Position numbers and translations under genes: made by a program. From positions 186,001 to 250,000 of the forward strand of contig NZ_CP086137.1 in assembly GCF_017565645.3 (NCBI RefSeq): DNA of 64,000 bases, read 5' to 3'. Numbering within the stretch: the first letter of the stretch is position 1; each line of letters opens with the position of its first letter. This document shows positions 1 through 64,000 of this stretch, in pieces. The stretch is from Bradyrhizobium barranii subsp. barranii. GTDB taxonomy: Bacteria; Pseudomonadota; Alphaproteobacteria; Rhizobiales; Xanthobacteraceae. The notes under the pieces are model-generated. The model was not told the DNA's origin, made no database searches, and saw only the letters and a program-made list of their open reading frames with translations.

Positions 1-95
1 TTAAGACAAAGGCCAATCCAGTTGGGAATACCGTATTGAGGCTCAGTTTTGCCAAGATTTCCGAAATAGAGATACGAATCTTCCGTGATGCTCAT
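1..95 (-). CDS. Partial unknown protein, N-terminus only
   Basis: An ATG at 95 on the minus strand follows a good ribosome binding site (GGGAGGG, about 8 nt upstream) and stays open for 31 codons to the window edge. The start reads MSITEDSYLYFGNLGKTEPQ. I recognise no family. It lies downstream of a truncated glycosidase-like gene on the same strand and may belong to the same locus. Confidence 0.4.
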   Translation of the reverse strand, partial: MSITEDSYLYFGNLGKTEPQYGIPNWIGLCL

Positions 96-156
96 TTGCG
101 CTCACCCTCCCCAAAATATGGAGATAGCATCATAAAAGGCCCGGGCAATACGAAAA

Positions 157-447
157 CTACCAACAATTGTGTATGTTTTTGTCATAGCACTTGAGCAAGA
201 CCGAGAGCCCGTGCGCGTGAGCATCGGCGACAGCCTTTGCGATGTTCGCATCGCTCTCCGTCTTTTCAGGGACGTTGAGGACGTTGTTTGACGTTCGGGT
301 TGACGTAAAAATGCGCGGCGCCAACTCCAGCGAATTGGATCCGGTGTCTGCAATTTCTTGCATGACCGAATCCGCGGTTTTGCTGACAAGCTCGCCGTTG
401 AAGTTCGAGAGGACGCCAAATCCCTGGACGCCGAAAACTCCTGCCAT
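157..447 (-). pseudogene. Glycosidase-like TIM-barrel protein, N-terminal fragment
   Basis: The ATG at 447 is preceded by AGGAG. The 96-residue product begins MAGVFGVQGFGV and contains SDANIAKAVADAHAHGLSVL, the beta-strand/helix pattern of the first strands of TIM-barrel glycoside hydrolases (GH113-like) found in rhizobia. Homology seems to stop at about residue 86, just after VLLK, followed by a short unrelated tail and a stop. Such proteins are normally several hundred residues long, so this is a truncated remnant. The family assignment rests on pattern memory and is moderate. Confidence 0.5.
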
Positions 448-607
448 TCATCACTCCTATGCAGATTGCGCTACGGACAACTCAGCGCAAACACATCGAG
501 CCCCGTGGGTCGGTCAAAATCCCCCGGGTATGGTCACTTGAAACTCCCCCACCTGATGATCGCCGTCAGCGCCGCTGAACAGCAGTAGCCGGTCAGGCAG
601 GACGTTT

Positions 608-2365
608 ATGTTCGACCCCTTTAGCCAGCAAGGGGCCGGGGAGTTGAACGTCTTGAAGCGACATCTGCAAAGCACCGTACTTACATTACTTGATCGCAAC
701 ACCAGCCAGCGCGAGATTCACCGGCTGACGGGTGTCGATCGCAAGACGATCCGGCGTTATCAGGCGCTGCGGGCCGGTGCGGAGGCAAATTCCCCCGGGG
801 AAGTGACCACCGGCTCGGTGAGCGCGGACGGCCAAATTCCTCCACCCCGACCACCGGCTTTTGGGACATCGGAAGCGACGGTCACCAGCAGCCTGGCCCG
901 TTCGGCTTGCGAAGCGCATCGGACGTGGATCGAAGAACAGGTCCGGCTGAAGCGGAACGCGCAGGCGATTTACCAGGACCTGGTTGATCAATTTGGCTTT
1001 CCGTCCAGCTACCAGAGTGTCAAGCGGTTTGTGCGCCGGTTGCGGCACGCTGATCCTGAGCAGTTTGATCGTCTTGAGTTCCTCCCCGGCGAGGAAGCTC
1101 AGGTCGACTATGGCGAGGGCGCGCCGACGGTTGATCCGAAGAGCGGGCGGTACCGTCGTCCCCGCCTGTTCGTGATGACGCTACGCTACTCGCGGCGCAG
1201 CTTCCGGCGGGTAGTCTGGAAGTCCAGCCAACAAGTCTGGGCGCAGCTCCACGAAGAGGCGTTCCGGTATTTTGGCGGGGTCCCCAGCTATGTCGTGCTC
1301 GACAACCTGAAGGAAGGCGTCCTCAAGCCGGATTTGTACGAGCCCCAGCTCAACCCGATTTACAGCGCGATGCTGGCTCATTACGCCGTGGTCGCCGATC
1401 CCGCGCGCGTGGCCGATCCAAATCGGAAAGGATGCGTCGAGAATGCGATTCAACATACCCAGGGCACTGCGCTGGCCGGACGGCGCTTCGAGACGCTGGA
1501 GGCGCAAAACGAGTTCTTGAGGCACTGGGAGGAGAACTGGGCTTCCAAACGCATCCACGGCAGCACGCGCCGTCAGGTCGAGGCGATGTTCCAGGAAGAG
1601 AAGCCGCACCTGCGGCCGCTGCCTGTCGCTCCCTTCCGCATCTTCACCGAAGTCGTCCGGACTGTCTGCGACGACACCACCGTACGCGTCGACAACAGCT
1701 ATTACGCCGCGCGGCCCGCGCCGATCGGCAGCCAGGTCGTCGTGCGCATCTACACCACCACGATCGAGATCCGTGATCGCCACACCCGTGCGCTGCTGCG
1801 TGTTCATTCCCGGATGGCGCACCCCGGTTCTGTCGTCCTGCCGACCAGCGAACGGCCGTTCAACCCGTCGCGGCAAACCGCCGTGCTGCTGGCGAGCGCC
1901 GAGCGCATCGGACCGCAGACCAGGGCCTTGTGCCAGCAGGTGTTCGACACCGAAGGGCGCCCCGGACAGCGCGCGATGTGGGGCATTGTCGGGCTGGGCC
2001 GGAAGTATCCGGCGCGGCTGGTCGAGCAGGCCTGCGCGCACGCCATCGACAACCGCATCTACCGCTACAAGCACGTGCGTGCGACCGTCGAGCGGTTGTT
2101 CGAACAGGCGATCGAGCAGGTTGGAGTGACGCCACAGCCGGCATCGCCGCTCACCCAGGATCATCCGCTGATCCGTACCCCCGCGGAATACGGCGACCTC
2201 TTCAGCCGCGCTGTGCGGCGCGACGCCGACGACAATGGTCGGCAGGCCGAGGCTCACGACGATCACGCCACGGCAATCCGCGCTCGTGTCGCCTGCGCAA
2301 CCCCGGCCAACTCCGGCGCCACGAGCGCTCCCGCTGCACCTTCTCACCTTAAACTGGAGACCTAG
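608..2365 (+). CDS. istA: IS21 transposase IstA
   Basis: This 585-residue DDE transposase has an N-terminal helix-turn-helix (residues about 28-50, SQREIHRLTGVDRKTIRRYQ) that binds the element ends. A retroviral-integrase-like core follows: the first Asp is in EAQVDYGEG, the second in YVVLDNLKE, and the Glu lies in the GCVENAIQ region. The length is within the usual IstA range of about 400-600 residues. It ends 4 nt before istB, so the pair is one transcription unit. No frameshift or internal stop is visible. Confidence 0.95.
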   Translation: MFDPFSQQGAGELNVLKRHLQSTVLTLLDRNTSQREIHRLTGVDRKTIRRYQALRAGAEANSPGEVTTGSVSADGQIPPPRPPAFGTSEATVTSSLARSACEAHRTWIEEQVRLKRNAQAIYQDLVDQFGFPSSYQSVKRFVRRLRHADPEQFDRLEFLPGEEAQVDYGEGAPTVDPKSGRYRRPRLFVMTLRYSRRSFRRVVWKSSQQVWAQLHEEAFRYFGGVPSYVVLDNLKEGVLKPDLYEPQLNPIYSAMLAHYAVVADPARVADPNRKGCVENAIQHTQGTALAGRRFETLEAQNEFLRHWEENWASKRIHGSTRRQVEAMFQEEKPHLRPLPVAPFRIFTEVVRTVCDDTTVRVDNSYYAARPAPIGSQVVVRIYTTTIEIRDRHTRALLRVHSRMAHPGSVVLPTSERPFNPSRQTAVLLASAERIGPQTRALCQQVFDTEGRPGQRAMWGIVGLGRKYPARLVEQACAHAIDNRIYRYKHVRATVERLFEQAIEQVGVTPQPASPLTQDHPLIRTPAEYGDLFSRAVRRDADDNGRQAEAHDDHATAIRARVACATPANSGATSAPAAPSHLKLET

Positions 2366-2369
2366 CCAC

Positions 2370-3137
2370 ATGATGACCATGCCGGAAATTGAGCGTTGCC
2401 TACGACAGCTGCGCCTGTCGGGTGTCCGCGACACGCTGCAGACGCGCGTGCTCCAGGCGCAGGGCGCCAACCAGCCCTTCCTCGAGACCTTCTCCCTTAT
2501 CCTGCAGGATGAACTGGACCGTCGTCAGTCCCGTCTTATCGAGCGGCGATACCAGCAATCCGGGCTCGACGAAAAGCTGACGCTCGCCGAGTTCGACTGG
2601 TCCTTCAATCCCAAACTGCCACGTCAGACCTGCTTCCAGCTCCACACCCTGGCGTTCATTGCCGCTGGCGAGAACGCTCTGCTTGTTGGCAAACCTGGCA
2701 CCGGGAAGTCGCACATCGCCAAGGCGATTGCCTATCAGGCGATCCTGCAAAGCCACAAGGTCCAGTATCTTGAGACCGACGACTTCTTCCACCGCTACGC
2801 CCTGAACTCTCCGGCACAACGCGAGGTCCGGCTGCGAACCATCATCGACTGCGATCTCCTCGTGCTGGACGATCTATTCCTCGCACGCGCCATCCCCGAC
2901 GACGCCGGCACTTTGCTGCAGACCCTGATCCATCAGCGTTACAAACTGCGCCGCAGCGTCATCGTCACCTCCAATCGCGTCGTGCAGGATTGGGGGGCAT
3001 ACCTTGGGGACAACACTATGAGCACGACGATCCTCGATCGCCTTATGCATCATTGCCATCTGCTTGAGTTCGACGGACGCAGCTATCGGCTCAAAGAAGC
3101 CGCTGAAGCTCTTGCCCGGGAAACAAACTCAAACTAA
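2370..3137 (+). CDS. istB: IS21 helper ATPase IstB
   Basis: This 255-residue AAA+ ATPase is related to DnaC. It has Walker A GKPGTGKSH and Walker B LLVLDDL, and acts with IstA in target selection. I chose the ATG at 2370, five nucleotides after the istA stop. Another ATG follows directly at 2373, so the start could shift by one codon. An upstream in-frame extension overlaps istA and is not needed. The gene appears complete. Confidence 0.95.
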   Translation: MMTMPEIERCLRQLRLSGVRDTLQTRVLQAQGANQPFLETFSLILQDELDRRQSRLIERRYQQSGLDEKLTLAEFDWSFNPKLPRQTCFQLHTLAFIAAGENALLVGKPGTGKSHIAKAIAYQAILQSHKVQYLETDDFFHRYALNSPAQREVRLRTIIDCDLLVLDDLFLARAIPDDAGTLLQTLIHQRYKLRRSVIVTSNRVVQDWGAYLGDNTMSTTILDRLMHHCHLLEFDGRSYRLKEAAEALARETNSN

Positions 3138-3212
3138 CAGTCCCTTGTCCTGCCTCGCGGGTGGAGGAATTTGACTGACCACACCCGGAGGAATTTGAAG
3201 TGACCCGCGGGG

Positions 3213-3555
3213 TCGAGCCGCTATTCGTTCCTGAGCGATGCCGCGAAACGCACGTTTCGGCACGACCTGTTGATAAAATGCAACATCGCGACGTCAGCCA
3301 CGGTCCAACATCGAATCAATTGCGGCGATTCACAATGTGACGATACACTGAGCGGGCCTGTTGATTGATGCGTTCTGCGCCGGCATCTCGTCGAGCGCGT
3401 GCGGCAGCGCGGGCATCATCTTCTTGCCGCTTTGGCCGGTATTAAGAGCGCGTCAGCGCGTCGAGTCCCCTTATCCCTCTCCGCCCGAGCAATCCGGTTT
3501 CAGGCGGCAAAATCAATGCGTCCACCACAGTGAAACAGATGGCGGGCGGTGATGC
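3213..3555. other. Intergenic remnant, no gene seen
   Basis: This stretch between the IS21 right end and the tail of the next broken gene has only short unsupported reading frames. It begins with the second TCGAG duplication copy. I see no promoter, terminator or RNA gene that I would defend. Confidence 0.5.
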
Positions 3556-3738
3556 TCATCGGTTGTTTACCGCCGCGCAGAACTGTTCCGTGACCGCCGC
3601 CCTTTCGTCGGCGACGTTCCAGCCGTTCGTCTCGGCCTCTTCCTTCGCCAACTTGTGCTCGATCTGAAGTTTCTGTTTGATGAGCGCGTACGATTTCCAG
3701 TCGGCCTTGGACAACTTGGCGGGGGGCGCACCGCAGAC
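3556..3738 (-). pseudogene. Secreted protein, C-terminal half of split gene
   Basis: The minus frame reads VCGAPPAKLSKADWKSY and ends EQFCAAVNNR before a TGA. It is the displaced 3' end of the gene whose 5' part lies at 6480-6875. With the IS3 element (3743-6479) and one copy of GTTG removed, the frames join exactly (AIAHN then VCGAPP). This part is about 60 residues, rich in charged helix-forming residues, with one Cys near each end. I do not recognise the family. Confidence 0.85.
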
Positions 3739-3813
3739 GTTGTGAAATGGACCCCGGTTTTGGGACCAGAGGCTAAGTTGGAAGAGGGCCGCTCCGTTTG
3801 ATAGACGGAGGGC

Positions 3814-4107
3814 ATGATGACGAAGAAGACACGACGGAAGATCGACGCGGCGTTGAAGGCAAAGATCGCGCTGGAAGCGGTGCGGGAGCAGGCGACGGTG
3901 GCCGATCTGGCCCAGCGCTATGAGGTTCACCCGAACCAGATCTATGCCTGGAAGAAGCAGCTGCTGGACCAGGCGGCCCGGGCTTTTGACGCGGGTGTCG
4001 GGCGCGAGAGCGAGGAAACGCGCGAACGCGAGATCGAGAAGCTGCACGCCAAGATTGGACAACTGACAGTCGAGCGCGATTTTTTAGCGCGGAGGTCCGG
4101 AAGATGA
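3814..4107 (+). CDS. IS3 transposase OrfA
   Basis: This 97-residue DNA-binding subunit has an N-terminal helix-turn-helix ([20 protein letters not shown], then [15 protein letters not shown]) and a leucine-zipper-like C-terminus ([21 protein letters not shown]). It binds the element ends and makes the transframe product with OrfB. The gene overlaps orfB by 4 nt (ATGA). Two adjacent ATG codons (3814, 3817) leave the start uncertain by one residue. Confidence 0.93.
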
Positions 4108-5078
4108 GCACGCCGGACCGTCGAGGAATGCTCGATCGCGCCGACCAGGCGCTGTCGATCCGCCGGCAATGCATGTTGCTTGGCATCGCCCGTTCTGGGG
4201 TCTACCGGCCGCCACAGCCGGCCAACGACAACGACCTTGCCCTGATGCAGCGGATCGACGAGCTGTTCACCGCCTGGCCATTCCTGGGCTCGCGGCGAAT
4301 GACCGCGATGCTGAAGGCTGAGGGGCTTCAGGTCAATCGCAAGCGCGTGCAGCGGTTGATGCGCAAGATGGGCATCGCGGCGCTGGGACCGAAGCCGAAC
4401 ACGACAAAGCCGGCGCCGGGCCACAAGATCTATCCCTATCTGCTGCGCAACATGACGATCGACCGGCCGAACCAGGTGTGGGCGGCCGACATCACGTATC
4501 TGCCCATCGGCCGCGGCTTTCTCTATCTCGTCGCCATCATCGACTGGGCGAGCCGTGCGGTTCTGGCGTGGCGGTTGTCGAATACGATGGACGTCTCGTT
4601 CTGCGTGGCGGCTCTGGAAGAGGCGCTGGCGACGTACGGCACGCCGGAGATTTTCAACACCGACCAGGGCAGCCAGTTCACCAGCGTGGCCTTCACCGGC
4701 GCGTTGGTGGGCGCAGGGATCAAGATCTCCATGGATGGCCGCGGTCGTTGGATGGACAATGTCTTCATCGAGCGGCTGTGGCGGTCGCTCAAGCATGAGG
4801 ACATCTATCTCAAGGGCTATGCCGACGGCCGCGAGGCCAAGGCAGGGATCGCGAGCTGGATCGCCTTCTACAACGATCGTCGCCTTCATCAGTCCCTCGG
4901 CTATCGCACGCCGATGGCGGTCTGGCGCGAACGGATGCAGGCCGCGAAGGCTGTGGACATGGTGGACAACGCTGACGCGTTGACCACATGCCCATCTGTG
5001 GACGCCCCGGTGGATGCAAGAAGAATCTTTCGATTAGGTGTTGCGCGTAGTCGGGTGCTGACATCTGTCCGGCCTTGA
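4104..5078 (+). pseudogene. IS3 transposase OrfB with altered C-terminus
   Basis: This is an integrase-core (rve) transposase with D in WAADITYLP, D in FNTDQGSQFTS and E in ERLWRSLKHED. The catalytic core is complete. After ALTTCPS (about 4997) the frame runs into the inserted IS1111-type element, so the last ~27 residues are foreign. The original tail, QQLQQTESLAA then TGA, is found in frame just after 6367. All DDE residues remain, so partial activity cannot be excluded. Confidence 0.88.
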
Positions 5079-5263
5079 TTGCGACCGTCATATGTCGCGG
5101 GCCCGTATGGGAGTTCGCGGATCAGGTCCAAATCACAGCGGCGTACTTGGAAGCACTTGGGCATGTACTGGTTTTCCCGACCCCGTCTCATCGACTGTTG
5201 CGCCGTACCTTCCGTTTGACCTTCCTACCTCCTCGACGACCTCTGGTCGGGCGGACTAAGCGA
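5010..5263 (-). ncRNA. Candidate bridge-RNA region of IS1111-type element
   Basis: About 250 bp with no convincing reading frame lies downstream of the transposase gene inside this element. In IS110-family elements the longer non-coding end encodes a structured bridge RNA that pairs with target and donor; in IS1111-type members this end follows the transposase gene, matching the layout here. I have not folded the sequence. The call rests on position and family knowledge, not on a recognised RNA structure. Confidence 0.3.
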
Positions 5264-6321
5264 TTAAGCCGCTGCGACCGGAGCTTTGTAGACCCCACCG
5301 TTGACCATCAAAGCCCACACGGTGCGAGCCATCTTGTTGGCGAGAGCGACGGCGACAAGCATGGGCGGCTTACGAGCGAGCATGCGCTCCAGCCATGCCC
5401 CTTGCGATTGACCGCGTCGGCGAGCCAGCTTCACCACCGCACTCGCCCCGATGATGAGGAGACGCCGCAGCGTTCGCTCACCCATTTTCGATATTTGGCC
5501 GAGCTTCTGTCTTCCACCAGTGGAACGTTGCAGCGGCGTCAACCCCAACCACGCGGCGAAATCCCGGCCACGTTTGAAGTTTTCGGGCTCAGGCGCTAGC
5601 GCCATCAGAGCTGTCGCCGTGATTGGGCCGATGCCAGGAACTGTCATAAGCCGTCGAGCAACTTCCTCTTCTCGGGCTCGTCGCGCGATCTCAATATCGA
5701 GTTGCTTGATATTTGCTCTTCCAGCACCGCCAGCATCTTGACTAGGATATCGAGCGCCGGTTGCGCCGCCGTTGGCACGCTGCTCCCGGAAGCTTGCGCG
5801 TGCTCAACCAGCGCGGCGACATTGGACGCCCCCTTTGCAACGACCAGGCCGTATTCGGCGAGGTGACCTCGCAACGCGTTTATGATCTGAGTACGTTGCC
5901 GGACCAAAAGATCGCGAGCGCGAAACACGACCGCGCTCGCCTGCTGGTCCTCACTCTTCACGGCGGCAAAGCGCATGGTGGGGCGTTGGGCTGCTTCGCA
6001 AATCGCTTCTGCATCGGCCATATCGTTTTTCTGGCGTTTCACAAAGGGCTTTACATAGGACGGTGGAATCAGACGCACTGCGTGACCCAGCTTGCCAATC
6101 TCACGAGCCCAGTGATGGGCGCTGGCGCAGGCTTCCATCGCTACCAGGCACGCAGGCTGCTGAGCAAAGAAAGCCAGCACATTATCACGACGCAGCTGTT
6201 TGCGGAAAACAACAACGCCGCCAGCGTCTGCGCCATGTGCCTGAAAAACATGTTTCGCCAAGTCTAGTCCAATCGTGCTAACTTCGTTCACGGACGCTTC
6301 CTCTTTCTGACGGTTCAACAC
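5264..6321 (-). pseudogene. IS1111-type (IS110 family) transposase, frameshifted
   Basis: The first part (6321 to about 5710) encodes the DEDD RuvC-like domain, starting IGLDLAKHVFQAHG with D in KNDMADAEAICEA. The second part (to 5264) encodes the C-terminal domain with MTVPGIGPITATALMAL and the serine-containing LTPLQRSTGGRQKLG segment. Frames change near 5710, where EEQI should run into KQLDIEIARRAR but is out of register by one base. Joined, the length (about 350 residues) is normal. The copy is probably inactive unless the indel is an assembly error. Confidence 0.9.
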
Positions 6322-6479
6322 CCTTCACTTTGGCACATCGATGCCGTCGAGGGGCGTCCACCCCATCACAGCAACTGCAGCAGACAGAGTCTCTGGCTGC
6401 GTGATAGAAAGGGATCAGGAGCGATCCGTTTCCAACTAACAAACCGGTTCAACCGGTCCCGCTCCGCGGGTCCATTTTA

Positions 6480-6875
6480 GTTGTGGGCAATCGCTTTCTG
6501 CACACCAGTGCTGACGGCACCCATGTAGCCTTCGGCCACGGCGGTGACACGCGCCTTGGCGTATTGGCTGTTGGCTGCGATGAAGTCCTTGCAGAAGGCG
6601 AGCCGTTGACCTCCGTCGCGGGCCTTGATGTAGGCCGTCTGCGTTTCGTAATGCAGGCGGTAGGCGAGTTTCTTGGCGTTCGGGTCGGATTTCACCGCTT
6701 CGAGCATGACCTGATGGTCTCCCAAGGTGGCGTCATTGATCCTGATGTCACATACTTTGGCGAGGGAGACGACCGGAACGTAGGCCCGCACCTTGGCTTC
6801 CAAGGCATCGTTGGCGTGCGCAGCCGGTGCGAACAGGATGGCGCCCATTGCGAAAGCAGCGAGGCAGCGTTTCAT
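6480..6875 (-). pseudogene. Secreted protein, N-terminal part of split gene
   Basis: The ATG at 6875 follows TGGAGTG, a reasonable ribosome site. The product opens with a signal peptide (MKRCLAAFAMGAILFAPAAHA) and continues through DICDIR-like and CKDFIAANSQYAKARVTAVAEG helices to AIAHN, where the IS3 element supplies a TAA. The 3' end is at 3556-3738. The intact gene would have encoded a periplasmic or secreted protein of about 193 residues. Function unknown. Confidence 0.85.
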
Positions 6876-7719
6876 TGTTGACACACTCCAGTCAGCGAAC
6901 AGGAGGTTGAGCAACTTACAGCGCGAATTCCTTGAGCGGCTGCTGAGCGGCGGCCTTGATCTGGATCATGGCTCAGCCGAACTGACACATCACCCGGCCG
7001 AAGGCATGGTGCTGCCGATTCTCGACCTTCGCCCAGGGGCTACATCCGAATTGGCTAATTGCCGGCGAGTGCTTCACGTTGTTAGAAATCAACCCGCTGC
7101 TGGGGCCCAAACGGAGTTTCCGAATGGGTGTGGCAGGCTGGCGCTTCGCGCATATGAAGAGAAACGTTGGCGGGCGGGCAGCCATTGTCGCTGTCCTCGA
7201 AGAATGGCCGGGAATCTGCTCAGTGGTGGTCGCGGCCAGTTCGATGATCATGATCGGGATTATGCTCTGCAACGATTGGCCGCAGTGAGTCCTCTCGCGG
7301 CCGGCCGGCGCTGCGCGGCTCAACCAAGCGTATCCAGCACCCGGCTGAAAGGAGCGTGCTGCCTGTTCTTCAGCTTAACCCCACGGGCACGAATCGGCAG
7401 CGCGTGAAGGATGCCGCAGACAGAACTCAGTCGCCGGCTGTTTTTACGGCGCGTCGGATTAGATCCACTGGGTTGGTTGGGCGGCGGCCCTTTTTAGTCG
7501 GGCACAGGCGGTCAAAATCGTATTCTTTTGACCTTTAGGGCACCAACCACCGCCAATTAACGGATTTTTCGGCTTTCCCAATCGCCGCCGGTTAAGGTTC
7601 TGGCTCGGCAGCTCCCAACGCTGTAGAAAAGTCTCCTCTCGCTCCGTCCACGTATGGTTGTACCCATGGCGTTTGGACGGTCAATTTCTTATGGTGCTCA
7701 GCCACCGGGGGCGTAAGTC
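6876..7719. other. Intergenic stretch, possible decayed ORF at 6981-7288
   Basis: No convincing intact gene is present. A plus-strand frame open from about 6981 to 7288 reads NWLIAGECFTLLEINPLLGP, which resembles a short hydrophobic membrane-protein motif, then loses character and ends at TGA 7288. It lacks a clear start and I treat it as decayed or chance. The last 150 bp before hsdM are relatively AT-rich and probably hold its promoter. Confidence 0.3.
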
Positions 7720-9174
7720 GTGTTCGAACAGACCTTTAAAAACATTGACGACGTGTTGTGGAAAGAGGCTGGATGCGCCACCGAGCTTGATTATACCGAG
7801 CAAACGTCGTGGATCCTGTTTCTCAAGTACCTTGATGATCTTGAGCGGGCCAATGAGCAAAAGGCCGAGCTTCAGGGCAAGAAATACACTTACATTATTG
7901 ACAGACCGCACCGTTGGTCAGCGTGGGCTGCGCCGAAAAAACGCGACGGGTCTTTTGATCACGACAAGGCGCTGACCGGCGATGACCTCATCGACTATGT
8001 CGATCGCGACCTGTTTCCATATCTGCACAGCTTCAGGGCGCGCGCCGAAGGTTCCAACACGGTCGAATACAAGATTGGCGAAATTTTTGGCGAGATCAAG
8101 AACCGCTTTCGAAGCGGGTACTCGCTGCGTGACGCACTCGAACTGATGGATGGCCTGAGCTTTCGTTCACAAGACCAGAAGCACGAGCTGTCGCATATTT
8201 ACGAAGCCAAGCTCAAAAACATGGGCAATGCGGGCAGGAACGGTGGCGAGTATTACACGCCGCGCCCGCTCATCCGCGCAATGATAAAGGTGGTGAGACC
8301 GGAAATCGGCCAGCGTATCTATGACGGCGCGTGCGGCTCAGCTGGCTTCCTTTGCGAGGCCTATGACTACCTGCGTGCCAAGCCGGACCTGTCGACCAGG
8401 GATCTGAAGACCCTCCAAGAAAGGACATTCTTCGGCAAGGAGAAGAAGAGCCTCGCCTACGTCATCGCGATCATGAACATGATCCTGCACGGTGTCGAGG
8501 CGCCAAATGTCCTGCACATCAACACGCTTGCCGAAAATATCAACGACATTCAGGAGAAGGACCGCTTCGACATTGTCTTGGCCAATCCGCCGTTCGGGGG
8601 CAAGGAGCGCCCGGAGGTCCAGCAGAATTTCCCAATAAAGACCGGCGAAACGGCGTTCCTGTTCCTTCAGCATTTCATCAAGTCGCTAAAGGCCGGTGGC
8701 CGCGCGGCCATCGTCATCAAGAACACCTTCCTGTCAAACACCGACAACGCCTCGGTTGCTCTTCGCAAGGAGCTGTTGGAAGGCTGCAATCTGCACACAG
8801 TGCTGGACATGCCGGGCGGCACGTTTCATGGCGCAGGCGTCAAGACCGTCGTGCTATTCTTCGAGAAGGGCGCGCCCACACGCAAGGTCTGGTTTTACAA
8901 ACTCGATCCCGGCCGCAACCTTGGCAAGACCAATCCGCTCAACGACGACGACCTGAAGGAATTCGTCGCGTTGCAGGCGAAGTTCAAGGACAGCAAGAAT
9001 TCGTGGACGGTCGATGCGAAGAGTGTCGACAGTACGACCTATGACCTCTCGGTGAAGAACCCGAACAAGGCTGGCGAGGCAGCTCTGCGCGATCCAAACG
9101 ACATCATCGTCGAAATGATGGCGCTGGACGCGGAGAATGCGGAGATCCTTGCAGACATCGGGAGGATGCTGTGA
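7720..9174 (+). CDS. hsdM: Type I restriction-modification system, adenine methyltransferase subunit HsdM
   Basis: This 484-residue N6-adenine methyltransferase has an N-terminal HsdM helical domain (residues about 5-145), the GGEYYTPRPL element (175-184), the SAM-binding motif DGACGSAGF (202-210) and the catalytic NPPF (289-292). It forms the M2S modification complex with HsdS. The start is GTG at 7720, preceded by a G-rich stretch; the N-terminal sequence MFEQTFKNIDDVLWK is typical of the family. Its stop overlaps the hsdS start by 4 nt. No hsdR is present nearby. Confidence 0.95.
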   Translation: MFEQTFKNIDDVLWKEAGCATELDYTEQTSWILFLKYLDDLERANEQKAELQGKKYTYIIDRPHRWSAWAAPKKRDGSFDHDKALTGDDLIDYVDRDLFPYLHSFRARAEGSNTVEYKIGEIFGEIKNRFRSGYSLRDALELMDGLSFRSQDQKHELSHIYEAKLKNMGNAGRNGGEYYTPRPLIRAMIKVVRPEIGQRIYDGACGSAGFLCEAYDYLRAKPDLSTRDLKTLQERTFFGKEKKSLAYVIAIMNMILHGVEAPNVLHINTLAENINDIQEKDRFDIVLANPPFGGKERPEVQQNFPIKTGETAFLFLQHFIKSLKAGGRAAIVIKNTFLSNTDNASVALRKELLEGCNLHTVLDMPGGTFHGAGVKTVVLFFEKGAPTRKVWFYKLDPGRNLGKTNPLNDDDLKEFVALQAKFKDSKNSWTVDAKSVDSTTYDLSVKNPNKAGEAALRDPNDIIVEMMALDAENAEILADIGRML

Positions 9175-9698
9175 GGGAAACCTGGCAAACGTCAACACTT
9201 GGGGAAGTGTGCGAGCGCGTGACCGTTGGCCATGTGGGAACTACGTCGCCTTACTATCGCGACGACGGCGTTCTCTTCTTGCGAACTCAGAACGTTGGGG
9301 CGTCCGGTCTGAACTTGGAAACCGTCAAATATATCACTCCCGAGTTTCATGCCTCTCTCAAGAAATCTGAGGTCAAGGGAGGCGACATTTTGATGTCTCG
9401 CGTTATTACCCATTCAGTGCATTGTGCGCTGATCCCGGACGATCTGGGACCAACAAACTGTGCCAACGTCATCTTGGTAAGATCGGGAAAGTTAGTCGTT
9501 CCTGAGTATTTGGCCCACTACATTCGGTCGCCGGAGGCTCAGCGCCACCTGTTGGCAAGGAAGGTAGGTTCTGCCCAGGTGGTAGTGAATACAGCTGTGG
9601 TGCAAAATTGGCCTGTACCGCTTCCGCCCCTCCCTCAACAAAAACGCATCGAGGACTACGACCTTGAGCGCGGCTTCGGAAGTTCCGACTGCCTCTAA
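9171..9698 (+). pseudogene. hsdS: Type I specificity subunit HsdS, truncated after first target domain
   Basis: The GTG at 9171 overlaps the hsdM stop. The product has one target-recognition domain (about residues 5-150) ending in the conserved LPPLPQQKRI that starts the first long helix. After that the sequence becomes DYDLERGFGSSDCL and stops at 175 residues. A normal HsdS has two target domains and about 400 residues. Half-size HsdS proteins can dimerise, but here the conserved helix is also lost, so this is probably a deletion remnant. Confidence 0.88.
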
Positions 9699-9936
9699 AC
9701 AAGCAAGCCACGATAGTAGCTCTCGTCGTCGCGCGCGTTCATTCGTCTCGCCTGGATCTATTAGATAGTGGGCAATCGACTCGTCAAAAGGTCAATGGGT
9801 TGACCCACAAAGTCGGAGTCACATGGTAATGTCCCAATTCGAGATAATCAGGGCTACGTGCGTCTGAGGCAGGACGACTCGCCCGCGTCAGGGCAGGTTC
9901 TTCTCTTTTACGTCAGGAACGCAGCCGCCGGGACAT
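9699..9936. other. Intergenic stretch, nothing recognised
   Basis: No gene is seen between the truncated hsdS and the FixK-type box. It marks the junction from the restriction remnant to the cyclic-glucan region. Confidence 0.4.
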
Positions 9937-9950
9937 TTGACGTAGATCAA
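9937..9950 (+). promoter_or_regulatory. FNR/FixK-type binding site
   Basis: TTGACGTAGATCAA matches the FNR/FixK consensus TTGA-N6-TCAA perfectly. It lies 94 bp upstream of the small gene at 10044, a distance that allows class II activation from a start site about 40 bp downstream. It predicts induction under low oxygen of the small gene and perhaps of the glucan synthase after it. Confidence 0.7.
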
Positions 9951-10043
9951 CGCGGCCCATTCTCCGCGGGGTTGAATGGATCTGCAATTTTCCGATCGTC
10001 CGGGCGCCTAGTGATGTAAGCGGTCCATTCGCGGTGACATACG

Positions 10044-10265
10044 ATGATCACATTCCACGTTATCAAAGAGCAGCATGGCTGGGCCATCCGGATGGATAAG
10101 CGCATGATGACGCCATTCTGGTCGAGAGATTTGGCGATCCGCGAGGCGAACTGTCTGGCCAACGCCATCCGCTGCCATGGCGAGTGCGCGGAAGTAATTA
10201 TCGAGGATGCCGTCCCGAGCGGGCCGCTTACGAAGACCGCGGACGCAAGACCCCTCTCGGCTTGA
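10044..10265 (+). CDS. Small conserved protein, DUF2188-like
   Basis: This 73-residue protein starts MITFHVIKEQHGWAIRMDKR and has alternating strands followed by a helix (DLAIREANCLANAIRCHGEC), resembling the short DUF2188-type fold common in rhizobia. Function unknown. It is the first gene after the FixK-type box and lies 78 bp upstream of the glucan synthase in the same direction, so the two could be co-transcribed. The family call is tentative; the gene itself is fairly well supported by context. Confidence 0.6.
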   Translation: MITFHVIKEQHGWAIRMDKRMMTPFWSRDLAIREANCLANAIRCHGECAEVIIEDAVPSGPLTKTADARPLSA

Positions 10266-10343
10266 GGCCGCTCGAAGGATGGTGGGAGCGTGGGACGCTG
10301 GCGCCGCCAGCGGCCAGGCCCACGTTGAAGGGGCGGCAAGGCG

Positions 10344-13300
10344 ATGCTTGTCGAGTTCGATGACTTCGCGGGCAGGCGCAGACCGCCCCTCAAGAGTGCG
10401 CTGAGCTTGCGGTTTCGGCGATGGCTTAGGACACATGGATCGTCACCGCCGTGGGACGACGGAGCTCCCATCCGGTCTGAGCTCTTCAGCGTCGATCGGC
10501 TTGAAGAACACGCGCGCAGCCTTGCCTCCGCACAGGCCGTGATGCCATACCAATCGAAGGGCCCGTCATTGACGGCGAGGCTCGCCGATAATGAGGCTGT
10601 GCTTCTGGCGGCCTACCGCGATGTCGCTCAGGCTATCGATGCGGGGGCGGCCATCACCCCCACGGCCGAGTGGCTGATCGACAACTTTCACGTGGTGGAG
10701 AAGCAGATCCGCGAGGTCCGGGTCGATCTACCGCCCGGCTACTATCGGCAACTTCCGAAGCTCGCCGGCGGCCCCTTCGCGGGGTATCCGCGCGTGCTCG
10801 GCGTGGCGTGGGCGTACGTGGCCCACACCGACAGCCTCTTCGACCCGGAGGTACTTCGCCGCTACCTGCGCGCCTATCAGGAAGTGCAGCCGCTGAGCAT
10901 CGGCGAACTGTGGGCGGTGGCGACAACCCTACGCATCGTGCTCGTCGAGAACCTCAGGCGGATCGCCGAGCGCGTCGTCGAAAGCCGGGCCGGGCGGGGC
11001 GCCGCGGACGCTGTGGCAGATCGGTTGCTGGGGACTGGCGGCCGCGTCGTCGAACCAGCCGAGGCAGTCCTTCCGCCGCATCCCCAGACAACTATCCCAG
11101 ATAGCTTTCTCATGCAGTTGGTCTATCGCTTGCGCGATCAGGATCCCAGCATTGCGCCGGCATTAGAGTGGCTCGACAAGCAACTGGCTCGGCAGGGAAC
11201 GACTGCCGAAACCGTCGTCCGAGGCGAACACCAGAGGCAGGTCGCCGGCACCGTCACAGTCCGTAACATCATCACGAGTATGCGCCTCATCACCGATGTC
11301 GATTGGACGGATCTGTTCGAGCGCGTCAGCCTGGTCGATGACGTCTTCAAGGCCGGCAGCGCCTTCGAACACATGGATTTCCCGTCGCGCAACCTCTATC
11401 GCGACGCAGTCGAGCACCTCGCTCGCGGCTGTGAACTCACCGAATTGGAGATTGCCCACGCAGCGGTGGACGCGGCGAGGCGCGCGTCCGAAGCGAATGT
11501 CGATGACGGCAACGTCCGCCTGACAGATCCCGGCTACTATCTGATCGCAGGCGGGCGAACCGGATTCGAAGCGGCGATCGGTTTTAGGCCGTCTCTGCTG
11601 AGCTGGCCGCGACGGGCCTATCGCGCAATGGGAATCGGCGGGTATGTCGGGTCCGGCGCGCTCATCGCAGCCGGCGTGCTGGCCGTTCCGCTGTCTGTCG
11701 CCGCATTGGGGGGTCTGGAGTGGAGATGGTTGCTGCTGCTCGGGATTCTTGGACTCGTCCCGGCGATCGACGTGGCCGTCGCAGTCGTCAACTACCTCAT
11801 CACCCGAGGTTTCCGCGCCACTTTGCTGCCGGCGCTCGAACTGCTTGGCGGCATCCCCGTAGACCTGCGCACTCTTGTCGCAGTGCCGGCTCTGCTGACA
11901 TCGCTCAAGGAAATCGAAGAGCTGATCGTCCGGCTTGAGATCCACTACCTGGCAAGCGCTCAGGGCGATCTTCATTTCGCACTACTGACCGATTGGCGCG
12001 ATGCAGCAAGCGAGCTGGAGGACGGTGACGATGAGCTGCTGACTGCTGCGAAAGCCGGTATCGCGAGGCTGAACCGACGCTACGGACCTGCACCGGGGGG
12101 CGACCGCTTCCTGCTGTTGCATCGGCGGCGGGTGTGGAGCGAAGGCGAAGGCTGTTGTATGGGGTGGGAACGAAAGCGCGGGAAGCTGTCCGAGCTCAAT
12201 CGGCTCTTGCGAGGCGCCAAGGACACCACATTCTTGGCGCCCTCTACTGTGCCCGATAATGTGCGCTACGTCATTACGCTCGATGCGGACACGCGGCTCC
12301 CGCGCGAGACGGTCGGACGGCTGATCGGCAAGATGGCGCATCCTCTCAACCGGCCGCGCTTTGACGCAGATCTGGGGCGAGTCGTCGAAGGCTACGGTAT
12401 CATGCAGCCCAGAGTCACGCCAGCACTGCCAGTGGGACGCGAAGGCTCGCTCTTTCTGCGCGTGTTCTCTCGCGCAACCGGCATAGATCCTTACGCCGCA
12501 GCGGTCTCGGACGTGTACCAAGATCTCTTCGGTGAGGGCTCATATACGGGCAAGGGCATCTACGACGTGGACGCCTTTGAGGCGGCGCTGCACGGACGCG
12601 TGCCCGAGTCGACGCTCCTCAGCCACGATCTGTTCGAGGGGATATTTGCACGCGCCGGCCTCGCCTCTGATGTCGAGGTGGTAGAGGATTTTCCTCCTCG
12701 GTACGACGTTGCGGCTCTTCGCCACCACCGCTGGGCGCGAGGCGACTGGCAGCTGCTACCATGGCTCTTCGGACGTGGACCCAGACGCCCCGATCACCGG
12801 CCGATGTCTGGTGTTCCCGCGATGGGCCGCTGGAAGATGCTCGATAACCTGCGGCGGTCACTGGCTGCGCCGGCGATTGTTTTGGCGCTGATCGCGGGAT
12901 GGGCGATGCCGCTTGAAGAAGCGGCGGTCTGGACTGGCTTCATTCTATCGACAATCGTGCTGCCGCCACTTATTCCCGTGATCGCCGAGATCGCGCCGCG
13001 CCGACCCGGTGTTACGCTGCGCAGTCATGTCCGGGCTCTCGGCGCAGACCTGCGCCTTGCGCTTATCCAGTCTGGCCTGATGATTGTCTTCCTTGCTCAC
13101 CAGGCCTGGCTAATGGGTGATGCAATCGTTCGCACCCTGGTACGGCTCGCGTTTACGCGCCGCAACCTTCTCGAATGGGTCCCTGCGGCTCACGCGGCAT
13201 TCGGGCCGCGTCCACGCGCGCTGAGTTTCTATCGGCGAATGTCCGGAGCCTTGGTCATCGGCGTCGTGGCCATGAGCGTGGCTTGGCTATGGGGACAACA

Positions 13301-16300
13301 AACGTGGCCTTTGGCCGCCGTGTTTGCAGGCGCCTGGCTCGCCTCTCCGTATGTCGCCCTTTGGGCGAGCCTGTCGCCCCGGGTCTTGGGCCGGCGTCAG
13401 TTGGCCGCCGCTGACGTTCTCAGCTTGCGCCGCATAGCCCGAAGGACATGGCGCTTTTTCGAAGCATCGGTCACACCGACCGACAACATGCTTCCGCCAG
13501 ACAATTTGCAGGAAGCTCCAGCGTTCGTACTGGCCCATCGCACATCGCCGACCAACATCGGCCTTTATTTGTTGTCAGGCGCGTGCGCGCGGGACTTCGG
13601 GTGGATCGGGACCACCGAGGCCGTGGAGCGGCTCGAGGCGACGCTCGCGACCATGGATCGGCTGGCAAAGCACCGGGGTCACTTCTTCAATTGGTACGAT
13701 ACACGTGACCTGCGTCCGCTCGATCCGCAGTACGTGTCCTCGGTCGACAGCGGGAATCTCGCTGGACACCTAATCGCGCTCGCCAACGCATGCCATGAGT
13801 GGCGCACCTCGGCCATGGCGGAGCAGCAGCGCCTCCAAGGTGTGGCCGATGCTCTCGACCTCGTCCGGGACGAAGCTCGTCGGTTGCGCGACCTGCGCAA
13901 GTCCCAGGCGGTGTCATGGCGGCGCCTCGACGACGAAATCGGACGGCTGGCGTCCAGCCTGCTTCAGGCGGGTGCCCGCGCCATTGATATCGAACAGCGG
14001 CTTGCGGAAGTGTCAGAACAGGCCGCGATCCTGGCCGACGTTGTCCATCAGACCGTTCTCGAAGAAAGCGACCAGGCGGGCGCGGACCTGCAGTTCTGGG
14101 CCGATGCAGTCAATGCCTGCATTGAAAGTCACCGGCGCGATCTTAGCACGAGCAGCGTAGTCTCACTGGAGGCGCGGCTGAAGTCGCTGGAGGAAGCCGC
14201 GCGGTCGACAGCGCTGTCGATGGAGTTCGACTTTCTGCTCGACCCCGACCGGCTGCTGCTCTCCATCGGATATCGGGCATCCGAGGGAGAGCTCGATCCG
14301 CGTTGTTATGACCTTCTCGCCTCGGAGGCGAGGCTCGCAAGCTTCTTCGCCATTGCCAAGCGGGACGCACCGGCGCGGCATTGGTTCCGGCTGGGCCGCG
14401 CGGTGACTGCGGTAGCAGATGGCGCAGCGCTGATCTCTTGGTCGGGCTCGATGTTCGAGTACCTGATGCCTTCAATCGTCATGAGGGCACCGGCCGAGAG
14501 CCTGATCGAGCAGACCAACCGGCTGATTGTCCGCCGCCAGATCGCGTATGGAACGACGATGCGGGCGCCCTGGGGCGTGTCGGAGTCCGCTTACAACGCG
14601 CAAGATCTGGAGTTCACGTACCAGTACTCCAACTTCGGCATTCCAGGTCTCGGCCTGAAGCGAGGGTTGGCGGACAATGCCGTGGTCGCTCCTTACGCCA
14701 CCGCTCTGGCTTGCATGGTCGACCCTCAGGCCGCAGTAAAGAACTTCGAACGGCTCGAGGCCCTCGGCGCCCGCGGCCGTCACGGTTTTTACGAGGCGCT
14801 GGACTTCACGCGAGCTCGGGTCCCTGACGGAGATCGTGTAGCCATTGTGCGCGCGTTCATGGCCCACCACCAAGGTATGACGATCACCGCAATCGCCGAT
14901 ACCCTTTTGGACGGCTTGATGCGAAACCGCTTCCATGCCGAACCGATCGTAGAAGCGACAGAGTTGCTTCTGCAGGAGCGCGTGCCACGCGAGGTCATGG
15001 CGACTCCGCCGTTGGTCTCAGACGCGAAGTCAGCGGCCAGGATCCGCGAGATTGAAGGACCCGGCAATTGGCGAAAGGCAAGCCCGTACAGCGCTACCCC
15101 AGCCACGCAGCTGTTGTCGAACGGCCGCTACTCCGTGATGCTCACGGCGGCCGGATCTGGCTACAGCGCCTGGCGCGACTTGGCCGTGACGCGCTGGCGA
15201 GAGGACGCCACCTGCGACGATTGGGGCCCGTACATCTTCTTGAGGGACATCGCGAGCGGCGAGGTCTGGTCGGCGACCTACCAGCCGACTGATGCAGAGC
15301 CTGAGGCGTGCGACGTCATCTTCAACGAGGATCGCGCCGAGTTCACGCGTCGAGACGGAGCGCTGGCGACAAACATGGAGGTGCTGGTTTCCGCCGAAGA
15401 CGATGCGGAAGTGCGCCGCGTGACGATCTCGAACTTCGGCGACCAGCCGCGCGAGGTTGAGGTGACTTCCTATGTCGAACTGGCTTTGGCATCACAGGCC
15501 GCAGACGTGGCACACCCCGCCTTCTCGAAACTGTTCATAGAGACCGAGCATCTCGCCGGCCTCGGCGCCATACTGGCGACGAGGCGGCGGCGGGCACCCA
15601 ACGAGCCGGAGGTCTGGGCTGCGCACCTGGCAGTTGTCCACGGTGTAGCGGTAGGCAAGCGCGAGTTCGAGACCGAGCGCGTGCGGTTCCTGGGTCGCGG
15701 CGGCAGTGTTCGCGCACCGGGCGCAGTCGTGGGCGGTCGGCCTCTCTCCAGCTCGACCGGTGCGGTGCTCGATCCAATATTTGCCCTTCGCCGCCGGGTG
15801 CGGATCGCGCCCGGCGCGACGACACGGATCGACTTCTGGACGATGGTCGCCTCCACTCGTCAGGAGATCCTCGACCTTGCTGACAAGCACCACGATGTCG
15901 GCGCCTTCGAACGCGCCGCCGCGCTCGCCTGGACGCAAGCCCAAGTGCAATTGCACCACCTCGGCATTACGCGCGGCGAGGCGGGACAATACCAGCGTCT
16001 AGCCGGTCACCTCGTCTACGCCGCGCCCGTGCTCCGTTCGCCGTCGCAAACCATCGAAAGCGGGATTGGTGGGCAGCCGGGTTTGTGGGGCATGGGCATA
16101 TCTGGCGATCTGCCGATCATCCTGGTCCGCATTTCTGACATCGACCAACTCAATGTGGCGCGCGAGGTGCTCCAGGCGGTGGAATATTGGCGGATGAAGC
16201 GGCTTGCGGTGGACTTGGTTATCATCAACGAGCTTGCCTCCTCCTACGTTCAGGATCTCCAGATCGCGCTGGAGACCTTGGTCAGGGCCAAACAATCCCG

Positions 16301-18944
16301 GCCCCGGATTGGAGAAGATGGGCCACCCGGGCACACCTTCATGCTGCGCTCCGACTTGACCTCGCCGGAGGCCCTCGGCCTTCTTGCGTCCGTCGCGCGT
16401 ATTGTCTTGGTCGGCGCGCGGGGACGGCTCGCGGATCAGCTTGAACGCGCGCCCGAAGCCAGGCCTTTGCCCCGGGTCACAGCAAAGCGTGGTTTGCCCG
16501 CTTCCGAGCTCCAGATCTCGAGACGGCCGCCTGGCGTGGAGTTCTTCAATAGCCTCGGTGGCTTCGCCGAGGGCGGCCGCGAATACGTGACGATCCTCGG
16601 CCCGGGCCAATCGACGCCGGTGCCGTGGATCAACGTGATCGCCAATCCTAGCTTCGGTTTCCTGGTGTCCGCGGAAGGCGGCGGTTACGCCTGGTCCGTG
16701 AACAGCCGAGAGCATCAGCTGACGCCTTGGTCCAACGATCCAGTCACTGATCAACCGGGCCAGGCTTTCTATCTTCGGGATGAGGAGACTGGACATCTCT
16801 GGAGCCCCACGGCGCTGCCGATCCGGGACGAAGCGGCCACCTATTCGGCGCACCATGGATGGGGTTATAGCCGTTTCGAGCACACCTCGCAGGGCATCGC
16901 CGCCGAGCTCCTGGAATATGTACCGGTCGCTGATCCGGTGAAGATCTCGCGCTTGAGAATGCGCAATCTTTCGAGCCGCACCAGACGGCTGTCGGTGACG
17001 GCATATGTGGAATGGGTTCTCGGCGCGTCCCGCGGCGCGGCGGCGCCATCGATCACCACACGCATCGATCCGAAAAGCGGGGCGATCATTGCAAACAACC
17101 TGTGGAATCCGGCCTTCGCGAAGCGCTCTGCCTTCGCGGACCTGGCCGGGCGCCAAGCGAGTTGGACGGGTGATCGCCGGGAGTTTATCGGCCGCAACGG
17201 CGCGCTCGCCTGGCCGGCGGCCCTGATCAACGGGACTTCGCTTTCGGGGCGGGTCGGCGCCGGACTAGATCCCTGCGCCGCTCTCCAGACCGTGGTCGAT
17301 ATCGAGCCGAATGGGGTTGCCGAGATCGTCTTCTTCCTCGGCGACGCCTCGGACGACGCGGAGGCGCAGTCGCTGATCGCGCGATACCGCCAGGCGGACC
17401 TGGATGCCGTGCTCACCGAAGTCCGTGGATTTTGGGATGAGATCGTCGGCGCAGTTCAGGTGAAGACACCGGACCGGTCGATGGATATCATGCTTAACGG
17501 CTGGCTCGTCTACCAAACGCTCGCCTGCCGCGTCTGGGCGCGATCGGGCTTCTACCAAGCCAGCGGCGCCTATGGCTTCCGGGACCAGTTGCAGGACTGT
17601 ATGGCGCTCGCCACGATCCGTCCATCGATAACCCGCGAACATCTCCTGAGAACCGTAAGCCGCCAGTTCGTCGAGGGCGACGTCCAGCACTGGTGGCTGT
17701 CGCACTCAGGCCAAGGCGTGCGCACGCACATATCGGATGACCGTGTGTGGCTCGCCTACGCGGTCGCACACTATGTGCGAGTCACCGCCGACCCCCTCGT
17801 GCTCGATGAAGTCGTCCCCTTCCTGACGGGCCAGACGCTGCAGCCGGGCGAGAGCGACAGCTTCTTCCAGCCGACCGTCTCGGACGAGAGCGCCAGCCTC
17901 TACGAGCATTGTGCCCGTGCGCTGGACGCGAGCCTAGCGGTCGGCAGCCATGGCCTACCGCTGATCGGCGGCGGCGATTGGAACGACGGCATGAACCGCG
18001 TCGGCGAAGGTGGTCGGGGCGAGAGCGTCTGGCTTGGCTGGCTGTTGCACGCCACTCTCGACGTCTTCGCCACCATCGCCGATGGGCGCGGCGACGCAGC
18101 GCGGGCAGCGAACTGGCGCAAGCACATGCAGGCGCTGACGACTGGCCTGGAAAGCCAAGCCTGGGACGGCGACTGGTATCGGCGCGGCTGGTTCGACGAC
18201 GGCACTCCGCTGGGCTCGGCAACAAACGATGAGTGCCGGATCGACTCAATTTCCCAATCCTGGGCAGTGATCTCCGGTGCGGCGCGGCCCGATCGCGCGG
18301 CCCAAGGTATGAGGGCCGTCGACCGCGAGCTGATACTGCATCACGATGGCTTGGCGTTGCTGTTCACGCCGCCCTTCGATCGCTCGGCGCTCGACCCTGG
18401 TTACATCAAGGGCTATCCGCCGGGCGTGCGCGAGAATGGCGGCCAGTACACCCATGCCGCTCTCTGGTCCGTGATGGCCTTTGCAGGCCTCGGAGATGGC
18501 GACAAGGCGGCGGCGCTCTTCTGGATACTCAATCCGATCAACCACGCCCGCACGCGCATCGACATGCACCGCTACAAGGTGGAGCCCTATGTCGTCGCCG
18601 CCGACGTGTACGCCGCACCCGGCCATGTCGGGCGCGGCGGCTGGACCTGGTACACGGGCTCGGCCGGCTGGATGCAGCGCGCCGGCATCGAGTCCATCCT
18701 CGGACTTCGCATCGAAGGCAACGTTCTGCGTCTTGACCCCTGCATTCCCAAGTCATGGCCCCGTTTCGAGATCACACTCCGCCACGGCGCGTCACGGTAC
18801 GAGATCGTGGTCGAGAACCCGCAAAGTGTGCCGCGCGGCATTGCGGCGGCGGAGCTCGATGGTGCGAAGATCGCCGCGCGGCCGCTTTCCATTCCACTCA
18901 AAGACGACGGCGCGATCCATCGGCTGCAAGTCCGGCTGGGCTAG
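10344..18944 (+). CDS. ndvB: Cyclic beta-1,2-glucan synthase
   Basis: This 2866-residue membrane enzyme makes cyclic beta-1,2-glucan from UDP-glucose at the inner membrane for osmoadaptation and host interaction. Order: N-terminal region; first membrane helices (residues about 433-490); GT84 glycosyltransferase with TLDADTRLPRE (about 646) and the RHHRWARGDWQ segment; a second membrane group (about 840-1000); a glycoamylase-like domain; and C-terminal carbohydrate-binding and GH94 phosphorylase domains with GGDWNDGMN (about 2543), whose Asp trims chain length. The length is typical of NdvB/ChvB/Cgs. The frame is intact over 8.6 kb. Possible FixK control through the upstream box is unusual, since these enzymes are mostly regulated by osmolarity. 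Confidence 0.93.
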   Translation: MLVEFDDFAGRRRPPLKSALSLRFRRWLRTHGSSPPWDDGAPIRSELFSVDRLEEHARSLASAQAVMPYQSKGPSLTARLADNEAVLLAAYRDVAQAIDAGAAITPTAEWLIDNFHVVEKQIREVRVDLPPGYYRQLPKLAGGPFAGYPRVLGVAWAYVAHTDSLFDPEVLRRYLRAYQEVQPLSIGELWAVATTLRIVLVENLRRIAERVVESRAGRGAADAVADRLLGTGGRVVEPAEAVLPPHPQTTIPDSFLMQLVYRLRDQDPSIAPALEWLDKQLARQGTTAETVVRGEHQRQVAGTVTVRNIITSMRLITDVDWTDLFERVSLVDDVFKAGSAFEHMDFPSRNLYRDAVEHLARGCELTELEIAHAAVDAARRASEANVDDGNVRLTDPGYYLIAGGRTGFEAAIGFRPSLLSWPRRAYRAMGIGGYVGSGALIAAGVLAVPLSVAALGGLEWRWLLLLGILGLVPAIDVAVAVVNYLITRGFRATLLPALELLGGIPVDLRTLVAVPALLTSLKEIEELIVRLEIHYLASAQGDLHFALLTDWRDAASELEDGDDELLTAAKAGIARLNRRYGPAPGGDRFLLLHRRRVWSEGEGCCMGWERKRGKLSELNRLLRGAKDTTFLAPSTVPDNVRYVITLDADTRLPRETVGRLIGKMAHPLNRPRFDADLGRVVEGYGIMQPRVTPALPVGREGSLFLRVFSRATGIDPYAAAVSDVYQDLFGEGSYTGKGIYDVDAFEAALHGRVPESTLLSHDLFEGIFARAGLASDVEVVEDFPPRYDVAALRHHRWARGDWQLLPWLFGRGPRRPDHRPMSGVPAMGRWKMLDNLRRSLAAPAIVLALIAGWAMPLEEAAVWTGFILSTIVLPPLIPVIAEIAPRRPGVTLRSHVRALGADLRLALIQSGLMIVFLAHQAWLMGDAIVRTLVRLAFTRRNLLEWVPAAHAAFGPRPRALSFYRRMSGALVIGVVAMSVAWLWGQQTWPLAAVFAGAWLASPYVALWASLSPRVLGRRQLAAADVLSLRRIARRTWRFFEASVTPTDNMLPPDNLQEAPAFVLAHRTSPTNIGLYLLSGACARDFGWIGTTEAVERLEATLATMDRLAKHRGHFFNWYDTRDLRPLDPQYVSSVDSGNLAGHLIALANACHEWRTSAMAEQQRLQGVADALDLVRDEARRLRDLRKSQAVSWRRLDDEIGRLASSLLQAGARAIDIEQRLAEVSEQAAILADVVHQTVLEESDQAGADLQFWADAVNACIESHRRDLSTSSVVSLEARLKSLEEAARSTALSMEFDFLLDPDRLLLSIGYRASEGELDPRCYDLLASEARLASFFAIAKRDAPARHWFRLGRAVTAVADGAALISWSGSMFEYLMPSIVMRAPAESLIEQTNRLIVRRQIAYGTTMRAPWGVSESAYNAQDLEFTYQYSNFGIPGLGLKRGLADNAVVAPYATALACMVDPQAAVKNFERLEALGARGRHGFYEALDFTRARVPDGDRVAIVRAFMAHHQGMTITAIADTLLDGLMRNRFHAEPIVEATELLLQERVPREVMATPPLVSDAKSAARIREIEGPGNWRKASPYSATPATQLLSNGRYSVMLTAAGSGYSAWRDLAVTRWREDATCDDWGPYIFLRDIASGEVWSATYQPTDAEPEACDVIFNEDRAEFTRRDGALATNMEVLVSAEDDAEVRRVTISNFGDQPREVEVTSYVELALASQAADVAHPAFSKLFIETEHLAGLGAILATRRRRAPNEPEVWAAHLAVVHGVAVGKREFETERVRFLGRGGSVRAPGAVVGGRPLSSSTGAVLDPIFALRRRVRIAPGATTRIDFWTMVASTRQEILDLADKHHDVGAFERAAALAWTQAQVQLHHLGITRGEAGQYQRLAGHLVYAAPVLRSPSQTIESGIGGQPGLWGMGISGDLPIILVRISDIDQLNVAREVLQAVEYWRMKRLAVDLVIINELASSYVQDLQIALETLVRAKQSRPRIGEDGPPGHTFMLRSDLTSPEALGLLASVARIVLVGARGRLADQLERAPEARPLPRVTAKRGLPASELQISRRPPGVEFFNSLGGFAEGGREYVTILGPGQSTPVPWINVIANPSFGFLVSAEGGGYAWSVNSREHQLTPWSNDPVTDQPGQAFYLRDEETGHLWSPTALPIRDEAATYSAHHGWGYSRFEHTSQGIAAELLEYVPVADPVKISRLRMRNLSSRTRRLSVTAYVEWVLGASRGAAAPSITTRIDPKSGAIIANNLWNPAFAKRSAFADLAGRQASWTGDRREFIGRNGALAWPAALINGTSLSGRVGAGLDPCAALQTVVDIEPNGVAEIVFFLGDASDDAEAQSLIARYRQADLDAVLTEVRGFWDEIVGAVQVKTPDRSMDIMLNGWLVYQTLACRVWARSGFYQASGAYGFRDQLQDCMALATIRPSITREHLLRTVSRQFVEGDVQHWWLSHSGQGVRTHISDDRVWLAYAVAHYVRVTADPLVLDEVVPFLTGQTLQPGESDSFFQPTVSDESASLYEHCARALDASLAVGSHGLPLIGGGDWNDGMNRVGEGGRGESVWLGWLLHATLDVFATIADGRGDAARAANWRKHMQALTTGLESQAWDGDWYRRGWFDDGTPLGSATNDECRIDSISQSWAVISGAARPDRAAQGMRAVDRELILHHDGLALLFTPPFDRSALDPGYIKGYPPGVRENGGQYTHAALWSVMAFAGLGDGDKAAALFWILNPINHARTRIDMHRYKVEPYVVAADVYAAPGHVGRGGWTWYTGSAGWMQRAGIESILGLRIEGNVLRLDPCIPKSWPRFEITLRHGASRYEIVVENPQSVPRGIAAAELDGAKIAARPLSIPLKDDGAIHRLQVRLG

Positions 18945-19007
18945 TGCGGTGGGCCTCAACAAGGTCTATAATTGTCGAAACTGGGACTGCCTGAGAGGAG
19001 TAATATC

Positions 19008-19324
19008 GTGAGAACGTACGTCGCGAGCATTGGCGGGAAGGTGACATTAGCATTTCGCGCTGAGGATGATGATGAAGCGCGCTCGATGATTAACGACCAG
19101 GAAGGTGGCATACGATCTGACCTGAGGGCGCTCGTTGACGGGGACGGAAAGCCGCTATGGGACGAAAGTCTATCATTCAAGCGCAAGAGGCGACGGCGGC
19201 ACAACATGCCGAATGGGAGCAGTCTCGCGATCAGGCAATCAGCGACGAGGAAATCGACTTGGATGCTGGCGACGATCCCGATGAGTGGAGCGTCTATTTA
19301 ACGAGCGCCCCTCAAATTGAGTAA
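19008..19324 (+). pseudogene. Small conserved acidic protein, frameshifted
   Basis: A GTG at 19008 follows GAGAGGAG. The first frame reads VRTYVASIGGKVTLAFRAED through GDGKPLWDES. The second frame, one base out of register from about 19165-19185, reads EATAAQHAEWEQSRDQAISD, DLDAGDDPDEW, and stops at 19324. Together they form one ~105-residue acidic protein of a type I associate with bradyrhizobia. An indel separates the halves. The second half has its own ATG at 19156, so it could be made alone. Function unknown. Confidence 0.6.
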
Positions 19325-19939
19325 TTTCCACGAAGCGACAGGCGTTGGGCGATTACGAGCTTGCCATATCACCGAACAAAGGCACATCCTCGCCGCCGCT
19401 GTCCGGCTCGTGCCCATGCGCTGCGGCAGCGCCGCGCTCAGGCGCGAAATATCCCCAATTGCAGACCGCGGTGGGGTGTCACGGCCGTCGGTAATCACAT
19501 GCAAGACTGCAGACACACCGGCCTCAGTGAGTATCTTCGCGAGCGCTACCGCGTGATCCTGATGCGAGTGCACGCCCCCTGGTGAGACCAAACCCAAGAG
19601 GTGGCAGGTACCGCCGGTCAGCCGCAGCCGGTCGATCAGGCCGATGAGGGCAGCCGTATGCTTGATCTCGCCGTCGGCAATCGCCGCGCTGATACGCGGC
19701 AGGTCCTGCATCACGACGCGACCGGCGCCAATGTTGAGATGCCCGACCTCAGAATTACCCATTTGCCCTTGCGGCAGCCCGACATCCTGGCCCGACGTTC
19801 GCAGGAGGGCATGCGGGCAGCTGCCCCATAGAAGGTCGAAATTGGGAGTTCGCGCCTGACGAACGGCATTGTCAGCGATCTCTTCTCGCCAACCCCAGCC
19901 GTCCAAAACGACCAGCATCACGGATCGGCGCTTGTGCAT
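19298..19939 (-). pseudogene. gpmI: 2,3-bisphosphoglycerate-independent phosphoglycerate mutase, N-terminal remnant
   Basis: The ATG at 19939 follows GGGAGGG. The product MHKRRSVMLVVLDGWGWREE carries the metal-binding Asp of the alkaline-phosphatase fold, then LRTSGQDVGLPQGQMGNSEV with the phosphoserine position, and GLVSPGGVHSHQDH plus VITDGRDTPPRSA of the phosphotransferase insert. After about residue 180 the sequence becomes unrelated and stops. Complete enzymes have about 510 residues, so more than half is lost and glycolytic function is unlikely. Confidence 0.88.
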
Positions 19940-20054
19940 CTCTTGAGCCCTCCCGCCTATCCGACGGGGCCGATCGAAAGGTGATGAGATACTATCTGTC
20001 GGCGTGTCGCTAACCTGCGACACCGTCTCGATCCCCTGTGAGCATGCCCCGATC

Positions 20055-20402
20055 TCATTTCTCGACCGCGAGAGCGTAAAGGTAGGCTAGGATCGCGCGG
20101 ACGTCTTCATCGGAGAATTCGATCTGTGGCATTTCCCTGTGCTTGGAAACCATGCCCTCCGAGAGCTCTGCTTGCAGCTCGCGTGGATTGAACCGGGCGT
20201 AGATATCGCGCATCGGCGGGGCTTCCTTGAGCGGGCTTTTCCCAAAAGCTTCGATCGCGTGGCAGCGGCCGCATCTTTCTTCAAGGACCATCTTGCCTTG
20301 CTTCGCTACCTTCCTGAGGTCGGCGGCCTCGATGTGTGCCGGCAAGCACAGAAGCAATCCGATGCTGAGGCTGAGAGCCTGCCCCACGAAACGCGCTGCC
20401 AT
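20055..20402 (-). CDS. Small c-type cytochrome
   Basis: The start at 20402 follows AGGGAAG and gives a 115-residue precursor with signal peptide MAARFVGQALSLSIGLLLC and a cut near HIEA-ADLR. A single haem motif CGRCH (about residue 46) and a distal MPQIEF Met support a class I mono-haem cytochrome c in the periplasm, carrying electrons to an unknown partner. A longer in-frame version from 20609 exists but places the signal sequence internally, so I prefer the shorter start. Confidence 0.85.
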   Translation of the reverse strand: MAARFVGQALSLSIGLLLCLPAHIEAADLRKVAKQGKMVLEERCGRCHAIEAFGKSPLKEAPPMRDIYARFNPRELQAELSEGMVSKHREMPQIEFSDEDVRAILAYLYALAVEK

Positions 20403-20790
20403 TCGTCTGCACTTCCCTGAGACCGGGTTCGCGGACCGCGCGGACAGGACACCGACAGGGCGATCAAATAGCCGTGGCTTCATCGGCATCACCTTGCGTG
20501 CCCTTTCCGGTCGCCCCGGTGAACAAGACCTCCGTATGGCCTCCCGAACCTCATCGTCTTTTAGTGCACCCTGAATCCAGCGCGCCGACTTGCACTCATT
20601 GATCTCCATCGGGGGATAGCCTTCTCAAAGCGCAAGCGACTTGACAGCGCGCTCTCGCGCTTTGAACTTCAACTCTTCGCGATGGGCAGAGTCCGTTTCA
20701 TGAGCGTTTTCACGCTCGTCGAACGAAGTCATTGTTCGTCTCATTCCGTCGCGCTCGCAAGCAAAGCTAGTCGGGACACACAGTCAGCTA

Positions 20791-20804
20791 TTGATTCATG
20801 TCAA
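20791..20804. promoter_or_regulatory. FNR/FixK-type box overlapping an ORF start
   Basis: TTGATTCATGTCAA matches TTGA-N6-TCAA perfectly. Its central ATG is the apparent start codon of the CHAD fragment at 20798, an impossible position for activation of that ORF from its own start. It may instead be the former promoter of a gene lost by deletion, or may repress. Confidence 0.5.
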
Positions 20805-21337
20805 CGCCGGTCAGCGAAAATCCACTTCTGTTGCGTAGCCTAACGCGAATGCTGACCTCTGCTCGATACGATCAATTGATAGCGACGCTCAATCGTTGGC
20901 TGGCGAAGGGTCCCTGGCTGAAGCATGATCAGCAGCTCCGGTCCGAGCCCATCGATGTCTACAGCCAAGCGATTTTAGGTGATTGGAGGACCGAAATTTG
21001 GCAAAAAGGCCAACGTCTTCGAACTCTCCGGCGCAAACAACTACATCGGCTGCGAATCCGGTGCAAACGCTACCGCTATATGTTGGCGGCACTGCAGTCT
21101 CTGCAAGTCAGCATTCCTCCGCATGATTTGGCATTCGGTGAAATCGCCACACGAGCGCATCGCGCGTTAGGCGACCTCCGAGACCTCGACCGCCTGCGGA
21201 AGACGGCACAACGTCTGCCTCCCCATTATCGCAAGAGCAAGCGAAAACTACTTGGACAGGCTGATCAAGCGTTTCAACGGGCGCCGGAGGCTTTGCGGCG
21301 GACCGCCCCGGTTGAGCCTTCACGGCGGCACCGCTAA
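20798..21337 (+). pseudogene. CHAD-domain protein, N-terminally truncated
   Basis: The 179-residue product contains RKQLHRLRIRCKRYRYMLAA and HRALGDLRDLDRLRK, the conserved basic helical repeats of CHAD domains, which bind polyphosphate. CHAD proteins usually have about 280-300 residues or are fused to a CYTH domain, and the first helices are missing here. The C-terminus also becomes low-complexity basic sequence. I regard it as a remnant, though a short CHAD protein could be made. Confidence 0.65.
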
Positions 21338-21753
21338 GCTCTTGATTCCACATCAACACCCGCAACTCATAGTGGCTGCAAGCAAAGATCGGTCACGATG
21401 AACGATGAAGCAAACCTTCTCCAGGGAAACGGTGAGCGTCGCTTCGTACGCTTCCATCCTCGTTGATTCATTCATCCTGTACGCTTCCATGGCGCTTTCA
21501 GTACGACAGCTGTCGATTCAAATCGAAAACGTGCGATCGGTTTCTAGTCTTTCAACACCGTCGTGCCGAGGCAAGAGAGGCGAAGCGCGGCATCGAAGCG
21601 TCTACGGGCGTGGATTTGCCTCCAGTAAGCTGTCCTCGTCTGCCGGCATCGGAGGCAGTCCAGAGATTCGGCAACGACGGCCGGTCCGAGGCCTTTCGTA
21701 ACGACGAAAAGTGAAGAAGCAGCCGCGTTCTGTCACGCAAAGCCGTCACCGAA
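21338..21753. other. Intergenic, nothing recognised
   Basis: Between the CHAD remnant and the kinase gene there are only unsupported short frames. No repeats or RNA structures were recognised. Confidence 0.4.
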
Positions 21754-22824
21754 TTATTGCGGCGGCCTCAACTCGCCTGCCAGCCACCCGACAGCATCTG
21801 TTTTCATTGGATCCACGGCGAAAGACACAACTTCCGTGCGTTCGCAGGTCGAGCATTCAAATGTACGCTCCTCGAAACCACGCTTGCCAGGCGAGACGCG
21901 TGCCAATGCCATCCGGTGCTTACACACCGGACACATCGGCCGCGTGCTTAGAGATGCAGGCATTCGCTGATCATCCAGGTCAGATAATACGCTCTTCGGA
22001 GCAGCGCTCTCTGCAACGGATTCGGATAGCCTGTTGAGCGTGAACCGAACCGTGAAACGCGCGCCTCGCCCGGAAGGATTTGCGCCGAAGATTGCCTGGC
22101 CGCCGATTTGATTGACCAAAGATGAAACGATCTTCATCCCGAGACCTTTCGACCTCGTTGGATCAAATCCCTTTGGAAAGCCGGGGCCGTCGTCAGAGAC
22201 CGAGAGTTCGTAGCCTTCCGCGCTCATGCCCACTCTTATTGTGATTTTGCCGTCGGCATGTTTGGCGGAGTTCATAACAAGCTCACTGACAATGTATCCC
22301 AGCGGTACTCCGATCGTGGTCGGCACTTCCACCGCAATACCCTCAACTGCAAGATCGCGATGTTCGCCCGGAAGAATCCCCCTTAGGTCGTGGCAGAGGT
22401 TCTCAAGATAATGCTTGAGCTCGACACTTCCGACGTGATCAAGAGCGTGAAGACGTTTATGCACGCTCCCTATGGTGGCGACCCGATTTGCAGCGATCTT
22501 CAGTTGATCTGCTGCCTTGGCGTTCGGCACTTCCCGGCTTTGCAGTGAAAGCAAGCTTGCAACCATCTGAAGGCCGTTCATCAGTCTATGGTCAGACTCG
22601 CGGTTCATCAGATCTTTGTGCCGAATTAATTCGTCTTTCTGATCGAGCAGCACTTGTTCACGCGCGAGAGCGTCTCGCAATTGGGCTTCCGTGTGCTTCA
22701 GCCTTTCGACTTCCTTTTGCCCCGCCTCGATCGCAACGCAAAATGCGCGGGGGCAATCCTCGGGCTGTCGAAATGGCTCCGGTCGAACGGGCTCTTGTCC
22801 TGGAGGCGTGAACGCATTGCTCAT
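21754..22824 (-). CDS. Soluble histidine kinase, HisKA_2/HWE type, with C-terminal Cys4 tail
   Basis: This 356-residue cytosolic sensor kinase has a coiled coil (about 35-70), a phospho-acceptor His at about 79 in ESDHRLMNGLQM (HisKA_2), the N box ELVMNSAKHA (181-190), and ATP-binding DDGPGFP and GLGMKIV. After the ATPase domain come two Cys pairs (CPVC about 298-301 and CSTC about 324-327), a likely zinc ribbon, seen in bradyrhizobial kinases of this class. No transmembrane segment or PAS domain is present, so the signal probably enters through the N-terminus or the Cys4 tail. No response regulator is adjacent. Confidence 0.9.
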   Translation of the reverse strand: MSNAFTPPGQEPVRPEPFRQPEDCPRAFCVAIEAGQKEVERLKHTEAQLRDALAREQVLLDQKDELIRHKDLMNRESDHRLMNGLQMVASLLSLQSREVPNAKAADQLKIAANRVATIGSVHKRLHALDHVGSVELKHYLENLCHDLRGILPGEHRDLAVEGIAVEVPTTIGVPLGYIVSELVMNSAKHADGKITIRVGMSAEGYELSVSDDGPGFPKGFDPTRSKGLGMKIVSSLVNQIGGQAIFGANPSGRGARFTVRFTLNRLSESVAESAAPKSVLSDLDDQRMPASLSTRPMCPVCKHRMALARVSPGKRGFEERTFECSTCERTEVVSFAVDPMKTDAVGWLAGELRPPQ

Positions 22825-22844
22825 AGCTTACTCCAATACCAACG

Positions 22845-22860
22845 ATACCAAGTTTGGTAT
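22845..22860. promoter_or_regulatory. Palindromic operator candidate upstream of kinase gene
   Basis: ATACCAAGTTTGGTAT has perfect 7-bp arms and lies 21 bp upstream of the kinase start on the opposite strand. A further AATACCAA lies just beside it (about 22835-22842), so two half-sites could bind a dimeric regulator. Confidence 0.4.
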
Positions 22861-22891
22861 TCCAGCAGCCACCGTTCGTGGTGGCGGAGAA

Positions 22892-23086
22892 CTACTCCGG
22901 CGGCTGAAGACCCGGTGAGCGCAGCCAACTACTGATCTGCAAGCCAATTTCAGCCTGCCGGGCCTTGCGTATCAGTCTCTCGCGCCCAGGGCCTACAGGA
23001 AGCAATTTTGCTTGCTGACGCAATCGCACGGCCTCTTCCGCCAGGCGCTGTTCCAGAGCTTTCGTCTGCTTGACACGACGCCGCAT
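22892..23086 (-). CDS. Small basic helical protein, conserved in bradyrhizobia
   Basis: This 64-residue protein starts MRRRVKQTKALEQRLAEEAV and is a single long amphipathic helix rich in Arg, Leu, Ala and Gln, ending SPGLQPPE. I recall short proteins of this pattern in Bradyrhizobium, of unknown function. A G-rich site precedes the ATG. It lies upstream of the kinase on the same strand, separated by the palindrome, so the two may share regulation. Confidence 0.6.
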   Translation of the reverse strand: MRRRVKQTKALEQRLAEEAVRLRQQAKLLPVGPGRERLIRKARQAEIGLQISSWLRSPGLQPPE

Positions 23087-23247
23087 CCGATGTCCCCGCT
23101 TGGGCGTTTGAATTCTGCTTCAGACCTGAAAAGAACGCTTGATGCAGATCAAAAGCCCATAGACGCCTGAAGCAGCCTATGCAGCCACAACATTGACCAA
23201 GGCCGATACAAAGATCTCGCTCAGCAAGCGGCGCCTGCTCGCGATTG
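23087..23247. other. Short intergenic gap
   Basis: No gene or clear signal is seen between the transglutaminase-like gene and the small helical protein. Confidence 0.4.
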
Positions 23248-24057
23248 CTAAGCCTTGAGCTCATCGGTCCACACCTTGAAGCTGACCAAGGTATTGGGCC
23301 CGAACGTATGGGTAATCGGGACGTCAGCAGCGTCACGTACTTGCGCAATCAATATGCGTCCGATACGCGGGACGTTGTTGCGCGGATCGAACGTGTACCA
23401 ACGCCCGCCAATATAAGCTTCGAACCATCCGGCGAAATCGCCTGGGGCATATGGCGGAGGCATACCGATGTCGCCCAGATAGCCCGTGCAGTATCTTGCC
23501 GGAATGTTCATGCAACGGCAGAAGGTGATGGCCAGATGCGCGTAGTCGCGACAAACGCCCTTACCCTCATTGAAGACTTGCCATGACGTCTTTGTTGCGC
23601 GCGCATGCTCATAGCCAAATTGAATGTGATTGTGAACGAAATCGCAGATCGCCTGAACGCGCGCCCATCCAGGTGGCTCCTTCTCAAAAAGCTTCCACGC
23701 GACATCGGACAGTAGGTCGGTTTCGCAATAGCGACTGCCGAGAAGATAGACGATTGTATCTGCCGGCAAGTCTTCGATCGCGTGTTGTTGTGCCGTGGGC
23801 ACAACGACATCCGGCAAGCCTGTGTCGCGAATGATACCGTCAGTCGCCAGGCGCATCCGGCCGCGTGGGGCAACGATGCGGCTGCACCAATTGCCGAAGC
23901 CATCACGGTATGGGACGATCGTAACGGAGGGATCCGTCGTCAGATAGTCGGGCACAATCACATCTGAAGCCCGCGTGAAATGAGCGCCCAGCACCATGAT
24001 CATGGGTGTAGGCTGAGGAAAGTCGTAAATCATCTCGTAGCCGACCCGAATCTTCAC
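23248..24057 (-). CDS. Transglutaminase-like cysteine protease family protein
   Basis: This 269-residue protein has an N-terminal beta-sandwich of the transglutaminase-N type (residues 1-90) and a papain-like core with Cys169 in EGKGVCRDYAHLA and Asp224 in WYTFDPRNN. The usual catalytic His (HaW motif) is replaced in DFAGWFEAY, which may mean altered or lost catalysis. No signal peptide is visible. Bacterial members are often peptidases or amidases of unknown substrate. The gene stands alone on the minus strand. Confidence 0.88.
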   Translation of the reverse strand: MKIRVGYEMIYDFPQPTPMIMVLGAHFTRASDVIVPDYLTTDPSVTIVPYRDGFGNWCSRIVAPRGRMRLATDGIIRDTGLPDVVVPTAQQHAIEDLPADTIVYLLGSRYCETDLLSDVAWKLFEKEPPGWARVQAICDFVHNHIQFGYEHARATKTSWQVFNEGKGVCRDYAHLAITFCRCMNIPARYCTGYLGDIGMPPPYAPGDFAGWFEAYIGGRWYTFDPRNNVPRIGRILIAQVRDAADVPITHTFGPNTLVSFKVWTDELKA

Positions 24058-24073
24058 CTCAGAATCCTCCAGG

Positions 24074-24518
24074 TTGGTCGGTTTGACTGATTCCGCCTAT
24101 GGGGTCACGCTATGGTATAGTGTAAAGTTGCATGCAACACGCCTACGGGCGCTTGCCCCGATGATGCAGTCCAAGTGTTTCTCTCACCTCGTCGTCCTCG
24201 AGGGCATCTTTGATAGACCGATCGGCCTGCTTCCTCTCCAGGATGCCCGCGCCCGGATCCGGTGCGGGCACCTCCGACTGATGCTTGGCTATCGACAGTC
24301 GGCGGCTCGCTACGCGATGTCCAGATGTTGGCTGGGCATTCCACGCTATCAACGACCCAACGATACATAGAAGCCGATAGCCACGCTCAGCGGAAGATTG
24401 TCGATCTCGTATAGGGATATTTTTGTCACTTTTGGTGGTGGCTTCCCGCAAATATCACCATTTGACATGGTGCACTCGTGAGCGCAGTTTTCCGACACAA
24501 CTGCTTACGGTGATCACG
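24074..24518. other. Intergenic stretch with a faint repeat of a segment near 20.57 kb
   Basis: No gene is supported. On the minus strand near 24170-24240 the translation DRSIKDALEDDEVRETL resembles RWIQGALKDDEVREAI near 20540-20600, suggesting two degenerate copies of one ancestral segment. Confidence 0.3.
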
Positions 24519-24848
24519 ATGCGTTGGATGATGTTTCCCTACGTCGTTGCTGCACTGGTATCAGGGGCACACTTTTCCGCTCTCGCTCAGCCCCTTGAGG
24601 GCAATCCATTGCGCGGGCGTGAAATCGCGACAAAGCTATGCAGCTCATGTCACCACGTTCTGCCGATGACTATCCCCGACAAGGCTGATCCCCCGAGCTT
24701 CCAGAGCATCGCTAACCTCCCGTCGACCACAGGGATCGCTTTGAATGCGTTTCTTCATTCAAGCCACAAGAATATGCCCAATCTCATCCTTGCTCCAGCC
24801 GACTCAAATGACGTGATCGCATATATCCTGAGCCTGAAGCAGCAATAA
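24519..24848 (+). CDS. Small c-type cytochrome
   Basis: From ATG 24519 this is a 109-residue precursor with signal peptide MRWMMFPYVVAALVSGAHFS, cut near ALA-QPLE. The haem motif is CSSCH (about residue 47), and a KNMPN Met (about 86) may be the sixth ligand. It is a periplasmic mono-haem cytochrome. A longer start at 24423 would bury the signal sequence. It is unlike the cytochrome at 20055 in detail, so the two are not recent duplicates. Confidence 0.82.
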   Translation: MRWMMFPYVVAALVSGAHFSALAQPLEGNPLRGREIATKLCSSCHHVLPMTIPDKADPPSFQSIANLPSTTGIALNAFLHSSHKNMPNLILAPADSNDVIAYILSLKQQ

Positions 24849-24935
24849 AAGGCGAGCGCTACTCCCCTTCATGCAAGACGGCGCCGATACCACGCGCAAA
24901 AGAAGATCGTTGAACTGGTCTAACGCGGCAGCGGT

Positions 24936-25235
24936 CTATTGGAGTGTGGATTCGCCAAGAAAGTCGTCTAAGTCGAATTCTTGTACGGTAGCGCGCTTTT
25001 GGTATCGCGGTGACAGCTCAACCGTGATCCGCTTACCCTGCTTGTCTGCATAAACCCATCCCGCGAGATTGGCGGTCAGGCTGCCGCTTTCCTTGTAATG
25101 GTCCACGAGCGTCTTGAGGGTGTGTTCCTCGATTTTGATCGTGCCAATCAAGTCAGGTGATCTTGGTTTTGTTTTCTCGGCTTTTTTCAAGATGCCGAGG
25201 GAGCGACTGAGATTTGTTGCTGCTAGGTCATGCAT
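24936..25235 (-). CDS. Small protein of unknown function next to replication module
   Basis: The ATG at 25235 follows AGGAGA, fixing a 99-residue product: MHDLAATNLSRSLGILKKAE, a strand-rich middle (GTIKIEEHTLKTLVDHYKES) and a C-terminal acidic tail (FDLDDFLGE). It is transcribed away from the replication gene at 25581 across a repeat-rich 345-bp region, the usual place for a copy-control or accessory gene. I do not recognise the family. Confidence 0.6.
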   Translation of the reverse strand: MHDLAATNLSRSLGILKKAEKTKPRSPDLIGTIKIEEHTLKTLVDHYKESGSLTANLAGWVYADKQGKRITVELSPRYQKRATVQEFDLDDFLGESTLQ

Positions 25236-25580
25236 TTTGTTGTTCTCCTTTTTGGCAATGACGCTGTATGACCTATTTATGCTTGTATGACGTTCAGAGG
25301 TCGGCACTGGCGGCGTTGGACATGTCCGCCTAGTGGCAGACAGTCCGCCTGCGGCGGACCGTTCGGGGGCATAAGTATCGGCATCCACTCAACGCGTGGC
25401 AGCTTCCTTTCCCTACTATTTTACCTCTCTTATCCATACGATTTTACCTCCCGTGAGGTGATAACACCCCGATTTATATACAACCATCAAAATACCCTCC
25501 CTGTTATCACCACTTCTCGCGGTACCAGGGCACATCGGTCCCGTGGTCGAATCCGTGCCTCCGTGGCACGATGACCGCGC
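25236..25580. promoter_or_regulatory. Repeat-rich divergent region, candidate origin or operator
   Basis: This region separates two divergent genes. It holds two direct copies of ATTTTACCTC at 25418-25427 and 25441-25450 (23 bp apart, about two helical turns), an ACCTC/GAGGT hairpin at 25446-25459, a perfect 10-bp inverted repeat GGTGATAACA at 25457-25466 with its complement at 25502-25511, an AT-rich TTTATATA between them, and a GTCCGCC/GGCGGAC hairpin at 25343-25359. Such crowding upstream of a replication gene suggests iterons or an autoregulatory operator. Confidence 0.5.
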
Positions 25581-28569
25581 ATGTCCGTCCTTACGCGAAA
25601 ACTCAAGCTTTCCATCAATCGGAAACTCATCAACAAGAACGAGGGCAACGATAAATCCTTGTTTGCTGAGGGCTGGATCAACAGGTCGTTGACCCCGAAG
25701 CAGCTCGCGGACTCGATCAACAAGGGGATCGCGTACTGCTGCCAACTCGATGGGCTCCGAAAATCGGCGAATTTCCTCTGCTCGGACATCATCTCCGTTG
25801 ATATCGACGGAACGCGCCGCATCGATGAGATGATGTGCGATCCGATCGTCGAGCGCTTCCTGACGATCTTCTACACCACTCCAAGCCACACTAACGAGCA
25901 GCACCGCTTTCGTCTCATCTTCGCGCTGCCGCGAACAATCGATTCTAGGGATGAAATGGTCGCGGCATCCCGAAGCCTGACTTTGCGGCTCAATGGTGAT
26001 CGAGGCGCAACAGATGCGGCTCGCATCTTCTACGGCTCACGCGGCTCCAATCCGCAAATCTTTGACCGTGGCATCGACGCAGCCCTTCTGGACGAACTCA
26101 TCAAGCAAGGGCTGGATACCGATCACAGCGACACGAAGGGTTCGGCTGTAACCGCCAGCTCAGTTTCCAAACTCACCGTTGCCGCAGAACTCCCCATAAA
26201 AACAGGATATGGCAAGACGTTACCGTTCTCACAGATCGATTTCGGTACAGCGGTATGTTGCCCCTTTCATCATGATGAGCACGCAAGCGCGTTCGTCCTC
26301 AAATCGCGCACAGGCACAAGGGGATTGCATTGCTCGACCTGCGCACAGACGTTCTGGCTCGAAGGTACAACAATTCCGTCTTACGATTTCTTCGACTTCG
26401 ACAAACGCGTCCGCGAAGTGAAAGCGTACTTCGACAAGCACCACGATCTCGGACCGTTGAAGGACCTTTTTGTCAACGAAGACCCGATCCACGAGGGATT
26501 GACCGACGCAAACATCGCGATCACCTCGAGCAAGTACCTGACGCTGAATCGCATCAATGACGGTCTCACTCTCATCAAGAGCCCGAAAGGAACAGGAAAG
26601 ACCGAGCGCCTCAGCGCCGTTCTTGACGCCGATCCTGGCAGCGTTCTGCTCATCGGACATCGCGTAGCCCTCATTCGCCAAAGCTGCGCGCGTCTCAAAC
26701 TGGAATGCTATCTTGATTTTGATGGTCCCATTGATCGGCTACGCGTCGGCATCTGCCTCGATAGCCTACAACGACTGCGATCACGCACGGGAACCGCGAA
26801 CATCTTCAAGACTATCATAATTGATGAATCCGAGCAGGTTCTCTCGCATTTTCTTTCACAAACCATGGACTCGGAGGGTCGAGATCGCGAAGCGATATTC
26901 ATCCTATTCAAGATGCTCATACAGCGTGCAAAGCGCGTGATCGCTCTCGACGCCGATTTAAGCTGGCTGACGTTCGAAACGCTAACAAAAATGAGGAATG
27001 AACGACCAGCTCATTCCCCTCCTCCCGCTGCACCGCGCTTAACCCACATCATCCTCAATGACCATCCTGTCGACAAAACAATCGCGATATTCCAATCGGA
27101 AAGTCATCTCCTTGCTGATCTCAAGCAAGCCATCGACAACAAGAAACGCGTCTTTGTTACCTCCAACTCTAAGCGGCGCATCGACAACCTGAACGCCGCC
27201 ATCGCTGCTGACTTTGAGGGAACAGTACGCGGTCTCTTGATTACAAGCGCTACAAAAGACGACCCGCCCGTTAAAGCATTCATCGAAACCCCCAGCAAAC
27301 AGGCTCTTCGGTACAGCGTGATTCTCACGTCACCTTCGCTGGGTACTGGCGTGGACATTGCATTCCCAGATGACGCGCAGGAGATTGATGTCGTGTACGG
27401 CTTTTTCGACGCGTTGATCACGACGCATTTTGATTGCGATCAACAGCTAGCCCGTGTTCGCCATCCAGGCGCTGTCAAAGTCTGGATCAGTCCGCGGAGG
27501 TTCAATTTCGACACCGCCGTAGATGTCATCAGGAAGGATATTCAGGTCAGCAATTCGTACAAAAACTTGCTGGTGGGATACGACGCCCTCGGACGACCCA
27601 CCTATCTCGACGACGATCCGCTTCTCGATATGGCGATCGCTGATCGTGTCGCAGCAACGAGCTTCGAAGAACAATCTAAAAAAGCATTTTCTCGATCTTA
27701 AACGGCATCAGGGATACACCGTCGAATTGATCGATCCAGACGAAACGTTGAACCAAACAGGACGCGATCTGGCGAAGTTGGGCGAACGTCTCATCAAATC
27801 TAAGCGTATGAACGCCCTGCTCCATGCGCGACCGCTTACCTTTCAGGAATTCCAAGAAATCGACGGTCGGCTGTCGGAAAACGAAAAAGTCACAGTCGCG
27901 GAGGAGTGGTCGCGAGAACGAATGTGGTTTGAACTTTTCTACCGCCGACCGCTAACCAGATCGCTGATGAAACTAGACAACAATGGCAAGTACCGCCAAT
28001 CAGTGCTTCGGTTTGAGAACCTTCAAGCATTCGCAAAGAGGACCCACGAAATCGCTGGAATGACTGGCGATTTGCGTTCCAAGCTGGATATTAGCGGTGC
28101 TGCAAAACTCGATAAGCGATTCCGTTTCCTAAAGACCTCGCAGGAAGTTACCCGCGCTATCTTCAATCTGTTGCACCAGACGCCACTGATGAAAGACGGC
28201 AACTGGACGCCGACAACCCTGACCAGTGACGACCTGAAGCCGTTCTCAGCCGCGATATTGAAGCAGAAAGCCATCGTCGAAAACCTCCTCGACTTCGAGG
28301 TCCGCGCCGACGTGCGCTCGAAGCCGATGACCCAGTTAAATCAGCTGCTCAAGCTGGTCGGTTTGAATTGCAAGCCGCTTAAAAAGCAGAAAATTCAGGG
28401 CAAGATCGTCTACCGCTACCAGTTCGATAGCGCAGCTTACAAACGAATGACCGCACTCGTGGAAAAGCGGGCGACGACCAATGCTTGGCGGTCGGTCTAC
28501 GAAATGCACGGCTGGGATCAACAGGAATTGCCGGAAGAGCTGCAAGACAACACCTCCCACAAAAGCTGA
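25581..28569 (+). pseudogene. PrimPol / zinc-finger / SF2-helicase replication protein, one-base frameshift
   Basis: The first frame (25581-27701, 706 residues) has an archaeo-eukaryotic primase core (ISVDIDG at 71-77; TPSHTNEQHRFRLIFALP with His103), a CHC2-like zinc site (CCPFH at 226-230, CSTC at 251-254), then a helicase with Walker A SPKGTGKT (334-341), DEAD-like IIIDESE (412-418) and the arginine-finger-like QQLARVRHPG. The second frame continues with KHFLDLKRHQGYTVELIDPD to 28569. Frames meet at an A6 run near 27680, and removing one A joins them into about 995 residues. The layout matches plasmid or element replication initiators with an origin-binding-protein helicase. Slippage, pseudogenisation or sequencing error could all explain the shift. 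Confidence 0.8.
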
Positions 28570-28580
28570 CATCCATTCCA

Positions 28581-28617
28581 GCGGCTCGCCTTCGCGAGCC
28601 GCCTCACGCAGTGAGGC
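28581..28617 (+). terminator. Tandem hairpins after the replication gene
   Basis: A 9-bp stem with 4-nt loop (28581-28602) is followed at once by GCCTCA/TGAGGC with a 5-nt loop (28601-28617), starting 12 nt after the replication-gene stop. No T-run follows, so it may be a weak or Rho-assisted terminator, or an RNA-stability element. Confidence 0.5.
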
Positions 28618-28852
28618 GACCATCAGACAATGGCATATGATTCTGGTTGGATTTGATCCAACGTATTGCAAACTCCCTTAAGCTGCAAAGCTGCCATAGC
28701 CACGATCGGGGATCTGTCGCGTCCGCATCGGTCCACAGCAACTCAGCGCAATTCTGCAGCAAATATCGTCGGCTGTATTGCAGCGATTCATAAATAGACC
28801 GACTGGATGGCATCGCTATCCGTCGTATTTCAAAACCAAACGGATTATAAAC
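28618..28852. other. Intergenic, nothing recognised
   Basis: This relatively AT-rich gap probably holds the promoter of the small-gene cluster that follows. No specific motif was identified. Confidence 0.35.
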
Positions 28853-29032
28853 ATGGCTGTAACAGACGACGAGTTCCTATTCGATATTCAGTTTGCGGCA
28901 CTGTTTCATGGCGACGAAAAGGTTCGTAGATCAGCCATGGAACTGCATTGGCACTTGCTCGACTTCAAGCGGGCTAGGGAGAAAAAGAGGATTGAAGATG
29001 CACAAAACAAAAGTCTTGAGCTTCAGAATTGA
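28853..29032 (+). CDS. Small acidic-helical protein of unknown function
   Basis: The 59-residue product starts MAVTDDEFLFDIQFAALFHG and ends in a charged helix (FKRAREKKRIEDAQNKSLEL). Its 3' end overlaps the next gene by 35 bp. A longer start upstream is possible, but the ATG at 28853 follows an AT-rich leader. It forms a compact three-gene cluster with the next two genes, typical of accessory genes behind a replication initiator. Confidence 0.5.
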   Translation: MAVTDDEFLFDIQFAALFHGDEKVRRSAMELHWHLLDFKRAREKKRIEDAQNKSLELQN

Positions 29033-29150
29033 TCCAGAGCGCCTGAGCGATCTGCTACGACACGTCCCATCCCGATATCGAACGGTCTCGAACCTGATCC
29101 GCCATGGTATCGACCGCGTCATCGCACGCCCAGAGCCGTGGCAGCCATGA
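28998..29150 (+). CDS. Ribbon-helix-helix-like DNA-binding protein
   Basis: The 50-residue protein contains KVLSFRIDPERLSDLLRHV followed by SRYRTVSNLIRHGIDRVI, the strand-helix-helix pattern of ribbon-helix-helix regulators such as plasmid copy-control or antitoxin proteins. It overlaps the upstream gene by 35 bp and the next gene by 4 bp (ATGA), which supports translational coupling. It may bind the operator-like repeats at 25.4 kb; that is inference. Confidence 0.6.
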   Translation: MHKTKVLSFRIDPERLSDLLRHVPSRYRTVSNLIRHGIDRVIARPEPWQP

Positions 29151-29326
29151 ATATCGATCACAGCCGCATTGTCCGCCTTCTGTCGAATGCCAGAAAAGTC
29201 AACGCGATTACCGTCAACCCTTCGGACAACGATCAGGTTCGTCAAGCAGCTATTCGAAAGCTAACAGACGAGGTCCTACGAAAATCACACGATCATGCGA
29301 TTCTTGTCGCTTGGACCCCTCTCTGA
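29147..29326 (+). CDS. Small protein of unknown function in replication-module cluster
   Basis: The ATG at 29147 overlaps the stop of the ribbon-helix-helix gene (ATGA). The 59-residue product starts MNIDHSRIVRLLSNARKVNA and is helical and mildly basic. The coupling and absence of internal stops support a real gene. I see no known domain. Confidence 0.5.
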   Translation: MNIDHSRIVRLLSNARKVNAITVNPSDNDQVRQAAIRKLTDEVLRKSHDHAILVAWTPL

Positions 29327-29474
29327 ACGGAACGCGGTCGTCAGCGGCTGTTCTCCGCACAATGACGGCAGTCCTGCGCTCAATGAGCAACACACCAATG
29401 GAGATGCCACTCTTGTCGAGTGGAAGGTGCAGCGGATTATGATCCGCTGCACTTCGATGACGCTGCACTAGGCA

Positions 29475-29708
29475 CTACTTTCGGTCATAGAGTCTCCGGA
29501 TTGCACGGCGACGGAGCCGACGGTAACGCTGCTTAGATACACCGAGCGCGCGTGCTTCTTCTTCGTAGAGTTCTCCGCGAATGAGACGGCGCATCATTGA
29601 TTCGAACCCCCAATTTTCCTTGACCCAGTTTGGCAAGCGGGCTTGCCGTCTGGCGGCTTGGTGACCAGGTAAGTTCAAAGTGCGGGGGTGGAAACGAGTT
29701 GCGGTCAT
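29475..29708 (-). CDS. Small basic HTH-like protein
   Basis: The 77-residue, strongly basic protein contains WGFESMMRRLIRGELYEEEA and RALGVSKQRYRRLRRRAIRR, which reads as a helix-turn-helix followed by an Arg-rich recognition helix. It could bind DNA or RNA. Its ATG overlaps the TAA of the upstream gene (TAATG), so the two minus-strand genes form an operon convergent with the plus-strand cluster. Confidence 0.5.
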   Translation of the reverse strand: MTATRFHPRTLNLPGHQAARRQARLPNWVKENWGFESMMRRLIRGELYEEEARALGVSKQRYRRLRRRAIRRLYDRK

Positions 29709-29899
29709 TATCGGGCACTCCTCTTCTTCGTCGCAAGCGGACTATTGTCGTTGTTTGCCAGTCTTGGTGATCGCCTGATCGGATTTACGTGCTGTGGTGG
29801 AGTGTTATTGAACACGACAAACGCGTTTCGGCACGAATAGCGGTCGAATATCATTCGAATTTCAGCACTGAGGTTTGGTTCTTTAGGCAAGTAACTCAT
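29708..29899 (-). CDS. Small protein of unknown function, coupled to the HTH-like gene
   Basis: The 63-residue product starts MSYLPKEPNLSAEIRMIFDR and becomes basic and Ser/Asn-rich at the C-terminus. It is the first gene of a two-gene minus-strand unit. The one-base stop-start overlap with the next gene is the main support. No family recognised. Confidence 0.45.
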   Translation of the reverse strand: MSYLPKEPNLSAEIRMIFDRYSCRNAFVVFNNTPPQHVNPIRRSPRLANNDNSPLATKKRSAR

Positions 29900-30098
29900 T
29901 CTATTCCTCTTATAATCAAAACCGGCACGAAGGGATTTCGGGGCGCGTTTGATTTCCAGATGATGCCACGGGCAGCGTTTTTATCCCATTTCGCGGTTTT
30001 CGTGCATTTTCCAATGATAAGACAGTTGGCACTCAGACAACTCTGGACTATCTTTCGTAATCACGCGCTTGAACGATTTCGAATGATAAGATCAGACG
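29900..30098. other. Divergent intergenic region
   Basis: An AT-rich gap between divergent genes; it presumably holds promoters for both. No specific motif is claimed. Confidence 0.35.
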
Positions 30099-30816
30099 AT
30101 GCCTGCTTTTCTCAGACACTTCATGTTCAAGCATCCGCTGTTCCGTAAACGGGAGAGCGACACGGGCGTTCATTGGGAAAGCAGCATCTATTATCTTTGG
30201 TGGGAATTCCTCCGTCGCCATGAGGGGTACCGCAAGACCTGCGAGCGCGACGGCAATGGGCAGTACAGCCGAGCTGTACGAGGATTTCGGCGACGTGCAT
30301 GCGGTGGACTTCAAGACTTGGTGGACGACGGGAGATCGTGGCGCTCGATTGTTTGCCGAACCCGCGGTCACAAGCAGCGTGATCCCGCTCCTGCCATCCG
30401 ACATATCGGCAATTCAGGACAGTTGGGAAAACGGATCACAACTTGTCATTGCAATCCCGCTAACATTCTCAAAGCGAGCAATATTGAGCCACGTAAAGAC
30501 AATCCTGCAAAAGCGGCACAAGAGGGGACGCGGGCAACGAGTGATGAAGGATTCGAAAGCAGAATATCCCGTCTCAGCCCAATTCCGCGTCTCATCACTC
30601 AAGACGGACCTTGAAGCATACGACTTGCGGCTGCGTGAACCTGATCTGAAGCTGTGGCAGATTGCGCAGCGGCTTCGATTTTCAGCCAAGCTGAGCGAAA
30701 ACGATATCAACGTTGCTGAGAAGAAAGCCGCGATGTCAGTCGCCGCTTTCCGTAAGCTTGCCCATGCGAAGCGTGTGATTGACGCGGTTGCAAAAGGTCG
30801 CTTTCCAGTACCATAG
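30099..30816 (+). pseudogene. Plasmid/element-associated conserved protein, frameshifted
   Basis: The first frame from ATG 30099 reads WESSIYYLWWEFLRRHEGYR. From about 30260 the reading must move one base, at a GGG run, to ELYEDFGDVHAVDFKTWWTT, GARLFAEP, then an A/R/K-rich helical tail to the stop at 30816. Joined, it is about 238 residues. The YYLWWE...DFGDV...FKTWW pattern belongs to a family I know only as hypothetical proteins on plasmids and genomic islands. The second frame has its own ATG at 30220, so a shorter protein might be made. Confidence 0.65.
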
Positions 30817-30838
30817 CTGAATACGGAGGCTGCGTTCC

Positions 30839-31186
30839 TTGACGCTCTCAGAATTCGAGATCAAACGCTGCGAGAAGATGGTTGCCGAATTCGTCCAGAG
30901 GCGACGACCACGACCGCACGTCCGCCACCAAGTCGACCTGACATTCCGTATCGATGACCAGAGTGTCGAGATTTACGAGGTCCGCCCCCATTGGAAGGAT
31001 GCAAGCAGGAAGATCGAGAATCCCATCGCCAAAGCGACGTACAACAAGAGCGCTCGCAATTGGAAGGTCTTCTGGCAACGAGCGGACCTCAAGTGGCACG
31101 GCTACGAGCCAAATCTGACGGTGCCGTCAATTGAAGCCTTCTTGGATGTTGTAGAGAAGGACGAACATGCCTGCTTCTTCGGCTAG
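30839..31186 (+). CDS. DUF3024 family protein
   Basis: The TTG start at 30839 is preceded by GGAGG at 8 nt spacing. The 115-residue product has EFEIKRCEKMVAEFVQRRRP, FRIDDQSVEIYEVRPHW, KATYNKSARNWKVFWQRADL and KWHGYEP, the complete DUF3024 pattern at normal length. These are small cytosolic proteins of unknown function, often on plasmids and islands. Confidence 0.85.
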   Translation: MTLSEFEIKRCEKMVAEFVQRRRPRPHVRHQVDLTFRIDDQSVEIYEVRPHWKDASRKIENPIAKATYNKSARNWKVFWQRADLKWHGYEPNLTVPSIEAFLDVVEKDEHACFFG

Positions 31187-31199
31187 AACTGCTGGCGTC

Positions 31200-31349
31200 T
31201 CAATGAACGAAGCGACGTTCGTAGTCGTACAATCGGAAGCCGTACTTCGCGGCATTGGCTCGCGACTTGTCGTCCAAGTGACTCATAGAGTCGGGATTAC
31301 ACATCGATGCCGCGCGCTCAAATTCCTCTGGCTGACAGTCCTCGACTAT
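31200..31349 (-). pseudogene. C-terminal part of gene split by IS1111-type element 2
   Basis: The minus frame reads IVEDCQPEEFERAASMCNPD and ends YGFRLYDYERRFVH with TGA at 31200-31202. It is in register with the 5' part at 32716-33241 and was separated from it by the IS1111-type element. Function unknown. Confidence 0.75.
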
Positions 31350-31359
31350 AGAACGGCCC

Positions 31360-31605
31360 GGTTAGCAAGGTATTTTTCAGCGTGTATCACCGTCGGACGG
31401 TGCAGTCATATGTCCGGCCTATCCGCACGGTCATTGACCGCTGGCCACGATGAGATCCGCGATGCCGGTCGCCTAATCAATTTTACGCGCTCAGTCGCGC
31501 ACTGCGTCAGACGGTCTGATCGGCATCGGGGTATCGCCCCTCGGGTTCATCACGCTTTGGCACCTTGCCGCTTTATCCCAACGCCAAGGCGCTGGGAATT
31601 GTGGA
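31360..31605 (-). ncRNA. Candidate bridge-RNA region of IS1111-type element 2
   Basis: Non-coding DNA between the sub-terminal repeat and the transposase stop, in the same relative position as in the element at 5 kb. The two regions share short stretches (CATATGTC followed by CGG or GCGG) but are not close copies. The call is by position and family knowledge only. Confidence 0.3.
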
Positions 31606-32637
31606 TTAAGCCGTCACCGGCGTCGTCGGTGATTGATAGGTTCCGCCCTTGACGAGAAGCGCCCATATGATGCGCGCCATCTTGTTCGCAAGTGCCACTG
31701 CGGCCACCTTATAGGGACGGCGCGCAATTATGGATACGACCCAGGCAGGTAGCTTCACGCCTCTGCGGGCCTGCTTGAGGATCGACGTCGCACCAACAAT
31801 CAGTAAAGTTCGCAACTGCTTGTTGCCCTGCTTCGAGATCTTGCCGAGCCGCTCTTTCCCTCCGCTGGAGTTCGCCCTTGGGGTGATGCCGATCCAGGCG
31901 GCCAAATCCCGCCCTGTTCGGAAGGCTGCCGGATCCTGGACGACGGCGCGAACAGTCGCGGCGATAATAGGGCCTACGCCAGGAATGGTCGTCAGACGAC
32001 GGGCGGCATCATCGGCCTTCACGGCCGCGACAATTTTGGTGTCGAGCATATCGATCCGTGTTGTCAGGCTTTCGATTTGCTCGGCCATCTCCAGAAGCGC
32101 GGCTCGAGCCGAAGCAGGGAGGCGTCTGTCTTGATCGTCGCGCAGTACGGCAACGAGCTTGGCAATGCTGGTCATGCCGGTCGCGGCAATGATCCCGAGC
32201 TCCGCCATGTGGGCACGCATAGCATTCGCAGTCTGGCTTCGCTGACGAACAAGTAACTCTCGGGTCTTCAAAACCATCCCGGCAGCTTGCTCCTCAGGTG
32301 ATTTGACGGGCACGAAGCGCATTGTCGGGCGCGACACGGCTTCGCAGATCGCCTCTGCATCGGCTGCGTCGGTCTTGTTTCGCTTGACGTAAGCTTTCAC
32401 ATAGGCAGGCGGCATCAAGCGGACGGTGTGGCCGAATTCGCTGATCGCGTTCGCCCAGTAATGGGCCGTCCCGCAGGCCTCCATCCCTACCAAGCAAGCT
32501 GGAAGGCTCCGAAAGAAGGGCAGAACCTGCGATCGCCGCAATGTGCGACGGACCAGGACTTTCCCGTTTTCGGCGATGCCGTGAACTTGAAAGATCGATT
32601 TGGCCAAATCCAAACCCACCGTGATAATCGTCTCCAT
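31606..32637 (-). CDS. IS1111-type (IS110 family) transposase
   Basis: This intact 343-residue DEDD transposase has the RuvC-like N-terminus ITVGLDLAKSIFQVHG, Asp residues in RNKTDAADAEAICEA, a central coiled coil, and a C-terminal domain with LTTIPGVGPIIAATVRA and ITPRANSSGGKERLG containing the catalytic-type serine. The start ATG 32637 follows AGGAAGGACC. It is related to, but clearly different from, the frameshifted copy at 5.3-6.3 kb. Confidence 0.94.
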   Translation of the reverse strand: METIITVGLDLAKSIFQVHGIAENGKVLVRRTLRRSQVLPFFRSLPACLVGMEACGTAHYWANAISEFGHTVRLMPPAYVKAYVKRNKTDAADAEAICEAVSRPTMRFVPVKSPEEQAAGMVLKTRELLVRQRSQTANAMRAHMAELGIIAATGMTSIAKLVAVLRDDQDRRLPASARAALLEMAEQIESLTTRIDMLDTKIVAAVKADDAARRLTTIPGVGPIIAATVRAVVQDPAAFRTGRDLAAWIGITPRANSSGGKERLGKISKQGNKQLRTLLIVGATSILKQARRGVKLPAWVVSIIARRPYKVAAVALANKMARIIWALLVKGGTYQSPTTPVTA

Positions 32638-32715
32638 GGAATGGTCCTTCCTTTGTGGCGCCCTCTCTACGCGACCACGTTAGGCACTTTTAAAGCCGGT
32701 TCGAAGGGCCGTTCC

Positions 32716-33241
32716 ACACCCAATTCTCGTCCGTCGCCTTCTCTGCCAACGGCACAACGAACGCGAAAACGAAGTGAGACCCCAGGGTTCTCTTGGTATT
32801 CGATCGTTTTTCGAACCCGTATTGTAGGTAGGATTTTACCACCTCCCTCGCGTTCTCAGAACAGAATTTCGAGGATGGCAACGCATGCTTTGTTCGTACC
32901 CATTCCTCCACGATATCCATGTCAAAGGCTTTCGCCTTCTCGATTGAAGCGGTCACAAACGATCCAATATCGATTGGATGATCGTCGCTGGAAAGCGGAA
33001 CGCTTTCGGCGCATGCAGCCGCCATCGCGTCAACTGCTCGATCAATGTCCGTGCGGTTGAATTTAAACACTTCCTCAACGTCGCCAATTCGATAGACACC
33101 GAAATAGCGCGGATACGTCCAAAGCTCATCCCAACTCGACGCTACGTTTGGCGAGGAGTGAAAAAGATGGGATTTGACGCAATCAGCGAGAAGCCTAGGC
33201 AGGTCAGTATTATCGATTGAGAATCCGATAGCAGACGTCAT
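32716..33241 (-). pseudogene. N-terminal part of gene split by IS1111-type element 2
   Basis: The ATG at 33241 starts MTSAIGFSIDNTDLPRLLAD. About 175 residues follow, ending ATDENWVW at the element edge. Notable are YPRYFGVYRIGDVEEVFKFN and an acidic helix DIDRAVDAMAAACAE. With the C-terminal piece the protein would have about 225 residues. I recognise no family. A TTG at 33268 is a less likely start. Confidence 0.75.
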
Positions 33242-33536
33242 GACGTGACCCTTTTGAACATTTGACAAAGGCAGCCCTCATCAAATGCTCTGGGAATGCC
33301 GTGTATGACTATTTATCCTGCGAGGCACCGAACCTCGTATTTGTCGCCGATGCCTTCCAAACCATCTGGCATGGTCGCTGGCTGTACTTTCCGCGTCCTC
33401 AAGGCATTCCGACCCGCCAAAAGGCAACCATACCAGCGACCATTCAGTTGCCTGCCTGCCCCGGTCCTTTGACCAATCCCCGCCTGCGTGTATTGTTTCG
33501 ATGTTTGTCACTTGAAGTGGCTTTCGACATTTCGTA
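33242..33536. other. Intergenic, former promoter region of the exonuclease gene
   Basis: This gap ends with TCGTA, the IS21 duplication. Before the IS21 insertion it joined directly to the exonuclease start, so it presumably carries promoters for the two divergent genes. Confidence 0.45.
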
Positions 33537-33709
33537 TGCGCGTTTCGCGGGATCGTGAGCGCGGATTTCAGGGGATCGTGAGCAGAGATTTCAGACGATC
33601 GTGAGCAACGATTTCGCGGGATCGTGAGCAAGGCTTTCGGAGCCTTGCAGCGCTTCGGCCGACAACTCAACCGGCTTAGGGATGACCTCGTGGTTAACGA
33701 GGAAGTCCA

Positions 33710-35251
33710 ATGCCTACCCAGAGATTGTCGATGCGCCGGATCAAGGAAGTCCTTCGGTTAAAACATTTTCAAGGCCTGCCAGAGCGGGCCATCGCGCGGA
33801 GCGTGGGCGTCAGCAACGGCGTTGTGCACAGCTACCTGAGCCGCGCCCGCTCTGCTGGGTTGAGCTGGCCGCTTCCGGAGGGAATGACCGATGAAGACCT
33901 GGAGCTTTTGCTTTTCCCGGCCCCACGACCAGCGTCTCAGAGCCCGCAGCGGCCGGTGCCCGACTGGAGCTACATCGATAAAGAGCTCCGCCGGCGCAAC
34001 GTAACCCGTCGCCTGCTCTGGGAGGAGTATCGCGCCGTTAATCCCGACGGTTTCGGGTACACGTGGTTCTGCACTACCTACGAGGCCTGGAAGGGGCGGG
34101 TCCGACCTTCGATGCGGCAGATTCATCTGGGCGGCGAGAAGGTGTTCGTGGATTTCGCCGGCGACACCATCGACATCGTCGATCCGCTGACCGGGGAAGT
34201 GCAGCCGATGAAGCTGTTCGTCGCGGCGATGGGCGCTTCGAACTACACCTACGCCGAGGCCTGCCCCAGCGAGAGCTTGGCCGACTGGATCCGGGCCCAC
34301 GTCAACTTGTTCACGTTTTTGAGCGGAACGCCGACGTTCGTGGTCTGCGACAACCTCAAAGCCGCCGTCAGCAACCCCGACCGCTACGATCCCGGCCTCA
34401 ATCGCACTTATGCCGAGATGGCGAGCCATTACGGCACGGCCATTCTCGCCGCACGGCCGCGGCGCCCAAAAGACAAGGCGAAGGTCGAGGTCGCGGTGCA
34501 AATCGCCCAGCGCTGGATTCTGGCCCGGCTGCGCAATCAGCGCTTCTTTTCCCGGGCCGAGCTCAACGCCGCCATCAAGACACTCGTCGACGAACTCAAT
34601 GCTCGTCAAATGCGTGGCTTCGGCTCAAGCCGCGCCGAACTGTTTGCCGAACTCGACAAACCCAAGCTAACCCCGCTGCCAGATCAGCCTTATGCCTTCG
34701 CACGCTGGAAGCGCTGCCGCCTCGCTCCCGATTATCATGTCGAGGTCGACGGCCATTGGTACTCCGCGCCGTATCGTCTGATTGGCGAGCTGGTCGATGC
34801 CCGTATCGACGATCGGACGGTCGAGATCTTCCACAAGGGCCAGCGGATCGCCAGCCATGCCCGCGCGCCCAACCGACGCGGACACACCACCATCGCCGAC
34901 CACATGCCCAGCGCCCATCGCCGCTACGGCAAATGGACCCCCGCCGCGGTGATCGCCGCCGGCGAGCGGATCGGTCCTTCGACAGCAGCGTTTTTCCAGG
35001 CCGTGATCGACGCCCGGCCCCATCCAGAACAAGGCTTTCGAACCTGCCTTGGCATTCTGGCGCTCGTCAAAAGCTACGGCGCCGAACGCCTCGACGCAGC
35101 CTGCCGGAGGGGCATCCTCATCAAGGCGCGCTCCGTCGCCTCGATTAGATCGATCCTCCAGAACGGCCTCGATCGCACGTTCTTCGACGAATCTTTCGAG
35201 CACCAGCCCCTGCGCCACGGCAATATCCGCGGACGCGACTACTTCCACTGA
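33710..35251 (+). CDS. istA: IS21 transposase IstA
   Basis: The 513-residue DDE transposase has an N-terminal HTH (HFQGLPERAIARSVGVSNGV) and core Asp residues in VFVDFAGDTIDIV and FVVCDNLKAAV, with Glu in KAKVEVAVQIAQRW. It is complete. It pairs with the downstream istB, 18 bp away. Confidence 0.94.
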   Translation: MPTQRLSMRRIKEVLRLKHFQGLPERAIARSVGVSNGVVHSYLSRARSAGLSWPLPEGMTDEDLELLLFPAPRPASQSPQRPVPDWSYIDKELRRRNVTRRLLWEEYRAVNPDGFGYTWFCTTYEAWKGRVRPSMRQIHLGGEKVFVDFAGDTIDIVDPLTGEVQPMKLFVAAMGASNYTYAEACPSESLADWIRAHVNLFTFLSGTPTFVVCDNLKAAVSNPDRYDPGLNRTYAEMASHYGTAILAARPRRPKDKAKVEVAVQIAQRWILARLRNQRFFSRAELNAAIKTLVDELNARQMRGFGSSRAELFAELDKPKLTPLPDQPYAFARWKRCRLAPDYHVEVDGHWYSAPYRLIGELVDARIDDRTVEIFHKGQRIASHARAPNRRGHTTIADHMPSAHRRYGKWTPAAVIAAGERIGPSTAAFFQAVIDARPHPEQGFRTCLGILALVKSYGAERLDAACRRGILIKARSVASIRSILQNGLDRTFFDESFEHQPLRHGNIRGRDYFH

Positions 35252-35269
35252 AGCAAGGAGAGACCCGGC

Positions 35270-36031
35270 ATGCTTAACCACCCAACCCACGAACGGCTGA
35301 TCGAGCTTGGCCTGACCGGAATGGCCAAGGCCTTCGAGGAGCAGCGCCGATCGCCCGATCTCGAAGCCCTGCCGTTCGAAGATCGCATCGGCCTGTTGGT
35401 CGACCGCGAAGCCGCCGAACGCGACACCAGGCGGCTCACCACGCGCCTCAAGATCGCCGCACTGCGCCAGACTGCTTGCGTCGAGGACGTCGATCTGCGC
35501 ACCCCGCGGGGCATCGACCGCGCCGTTTTCGCCAAACTGGTCGAAGGTCGCTGGATCGATCGCCACGAGAATTTGCTCGTCACCGGGGCAACCGGCCTGG
35601 GCAAAAGTTGGTTAGCCTGCGCGCTCGGCCACAAGGCCTGCCGCGACAACCGATCAGTCCTCTATCATCGCGTTCCAAGGCTGTTCGAGGCGCTCGCGCT
35701 CGCGCGCGGAGACGGACGCTACGCCCGGCTCCTCAAAAGCCTCGGCCGCGCTCAGCTTCTGATTTTGGATGATTGGGGACTATCGGTGCTCACCGCCGCG
35801 GAACGCCGCGATCTGCTCGAAATCCTCGAGGACCGACATGGCCGCGCATCCACCATCGTCACAAGTCAGCTCCCCGTGGACACCTGGCATGGAGCCATTG
35901 GGGACCCCACGGTCGCCGACGCCATTCTCGATCGCCTCGTCCACAACGCCCACCGCCTCCAGCTCACCGGAGAAAGCATGCGAAAACGCAGCGCCAAAAC
36001 CATCACCCTTGACGGCCAACCAGAACACTGA
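35270..36031 (+). CDS. istB: IS21 helper ATPase IstB
   Basis: The 253-residue AAA+ protein has Walker A TGATGLGKSW and Walker B LLILDDWG, and an N-terminal LTGMAKAFEEQ segment typical of IstB. AAGGAGAG precedes the ATG. Complete. Confidence 0.94.
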   Translation: MLNHPTHERLIELGLTGMAKAFEEQRRSPDLEALPFEDRIGLLVDREAAERDTRRLTTRLKIAALRQTACVEDVDLRTPRGIDRAVFAKLVEGRWIDRHENLLVTGATGLGKSWLACALGHKACRDNRSVLYHRVPRLFEALALARGDGRYARLLKSLGRAQLLILDDWGLSVLTAAERRDLLEILEDRHGRASTIVTSQLPVDTWHGAIGDPTVADAILDRLVHNAHRLQLTGESMRKRSAKTITLDGQPEH

Positions 36032-36141
36032 CTCTATCTCCCATCGGCCGTAGCGGGCTGCTCACGATCGTCTGAATTCAGTGCTCACGATCGCGCGAAA
36101 TCGATGCTCACGATCCGTGAAATCCGCATCGTAGGCGCACA

Positions 36142-36566
36142 ATGCCAAGTGTTATTGTTTGGGACTTAGAAACGGTGCCCGATTTGTCTGGCTTCGCTAA
36201 AGCGAACGGACTCAGCGATAAGACCGCTCAGGAAGTCGGGATGCCATAGGCGACAAATTTCCGAAGCACATCTATCATTCAATCGTCTGCATCGGGGCAG
36301 TTGTTGCTCACCTCGAAGGTGATCATTGGACGGTTGATGCCATCGGCGCTCCGCACGTTGGCGACCGCACTGAACCCGAATTGATTGCTGCGTTCGTAGA
36401 CAGGATTGCTCAACTACGACCTCAGCTTGTTACCTTCAATGGCAGTAGCTTCGATCTTCCTGTCTTACGATATCGCGCCATGGTGCATGGTATCGCCGCG
36501 CCAGGCTTATCCAGCCGCGCCTATTTTAAGCGATACAGCACCGATGCTCTTGACTTATGCGACGAG
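36142..36566 (+). pseudogene. PolB-like 3'-5' exonuclease, 5' part (frameshifted, split by IS3)
   Basis: ATG 36142 starts MPSVIVWDLETVPDLSGFAK, with the exonuclease I motif Asp and Glu (WDLET). A one-base deletion near 36236 forces the frame into TAG. In the shifted frame the protein continues GDKFPKHIYHSIVCIGAVVA, then LVTFNGSSFDLPVLRYRAMV (motif II), to LCDE at the IS3 border. This is the DNA_pol_B_exo2 family of predicted 3'-5' exonucleases. The gene is broken twice and has lost its upstream region to IS21. Confidence 0.9.
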
Positions 36567-36710
36567 AGCTGGCCCCGGTTGTTTGGACAGCGCCCCGCTG
36601 GATTTAAGTGGATTCCTGCCGGGTTATGCTGAACGCGGGGCTTTACGGTTTTGTCGTTGCGTCGGGAGGGCGTAGCCCGACCAGAGCGACGACAAAACCG
36701 TCGGCGACGG

Positions 36711-37538
36711 TCATGCGGCCATCACCATAGCTTGCGTGCCGAAGTAAGCCTCGTCGGGCGTGCGCCCGTCAAGGCTCGAGTGAGGGCGTCCCTGATTGTA
36801 GAAGGCCAGATACTTGGCAATTGACGCTCGCGCCTCGGACACGCTGTCGTAGGCGCGGAGATATACTTCTTCGTATTTGACCGTGCGCCAGAGCCGCTCG
36901 ACAAACACGTTGTCGCGCCAGGCGCCCTTGCCGTCCATGCTGATGGCGATCTTCGCGTCCAGCAGCACATCGGTGAACTCGAGGCTGGTGAACTGGCTGC
37001 CCTGATCCGTGTTGAAAATCTCGGGCCTGCCGTGCTTCGCCAACGCCTCCTGGACCGCTTCGACGCAGAAGGCCGCCTCCATTGTGATCGAGACGCGATG
37101 GGCCAGGACCCGTCGGCTGAACACATCGACGACCGCCGCGAGATAGACGAAGCCACGCCGCATCGGAATGTAGGTGATGTCCATTGCCCACGCATGGTCG
37201 GGCCGCTCGATCTTCAATCCGCGCAACAGGTACGGGTAGATCTTGTGACCCGGAGCCGGCTTGCTCGTGTTCGGGCGACGATAGACCGCCTCGATCCCCA
37301 TGCGCTTCATCAGCGTCGCGATGTGGCGGCGACCGGCGTATACGCCCTCCCGCCGCAGCAACGATCGCAGCATACGCGCTCCCGCGAAGGGATAATCGAG
37401 ATGCAGCTCATCGAGCCGACGCATCAAGGCAAGGTCCTCGGCCGAAACTGGCCGAGGTTCATAGTAGACCGTGCTGCGAGCCAGCTTCAGGACCTTCGCC
37501 TGGCGCACGATAGAAAGATCATGATCGCGGTCGATCAT
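36711..37538 (-). CDS. IS3 transposase OrfB
   Basis: This 275-residue integrase-core protein has D in WAMDITYIPM, D in FNTDQGSQFTS and E in VERLWRTVKYEE, with an N-terminal HTH_21 region (LARSTVYYEPRPVS). It starts ATG 37538, overlapping orfA by 4 nt (ATGA). Confidence 0.94.
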   Translation of the reverse strand: MIDRDHDLSIVRQAKVLKLARSTVYYEPRPVSAEDLALMRRLDELHLDYPFAGARMLRSLLRREGVYAGRRHIATLMKRMGIEAVYRRPNTSKPAPGHKIYPYLLRGLKIERPDHAWAMDITYIPMRRGFVYLAAVVDVFSRRVLAHRVSITMEAAFCVEAVQEALAKHGRPEIFNTDQGSQFTSLEFTDVLLDAKIAISMDGKGAWRDNVFVERLWRTVKYEEVYLRAYDSVSEARASIAKYLAFYNQGRPHSSLDGRTPDEAYFGTQAMVMAA

Positions 37539-37840
37539 CGCTTTGCGCTCAGCAGGCCCGCCTTGGTGAGCGCGCCGGACAAAAAATCGTTTTCCAACGC
37601 CAGCTCGCCGATCTTGGCATGTAACGCCTTCAAATCGACCGGCGTCTCGGCCGATGTCTTGTCATGCCCAAACACGCCGGCGGCGCCTTCCAGGAGCTGG
37701 TTTTTCCAGATCGTGATCTGGTTCGGATGAACATCAAACAGTTGCGCCAGCTCCGCCAGTGTCTTGTCGCCTTTGACCGCAGCCAAAGCAACCTTCGCCT
37801 TGAATGCCGGAGAATGCGTCCGGCGGCTCTTCTTCGTCAT
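37535..37840 (-). CDS. IS3 transposase OrfA
   Basis: The 101-residue subunit begins MTKKSRRTHSPAFKAKVALA at ATG 37840, preceded by AGGAG, which decides against the longer start at 37894. The HTH spans KTLAELAQLFDVHPNQITIW and the C-terminal coiled coil ALHAKIGELALENDFL supports oligomerisation with OrfB. Confidence 0.93.
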   Translation of the reverse strand: MTKKSRRTHSPAFKAKVALAAVKGDKTLAELAQLFDVHPNQITIWKNQLLEGAAGVFGHDKTSAETPVDLKALHAKIGELALENDFLSGALTKAGLLSAKR

Positions 37841-37932
37841 CTTCGCTCCTGATTCGCAGCAAGAATCCTCGCCGCTGTCAGGCAGAAAATCCACTCAAGC
37901 TACTGTCCGAATTTGCGGGGCCAGCTCTACGA

Positions 37933-38251
37933 ACTGTCCTCGTTCAGTTCCGGAGCGAAAGTGAAGCTTGACGAACTGAGCAAAATACTCGGCTTTCCCG
38001 GAAAGCCAGATGAAATTCATGGCGGCGAAGTTGAGCAGTATTTTCGAGCAGGACGAATCAAGGAAATCGCTGACTATTGCGAAACTGACGTCGTCAATAC
38101 CTACCGCGTCTGGCTGAGATACGAGTTGTTTTGCGGAAGGCTCTCTAGGTCCTCGTATGAGGCAAGCGAAATCTCGCTTGCAACCTTTTTGGCGGCTCGC
38201 CCGAGGCTTGAGTCCACTGCGGAAAGCAACGAGCTGCCGAAAGCCGTTTGA
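37933..38251 (+). pseudogene. PolB-like 3'-5' exonuclease, 3' part
   Basis: In frame with the 5' part after IS3 removal, it reads LSSFSSGAKVKLDELSKILG, GGEVEQYFRAGRIKEIADYC and ETDVVNTYRVWLRYEL. The last carries the exonuclease III motif (YCETDV), so the intact gene had all three motifs. It ends at TGA 38249-38251, just before the IS66 left end. Confidence 0.9.
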
Positions 38252-38342
38252 TCGATAGCGGTACGACGACCCCACCTCGTTTAGGTGGACGGGATGAGCG
38301 AGACTCGCGCGTGGATTTGACAACGCGAGGGACGCTCGTTCC

Positions 38343-38765
38343 ATGCATCAAGACAGACATCAAGACGGGCATGATGCCGCCTCCTATCAGCGGATCGAGG
38401 TGATCACAGGGGAGAGGCGACGGCGCAGTTGGAGCGATGCGGAGAAGGCGCGGATCGTGGCCGAGAGTGCCGATCCGGAGACGAGCATTTCCGAGGTGGC
38501 TCGACGCAACGGGGTGAACCGGGGACTGCTCAGTGTGTGGCGGCGCCAGGCGCGGCTCGCGTCGAGCGAAGCGCCGCAGTTCGTGCAAGTCAGGCTCGAG
38601 GCCGCCGTCGAGGCGCAGCCGAACGCGATCGATAAGGCGCATGTTCTGACGGATCCGGCCGAGCGGATCGAGGTGATGATCGCGGGCGCGACGGTGCGCG
38701 TGCCCGTCGGCGTCGACGCCGCGACGCTGGAGCGCGTGCTGGCGGCGGTGAGATCGACGCGATGA
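38343..38765 (+). CDS. tnpA: IS66 accessory protein TnpA
   Basis: The 140-residue helix-turn-helix protein includes RRRSWSDAEKARIVAESADP and ISEVARRNGVNRGLLSVWRR, as in IS66 OrfA (transposase-8 family). It is required with TnpB for transposition. It overlaps tnpB by 4 nt. Confidence 0.93.
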   Translation: MHQDRHQDGHDAASYQRIEVITGERRRRSWSDAEKARIVAESADPETSISEVARRNGVNRGLLSVWRRQARLASSEAPQFVQVRLEAAVEAQPNAIDKAHVLTDPAERIEVMIAGATVRVPVGVDAATLERVLAAVRSTR

Positions 38766-39118
38766 TCTCTTTCGGTCCAATGGTCCGTGTGTTCGTCGCG
38801 ACGCAGCCGATTGACTTTCGTAAAGGCGTTCATGGCCTTGTCGCGCTGGTAGCGGAGGGATTAGGCGGCAAGCCCTACAGCGGTGACGTTTATGTCTTCC
38901 GATCGAAGCGATCGGATCGTTTGAAGCTACTGGTTTTTGACGGCTCGGGAATGGTTCTAGCGACGAAGTGGCTGGAGAATGGGGGCTTTGCCTGGCCACC
39001 TGTTCGCGAGGGTACGATGCCGGTGACGGGGGCGCAACTGGCGATGCTGATTGAAGGTCTTGCGGAGTGGTCGCGTGTGGTCCCGAAGGTGACGAAGCGG
39101 CCGACGAAGGTTGCCTGA
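38762..39118 (+). CDS. tnpB: IS66 accessory protein TnpB
   Basis: The 118-residue IS66 Orf2 protein has the conserved opening VRVFVATQPIDFRKGVHGLV and DVYVFRSKRSDRLKLLVFDG. Length and start are normal for the family. Its exact role in transposition is not known. Confidence 0.94.
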   Translation: MISFGPMVRVFVATQPIDFRKGVHGLVALVAEGLGGKPYSGDVYVFRSKRSDRLKLLVFDGSGMVLATKWLENGGFAWPPVREGTMPVTGAQLAMLIEGLAEWSRVVPKVTKRPTKVA

Positions 39119-39168
39119 AGCGTCTTGTTTTGCTGGCGATTGCGAGTGCGTTCGTGTAGCTCTGCGAT

Positions 39169-40719
39169 ATGGCGCTTCGCCCCGAAGATCTCCCCTCTGA
39201 CCCTGCGGCTCTTGCCGAGATGGTGCTGGCTTTCGAAGGCGAGAACGATGATCTGCGCGCAGAGATCGCCACGTTGAAGAGCCTGATCTTCGGCGCACGA
39301 TCGGAGCGCGCGGCGATCGTCTGCGCCGAACAGATCGCGTTTGATCTGGAACGGACCGCCGGCTCACAGCTCCCGGCCAATGACGACAAACCGGACGCGC
39401 CGCGGCCGGAGCGGCGCAAAGCGAAGCGCAACATCGGCGCGCTGCCGGCGCATCTGCCTCGGGTCGAGCGGGTGATCGAGCCGGCGTCCACGCTGTGCCC
39501 GTGCTGCACGGGTCAGATGCATCGGATCGGCGAGGAGAGCAGCGAAGCGCTCGATCGGGTTCCCGCGTGGCTGCGTGTGCTCCGCACGATCCGTCCAAAA
39601 TACGCCTGCCGCTCCTGTGAGGGCCCGATTGTCCAGGCCCCGGCACCGGCGCGGCTCGTCGAGGGCGGCATGGCAACGACGGCGCTGATCGCGCATATCG
39701 CCGCGGCCAAATATGCCTGGCAATCGACGCTCTATCGCCAGACGCAGATCCTGGCGGGTCAGGGTGTCGTCGTCGACCGTCAGACGCTGGCGCGCTGGAT
39801 GGGGAGCGCGGCGTGGCTGGTCAGGGGCCTCTACGATCTGCAACTGAAGACTATGCACGGCTTCGAGCGGCTGTTCTGCGACGAGACGCCGATGCCAGTG
39901 CTCGATCCGGGACGCGGCCGCACGAGGATCTGCCAGTTCTGGGCGCACGCGACGGACGATCGGGCGTGGAAGGGGCCGGCGCCGCCGGCGGTCGCCTACG
40001 TGTTCGCAGGTGGTCGCGGCAAAAAGGAGATCGTGGCGCAGTTAGCCGGCTTCGAAGGCGTGCTGCAAGTCGACGGCTATGCCGCCTACGCCTCGCTGGC
40101 GGGCGATGCGATGATGTCGGGCCAGATCCAGCTGGCGTATTGTCTCGTTCACGCGCGCCGCAACTTCGTGAGGGTGCACAAGACGACGAACTCACCCTTC
40201 GCCGCGGAGGTCATCGAGCGCATTGCGGCCGTCTACGCGATCGAGGAGAGGATCCGCGGTCTCGATGCTGGGGAACGCCGCGCGACGCGACAGGCCGAGA
40301 CGAAGCCGCTGATGGAGGCGTTGAGGGCCCGTCTGATCGCGGTGAAGGACGGGATCTCCCGCCGCTCGACGCTCATCAAGGCGATCGACTACATGCTCGA
40401 ACGCTGGCAGGGCCTGACGACGTTCCTGGATGACGGGCGGCTCGAGCCGGACACCAACACGGTCGAACGATCGATCAGGCCAATTGCGATCGGAAAAAAG
40501 AACTCGTTGTTCAGTGGTGACGAAGGCGGGGGCGAGACCTGGGCGATACTCGCTTCGCTTCTTAACACAGCGAAATTGAATGGCCTCGACCCCGAGGCGT
40601 ATCTCGTCGACGTTCTCGATCGCATGGTGAGCGGCGCCACGAAGACCAACCAGCTTCACGAACTTCTGGCCTGGAACTGGAAGGCCGCACGCGAAGCCGA
40701 AAAGCGGGCCGTGGCATGA
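39169..40719 (+). CDS. tnpC: IS66 transposase TnpC
   Basis: The 516-residue DDE transposase has an N-terminal leucine zipper (about residues 20-45), the Cys4 zinc ribbon (CPCC at 106-109, then CRSC), a catalytic Asp in FCDETPMPVLD, a second in LQVDGYAAYASL, and Glu in the DTNTVERSIRPIAIGKKNS segment. Intact. The stop overlaps the passenger gene start (ATGA). Confidence 0.94.
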   Translation: MALRPEDLPSDPAALAEMVLAFEGENDDLRAEIATLKSLIFGARSERAAIVCAEQIAFDLERTAGSQLPANDDKPDAPRPERRKAKRNIGALPAHLPRVERVIEPASTLCPCCTGQMHRIGEESSEALDRVPAWLRVLRTIRPKYACRSCEGPIVQAPAPARLVEGGMATTALIAHIAAAKYAWQSTLYRQTQILAGQGVVVDRQTLARWMGSAAWLVRGLYDLQLKTMHGFERLFCDETPMPVLDPGRGRTRICQFWAHATDDRAWKGPAPPAVAYVFAGGRGKKEIVAQLAGFEGVLQVDGYAAYASLAGDAMMSGQIQLAYCLVHARRNFVRVHKTTNSPFAAEVIERIAAVYAIEERIRGLDAGERRATRQAETKPLMEALRARLIAVKDGISRRSTLIKAIDYMLERWQGLTTFLDDGRLEPDTNTVERSIRPIAIGKKNSLFSGDEGGGETWAILASLLNTAKLNGLDPEAYLVDVLDRMVSGATKTNQLHELLAWNWKAAREAEKRAVA

Positions 40720-41366
40720 CGAAGCCGAAGCAAGGGCGGGGAACGCGAAAAGCACGCAAGACGACGATGGCGGACTATGCCATGTCGTTCGAACGGCTCG
40801 GGCAATGGATCAGCAAGCGCGCCAGGTCGCCGACGCTTCGGCATCCGCGGGCGACGTCGCTCTCCATGCTCGATGGCGCGGTGGCCGCGGTCGTCGCCGG
40901 GCCGGTCTCGATGGCGTCCGAGGAATGGGTGTGCCCGCTCCTCGGCGTAGATCCCGACGCCTTCAATCACGACACCGAGGAGTTCTCGGCAATCGCCGCC
41001 ACGCTGATGCGCCACAACGCTATCAGCGAGACGCTGTCGACGAGACCGGAGAGCTTCGAGCCGCTGTTCGTGCGATCACCGGACGGCGAAGTCGACCCGC
41101 AGCCCTGGTGCATGGGCTTCTACGCCGTCATGAAGCTTCGGCTTCTCGTCTGGTCGCGGCTTCTCCCCCCGAATGGAACCGAACACCTTATGCTGCGGCC
41201 GATCTTGGTCCATTGCATCGACGACGCCGGTCGACCCTTGCTACCCCCGGCCCGGCGCACGCTGGGAACGCAGCCCATCATCCAAAACGCCTGGCGCAAC
41301 ATTCCAGCAACCGTCGAGGCCCTCCGGCAGTTCTGGATGCCTATACGCTTCAAGCGCGGTGCGTAG
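40716..41366 (+). CDS. YecA/UPF0149-like passenger protein of IS66
   Basis: This 216-residue protein contains RHPRATSLSMLDGAVAAVVA and EEWVCPLLGVDPDAF, which match the helical UPF0149/YgfB-YecA fold found as a fourth gene in some IS66 elements. It lacks the SEC-A-like zinc tail of true YecA. The coupling ATGA to tnpC indicates it travels with the element. Role unknown. Confidence 0.8.
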   Translation: MTKPKQGRGTRKARKTTMADYAMSFERLGQWISKRARSPTLRHPRATSLSMLDGAVAAVVAGPVSMASEEWVCPLLGVDPDAFNHDTEEFSAIAATLMRHNAISETLSTRPESFEPLFVRSPDGEVDPQPWCMGFYAVMKLRLLVWSRLLPPNGTEHLMLRPILVHCIDDAGRPLLPPARRTLGTQPIIQNAWRNIPATVEALRQFWMPIRFKRGA

Positions 41367-41447
41367 GCCGTCCGCACCAAGTCCGTGGCTCCGTGGGCCT
41401 CTCGTACCGTTTACGTTTGATCGTATTGCACAGCCGAGCAACATTCG

Positions 41448-42200
41448 ATGAAACTTCACTGGCAAGTGACCGACGCGGATATTCAGCGTGTGAGGCGACT
41501 TATCGAACAGCAAAAGGGCAACGCTTTTGTTAAAGCTCGTCTCGAACGGAACTGTGCAGCCGTCAAGGAACCGATTGGACGAGCACGATTCTGGCAGCAA
41601 ATGGTGTGTATGCGGCTAACCTCGCAGCAAAACTCCAGCCCAAATGGTCCGGTTGCTCGGTTCTCCCGTCAGCAGCCATTTCTTTTGGGATACGACATCA
41701 TTAGCAAGAGCAATGACAGGGAAGGTCTTATCACTAGAGTACTCAACGAGTGGCGGGGCATACGACATGTGCCTACGATCGCCGATCAACTTTCGCACAA
41801 CTTTGCAATGCTCGAACAAGGAGAATGGGACCGATCATTGAATGAATGCAATCGTCTTACAACAAACGTATCCCGGGTAACGGAAATCGACGTGGCACGC
41901 TACATTCAAGATACTTTTTCCGGTTTTGGACCCAAGCAATCTCGCAATCTGCTTCAGTCTTTGTGGCTGACCCGGTACGAAATTCCAATAGATAGCCGAG
42001 TGATCGATTGGCTCAATGAGGAATTTCAATTTCCTGTTCGTCTTAGCTCAGAAGCTCTAAGCGATATCAATTACTATATTTTCGTTTCCGATGGCATTCA
42101 GGAGCTGTGCGAGAAAAGTGGCGTGATTCCCTGTGTATTCGACGCGGCAATCTTTGCGCTTAAGGACGGTGATAATTGGACAGCTGAAAACGCATTTTAG
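41448..42200 (+). CDS. HhH-GPD-like DNA glycosylase-fold protein
   Basis: This 250-residue protein has a helix-hairpin-helix with following helix, FSGFGPKQSRNLLQSLWLTR (residues about 157-176), then EIPIDSRVIDWLNE with Asp182 in the position of the catalytic Asp of HhH-GPD glycosylases. Lys163 aligns with the residue used by bifunctional Ogg-type enzymes. The N-terminal half (RARFWQQMVCMRLTSQQNS) resembles the start of the glycosylase fold. It is relatively AT-rich, isolated between IS66 and a DUF3800-like remnant, and probably part of a transferred defence or repair unit. Substrate unknown. Confidence 0.65.
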   Translation: MKLHWQVTDADIQRVRRLIEQQKGNAFVKARLERNCAAVKEPIGRARFWQQMVCMRLTSQQNSSPNGPVARFSRQQPFLLGYDIISKSNDREGLITRVLNEWRGIRHVPTIADQLSHNFAMLEQGEWDRSLNECNRLTTNVSRVTEIDVARYIQDTFSGFGPKQSRNLLQSLWLTRYEIPIDSRVIDWLNEEFQFPVRLSSEALSDINYYIFVSDGIQELCEKSGVIPCVFDAAIFALKDGDNWTAENAF

Positions 42201-42222
42201 TCCAATCCTCAATTTCGAGCTG

Positions 42223-42725
42223 TCAAACTGCTTGTGCGGTTTCAATACCGTTTTCGACTAGAAACGCTTTGAGCGCTTGGTACTTGGACTTGTAGTTCTC
42301 AATCCGGATTTCTTTGGGTCGGTAGCAAAAGCCTATCTCCGCCACAGCCCCCTTTCCTTCCTCACGGAAGAACAAAGGTTTGATTAAGCCGAGAAGCTTC
42401 TTTGCTGTTGGAAGATTATTAGTTTCGTTCCGGGTGAAAGCATTGATAGAAAACCGCAAGGAACCGATCACAATGTCCAAGACGCTCGAAAAGTGAGATT
42501 GTCCAACAGCGGAATAGTGAACGCCCACTATATTGTCCAACTTCATTTCCGACGAGAACGGCATACCTTTCAAACCTACCGCCATCTTCTCAACCACGTG
42601 TGCATCGACATTCGGGTCAGAAAACCTGTCGATCAGCACCAACCCCGCATCTTTCTTCCGATTGAGCAACCAGTCAAAGTGTGCGCAGATTGTGTTGATA
42701 CCATTGAGGCGCGCCGTATTTGGAT
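42223..42725 (-). pseudogene. DUF3800-like protein, C-terminal part
   Basis: The minus frame contains INTICAHFDWLLNRKKDAGL, VLIDRFSDPN and SHFSSVLDIVIGSLRFSINA, matching the second half of DUF3800 proteins (RNase H-like fold, often beside restriction or defence genes), and ends at TGA 42223. The 5' part is cut off by IS256 copy 1. It converges on the HhH-GPD-like gene with 22 bp between stops. The family call is moderate. Confidence 0.6.
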
Positions 42726-44123
42726 GAGCTATGGCGGAATCTGGGTGATGACGGTGTGAGGAAGGCGGCGTATCGAGGCGGGTGACGAGCCTGCCAGAAC
42801 CTCTCGAGGAGAGCGATACGCCATGACCGAGACTACCAATGTTCTTGCTTTCCGTCAGCCGTCCGCGGTTGATGATCCACTGACCGATATCGTTCGTGCC
42901 GGCGCGCGGGACCTGCTTGCCAGGGCGATCGAGATCGAGGTTGGCGCGTTTCTGGCCAGCACGGCCAATCTGACGCTGCCCGACGGTCGAGCGCGCCTGG
43001 TCCGACATGGGCACGGTCCGGTGCGCGAGATTGCGACCGGCATCGGTCCGGTGGAGGTCGCTCGTCCCAAGGTCCGCGACCGCGGAGCGAGCGGGCCAGG
43101 CGACCGCCTCCGCTTCAGTTCGGCAATCCTGCCGCTATGGGCGCGGCGGACGAAGAGCCTGGATGCCTTGATCCCGGTCCTCTATTTGCGCGGCATCTCG
43201 ACCGGCGACTTCCAGGAGGCGCTCTCGGCGCTGCTCGGCAAGGATGCGCCGAACCTGTCGCCTTCGGTGATCGCCGGCCTGAAGGCCGATTGGCAGGTCG
43301 AGTACGAACGCTGGCAGAGACGCGATCTGTCGGCGCGTCGCTATGTCTACATCTGGGCCGATGGCGTGTACCTGCAGGCCCGCATGGAAGATCACAGCGA
43401 ATGCATGCTGGTGCTGATTGGCACCACGCCGGAAGGCAAGAAGGAGCTGATCGGCTTCCAGGTCGGCGTGCGCGAGAGCGCGCAGAGCTGGCGCGAACTC
43501 CTGATCGACCTGCGGCAACGCGGGTTACGGATTGCCCCGCAACTCGCCATCGGCGACGGCGCCCTCGGCTTCTGGAAGGCACTGGACGAGGCCTTTCCCG
43601 GCACGCGGCACCAACGATGCTGGTGCCATAAAGTGAGCAACGTACTCGACAAGGTCGCCAAATCCGTGCAGGGCCCCATGAAGAACGACCTGCGGAACAT
43701 CTATCTGGCCCCACACCGGGCCGAAGCTGAAACCGCGATCGACGTCTTCGTCGAGAAATACCACGTCAAATACGGACGTGCGGTGGAGTGCCTGATCAAG
43801 GATCGCCATGCGCTGCTCGCCTTCTTCGACTTCCCTGCTGAGCACTGGATCCACCTACGCAGCTCGAACCCGATCGAGAGCGTCTTCGCCACGGTGCGCC
43901 ACCGAACGGTGCGGACTAGGGATCGCTGTCGCAACAAACTGCGAAGCTGATGGTGTTCAAGCTCATCGACGCCGCATCGAAGACCTGGCGGCGATTGAAG
44001 AGCACGAACCAGTTGCCGAAAGTCATCGCCGGTGTAAAGTTCATCGACGGAATCGAAGTCATTCCGAACACTGAAAGCCACGCCGCCTGATCAGGCCGCG
44101 TCACCCAAAATCAGCCATAGCTC
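42726..44123 (+). mobile_element. IS256-family (mutator) element, copy 1, defective
   Basis: This 1398-bp element has inverted ends starting GAGCTATGGC. It is nearly identical to copy 2 at 56959-58357, in opposite orientation, and one base shorter because of a deletion near 43918. The flanks do not share a duplication (TATTTGGAT versus TTTTTATAC), so it either lost it by rearrangement or was placed by recombination. Confidence 0.92.
42823..44090 (+). pseudogene. IS256 mutator transposase, frameshifted
   Basis: Intact copy 2 encodes 422 residues. Here a one-base deletion changes RTVRTKGSLSQQTAK into RTVRTRDRCRNKLRS and stops at 43950 (375 residues). The DDE core is present (D in YIWADGVYLQA, D in AIGDGALGFWK), but the C-terminal helical domain is lost. 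Probably inactive alone. Confidence 0.92.
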
Positions 44124-44352
44124 TTTTTATACTGAACGCATCTTGATCCCGCGCGAGATCATTCTTGCGATGGCTGTGTATAAATGCGTTGAGATTTGCG
44201 CCGGAGAGTACGACGTCTGGCTCGGAAAGCTCTGCGACGGGCCCGTACCCTTTTGATTGTCTCGCTTGTTGCGCGGGCGTTGAAATACCCCGCGCAGCCG
44301 CACCATCCTGGGACGAACGGAAATCCTCTACCTGAATCGCTTTTTGACCCAT
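44124..44352 (-). pseudogene. Unknown protein, N-terminal fragment cut by IS256 copy 1
   Basis: The minus frame from ATG 44352 reads MGQKAIQVEDFRSSQDGAAA and ends AFSIK at the IS border. Removing the IS would join it in frame to the DUF3800-like fragment (SIK-NPNTARLNG), but without any duplication, so the join may be chance. Family unknown. Confidence 0.4.
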
Positions 44353-44959
44353 GGCGATCGTACCTCGGCCCAGATCCAGAACAAAGATATCGTTACACGA
44401 TGCCTGGTAGATCCTCTCGCCATCGAGAATGGGTAATAACGTCCCATCTTACTTCATCGGTTGTGTATTTTTTTCATACCATCGTTCAGGTGCCAAATTT
44501 TTACGTCTCCGTGGCTCGACAAAGTAGCCACTTTTTGCCCAAGCAGACTGCGAAACTTCACCAGATAGAATTGCGGCTTTCTGACCTCACCAACCTGACA
44601 CCCCTGAAAGCGGTTCAAGGTCTGCCGTCTGACATGCGCCAGTAGCCTAGGTTGCGATCCATCCAGACGACGTCCGTTTTTCACCCAGAACTGACATGGA
44701 CTTGGGCAATCGCAAATCCTCATATAGGGACTCGCGCCGGACCTAGCCTATGACCGAAGTCATCGCGGCTAAGCTGTCATTGGCAAACCAACATACTACA
44801 GTTATTGAACCCCCAACGCTTGATGAACTCTCTGTTAATCATTCCGATAGTGGCACAACGCAGCTGCACGTAGAATAATCAGAACTCTGACCTTGCATAA
44901 CGGATCGGTTCTCAAGAAAGTGGTTCGGCTTATCTTCCCGCAAGTGACTGAGGCATCTA
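44353..44959. other. Relatively AT-rich gap with one unsupported ORF
   Basis: A minus-strand frame at 44454-44723 (LGQKVATLSSHGDVKIWHLN) loosely recalls a WD-repeat but is too short to support. The last 200 bp probably carry the promoter of the toroid-nuclease gene. No repeats were recognised. Confidence 0.3.
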
Positions 44960-46522
44960 GTGGACAATTTGAAGCGCGCCCAAGAAACGCTGCTGGCCGA
45001 CCAATTCAACTATGGAGAATGGGGCAAGTGTGAATCGCCGACCGCTGCGCGCGACCTTGAAATTTCCAGATTAAAGCCGAATTGCTTCTCGAGTAGCGAA
45101 GCAGCGTTCAGTTTAGTTGCTACGGGAGCTGCTGGTAACGAAGCGATCGCGACCTATTTGGATTGGGTCCAAAAAACGAGGTCTCCGGACGGCTGGTGGC
45201 ACAGTGCAGCGGGTTCCAAAGCGCCCAGCCAAAATGCTCCTGCTTGGGTACGTAATGTGCGCCACACGGCCATAGGAATCGACGTCCGCATTCTGGCAAA
45301 GCAATTCGACGGCGACGATTTGCGCAATATTGGGCCGTTGATCGCGTTGCAACTCTCGAACGGTGCCTTCCCGCAGTTTTCCGGCGGAGCCGCAGATTTG
45401 TGGTCTACCCTCTATGTTCTGAATCTTCTCATTACGGTGACCCACAACGATGAGGCTTGTCGAATTTCTCGTCCATCTAATGTCGTTCCGCGTTCATGGG
45501 AAGCGGAGCTACGTACCAAGATCGAGAAGAGCAGAGCTTGGCTCACAGACCAAGTTAAGGACGGCAATCATTGGGAGCTTCCCGACACTGATGCGGGCTG
45601 GGTAACGCAAGCTATTGCCGTCGAAATCGGAGCCCACCTTGCCCGAACTCGACCTGACGTATGCCCTGCGATCGGCCAGTTCTTGCTCGATTTGACTGAT
45701 CAAAACAATCCGAAGACGCTCTGGGCTCTTCTATGCGTGTGGATCGGCCTGAGTGCGAGCCAGCAATTGGAGCTGAAATCTCGCTTGGCGAAGTTCGTCT
45801 ACAGTGATCAAAGCGACACGCTGAGCATGGCGTGCTCCTGTCGTGTCGTTGCTTGTGATTGTGACCCTCTGTTTGTTCAGTACTACTTTGACGCGGCGCA
45901 TGGGCATTCAGCAGCGCTTCCGCGATGGGGCGGGTGGGACCGGACAGAATATGGCAAATGGAATGTGCTACGTGCGAACGCATCGCCAGCCGGCAATGCT
46001 ATGGCTCACGGCGCCGTCAGCACAAAAGCTGATTTATGGCTCACTGTCTCGGGATTGCTGAACGTTTATAAGGAAGGCATCGAAAAATCAGGCGATTGGC
46101 GCATACTTTGGACGGATTCGCATAGTCATACCGACGAAGCCGGTATCCAACGTCACTTTATGAGTGTTGCACGGGCCTTGGCTAAAAGCTGGGGCATTGC
46201 AGCGATACGAGAACCGGATACCGGTACTGGGCCAGTCGATTCTGAGTTTTCAAATGGATATGTCGCGCGCATTCATGTTGAGTTCAAGCGTATGGATCAT
46301 ACGAGAATCCAACACGGGCTAATGAGCCAACTGCCGTCGTATATGCAATCGGACGGCGTCGACTCCGGTATTTTTGTTTGCGTTGGTTTCGACGACGATA
46401 GCGAGGATCGTTATAGTCGGCTTGTGCTGCCCGCGCGTGATGCGGCCCGCTCGGCGAACTCCAATATCTGGCTCGAAACTATATATATCGATGCGCGTCG
46501 CCGTTCGAGCGCGTCGAACTGA
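44960..46522 (+). CDS. Alpha/alpha-toroid (terpene-cyclase-like) domain fused to PD-(D/E)XK nuclease
   Basis: This 520-residue protein starts GTG 44960. Residues about 1-280 form repeated helix pairs with DGWWHS, NGAFPQF and LPDTDAGWVTQA, the pattern of the squalene-cyclase/prenyltransferase toroid. A Cys-rich stretch (ACSCRVVACDCD, 291-302) and linker follow. Residues about 385-515 hold a PD-(D/E)XK-type core: Glu393 in a helix (TDEAGIQRHFMSVARALAKS), Asp427 in GPVDSEF, then HVEFK with Glu441 and Lys443, and GLMSQLPSYMQ. A nuclease behind a sensing toroid suggests a defence effector. No signal peptide. Convergent with an ATPase gene. I know no described system with this fusion. Confidence 0.75.
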   Translation: MDNLKRAQETLLADQFNYGEWGKCESPTAARDLEISRLKPNCFSSSEAAFSLVATGAAGNEAIATYLDWVQKTRSPDGWWHSAAGSKAPSQNAPAWVRNVRHTAIGIDVRILAKQFDGDDLRNIGPLIALQLSNGAFPQFSGGAADLWSTLYVLNLLITVTHNDEACRISRPSNVVPRSWEAELRTKIEKSRAWLTDQVKDGNHWELPDTDAGWVTQAIAVEIGAHLARTRPDVCPAIGQFLLDLTDQNNPKTLWALLCVWIGLSASQQLELKSRLAKFVYSDQSDTLSMACSCRVVACDCDPLFVQYYFDAAHGHSAALPRWGGWDRTEYGKWNVLRANASPAGNAMAHGAVSTKADLWLTVSGLLNVYKEGIEKSGDWRILWTDSHSHTDEAGIQRHFMSVARALAKSWGIAAIREPDTGTGPVDSEFSNGYVARIHVEFKRMDHTRIQHGLMSQLPSYMQSDGVDSGIFVCVGFDDDSEDRYSRLVLPARDAARSANSNIWLETIYIDARRRSSASN

Positions 46523-46681
46523 AGGGCGAAAAGCTGACGAGCCAGGCGCGCAATGTCGCGTTCTCGATTGGAAATCCTGCACCATGAAGCCGACGTCGAG
46601 CCTCGACTACTAGATGCCGCTTTTTGCGCGTCTAGCCGCCGAGTGACTACCCCGAGATATGTCGAGGACCTTCGATCAAGG

Positions 46682-48097
46682 TCATGCCGGAAGCAGCCGG
46701 GTGCACTCTTCAACGACATATTCGGGAACAATTTCAAATCTGTGTGGATTGAGCTGCATCACATACTCGTTCTCAATATGATAGGACTCATTGATGAATT
46801 TCCTGATCACGTCGTGATCATGCTCGCTACCCAGGATACGGAAAAGCTGAATCTTCTCGTAACCGACCGTGGTGGCATGGAACTTGGCTTTTATTGTCGC
46901 TACGCTCTTTGTGTCGGCGATCAGAATGTCATAATCGAACCCCGGCAAATGAACACAAATCTTGCTTTCGGCCTCGGCCTTTTCAGAAGCCGTCATAGGC
47001 CGGTTATCGGTTGCGCTTTGTATCGTGGGAACATCTCGCCGCTTGAAGAGGCTTGCGAGAAGATTGTATTCCAGCCCCATATCGTCTTGTAGCTCGAACT
47101 GGCGTCGAAGATAGATGGCCTGGAGCAGAGGATCGCTCAGCAACGCTATGTTGTCCTTACAAATCTTTGCAAAGGTCTGGATATCGTCTCGCTGTATTGG
47201 CACTTCGCTGATCACGCCAGCGCGAGATGAAAGAAACGCGGCGGACGGTCGGGCTGCCTGAAAGACGCTGCTCGTGCTCTTGATGACATCAATCGCCGGT
47301 TCGATGTCATGCGTCAGCATCAGCGTCGTCTTGTCTCTTAAGCTGGCTTTGATGTGACCGACCGCGCTCGCATCGTACTCTTTCTCAACGGCAAGTGCTG
47401 TATCCTTTTTCCCGGCTTCGGCCAGGGTGCTCGAGCAATAGGGGCAATTATCGCCCAGCGAGAGGAACTCGTTACCCTTGATCTGCCAGGAGATCCACTT
47501 AGCAGGCTCTTTGCTCTTGATGAATGTTTCGAACGGCTTCAGCACATTCGGGATGTTCGCAATCTTGTTTCCGGAACCGAAGGCCTTGTGGATCTTGCTG
47601 TTCTTCGCCAACGCACCGCTCTTAGACGGCTTACCGAAGGCCTCCCGCAACTCCATCAAGTCTTTGACGACTTGCCCGATATCAGCATTGTCCGCAAATG
47701 CTTGTCGAATGCCAGACAGCAGGTCATCGATCTCGGCCAGCTCAGTCAGGTATTCCGGCGTTCTGATGAAGATGTCAAAACTGTTTTTTACGACCTCGTC
47801 TTTCTGAAAGACGAATTGGTCGACATAGTCTTCATCGAACACCAGGGCAGATCTGAAGCTATCCGCACCTTCAACAGTTGGAGTTCCGGCGCCCGGAGTG
47901 CCACGATGCTTAAAGGGGATGAGGTCTTTGATGGAACCGTCGGCCTTGATATGGCTCACAATGGCTCGCGCCAGCGAGCTCTTGCCAAGCCCGTTAGGTC
48001 CGTACTTGATGTTGAGGGCCTGCTCCGTGATGCTGATCGCGGCCAGGTCTACGCTGTTACAGTTGGAAATCTTGATATTCAGAACAGCCAAGCTCAC
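46682..48097 (-). pseudogene. AAA_13/RloC-like ABC-type ATPase with internal deletion
   Basis: The 471-residue frame begins AVLNIKISNCNSVDLAAISI with Walker A GPNGLGKS (33-40), a FDEDYVDQFVFQKDEVVKN segment and a zinc-hook-like CPYC. Near residue 225 it passes abruptly from ...VGHIKA to SLRDKTTLMLTHDIEP. In intact relatives that H-loop segment follows the ABC signature and Walker B DDP, which are absent here. Thus an in-frame deletion probably removed the coiled coil, signature and Walker B, and ATP hydrolysis is unlikely. Start: GTG 48097 overlaps the upstream stop (GTGA); TTG 48091 has better AGGAG spacing. Confidence 0.72.
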
Positions 48098-48369
48098 GTC
48101 TCCTGTTGATAGGTGACCTTGCGGACGCTTTCTCGGCTTGGATCGGGCGCGTACTTGCCACTGTCCAAACCAAAGCTCTTGCCGCGGTTTACGTCGACTA
48201 ACCGAACGCTGCACTGCGGCCCTTTAGGTGGCGTCTCCGCCGTTGTCATACCACCCGTGACGGCAAAAGGAAGCGGAGTGGCAGCGTTATCCAAGGTCGG
48301 GCAGACGGCCGGCGCCAAGTCAGACGACCGAGCGCGAAGTCCGCAGCACGCGCTTGCGTGCGGGGCCAC
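48094..48369 (-). CDS. Possible partner gene of the ATPase, 3' end
   Basis: The minus frame ending at 48094 reads QCSVRLVDVNRGKSFGLDSG and then YAPDPSRESVRKVTYQQET. Its TGA overlaps the ATPase GTG by 4 nt, which supports a coupled upstream gene. The 5' limit is uncertain; upstream sequence degrades into low-complexity residues, so this may be only the tail of a deleted gene. Family unknown. Confidence 0.35.
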   Translation of the reverse strand: MAPHASACCGLRARSSDLAPAVCPTLDNAATPLPFAVTGGMTTAETPPKGPQCSVRLVDVNRGKSFGLDSGKYAPDPSRESVRKVTYQQET

Positions 48370-49054
48370 TTGTCACGCGTCAGAGATTCGCAAACCATAT
48401 CGATCTCACTCGACGATCGCATCTCAATGCGCGGCCCTGATATCTCGCTTCAGCAAGTTGTTAGCGAGCTCGCAGAAGATGACAAAATCGCCGCCGCCCC
48501 GCCCGTCGGTAAACAGAACAGATCAGGAAAACGACAAGCGGACCACGCGAGCGCAATAAGAGCAATCGATCAGATTTTGTTAGCGCCCACGATACAAGCA
48601 AAGCATTGCGGCGATGGGTCCTTCTGACAGCCTCCCCCTACACGGCCCAAGCGCGCCCCAAAATTCCGCCAGCCAGTTCAGGAAATTCTTGGGTTGACAC
48701 GGTTGACAGGTTGACAGGCAGGCCTCTTCCCCCAGTTACTCATTGAAGTAGTCTTGCCGAAGCTGGCAGCACGCGCACGAGTTTTGCATTCCTCTCCCCG
48801 GAGGGAGAGAACCTGGGATCGAACCTTCTCCAGCGGCCACATCGATCCAAGTTCACCCCGATGAAAATCCTATTAGAAACAATCAATTAGCCTACCAGCG
48901 AGCACCCTAAGCCGAGCAGCCCGCGAACTTCCCCATTGTCGTTGAGACAGGGCGGATCTCGGGCGGTGTCACGGAACATTGCGCGCCGGCATCCGTTCGC
49001 CCAAGTTATCGGCGCACTTCAAGCCCAATCGAGCGCTGTTCTAGAGAGCCCCTA
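48370..49054. other. Intergenic, nothing recognised
   Basis: No supported gene. It contains a tandem GGTTGACA pair near 48690-48715 (ttgacacggttgacaggttgacagg), which is visually striking but has no evident function. Confidence 0.35.
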
Positions 49055-50451
49055 ATGTCATCGTCCGATCAGGTCAGGAGCGCTCGCGAACGACGCCAAC
49101 GAAGGCTTCTGATCGTCCTAGCTTTGGGGTTTGTTGTTTTTGGCGCCGCTGCGGCTGCCCTCTTCTACGTCTTGCGGCCCGAGGCTCTCCGGATTGCCGT
49201 CGGCCCGGCAGGCAGTGACGACCATCAGGTGGTCCAAGCAATGGCAGAGGCCTTCAACGAGGAAAGCAGGACTGTCAGACTAGCGCTCATCACGACCGCA
49301 GGAGCAGCCGAATCCCTTACTCTCTTGGGCACCGGCAAAACCGATCTGGCCATCGGTCGCGGCGACCTCCCATGCCGGCGGATGCGCAGACGCTGGCCGT
49401 TCTGCGCAAGGACTACGTCGTCATATGGGCGCCGTCCGCACGAGGCAAGGACTCCAAGAGGAAGGCCGCCGCGGAGATCGGAGAGGTTGCCGATCTTGTG
49501 GGCCACAAAGTCGGCATCATCGGAAGGACCGGGGCCAACGTCGCACTCCTGCGTGCCATTCTCGCCGGCTCAGGCGTGGAGCCGGACAAGGTTGCGACCG
49601 CCCAATTCGGGACCGACGAGATTGAAAAGCTCGCGCAAGACGCCACTCTCGACGCGTATCTCGCCGTCGGTCCGCTAGACAGCAAGATTACTGCTGCCGC
49701 GATCGTCGCGACGTCGCGGTCGCGCGGAGCTCCAAAGTTTCTTCCCCTCGCAGCATCCGAGGCCATCGCCCTGAAGCACGCACGCTACGAAGCCGAGGAA
49801 ATTCCGGGCGGTGTCTTCAACGCGAAACCGGCCTGGCCAGAGGACAAGGTTGACACCCTCAGCGTCAACCATCTTATTTTGACGAGAAAGGGACTCTCCG
49901 AAGCCAAGGCGGCGTCCTTCTATCGGCAACTTTTCGCGGTCCGAGATACGATCACGCAGCGTGTTGCCGGCGCCGCGCACATCACAAAGCCTGAGACGGA
50001 GAAAGAGGCAGAGCCTTCCGTGCACAGGGGGGCGGCAGCTGTCATCAACGGGACCGAGCGGACTTTTCTTGACAAGTACAGCGACTACTTCTGGTTCGCC
50101 TTGCTTCTTCTTTCAGGGATCGGTTCGGCGGCCGCTTGGCTGCGCCGCTATCTGAACCGGGACGAGCGAGATGACACCACAAGTCACCGCAACCGCATTC
50201 TGGCTGTGGTTTCGGAGGTTCGCGATGCAGCGTCCGAACAGGACCTGCTGAGATCGCAACGGGAAGTCGACGCGATCATTGGTGAAACCCTCAAGTGCTA
50301 CGACGAAGGGGCGATCGAACAAGAGGACATGGCCGCGTTCGGCCTCGTACTTGAGCTGTTCAATCATGCCGTCGCGGAAAGGCGGGCGGCTCTTCAGGGC
50401 GGTCACCTCGAAGCAAGGGCTCCGGGCCCAACCATAGCCTCTCGCCGTTAG
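49055..50451 (+). pseudogene. TAXI-family TRAP transporter solute-binding protein, frameshifted
   Basis: The first frame has a membrane anchor (RLLIVLALGFVVFGAAAAAL) and LRIAVGPAGSDDHQVVQAMA, typical of TAXI proteins, to AIGRGDLP near 49370. The second frame resumes without gap at PADAQTLAVLRKDYVV and runs to 50451, with a second transmembrane segment (YFWFALLLLSGIGSAAAW) and a cytosolic tail. One missing base separates the frames. Joined length is about 464 residues, normal for membrane-anchored TAXI proteins. No TRAP permease genes are nearby. The break may be an assembly error. Confidence 0.85.
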
Positions 50452-50818
50452 GTCCGGGAGGCGCTACCGCTCCTGTAAAACGTAATGAGCGCGCGGGAGC
50501 CAAAACTGGAGGGCCTGCCCTTGCGCCGCGCCCAGGGCGGAGCTCCATGTCCTTTTGCAAGTAAAAAGACGTGCGAGATCCTCACCGTGCCGGAGGCGCG
50601 GCGATTAAGACGATTTGTTTCCTGTTGGGTCGGGGGCGAAGCGCCGATGGCGACGGTCGATCAATCTTCCATTCGCGGATTGGCTACCGCATGAACGCTT
50701 TTCGTCGCGGCCTACCTCTGACTTAGTATGGGCGTCGGATTGAACCGGCCCATAGGGCTCTCGAGGATTGCCTGACCTTGCGCTCCGCCCCCGGCCGAAC
50801 AGGTCGGCGGATTTACAC
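50452..50818. other. Gap, probably including the left end of an IS110 element
   Basis: No gene. Some of this is probably the terminal non-coding DNA of the element whose transposase ends at 50819. The exact element border was not resolved. Confidence 0.35.
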
Positions 50819-51937
50819 CTATGGCATCCCGGGCCTCACCGTCTGACCGATGGCCCAGACGAAACCGCTGAGTTCGCGGGCGATCGCGGTCACAACCACG
50901 GTGGGTTTCTTGCCACCAGCAGCAAGCTTGCGATAGCGGCCGCAAAGCCGGACCTGCGCCTTCCAGGCAATATCCCTCACTGGTTTTGGCTGGCGCTCGA
51001 TAACGTCTGTCTTGCCCGATGAGACGCGCGGTTGATACCGATAGCTCCAGGCTGCCTCCACGAGCATACGGCGAGCTTCGCTGTTCCCGGCCCTGGTGAT
51101 TCCGCCCCGCCGAATGCGGCTCCCGCTTGATTGCTCGGATGGCACCAGGCCGAGATAGGCCATGAGCTGGCGAGGGGTATCGAAACGGCCGAGATCGCCC
51201 ACCGCGGCCACGAAGATCACTGATGAGATCAGATCGATGCCGCGGATCGTTCGCAGCGCTTCGACCAACAGGGCCATCGACCAATCCGGCAGCATCGTCG
51301 TCATCTGGACTTCGAGCTGGTTGCGCCGGTCCTGGGAGGCCCATACCGCTTCAACATAATCCTGAAAGACGATCTGGTGTGTGGTGTGCTCGAACGTCTG
51401 CGTTGCAAGCCAGCGCCGATGACGCAGCGTCCAATTCTTCTTCCCTGGGCCATAGTTGCGACCGTGACGAAGCAGGAAAGCAAGACATTGCTGGCGAGCT
51501 CGCATCAGCTGCATTACGGCGTCCATCCGGGCACGAACGAGATCGCGGATCGCCTCATGGACTGGATCAGGAACCCAAACCGCGGTCAGGTCGCCAAAGC
51601 GATGTTGTAAGGCGAGCTTCTCGGAATCTCTTCGGTCCGTCTTGATGCGTTCGCCGGGCTTGCGGGCGATCAACGAGGGGGCTGCAACCATGCACTCATG
51701 GCCAAGTTCGACGAGCAGTCGATAGATGCCGTAACCACATGCGCCCGCCTCGTAGCAGAACGCCAAGCGATGGCCTTCCTTAGCCAGTCGCTTCGCCAGC
51801 TTGGTGACGTCGGCCGTGGTATTTGGAATCGTACCAATGAACCGGACCGTGCCGTCTCGCCCCTCCTCTGCCGTTGTAACCGAGATTCCCGACTTGTGAA
51901 CATCGAGCCCAATGTAAACCATCTTCTGCATGCCCAT
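50819..51937 (-). CDS. IS110-family transposase
   Basis: This intact 372-residue DEDD transposase starts VYIGLDVHKSGISVTTAEEG, has KTDRRDSEKLALQ and a C-terminal TIRGIDLISSVIFVAAVGDL plus VPSEQSSGSRIRRGG with the catalytic-type serine. It is a different lineage from the two IS1111-type elements. The upstream non-coding region carries a strong GC-rich hairpin. Element ends were not determined. Confidence 0.93.
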   Translation of the reverse strand: MGMQKMVYIGLDVHKSGISVTTAEEGRDGTVRFIGTIPNTTADVTKLAKRLAKEGHRLAFCYEAGACGYGIYRLLVELGHECMVAAPSLIARKPGERIKTDRRDSEKLALQHRFGDLTAVWVPDPVHEAIRDLVRARMDAVMQLMRARQQCLAFLLRHGRNYGPGKKNWTLRHRRWLATQTFEHTTHQIVFQDYVEAVWASQDRRNQLEVQMTTMLPDWSMALLVEALRTIRGIDLISSVIFVAAVGDLGRFDTPRQLMAYLGLVPSEQSSGSRIRRGGITRAGNSEARRMLVEAAWSYRYQPRVSSGKTDVIERQPKPVRDIAWKAQVRLCGRYRKLAAGGKKPTVVVTAIARELSGFVWAIGQTVRPGMP

Positions 51938-51947
51938 TCTCCGATGT

Positions 51948-51983
51948 CGAGCCGCCGCGCCTTCATGAGCGGCGGCGGCTCGA
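51948..51983 (-). ncRNA. GC-rich hairpin upstream of IS110 transposase, candidate bridge RNA part
   Basis: The arms CGAGCCGCCGC and GCGGCGGCTCG pair over 11 bp around a short loop, directly upstream of the transposase start. In IS110-group elements the bridge RNA lies upstream of the gene. Only one hairpin was recognised and no full RNA was folded. Confidence 0.3.
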
Positions 51984-52173
51984 CTGTGACCGAGACCGAT
52001 GGCGCCGCTATGCTGGCGCTGAGGACATACGGACTAAGGAACGGGCGCGGAAGCGGCCTTATAAGATAGGACGACGAGAGCCCACTTATAGGCCAGAAGC
52101 TCTCGTACATCCTTATGGGCGGGAGAACATGAATTGGAAGCGCTCGCCCCCCCGTGAGACCGCGGCGCGTCGG

Positions 52174-52640
52174 CTATTGCAATTGCCCCAATCTTGCCTG
52201 CACTGCCGACCTCAACTCTCTTGCGACTCTTGGGTCAGCGAAGCTTTCAGGCGCTGAACCATTTTTCCTGACATGATACCCAAAGACGCGCTCACGATAT
52301 CGGCCATCAACCATACTGCGGACATGTTCTTCAAAATCACGCCATTTTGCCCCGGCCGTAAACGAGCACTTGAGTTGCCGGCGCGTTTCTCAGCAAGTAG
52401 TTGAGAAAGTTTTTGAGGTCGTTCGTGTTACGGTTTGTGTCCGAGCCGAGCGACGAATGATGAATGATGAATGATCACGAAATCCGGCTTATGGTCGACG
52501 ATGCGTTGATACTCGCTCCAATTGTCATGTACAGGCTCGATCGCAAAACTGACATCGAGGCCCGACAAATCCTGCCGAATGACATGGGAATTCAATTCGC
52601 CGGGCCTGGCATGGGCTCGATCATAAAGATGAGCTGGAGA
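52174..52640 (-). pseudogene. Decayed unknown gene with two frameshifts
   Basis: Minus-strand translation gives, in three successive frames, ELNSHVIRQDLSGLDVSFAI then IVDHKPDFVIIHHSSF; NTNDLKNFLNYLLRNAPATQ then VLVYGR; and KWRDFEEHVRSMVDGRYRER to a TAG at 52174. The pieces read as one continuous protein with indels near 52455 and 52355. The 5' end is cut by the IS110 fragment that begins at 52646. The alternating strand/helix pattern could be a hydrolase-like fold, but I do not recognise it. Confidence 0.55.
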
Positions 52641-52645
52641 TCCTG

Positions 52646-53120
52646 ATGAATTACTTCGCTGGACTCGACGTGTCTCTCAAGCGCACCGCGATCTGCATCG
52701 TTGACCGAGATGGAAATATCGTCCGGGATGGAGTGACGGATACCGAACCCGAGGCGCAAATTTCCTGGCTGAGAAATACCCGCCTCGCTTTGCAGCGCAT
52801 TGGGCTAGAAGCCGGGCAATGTTCCTCCTGGCTGCACAAGGGGCTTTCGGAAGGCGGATTACCAGTCATTTGTGTTGAGACCCGGCATGCAAAGAGCGTG
52901 ATGCAAGCTCAAACTGTCAAGACGGATCGCAATGATGCTCGAGCGCTTGCGCAAATGATGCGAACAGGGTGGTTCAAGGCGGTTCACATGGTGCTCGTTA
53001 AAGGCATGGGGCATCCGTATCGCCAAGCGCAGTTCCATGAAAAATGCGCTGGTAGCGGTGACTCGCAAAATATCCGTCATCCTGCACCGTATGTGGTGCG
53101 ACGGCAGCGACTTCCGGTGG
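52646..53120 (+). pseudogene. IS110-family transposase, internally deleted
   Basis: The N-terminal part (52646 to about 52990) is MNYFAGLDVSLKRTAICIVD through KTDRNDARALAQMMRTGWFK. After a gap the C-terminal tail appears in another frame, RIAKRSSMKNALVAVTRKIS then VILHRMWCDGSDFRWE, near 53017-53112. The middle of the transposase, including the serine region, is missing. It is a fourth IS110-family sequence in the window. Confidence 0.85.
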
Positions 53121-54114
53121 GAGAGATCGGAGGCTAGAGCAGCCTGACACCCGAATGCATTGATCAGCAGAACTCGGCCGAAAGGCTGTCAAGGAGTCCG
53201 GCAGGACGAGGAATGGCGAGGGTGATAACCGGTCTGCAGCGCGAGCCGATCGCTCCGCGACTGCGCTCACGAGATGGTCCCGCCACTTCTTCACGAACAT
53301 CATCATGAGGCGGGGATCCCGACCTCGAAGAGAAGCGCGATCGCCGGATCGCTTTGACGCCATGTCGGTTCGGAAGGGACAGCCACAATGCGGTAATTAG
53401 ATCAGATTTGGTACTTGACGCTCCAACCCCGGTTAGAGAAGAGCGGTTAAAAGCGGCACCCGGGAATGCTGCAGTGATAACGTTCGCTGCCATACTTCAT
53501 GGCGGCGAGCCGCTTTTCCGAGTGTCCCCGGCGAGGAGCACCTAATGTCTTGCGCGAGGTATCGTTACTCGGAGGGCCGAGACAGCATGGCTCGGTGAGC
53601 CTGCTCATAGAGCCCGGCCCGCAACAGCGGACGCGCCCTTCAGAAGACTCTCCTCGTTACCTATGCAAATCACCCCCATGGGAGGCCGACGAGTCCCGGG
53701 GCCGCACGGATCTCTCGACGGTCGCTAATCGCCGGCGCGCTCTCTAAGCCTCGCTCACGACATCGAGGACAACGCCGCGGTCATTCACTCACGATGGGGC
53801 CCCCGATGTGGTTAACCCCGCGGTGACGTGATCCAGCCCAAACTGAACACCCCGGCCCGGCGGGCGAGTAGCGATACGGCATTCCACCGAAGGCCATTGA
53901 CGATATTCCCCTCGTAGGAAGCGGCTAACTCCCCGAATGGGGTTGACCTCGCTACCCGGGGCCAGGATAGTAACCCTCGGTTGCAGACACTTCCCTGCCG
54001 CCCCATGTGACGCACAGCCGCACGTTTGCATCTACATCCGATAGCGGTGGACGGGCACGCGTTAACGCCCCGGTTTGGCGTAGTTAACCGGATCGGGCTT
54101 TCGGAGGAGATGCG
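53121..54114. other. Non-coding stretch with one copy of a dispersed repeat
   Basis: No supported gene. It contains the repeat at 53455-53638. The last 60 bp carry the GGAGGAG ribosome site for the next gene. Confidence 0.4.
53455..53638 (+). repeat. Dispersed repeat, copy 1 (left of STAND locus)
   Basis: Shares many blocks with 61470-61639 in the same orientation, including GGCACCCGGGAA, CTTTTCCGAGTG, CCCGGCGAGGAGCAC, CCGAGACAGCATGGCTCGG and CATAGAGCCCGG. Neither copy has convincing coding content. Confidence 0.75.
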
Positions 54115-54603
54115 ATGACCGATGAGCATTTGATCAAGAAAGAATCCGTGCCCCATCGCGCTGATGGCCGCACCGGACTGTCTGGAGCCGCACTTGTAGC
54201 CGCCCTGGTTGTACTCGCGGCGTGGCTGCTGCTGCTCGCTTGGCTTGCGTTCCATACCGCCGTTGAGGAAATGGCCTGGTCAAGGTTGCTCGTGGTCCTT
54301 GGCTCGCTAGAAGCAGTCACCTTTGGTGCAGCGGGCGCCTTGTTCGGGACTCACATCCAGCGGCAACGCGTCGAAGACGCAAAGCAGCGCGCTGCGCACG
54401 CCGAGGCAAACGCAAGCAAGGCCGAAGAACAAGCCGCCTCCAACAGTGACGCCGCCATCAAGGGAAAAACCCTCGCGACTGTCATCAAAGCAAAGGCGCG
54501 TGCGCGGAGCGGCACGGCGGGAAGTGAGCGTCTCAGTGCGTCAGGAGGCGGAGACGACCGCGATGAAGTGCTGGATCTCGCGCACAAACTTTTTCCGGAC
54601 TGA
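54115..54603 (+). CDS. Small two-helix membrane protein with coiled-coil tail
   Basis: The 162-residue protein follows GGAGGAG. It has two transmembrane segments (AALVAALVVLAAWLLLLAWL at about 24-47 and LVVLGSLEAVTFGAAGALFG at about 62-84), then a long Ala/Lys/Glu-rich coiled coil (EDAKQRAAHAEANASKAEEQ) and an acidic C-terminus (DDRDEVLDLAHKLFPD). It converges on the STAND locus with 77 bp between stops. It could be a membrane partner of that system, but there is no direct evidence. Confidence 0.65.
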   Translation: MTDEHLIKKESVPHRADGRTGLSGAALVAALVVLAAWLLLLAWLAFHTAVEEMAWSRLLVVLGSLEAVTFGAAGALFGTHIQRQRVEDAKQRAAHAEANASKAEEQAASNSDAAIKGKTLATVIKAKARARSGTAGSERLSASGGGDDRDEVLDLAHKLFPD

Positions 54604-54680
54604 TTAAGGCCAGCGACCGCGCGCCCCGACTGAAAAAGCGTCCATCAACTCAGAAGCAATGGAGGGACCGAAACGCGCGA
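54604..54680. other. Short convergent intergenic gap
   Basis: Seventy-seven bases between convergent genes; no clear terminator stem was identified. Confidence 0.35.
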
Positions 54681-56949
54681 TCAGAATGGGTGCGAACCCA
54701 AGCTTAATACATCCTGGCGGCTTTTGCTGGCGCAGCGGTGCAACGTTTTCGTCCACATGTCGACAACATCGTCATCCGAGAACGCTTCGAATTCTGGTGC
54801 ATTGATCTTGAGAATTCTCACCCTGCTGCTGACAATAGCATCAGGTAGGTTCTCGATCACTTCCCTGAAAAGGGACATTCGCTCGCCGGTCGGCGCGATC
54901 TCCAGTAATGATGCCAACATGGAGGCTCGCTCGCCCGACCATATCTGTCGGGAACGCGCGAGCAAGACTGAATAAGACGAAGGCGAAGCACGGCGATACA
55001 CCTCCTCAATGGGCCGGTCAGAACTTGACGAGTTATTCCCTTTGATATCGAGAAAGGTGAGCGCAAGGTCATCACGAATAAGTCCGACCGCGCGGAAGGC
55101 AAGTTCGACTAGGGTCCCACTCGCCAGCCCTCCCATAAAGCCGTCGTCTCGTGCGGAAAACGCGATCATTTCGAGAACCTCGACGGGCAGAAGATCGGCC
55201 ACCTCAGTGATAACCCCGGACCTGGTGTATCGATCTTCGATCCGGTTGAGTCCGTTGAGCGCAAGTCGACCGTCCTCGAGGTGGAGCGACCGATTGACAA
55301 GTTCGGCAATCGTTGGCGTCAGGTCTTTGCCCTCAAGCATGTCAAGGGTTTCGTACGCCGACCTGATCTGCTCGGCGGTCAGCCACGGCGCCATCCGGCT
55401 AATTGCAACGATCTGCTCGTCCGGCTCCAGCGACGTTATCGCCGCGAAGGCGGGATCAAAGTATTCGCGATAGCCAGCCGTGATATCAGCAATCCAGCAG
55501 GCCGTGGCGATCTTTTCTCGCACCGGCATCGCCTGGAATCGTCGTGCACGCGCAATCTCGCGCCCGGCAATATCCTCCAAGGTAGGAGACGAAAGCATGG
55601 TCATGAGCCAGACGAATAACTGGTCGTCTTCAAGCCATTCCGGCTTGGCTCGCTCTCTCACAGCGACGAAGCGCTGCTCTTCCTCGTCGAGATAGCGCCA
55701 CAACGAGCGAAGGGCCTGAAGACGTGGCCAAGGCTCCGCAATCGCCGCGACCCGTTCCAATGCGCGTTGTCGCGTCGGAGCGTCAAGTGTGGCGCTTGAT
55801 AACGCAAGGAACGGCGCCAACGCCTCGGGATCGTCGATCTCCTCCAAAATGCCGTTAAGGCAAGCGGGATGCGCCGCGGCGACGCGCATACCAATATTAA
55901 GATAGGCCGTAAGATCGGCATCCGCTTTGGCAAGCGCCAGTGCTCCTTGCAGAGCAACGCGAACGTAAGCCGCATCGTCACACGATTCGGCCAGCCCGAG
56001 CAGCAGATCAAGCTTCAATGCAGGCTCGAACTGCTTGGAAGAAAGTTCAACTACCGCCTTCTGAATAACCGGTGCGCACGGCAGTCGCTTCAAGGCACGC
56101 GAAAGGAGTGCGACCGTTCGGGGCAGCTCGCGCTCTATGCTGCCCGTGTCCGTCATGTTCTTGCGCATCTCCTCAAGGATGAGCGGATAGACATGAACGA
56201 GTTCCGCCGATGACACCTGGTCGACGAGCGCAGCAAGCACAGAAAACTCGTGATGCAGTTTGCCGAACGTTTGGCGGGCCTCGGAATCAGGAAGCGATGG
56301 AAGCAATGCAATCTTGGCAAGGTCCAGTCGCTCGCTGATATCGTTAGGACGAATGGAGGTCGCGATAGCCCCGATTGCGTCTTCGGAAACGTTGGCCGCG
56401 AGGACTTCAAATAACTCCTTCTGATAGTAGGATGAGGTGGCAGCTCCGGCCCGGTTAATTGCTTCCTGCTGATGACCCAGATCGGCCAGACGCACTAACA
56501 GGGCTATATATCCATCCCGAGAAGCGGCTGCATTTGCTGCATCCAAACCAAACCGCACCATCTCAATTGGGAGGTGTGGCGCGAGATCAGCAAACGGACG
56601 TGAAGACCAACGCTTGTCGCTGGCCAGCACATGCACGAGCGCCTCACGTTCTTCTGGCGCAAGGAACCGCGCCATGGCAACCCGCACCTCATTCTCATTG
56701 TGCTCGGTCAGACTCGCATCTGCGACCTGCCGCACAAGATTCTTGGAAACGGAGGGTGCGCGCGCCAGTTCGCGCAAGCAAGCGACCCGATCTTCGGGTC
56801 TAACATCCTTCAAGAGACCGATGGCTTCGTCTTGCAGATGCGGGGGACAAACAGGCAGAAAGCGCCCAATCGCTCGTGCCTTCTGCTCTACCACGAGGTT
56901 GGCGCTCGACTTCAAGCAAAACAGTGCATCGTCGAACCGTTGTGCACCC
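54681..56949 (-). pseudogene. STAND-associated helical-repeat protein, 3' part
   Basis: About 755 residues of repeated amphipathic helix pairs of HEAT or TPR character (for example LAPHLPIEMVRFGLDAANAA, LKLDLLLGLAESCDDAAYVR, MAPWLTAEQIRSAYETLDML) form the likely sensor or scaffold region. It is in frame with the 5' part (58367-59397) once IS256 copy 2 and one GCCAACGCT copy are removed (EALA then GAQRFDDALF). No catalytic motif is seen. It ends ...LSLGSHPF at TGA 54681. Confidence 0.8.
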
Positions 56950-56958
56950 GCCAACGCT

Positions 56959-58357
56959 GAGCTATGGCTGATTTTGGGTGACGCGGCCTGATCAGGCGGC
57001 GTGGCTTTCAGTGTTCGGAATGACTTCGATTCCGTCGATGAACTTTACACCGGCGATGACTTTCGGCAACTGGTTCGTGCTCTTCAATCGCCGCCAGGTC
57101 TTCGATGCGGCGTCGATGAGCTTGAACACCATCAGCTTCGCAGTTTGTTGCGACAGCGATCCCTTGGTCCGCACCGTTCGGCGGCGCACCGTGGCGAAGA
57201 CGCTCTCGATCGGGTTCGAGCTGCGTAGGTGGATCCAGTGCTCAGCAGGGAAGTCGAAGAAGGCGAGCAGCGCATGGCGATCCTTGATCAGGCACTCCAC
57301 CGCACGTCCGTATTTGACGTGGTATTTCTCGACGAAGACGTCGATCGCGGTTTCAGCTTCGGCCCGGTGTGGGGCCAGATAGATGTTCCGCAGGTCGTTC
57401 TTCATGGGGCCCTGCACGGATTTGGCGACCTTGTCGAGTACGTTGCTCACTTTATGGCACCAGCATCGTTGGTGCCGCGTGCCGGGAAAGGCCTCGTCCA
57501 GTGCCTTCCAGAAGCCGAGGGCGCCGTCGCCGATGGCGAGTTGCGGGGCAATCCGTAACCCGCGTTGCCGCAGGTCGATCAGGAGTTCGCGCCAGCTCTG
57601 CGCGCTCTCGCGCACGCCGACCTGGAAGCCGATCAGCTCCTTCTTGCCTTCCGGCGTGGTGCCAATCAGCACCAGCATGCATTCGCTGTGATCTTCCATG
57701 CGGGCCTGCAGGTACACGCCATCGGCCCAGATGTAGACATAGCGACGCGCCGACAGATCGCGTCTCTGCCAGCGTTCGTACTCGACCTGCCAATCGGCCT
57801 TCAGGCCGGCGATCACCGAAGGCGACAGGTTCGGCGCATCCTTGCCGAGCAGCGCCGAGAGCGCCTCCTGGAAGTCGCCGGTCGAGATGCCGCGCAAATA
57901 GAGGACCGGGATCAAGGCATCCAGGCTCTTCGTCCGCCGCGCCCATAGCGGCAGGATTGCCGAACTGAAGCGGAGGCGGTCGCCTGGCCCGCTCGCTCCG
58001 CGGTCGCGGACCTTGGGACGAGCGACCTCCACCGGACCGATGCCGGTCGCAATCTCGCGCACCGGACCGTGCCCATGTCGGACCAGGCGCGCTCGACCGT
58101 CGGGCAGCGTCAGATTGGCCGTGCTGGCCAGAAACGCGCCAACCTCGATCTCGATCGCCCTGGCAAGCAGGTCCCGCGCGCCGGCACGAACGATATCGGT
58201 CAGTGGATCATCAACCGCGGACGGCTGACGGAAAGCAAGAACATTGGTAGTCTCGGTCATGGCGTATCGCTCTCCTCGAGAGGTTCTGGCAGGCTCGTCA
58301 CCCGCCTCGATACGCCGCCTTCCTCACACCGTCATCACCCAGATTCCGCCATAGCTC
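56959..58357 (-). mobile_element. IS256-family (mutator) element, copy 2, intact
   Basis: The 1399-bp element is flanked by the exact 9-bp duplication GCCAACGCT (56950-56958 and 58358-58366), with inverted ends GAGCTATGGC. It interrupts the STAND-associated repeat gene. It is in inverted orientation to defective copy 1 at 42726-44123. Confidence 0.95.
56992..58260 (-). CDS. IS256 mutator transposase
   Basis: The 422-residue DDE transposase has an N-terminal DNA-binding region, D in YIWADGVYLQA, D in AIGDGALGFWK, an RCWCHKVSNVLDK motif, and the C-terminal helical domain ending NTESHAA. Intact and probably functional. It can also act on copy 1 in trans. Confidence 0.95.
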   Translation of the reverse strand: MTETTNVLAFRQPSAVDDPLTDIVRAGARDLLARAIEIEVGAFLASTANLTLPDGRARLVRHGHGPVREIATGIGPVEVARPKVRDRGASGPGDRLRFSSAILPLWARRTKSLDALIPVLYLRGISTGDFQEALSALLGKDAPNLSPSVIAGLKADWQVEYERWQRRDLSARRYVYIWADGVYLQARMEDHSECMLVLIGTTPEGKKELIGFQVGVRESAQSWRELLIDLRQRGLRIAPQLAIGDGALGFWKALDEAFPGTRHQRCWCHKVSNVLDKVAKSVQGPMKNDLRNIYLAPHRAEAETAIDVFVEKYHVKYGRAVECLIKDRHALLAFFDFPAEHWIHLRSSNPIESVFATVRRRTVRTKGSLSQQTAKLMVFKLIDAASKTWRRLKSTNQLPKVIAGVKFIDGIEVIPNTESHAA

Positions 58358-58366
58358 GCCAACGCT

Positions 58367-59397
58367 TCCGCGAGGCGTTCCAGCAAATCATCCGGTATGT
58401 AAGAGCCGGCATCCTTAAGACGAGCAAATGCTTCAAGAGGATCCGACTTCGTCTTGCGCTCGACATATTCGAGGGTCGACGAATCGCGGACCTGCTCGAA
58501 CCGCGGATCGGCAATGAGGTCGGAAATCATGGACAAGGGCAGCCAGCGAATAAAGCGAGGCTGCCTCCATAGGTCTTGCCAGACTGGTTTTTGCAAGCCC
58601 TGGTGAAGCAAATCGATCGCGGACTGGAAAGCGCGGGTCTGCTCGGGCTCATTCAGCACGCTCCCTATGGCAGCCAACGCTTCACTGCGAAGATCGTCCC
58701 GCTCGAAATTTCGGGCAACTTCCAACGCTTCCTCGAGAATGCGAGGGGAGATGCCGGGCTTACCTATGAAGGCAGCAAGTCCGCCTCTCCGGCTTCCTTC
58801 GTGTTTCTCGGCCTTGATCAATTCAAGTGCCCGCATCTGAAGATAGGGTGGCAAGTCGCCTGCGAATGCCGCGATCCCCAGGACCTTATTATCGGCGTCG
58901 CCGATTGAACCGCCGAGCTCAAGGGCTTCTGCCCATAGCTCCGGTCTGGCATCGGCGGTGGACATTCGCAGCATGGCCACAGCCGTCTCAACAGCCTGCT
59001 GCGGATTCCCGTTCAGGCGGGCCCATGTCAGCGCTTGTTCGCCGGTCCAGACTTTTGCTCGCAGATAGCGGGCCACAAGGTTGGGACTGTGGTTGTAGGC
59101 TAGTTCACGCAAGGTCGTCGAGATCAGAGCGTAGCGCACCTGCAGGCCGATCGCTGTTGCCCTGTCACCTGGGTTGTGCAAAGCCGCAGCATCCGCAAGG
59201 CCGGATGCGATCGCCAAATCGGAGACATAACCCGCTACCTCATGCCGCCTTTGGCGAATATCAAACCACTTGTTGCATTCATCCTTCCCGAAAAAGCCAA
59301 ACAGCCGGTGAATCTTTGCCGGCTCGCCGCTTTCGGCCTGCACGGCAACCCAGAACTGAAAGTCATAATCGCGGAAGCGGTCGAAAATGGGCCTCAC
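58367..59397 (-). pseudogene. STAND-associated helical-repeat protein, 5' part
   Basis: GTG 59397 overlaps the TGA of the protease-STAND gene (GTGA). The product starts RPIFDRFRDYDFQFWVAVQA and reads like the region that follows the winged-helix domain in one-chain STAND proteins (helix pairs, HRLFGFFGK, GYVSDLAIASG, then HEAT-like repeats). So either two coupled genes or one ancestral gene with a frameshift. With the 3' part it would have about 1100 residues. Broken by IS256 copy 2. Confidence 0.8.
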
Positions 59398-61220
59398 TCC
59401 CAGTCAATTTTATCACCCATGGCAGCTGCCATCATCGCGCCGTAACGATTGAGCGGAACCTTCTTTTCGAGGAATTCCAAAAAACTGCGGTGATAGAGCC
59501 GGTAGCTATCAGGCGTTCCCGGCTCCTTATGGACAAATTGCGCCCATTCATCGTCGAGAAGATCTTCAACGTCCCGCGTGTCGACCCGTTCAAAATGGTG
59601 GCTATCGTTCATCCACTCCGAAATGACCTCCGCGGGAACGGCTTTCTTCGCTAGCGCCAGGAAGCAAATGACGGGTTCTTGCAACCCGCGGCGCTTGGCA
59701 CGATCGGGACTGTGCATCAGCTGCCAGTGTCTTTCGTAGTAGCCCATCAATCCGGAGGGCAGGATATCCGGATTGGCGACATCAGAGAGACCGATTTGCT
59801 TTTTGAGAACGGCGTCGAGCACGACATGAAGGTACATGAAATTACCTTCGCTCTTTGCCCAGAGGGTGTCCGTAAAGGCCGTCTTATCAAGCTTGTCGTA
59901 CCCCGGCAATTTCGATATGTCGGCGCGGTTTCGATCCAGAAACGCCGCAATATACGCCCGGATATCGGCCTCGTTTTGAGCAGAGGTTTCTGAGATCTCG
60001 ATAGAGGCCAGACGCTGATCAAGGATGAGATGCTCCTTGACGTTCGACCTGATTGTCGCAACGACGAAACAGCGATCGGGAAGACGTCGCGGAAGATACA
60101 GGCGGTTGACGCCCGGGTCCGGTTCTTTGGCCTCATCCAGAGCGTCGACGAGGAGTACGATTTTGGACTGCAGATTTTCCGGCCGCTGCGATGCCTACTC
60201 CAGGAGCGCGAACAGCATGTTTGAGTTCTTGGTGGCACTCGCCGGCACGGTCCCGTAGGGTAGTTCATACTTAGAAATGACCTGTGCACATGCGTTAGCC
60301 AGGAACGCATCCGGCGACCGAATATTGTCACTGAACACGTTGAAGTGGTGAAGGTAGCCCCGCCGGTCCGCGAGCGAAGCCATAATGGCGGATTTTCCAA
60401 TGCCAGGCTCGCCTTTGATCATGACGTATCCAGCCGCAGCCCTTTCAAGTTCATTGTCGATCGCGTCGAACACAAATTGGCGACCGACAAAATCACGTGT
60501 TCGATCACGGATCAAACTGCGCGCGCTGGTGATGATTTCGGCGCGCAGGGAACGCGGCGCCGTGTCTACCCATGCAAGCGGCGACTGATCGAGGATGTTT
60601 CGAACGACGGAGTTCGATCGTGATATGACATTCATGGGCACGGCATAACTGGCGCGTCCATTCACCGTATTCCGCGTCACGACGACGCCGACAGCCCCTT
60701 CCAACTCTTCCACGAATACGGGTGCGCCGCTGAATCCTGGCTGCAGCAAGGCCTCGGAGGCCGCCTCCACCCGCAACCACTCAAGGCCAACCATAAGGCT
60801 GATCTGGCCGTGTGCGGCATCCCCTTCCGGGTACTGCTTGGTGAAGCCATAGCTGGAAAATGCCAGGCCTGCGTAAGACTTGCGAAGCCTCAGCGGAAGC
60901 GGCGCGAGATCGGGCAAACCGTCGTCGATCTTGAGGAGTGCGAGATCGCCGGCCGACTGTGCATCATCTTTGGCCGGCGTTGGACACCATCCGTCGGCAA
61001 GGACCGTACACCAGATGCCCGTCTTGTTTGTGAGTGGAAAGTCAAGATAAACCCTGCCGCCCGGAATCGTGGCGCCTGCTTCATGGACAACGTGATGGCA
61101 GGTCAACAGGTGGCGCTTGTCGATCGCGAAAGCGGTGCCGACCAAGCTGGCGCGCTTTTCATTGCTCCATATCCTGGCAAGCCACGCCCGTTGTTCAAAG
61201 ACATTCGCCACGCCAGCCAT
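59394..61220 (-). pseudogene. Trypsin-like protease / STAND NTPase, amber stop in the NTPase domain
   Basis: ATG 61220 follows AGGAAA. Residues about 10-200 are a trypsin-like protease with His43 (LLTCHHVV), Asp92 (GDLALLKI) and Ser164 (QPGFSGAPV). A STAND/NACHT-type NTPase follows: Walker A GEPGIGKS (270-277) and, after an in-frame TAG at 60195-60197, IVLLVDALDEA (Walker B) and the winged-helix motif YRLYHRSFLEFLEKK. Total about 607 residues plus the stop. The architecture is that of bacterial NLR-like conflict proteins that sense a phage product and activate proteolysis; that role is inferred. The amber codon and the IS downstream mean it is probably not functional now. Confidence 0.85.
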
Positions 61221-61783
61221 CGACGCGTTTCCTGGAGCAACCCCGGGTATACAATAAGGACGTTTCCTGGATTGTAAATTTAAAACAATGCACGTCGCGC
61301 GCACCGCAGGCAGATTCGCTCGCTTGATCAGCCGCAACAGCGGCACAAGATGCGAGACAGGCGTGCGCGCAGCGCATCGCCCTACTGAAACGTCACCCGG
61401 ACCGCGTGAGCATAGCGACGGCGCAGCCGGCACGCGGGACGAGTGTAGCGACGAGACCGGCCTTCGAGTGGCACCCGGGAACGGGGCAGTGCTGGCGGTC
61501 GTCGCAGGCGAGCCCCTTTTCCGAGTGCCCCGGCGAGGAGCACATTAAGTCTTTGCGCGAGGACATTACCCGAAGGGCCGAGACAGCATGGCTCGGTGAG
61601 CCCGCTCATAGAGCCCGGTCGCATGTGCGGACGCACCCGGGCTGCAGCATCACACCGGAAGAGATTCACGCCGTTCGTTCACAAGTTGCGAGTGACATTT
61701 TCTACGCCTCGTTCGCAAATGAGGTCAATAACAACAAATCTCATATTTCGACTTTATGCCGGGGCTGTTTTTGGGGGTGGGAT
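61221..61783. other. Intergenic with second copy of the dispersed repeat
   Basis: Holds the likely promoter of the STAND gene (leftward) and the repeat at 61470-61639. A long plus frame runs through it into the lipoprotein gene, but the lipoprotein signal peptide at 61784 makes that upstream part unlikely to be coding. Confidence 0.5.
61470..61639 (+). repeat. Dispersed repeat, copy 2 (right of STAND locus)
   Basis: Direct copy of the repeat at 53455-53638. The pair brackets the membrane-protein/STAND segment (about 7.8 kb). Confidence 0.75.
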
Positions 61784-62568
61784 ATGTTGGGCGCGGCTTC
61801 ACGCGGCGCGATTGTTTGTGCTGCGTTGTGTTTGGGCTCCTGTACGAGCCTCAATGTCATCCATGATCCACATCCTTTTCTCGACCGCCAGCACGTGCCA
61901 AACCTGCTGAAGTCGATGCGATGCGAGCTCATCACCTATATCGAAGCCAATCGTCAGCGCCGCAATCTCTTCTATATGCTGCGCAACTTCGACCGGACCT
62001 ACGCCTTCGCAAACTTTCCGCACTATGAGCTGTCGGAGAAACAGTTCGGCCTGATTGTGCTTGACCTCAAGGTCCAGGACACGGTTGGCGTCGGCGCCAC
62101 CATTGATCCTCTGAACACGGTGGACGCTGCCACGACCCGGACTTGGCATTTTGGACCTACCGCAGGCAATCAGAACACCTACGAGCTGAACTGAAGCTTC
62201 CTGGTGCCTCAGGACGCCCGTCTCACGCCGCCGCCGGACAAGGTCGATCCGCTGCAGTGCTACAAAGCGCTTCCGCGCCTCGTCAAGTTTCAGGGCGTGG
62301 AGGATCGGCTCAGGAAAGCGGGTTATGTCACCCGCGATTTCGACGGGCTCGCGCGCGGTAACTATCCCGATCAGGCGACCTTTACCCGCGTAACCGTCAA
62401 CGGGACGCTGCCTCTGGCCGCATGGCTGCAGGATAACAGCACCGAAACCTGGGCCAATTTCGCAGCGCTCGACAGGAAGCTCGAAGCCAACGAGCAATTC
62501 ATACCCGCCCAGATGATCTACACCTTCGCCGTGCAGGCCACGGTCGGGCTTGAGGTCAAGTTCACTCT
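61784..62568 (+). pseudogene. Outer-membrane-type lipoprotein, 5' part with internal TGA
   Basis: ATG 61784 follows GGGGGTGGG. The signal peptide MLGAASRGAIVCAALCLGSC has a lipobox (CLGSC), so the mature protein is lipid-anchored at the Cys. It continues NLLKSMRCELITYIEANRQR through NTYELN, then TGA at 62192-62194, and on in the same frame (SFLVPQDARLTPPPDKVDPL) to KFTL at the IS630 border. The family resembles hypothetical envelope lipoproteins of rhizobia. Confidence 0.8.
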
Positions 62569-62569
62569 A

Positions 62570-63687
62570 GTACCCGGAATCAGAGCTGAGTGATACGGCG
62601 GCCTTTGAAACGGCGTTGACGGACCTTTTTCTTGGTCCAGACGAAGGGCTCGGCTCTGTCGTTGTATGCGTTGACGTAGGCATCGATGTGTTCCTGAAGC
62701 TGCTTGAGGCTCGTGAAGGAGGTGCCGCTGAGCGACTGCCCCTGCAAGATGGAAAACCATACTTCGACCTGATTGAGCCATGACGCACTTGTCGGCGTGA
62801 AATGAAATTGCACGTTGGGGTGGGCCTTGAGCCAGTCCTCGTTCTTTTTATGGGTGTTGAGGTTGTCGAGGATGACGTGAAGCTTGCGGTTCGGAAAAGC
62901 CGCGGTGACGCTGTTCATGAAATCGAGAAACTCGACGCGGCGCCGGCGTTTTGAATGGGTCGCGATGATCTTTCCGGTGGCGACTTCGAGCGCCGCAAAC
63001 AATGTTGTGGTGCCATGCCGCTTGTAATCGTGGCTTTGGCCGGTCAAGGCGCGGCCATTGGGCAACTTCAGATAACCCTGCGCTCGCTCCAAAGCCTGGA
63101 TCGAGGGCTTCTCGTCCACGCACAGCACAATGGCCTTCGCCGGCGGCGCGACATAGAGGCCGACAACATCGGCGGCTTTGGCCGTAAAGTTCGGGTCGTT
63201 GCTCTCGCACCAGGACTTGCGAGCCACCAGGTCAATCTTGTGGCTGCGCAGGAACCGCCAGACATATTGGACATCGACATCGCCCAGCGCCTCGGCCAGC
63301 AGGGGGCCGGTCCAGCGCGCAAACCCTTGCGGTGGCGGCTTATCCAGCAGCTTCAGAATCCGCTTGTCGGTCGTCTTCGTATAGATCGGCTGCTTGCCAG
63401 GCCGCGGCTTGTCTTGCAGCCCTTCAAGGCCATGGTCGGCATAGCGATGCCGCCAAAGGCTGACAATCCGCGGCTGGACCCCAACTTCCTTGGCGATCGA
63501 CCGGGTGCTGCGCCCATCCGCCGCCAACAGAACTATCCGCGCCCGCTTCAAATCGCGCTGCAACGTCACCGGTGAGCGACAGCACGCCTCAAGCACCTTG
63601 CGATCTTTCCTCGAAAGGTGGACTTCTCTTGCTTCGGGTATCATCCCGACCTTGAATCACGACTCACGTTCCAAGAAAAGTGGGTAC
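62570..63687 (-). mobile_element. IS630-family element in the lipoprotein gene
   Basis: The 1118-bp element is flanked by TA at 62568-62569 and 63688-63689, the hallmark IS630/Tc1-mariner duplication, with ends GTACCC on both sides. Removing it restores KFTL-VSPVWSALAP in frame. Intact single transposase gene. Confidence 0.93.
62580..63644 (-). CDS. IS630-family transposase
   Basis: The 354-residue DDE transposase has an N-terminal HTH (STRSIAKEVGVQPRIVSLWR), D in IVLCVDEKPSIQA, D in VILDNLNTHKK and E in WLNQVEVWFS. Complete in one frame. Confidence 0.94.
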   Translation of the reverse strand: MIPEAREVHLSRKDRKVLEACCRSPVTLQRDLKRARIVLLAADGRSTRSIAKEVGVQPRIVSLWRHRYADHGLEGLQDKPRPGKQPIYTKTTDKRILKLLDKPPPQGFARWTGPLLAEALGDVDVQYVWRFLRSHKIDLVARKSWCESNDPNFTAKAADVVGLYVAPPAKAIVLCVDEKPSIQALERAQGYLKLPNGRALTGQSHDYKRHGTTTLFAALEVATGKIIATHSKRRRRVEFLDFMNSVTAAFPNRKLHVILDNLNTHKKNEDWLKAHPNVQFHFTPTSASWLNQVEVWFSILQGQSLSGTSFTSLKQLQEHIDAYVNAYNDRAEPFVWTKKKVRQRRFKGRRITQL

Positions 63688-63689
63688 TA

Positions 63690-63944
63690 GTCTCACCGGT
63701 CTGGAGCGCGCTTGCGCCGAACGCAAACGGCTCAACCCAGCACACAAGTCAGGTTCAGATCTGGCTCAATGGCGAGCCCGCCAGGCTGGCCGCCGCCGCC
63801 CAGACAGGCACGGCGGAGATTGTCACAACACCTGCCGAGCCGCACGGGGCCGGGCCGTTGCCTGGAGCCCCGACAGTTCAGAAGAAGCGGGGGACGATAA
63901 CCAATCAACTGCCTCTCTTTCCGGTGCGTCCGACAATTCGCTAA
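63690..63944 (+). pseudogene. Lipoprotein gene, 3' part
   Basis: Continues the lipoprotein frame after the IS630 element: VSPVWSALAPNANGSTQHTS, VQIWLNGEPARLAAAAQTGT, and a Pro/Gly-rich tail ending PVRPTIR. About 84 residues. Confidence 0.8.
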
Positions 63945-63962
63945 CTCTCCAGGGAGAGACAT

Positions 63963-64000
63963 ATGTGGCGGGTAATGTGGCAATACGGGCCGTCGCGCAT
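63963..64000 (+). CDS. Partial gene running off the window
   Basis: ATG 63963 follows CAGGGAGAG at normal spacing and begins MWRVMWQYGPSR. It is probably co-transcribed with the lipoprotein gene, 18 bp upstream. Too short to classify. Confidence 0.5.
   Translation, partial: MWRVMWQYGPSR

Follow-up and report, generated by a model that had tools for sequence, protein, structure and literature searches.

The window, a stretch of 64,000 nucleotides from Bradyrhizobium barranii subsp. barranii, is part of a contig of 317,868 bases. On the forward strand at 44960..46522 lies a gene with a GTG start that encodes a protein of 520 residues, alignable over its full length with two relatives, P0002 and P0003. 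Its product is modelled as an alpha/alpha toroid domain (44960..45982, residues about 1-341) followed by a PD-(D/E)XK nuclease domain (46022..46519, residues about 355-520). The open reading frame is intact, and both it and the nuclease domain occur just once in the 11.4-Mb genome; a decayed gene is ruled out by the full-length frame relative to P0002 and the conserved residues found there. The observation of this toroid-nuclease protein is confirmed: it is rare and well formed, and its first half is unusual.

The neighbourhood of the gene in the window is transposon-shuffled. Just upstream, the 3' portion of an IS256/Mutator-type element shares 95-99% identity with copies carried by Bradyrhizobium plasmids. 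Transposase-like ORFs are numerous in the window; Pfam verified one of them and the rest were judged by eye. The convergent neighbour (46682..48214, reverse strand), which shares no operon with the toroid-nuclease gene and is counted here as a neighbour only, encodes an ATPase of Pfam type AAA_13 that matches the PADLOC family PDC-S06. Compared with a 698-residue relative on the B. elkanii plasmid pBel61, it lacks residues 247-473, an in-frame gap of 227 residues with both ends of the protein kept and flanks of 65% and 70% identity. Two further ORFs, taken as the others that the sequence-only reading had described as defence-like, gave no Pfam match. The toroid-nuclease protein itself matched no PADLOC model at E<=1. 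Elsewhere in the window, a Type I R-M hsdM gene precedes a short hsdS of 175 residues with one Methylase_S match, truncated in appearance (7720-9698, forward strand). An ORF of 706 residues with a Herpes_ori_bp-type match (E 1.2e-6) is overlapped in another frame by one of 348 residues (25581-28569, forward strand), and the pair is possibly one helicase-like gene split over two frames.

Searching with the whole protein retrieved P0002 (70% identity) and P0003 (37%), and repeating the search with the alignment of these two found nothing further. The toroid alone retrieved five more relatives, P0004-P0008, making a family of eight proteins, each a single-member cluster in a database 5.8 billion strong; about 8,000 candidates were scored in each protein search, and a few per genome in the genome searches, and absences are limited accordingly. 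P0005 stops at 413 residues, without the nuclease; the first helix pair is missing from P0008 and the last strand from P0007. The fusion, for which a search among homologues had been proposed, is kept as a unit across the diverged family, down to about 32% identity. The precomputed label PF28130 is attached to seven of the eight proteins, the nuclease-less P0005 being the one without it, and probably spans the nuclease half only; the Pfam search performed here did not report it for the toroid-nuclease protein.

All the E...D...(D/E)-x-K active-site residues of the PD-(D/E)XK superfamily are found in the window protein, encoded on the forward strand: E393, the acidic residue of the first core helix (46136..46138), D427 of GxGPVD (46238..46240) and the (D/E)XK motif E441-F-K443 (46280..46288). 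All seven fused proteins long enough to include these catalytic residues keep them, as do nearly all members of a set of 51 nuclease domains; E393, Q397, E418, G424-P-V-D427, E441, F442 and K443 are identical across the seven nuclease-bearing toroid proteins. In the structure model, helix 393-410, strands 414-417, 428-431 and 437-444, helix 450-464 and strand 469-476 give a predicted order, helix-strand-strand-strand-helix-strand, that fits the superfamily core, with block means of pLDDT mostly at 80-90 and falling to 65-67 at residues 411-430. Both folds that the sequence-only reading had placed in one 520-residue chain are supported by structure prediction and Foldseek rather than replaced by unrelated ones, and the Glu393, Asp427, Glu441, Lys443 pattern it had picked out is conserved. 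The domain is predicted to perform metal-dependent cleavage of nucleic acid.

Matches to the nuclease half in other collections are of varying quality. The C-terminal domain matches phrog_30194, to which no function is assigned, with an E value of 1.1e-21. Among the best 50 Foldseek rows from the PDB, one was taken as a match to the nuclease half, SfsA (E 0.088, 165 columns), a protein of this fold. Among viral models, a 'Restriction endonuclease' came at rank 6 (probability 1.00, E 0.044), beneath rows with poor TM-scores; the best 50 VIA rows were taken up by toroids, leaving the nuclease half without a placement of its own. The best PDB sequence match of the nuclease profile, SLFN14 (E 0.016), covers just 50 positions and was not counted as evidence. 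In most nuclease domains, whether from the toroid family or the DPFL family described below, a DAR-like motif is followed by a closing (S/G)AS(K/R)-type tail, and position S519 is serine in all 45 non-gap rows among the 51 domains.

Computed structure comparisons assign the modelled N-terminal half to the alpha/alpha toroids of the squalene-cyclase/complement-TED class. Its conserved motifs, all on the forward strand, are a QW-like loop, DGWW (residues 77-80, 45188..45199), in which G78 and W80 are invariant in all eight proteins, N99-x-R-H-T-A-x-G-x-D108 (45254..45283), which opens the second inner helix, the one that has the lowest mean entropy of the toroid helices (0.57 bits), and W148-x-T-x-Y-V-x-N-L156 (45401..45427), a second strongly conserved inner-helix motif. 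With helices assigned as inner or outer by their alternation in the structure model, mean entropy is 1.06 bits for inner helices against 1.61 bits for outer ones (Mann-Whitney p 1.2e-7); this is no proof of a ligand, since in every fold of this kind the inner helices are the more buried ones. A test for concentration of invariant residues on one face gave a weak result (36/162 versus 24/179, p 0.023), which is not significant for polar residues alone (p 0.17). The suggestion that the toroid senses a ligand draws on the inner-helix conservation.

The DxDD motif of class II terpene cyclases is absent from seven of the eight toroid proteins, the window protein having one unconserved DGDD at 117-120, and the CGEQ thioester motif of complement/A2M TED domains occurs in none of the eight. 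An active terpene cyclase or thioester domain was rejected on the absence of these motifs. The link to isoprenoids drawn in the sequence-only reading therefore survives as a likeness of fold and a weak resemblance of sequence, and not in the motifs. Complement TED domains are among the top rows of the Foldseek PDB search, and YfhM, counted with the complement and alpha-2-macroglobulin TED proteins, is matched at E 0.0075.

The nuclease half aligns with a family of sister nucleases (hhalign 99.7%, E 2.5e-26, 218 columns), and both sister proteins scanned against PADLOC match PDC-M36A (E 9.5e-20 and 5e-7). By contrast, a toroid in the N-terminus of this sister family is ruled out, as hhalign gave the toroid half a probability of 0.1% and the toroid HMM matched no sister ORF. 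Among 45 distinct nuclease-domain ORFs, gathered with nuclease and DPFL queries and so not giving population frequencies, 39 have a DPFL-type N-terminus, one has a toroid (that of the window) and the remaining five are short or without assignment (L018, L023, L028, an L067 piece and L079). In a tree of 47 nuclease domains, a supported branch (98/89) sets the seven borne by toroid proteins apart; the tree is unrooted and omits four short domains, and the position of the toroid clade beside the long rows L018 and L027 is uncertain. As the nuclease half matches the sister family, the toroid half does not and the toroid copies form one clade, module exchange is indicated, and these sequence computations show a single exchange of N-termini between the toroid and DPFL forms. 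We infer that the toroid replaced the N-terminal half in the commoner PDC-M36A-like nuclease family, a direction that the tree itself does not give. A further ORF, L066 5570-7000 (forward strand), has a DPFL-type N-terminus and a C-terminal half not matched by the nuclease profile, which suggests exchange of the other half too.

The toroid form has an accessory distribution. A 16-domain nuclease profile detected the domain in 11 of 297 genomes of the host's order, and the full toroid-nuclease profile matched 18 of 242 genomes of the genus, the window's own being included in both counts. All genus matches outside the own genome start at profile position 307 or later and none of the genus loci matched the toroid profile, so that among these 242 genomes the toroid form is present only in the window's own; a genome of the same species gave no match. 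Applied to 337 genomes of the class, the toroid profile found seven other matches, one a frame of 1,616 residues and six with D-x-D-D-T-A, the latter taken to be squalene-hopene cyclases. A 117-residue frame at L008 (E 2.2e-4), matching about 53 residues of the toroid with no nuclease nearby, was dropped as probably due to chance. Plasmids searched with P0001, P0004 and P0006 gave nuclease-half matches only, none covering 80%, and two peptide-pattern scans of GTDB genome contigs found no relative. Among 50,697 phage records there was no match for the window protein, and none for a sister protein, and toroid-family patterns found no relative in viral contigs; on these searches a phage origin was rejected.

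Sister genes lie on plasmids, some of them conjugative, and their settings are mixed. On two Paenarthrobacter plasmids (L011 and L012, 1066-8441), a Type IIG R-M/methylase gene, a DEAD/DEAH helicase gene and a GIY-YIG nuclease gene are followed by the DPFL-type PD-(D/E)XK nuclease gene, a four-gene run that may be a multi-gene defence system. A Rhodobacter plasmid carries a Dsr1-type SIR2 gene and then the sister gene, with an IetA-like ATPase gene nearby; other plasmid stretches have toxin-antitoxin genes near the sister gene (Nitrosospira), an AbiEii-type gene some 6 kb away (Sinorhizobium) or AAA ATPase genes (Janthinobacterium). No clear defence gene was found in the sister stretches of Roseomonas, Calothrix and a Bradyrhizobium fragment beside TonB genes. 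Members of the sister family are also found in 19 viral contigs. When the six nearest ORFs of each of 13 sister genes (78 in all) were compared with PADLOC at E<=1e-10, 66 families were matched, 31 of them by one methyltransferase, against 27 for control ORFs of the same genomes (66 ORFs, 11 loci), of which 22 of the 25 listed are GajB models, probably reflecting one helicase. Controls at a twelfth locus (the only pick being a 5,226-residue frame) and a thirteenth (2,947 bases) were left out, and the families listed had one member each, making proteins indistinguishable in that output; the survey is at most weakly suggestive.

The reading favoured here, with slightly better than even confidence, is of a single-chain nuclease with an intact PD-(D/E)XK domain, formed by N-terminal exchange, in which binding by the ring controls cleavage directed against phages or plasmids. 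The conserved cavity of the toroid would bind a small-molecule ligand, or else some component of an invader or of its nucleic acid; binding would release or direct the nuclease, which would then cut DNA in a metal-dependent manner. A sensor or targeting role is best argued from the module exchange and the inner-helix conservation. The defence role is proposed by analogy with the sister nucleases, because the gene neighbourhood is readable only for the window's toroid copy, which has PDC-S06 next door and is otherwise transposon-shuffled; here the argument is at its weakest. The earlier suggestion of a defence effector draws indirect support from the PDC-M36A matches, the Type IIG R-M, Dsr1-type SIR2 and IetA-like neighbours and the viral contigs, and is weakened by the several sister loci lacking a clear defence neighbour and by the phage records, none of which matched. 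A more specific version, that a squalene-cyclase-type toroid came to serve an immune nuclease as its sensor, its cavity perceiving an infection-linked molecule and triggering DNA cleavage by the same chain, is rather doubtful; candidates for this molecule would be an isoprenoid or envelope lipid signal and the sugar carried by a hypermodified phage base.

The toroid might instead be a rigid scaffold binding DNA, RNA or protein for target recognition or dimerisation, with the protein acting as a stand-alone restriction-like nuclease. The complement TED domains in the top Foldseek rows and the position of the charged invariants R31, K39, R74 and R101 in loops and helix ends agree with this, but the most conserved elements are helices that, as assigned by alternation in the model, face the inside of the ring, and the scaffold is a possible though doubtful alternative. 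That the toroid is an enzyme processing a terpenoid or sugar substrate, with the nuclease as partner activity, would accord with the enzyme names borne by nearly all of the best 50 VIA rows (cyclases, GH105, GH76, GH8, epimerases) and with the conserved R101, H102, D108, Y152 and E222, which could make an active site; the unconserved DxDD and missing CGEQ make this very unlikely. A role in DNA repair, or in plasmid or IS upkeep rather than defence, would suit a gene carried on the 317,868-base contig among transposase genes and sister genes on plasmids, some without clear defence neighbours, yet it appears unlikely, as defence is the better fit to the rarity, the patchiness and the matching of the sister N-terminus to PDC-M36A.

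Among the matches listed from the open full-text literature (5.39 million papers), covering titles and the starts of abstracts with subscription papers outside its scope, no description of a toroid-nuclease fusion was found. In passages of PMC12839542, PMC8195603, PMC10853773 and PMC7159879, 'toroid' denotes ATPase or ring assemblies around DNA, and passages of PMC13092281 contain no toroid, terpene, prenyl or squalene words. If the favoured reading is true, this conserved nuclease fusion would add the toroid fold to the sensor domains of immunity, and the single chain would make the ligand of the ring directly testable. The results also indicate that, in a catalogued candidate defence family, the half joined to the nuclease is subject to exchange.

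The general kind of protein, a recognition or sensor domain joined to a PD-(D/E)XK nuclease, is already known. The known toroids of this fold, judged by the fold matches, are cyclases, prenyltransferase subunits, sugar-active enzymes and complement domains. Squalene-hopene cyclases share the alpha/alpha toroid fold with the toroid-nuclease family, which lacks their conserved DxDD; furthermore, squalene-hopene and oxidosqualene cyclases have two toroids, whereas the window protein has one, fused to a nuclease. The TED domains of complement C3d/C4d and alpha-2-macroglobulin are of the same toroid class, and those of complement act through surface binding, but all eight members of the toroid-nuclease family are without CGEQ and the family is distinguished by its fusion to a nuclease. 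The PDC-M36A-like ('DPFL') proteins, whose nuclease half resembles phrog_30194, share with the window protein the nuclease domain, its catalytic residues and a similar SAS(K/R)-type tail, while their N-terminal domain is another one, for which no link to the toroid was detected.
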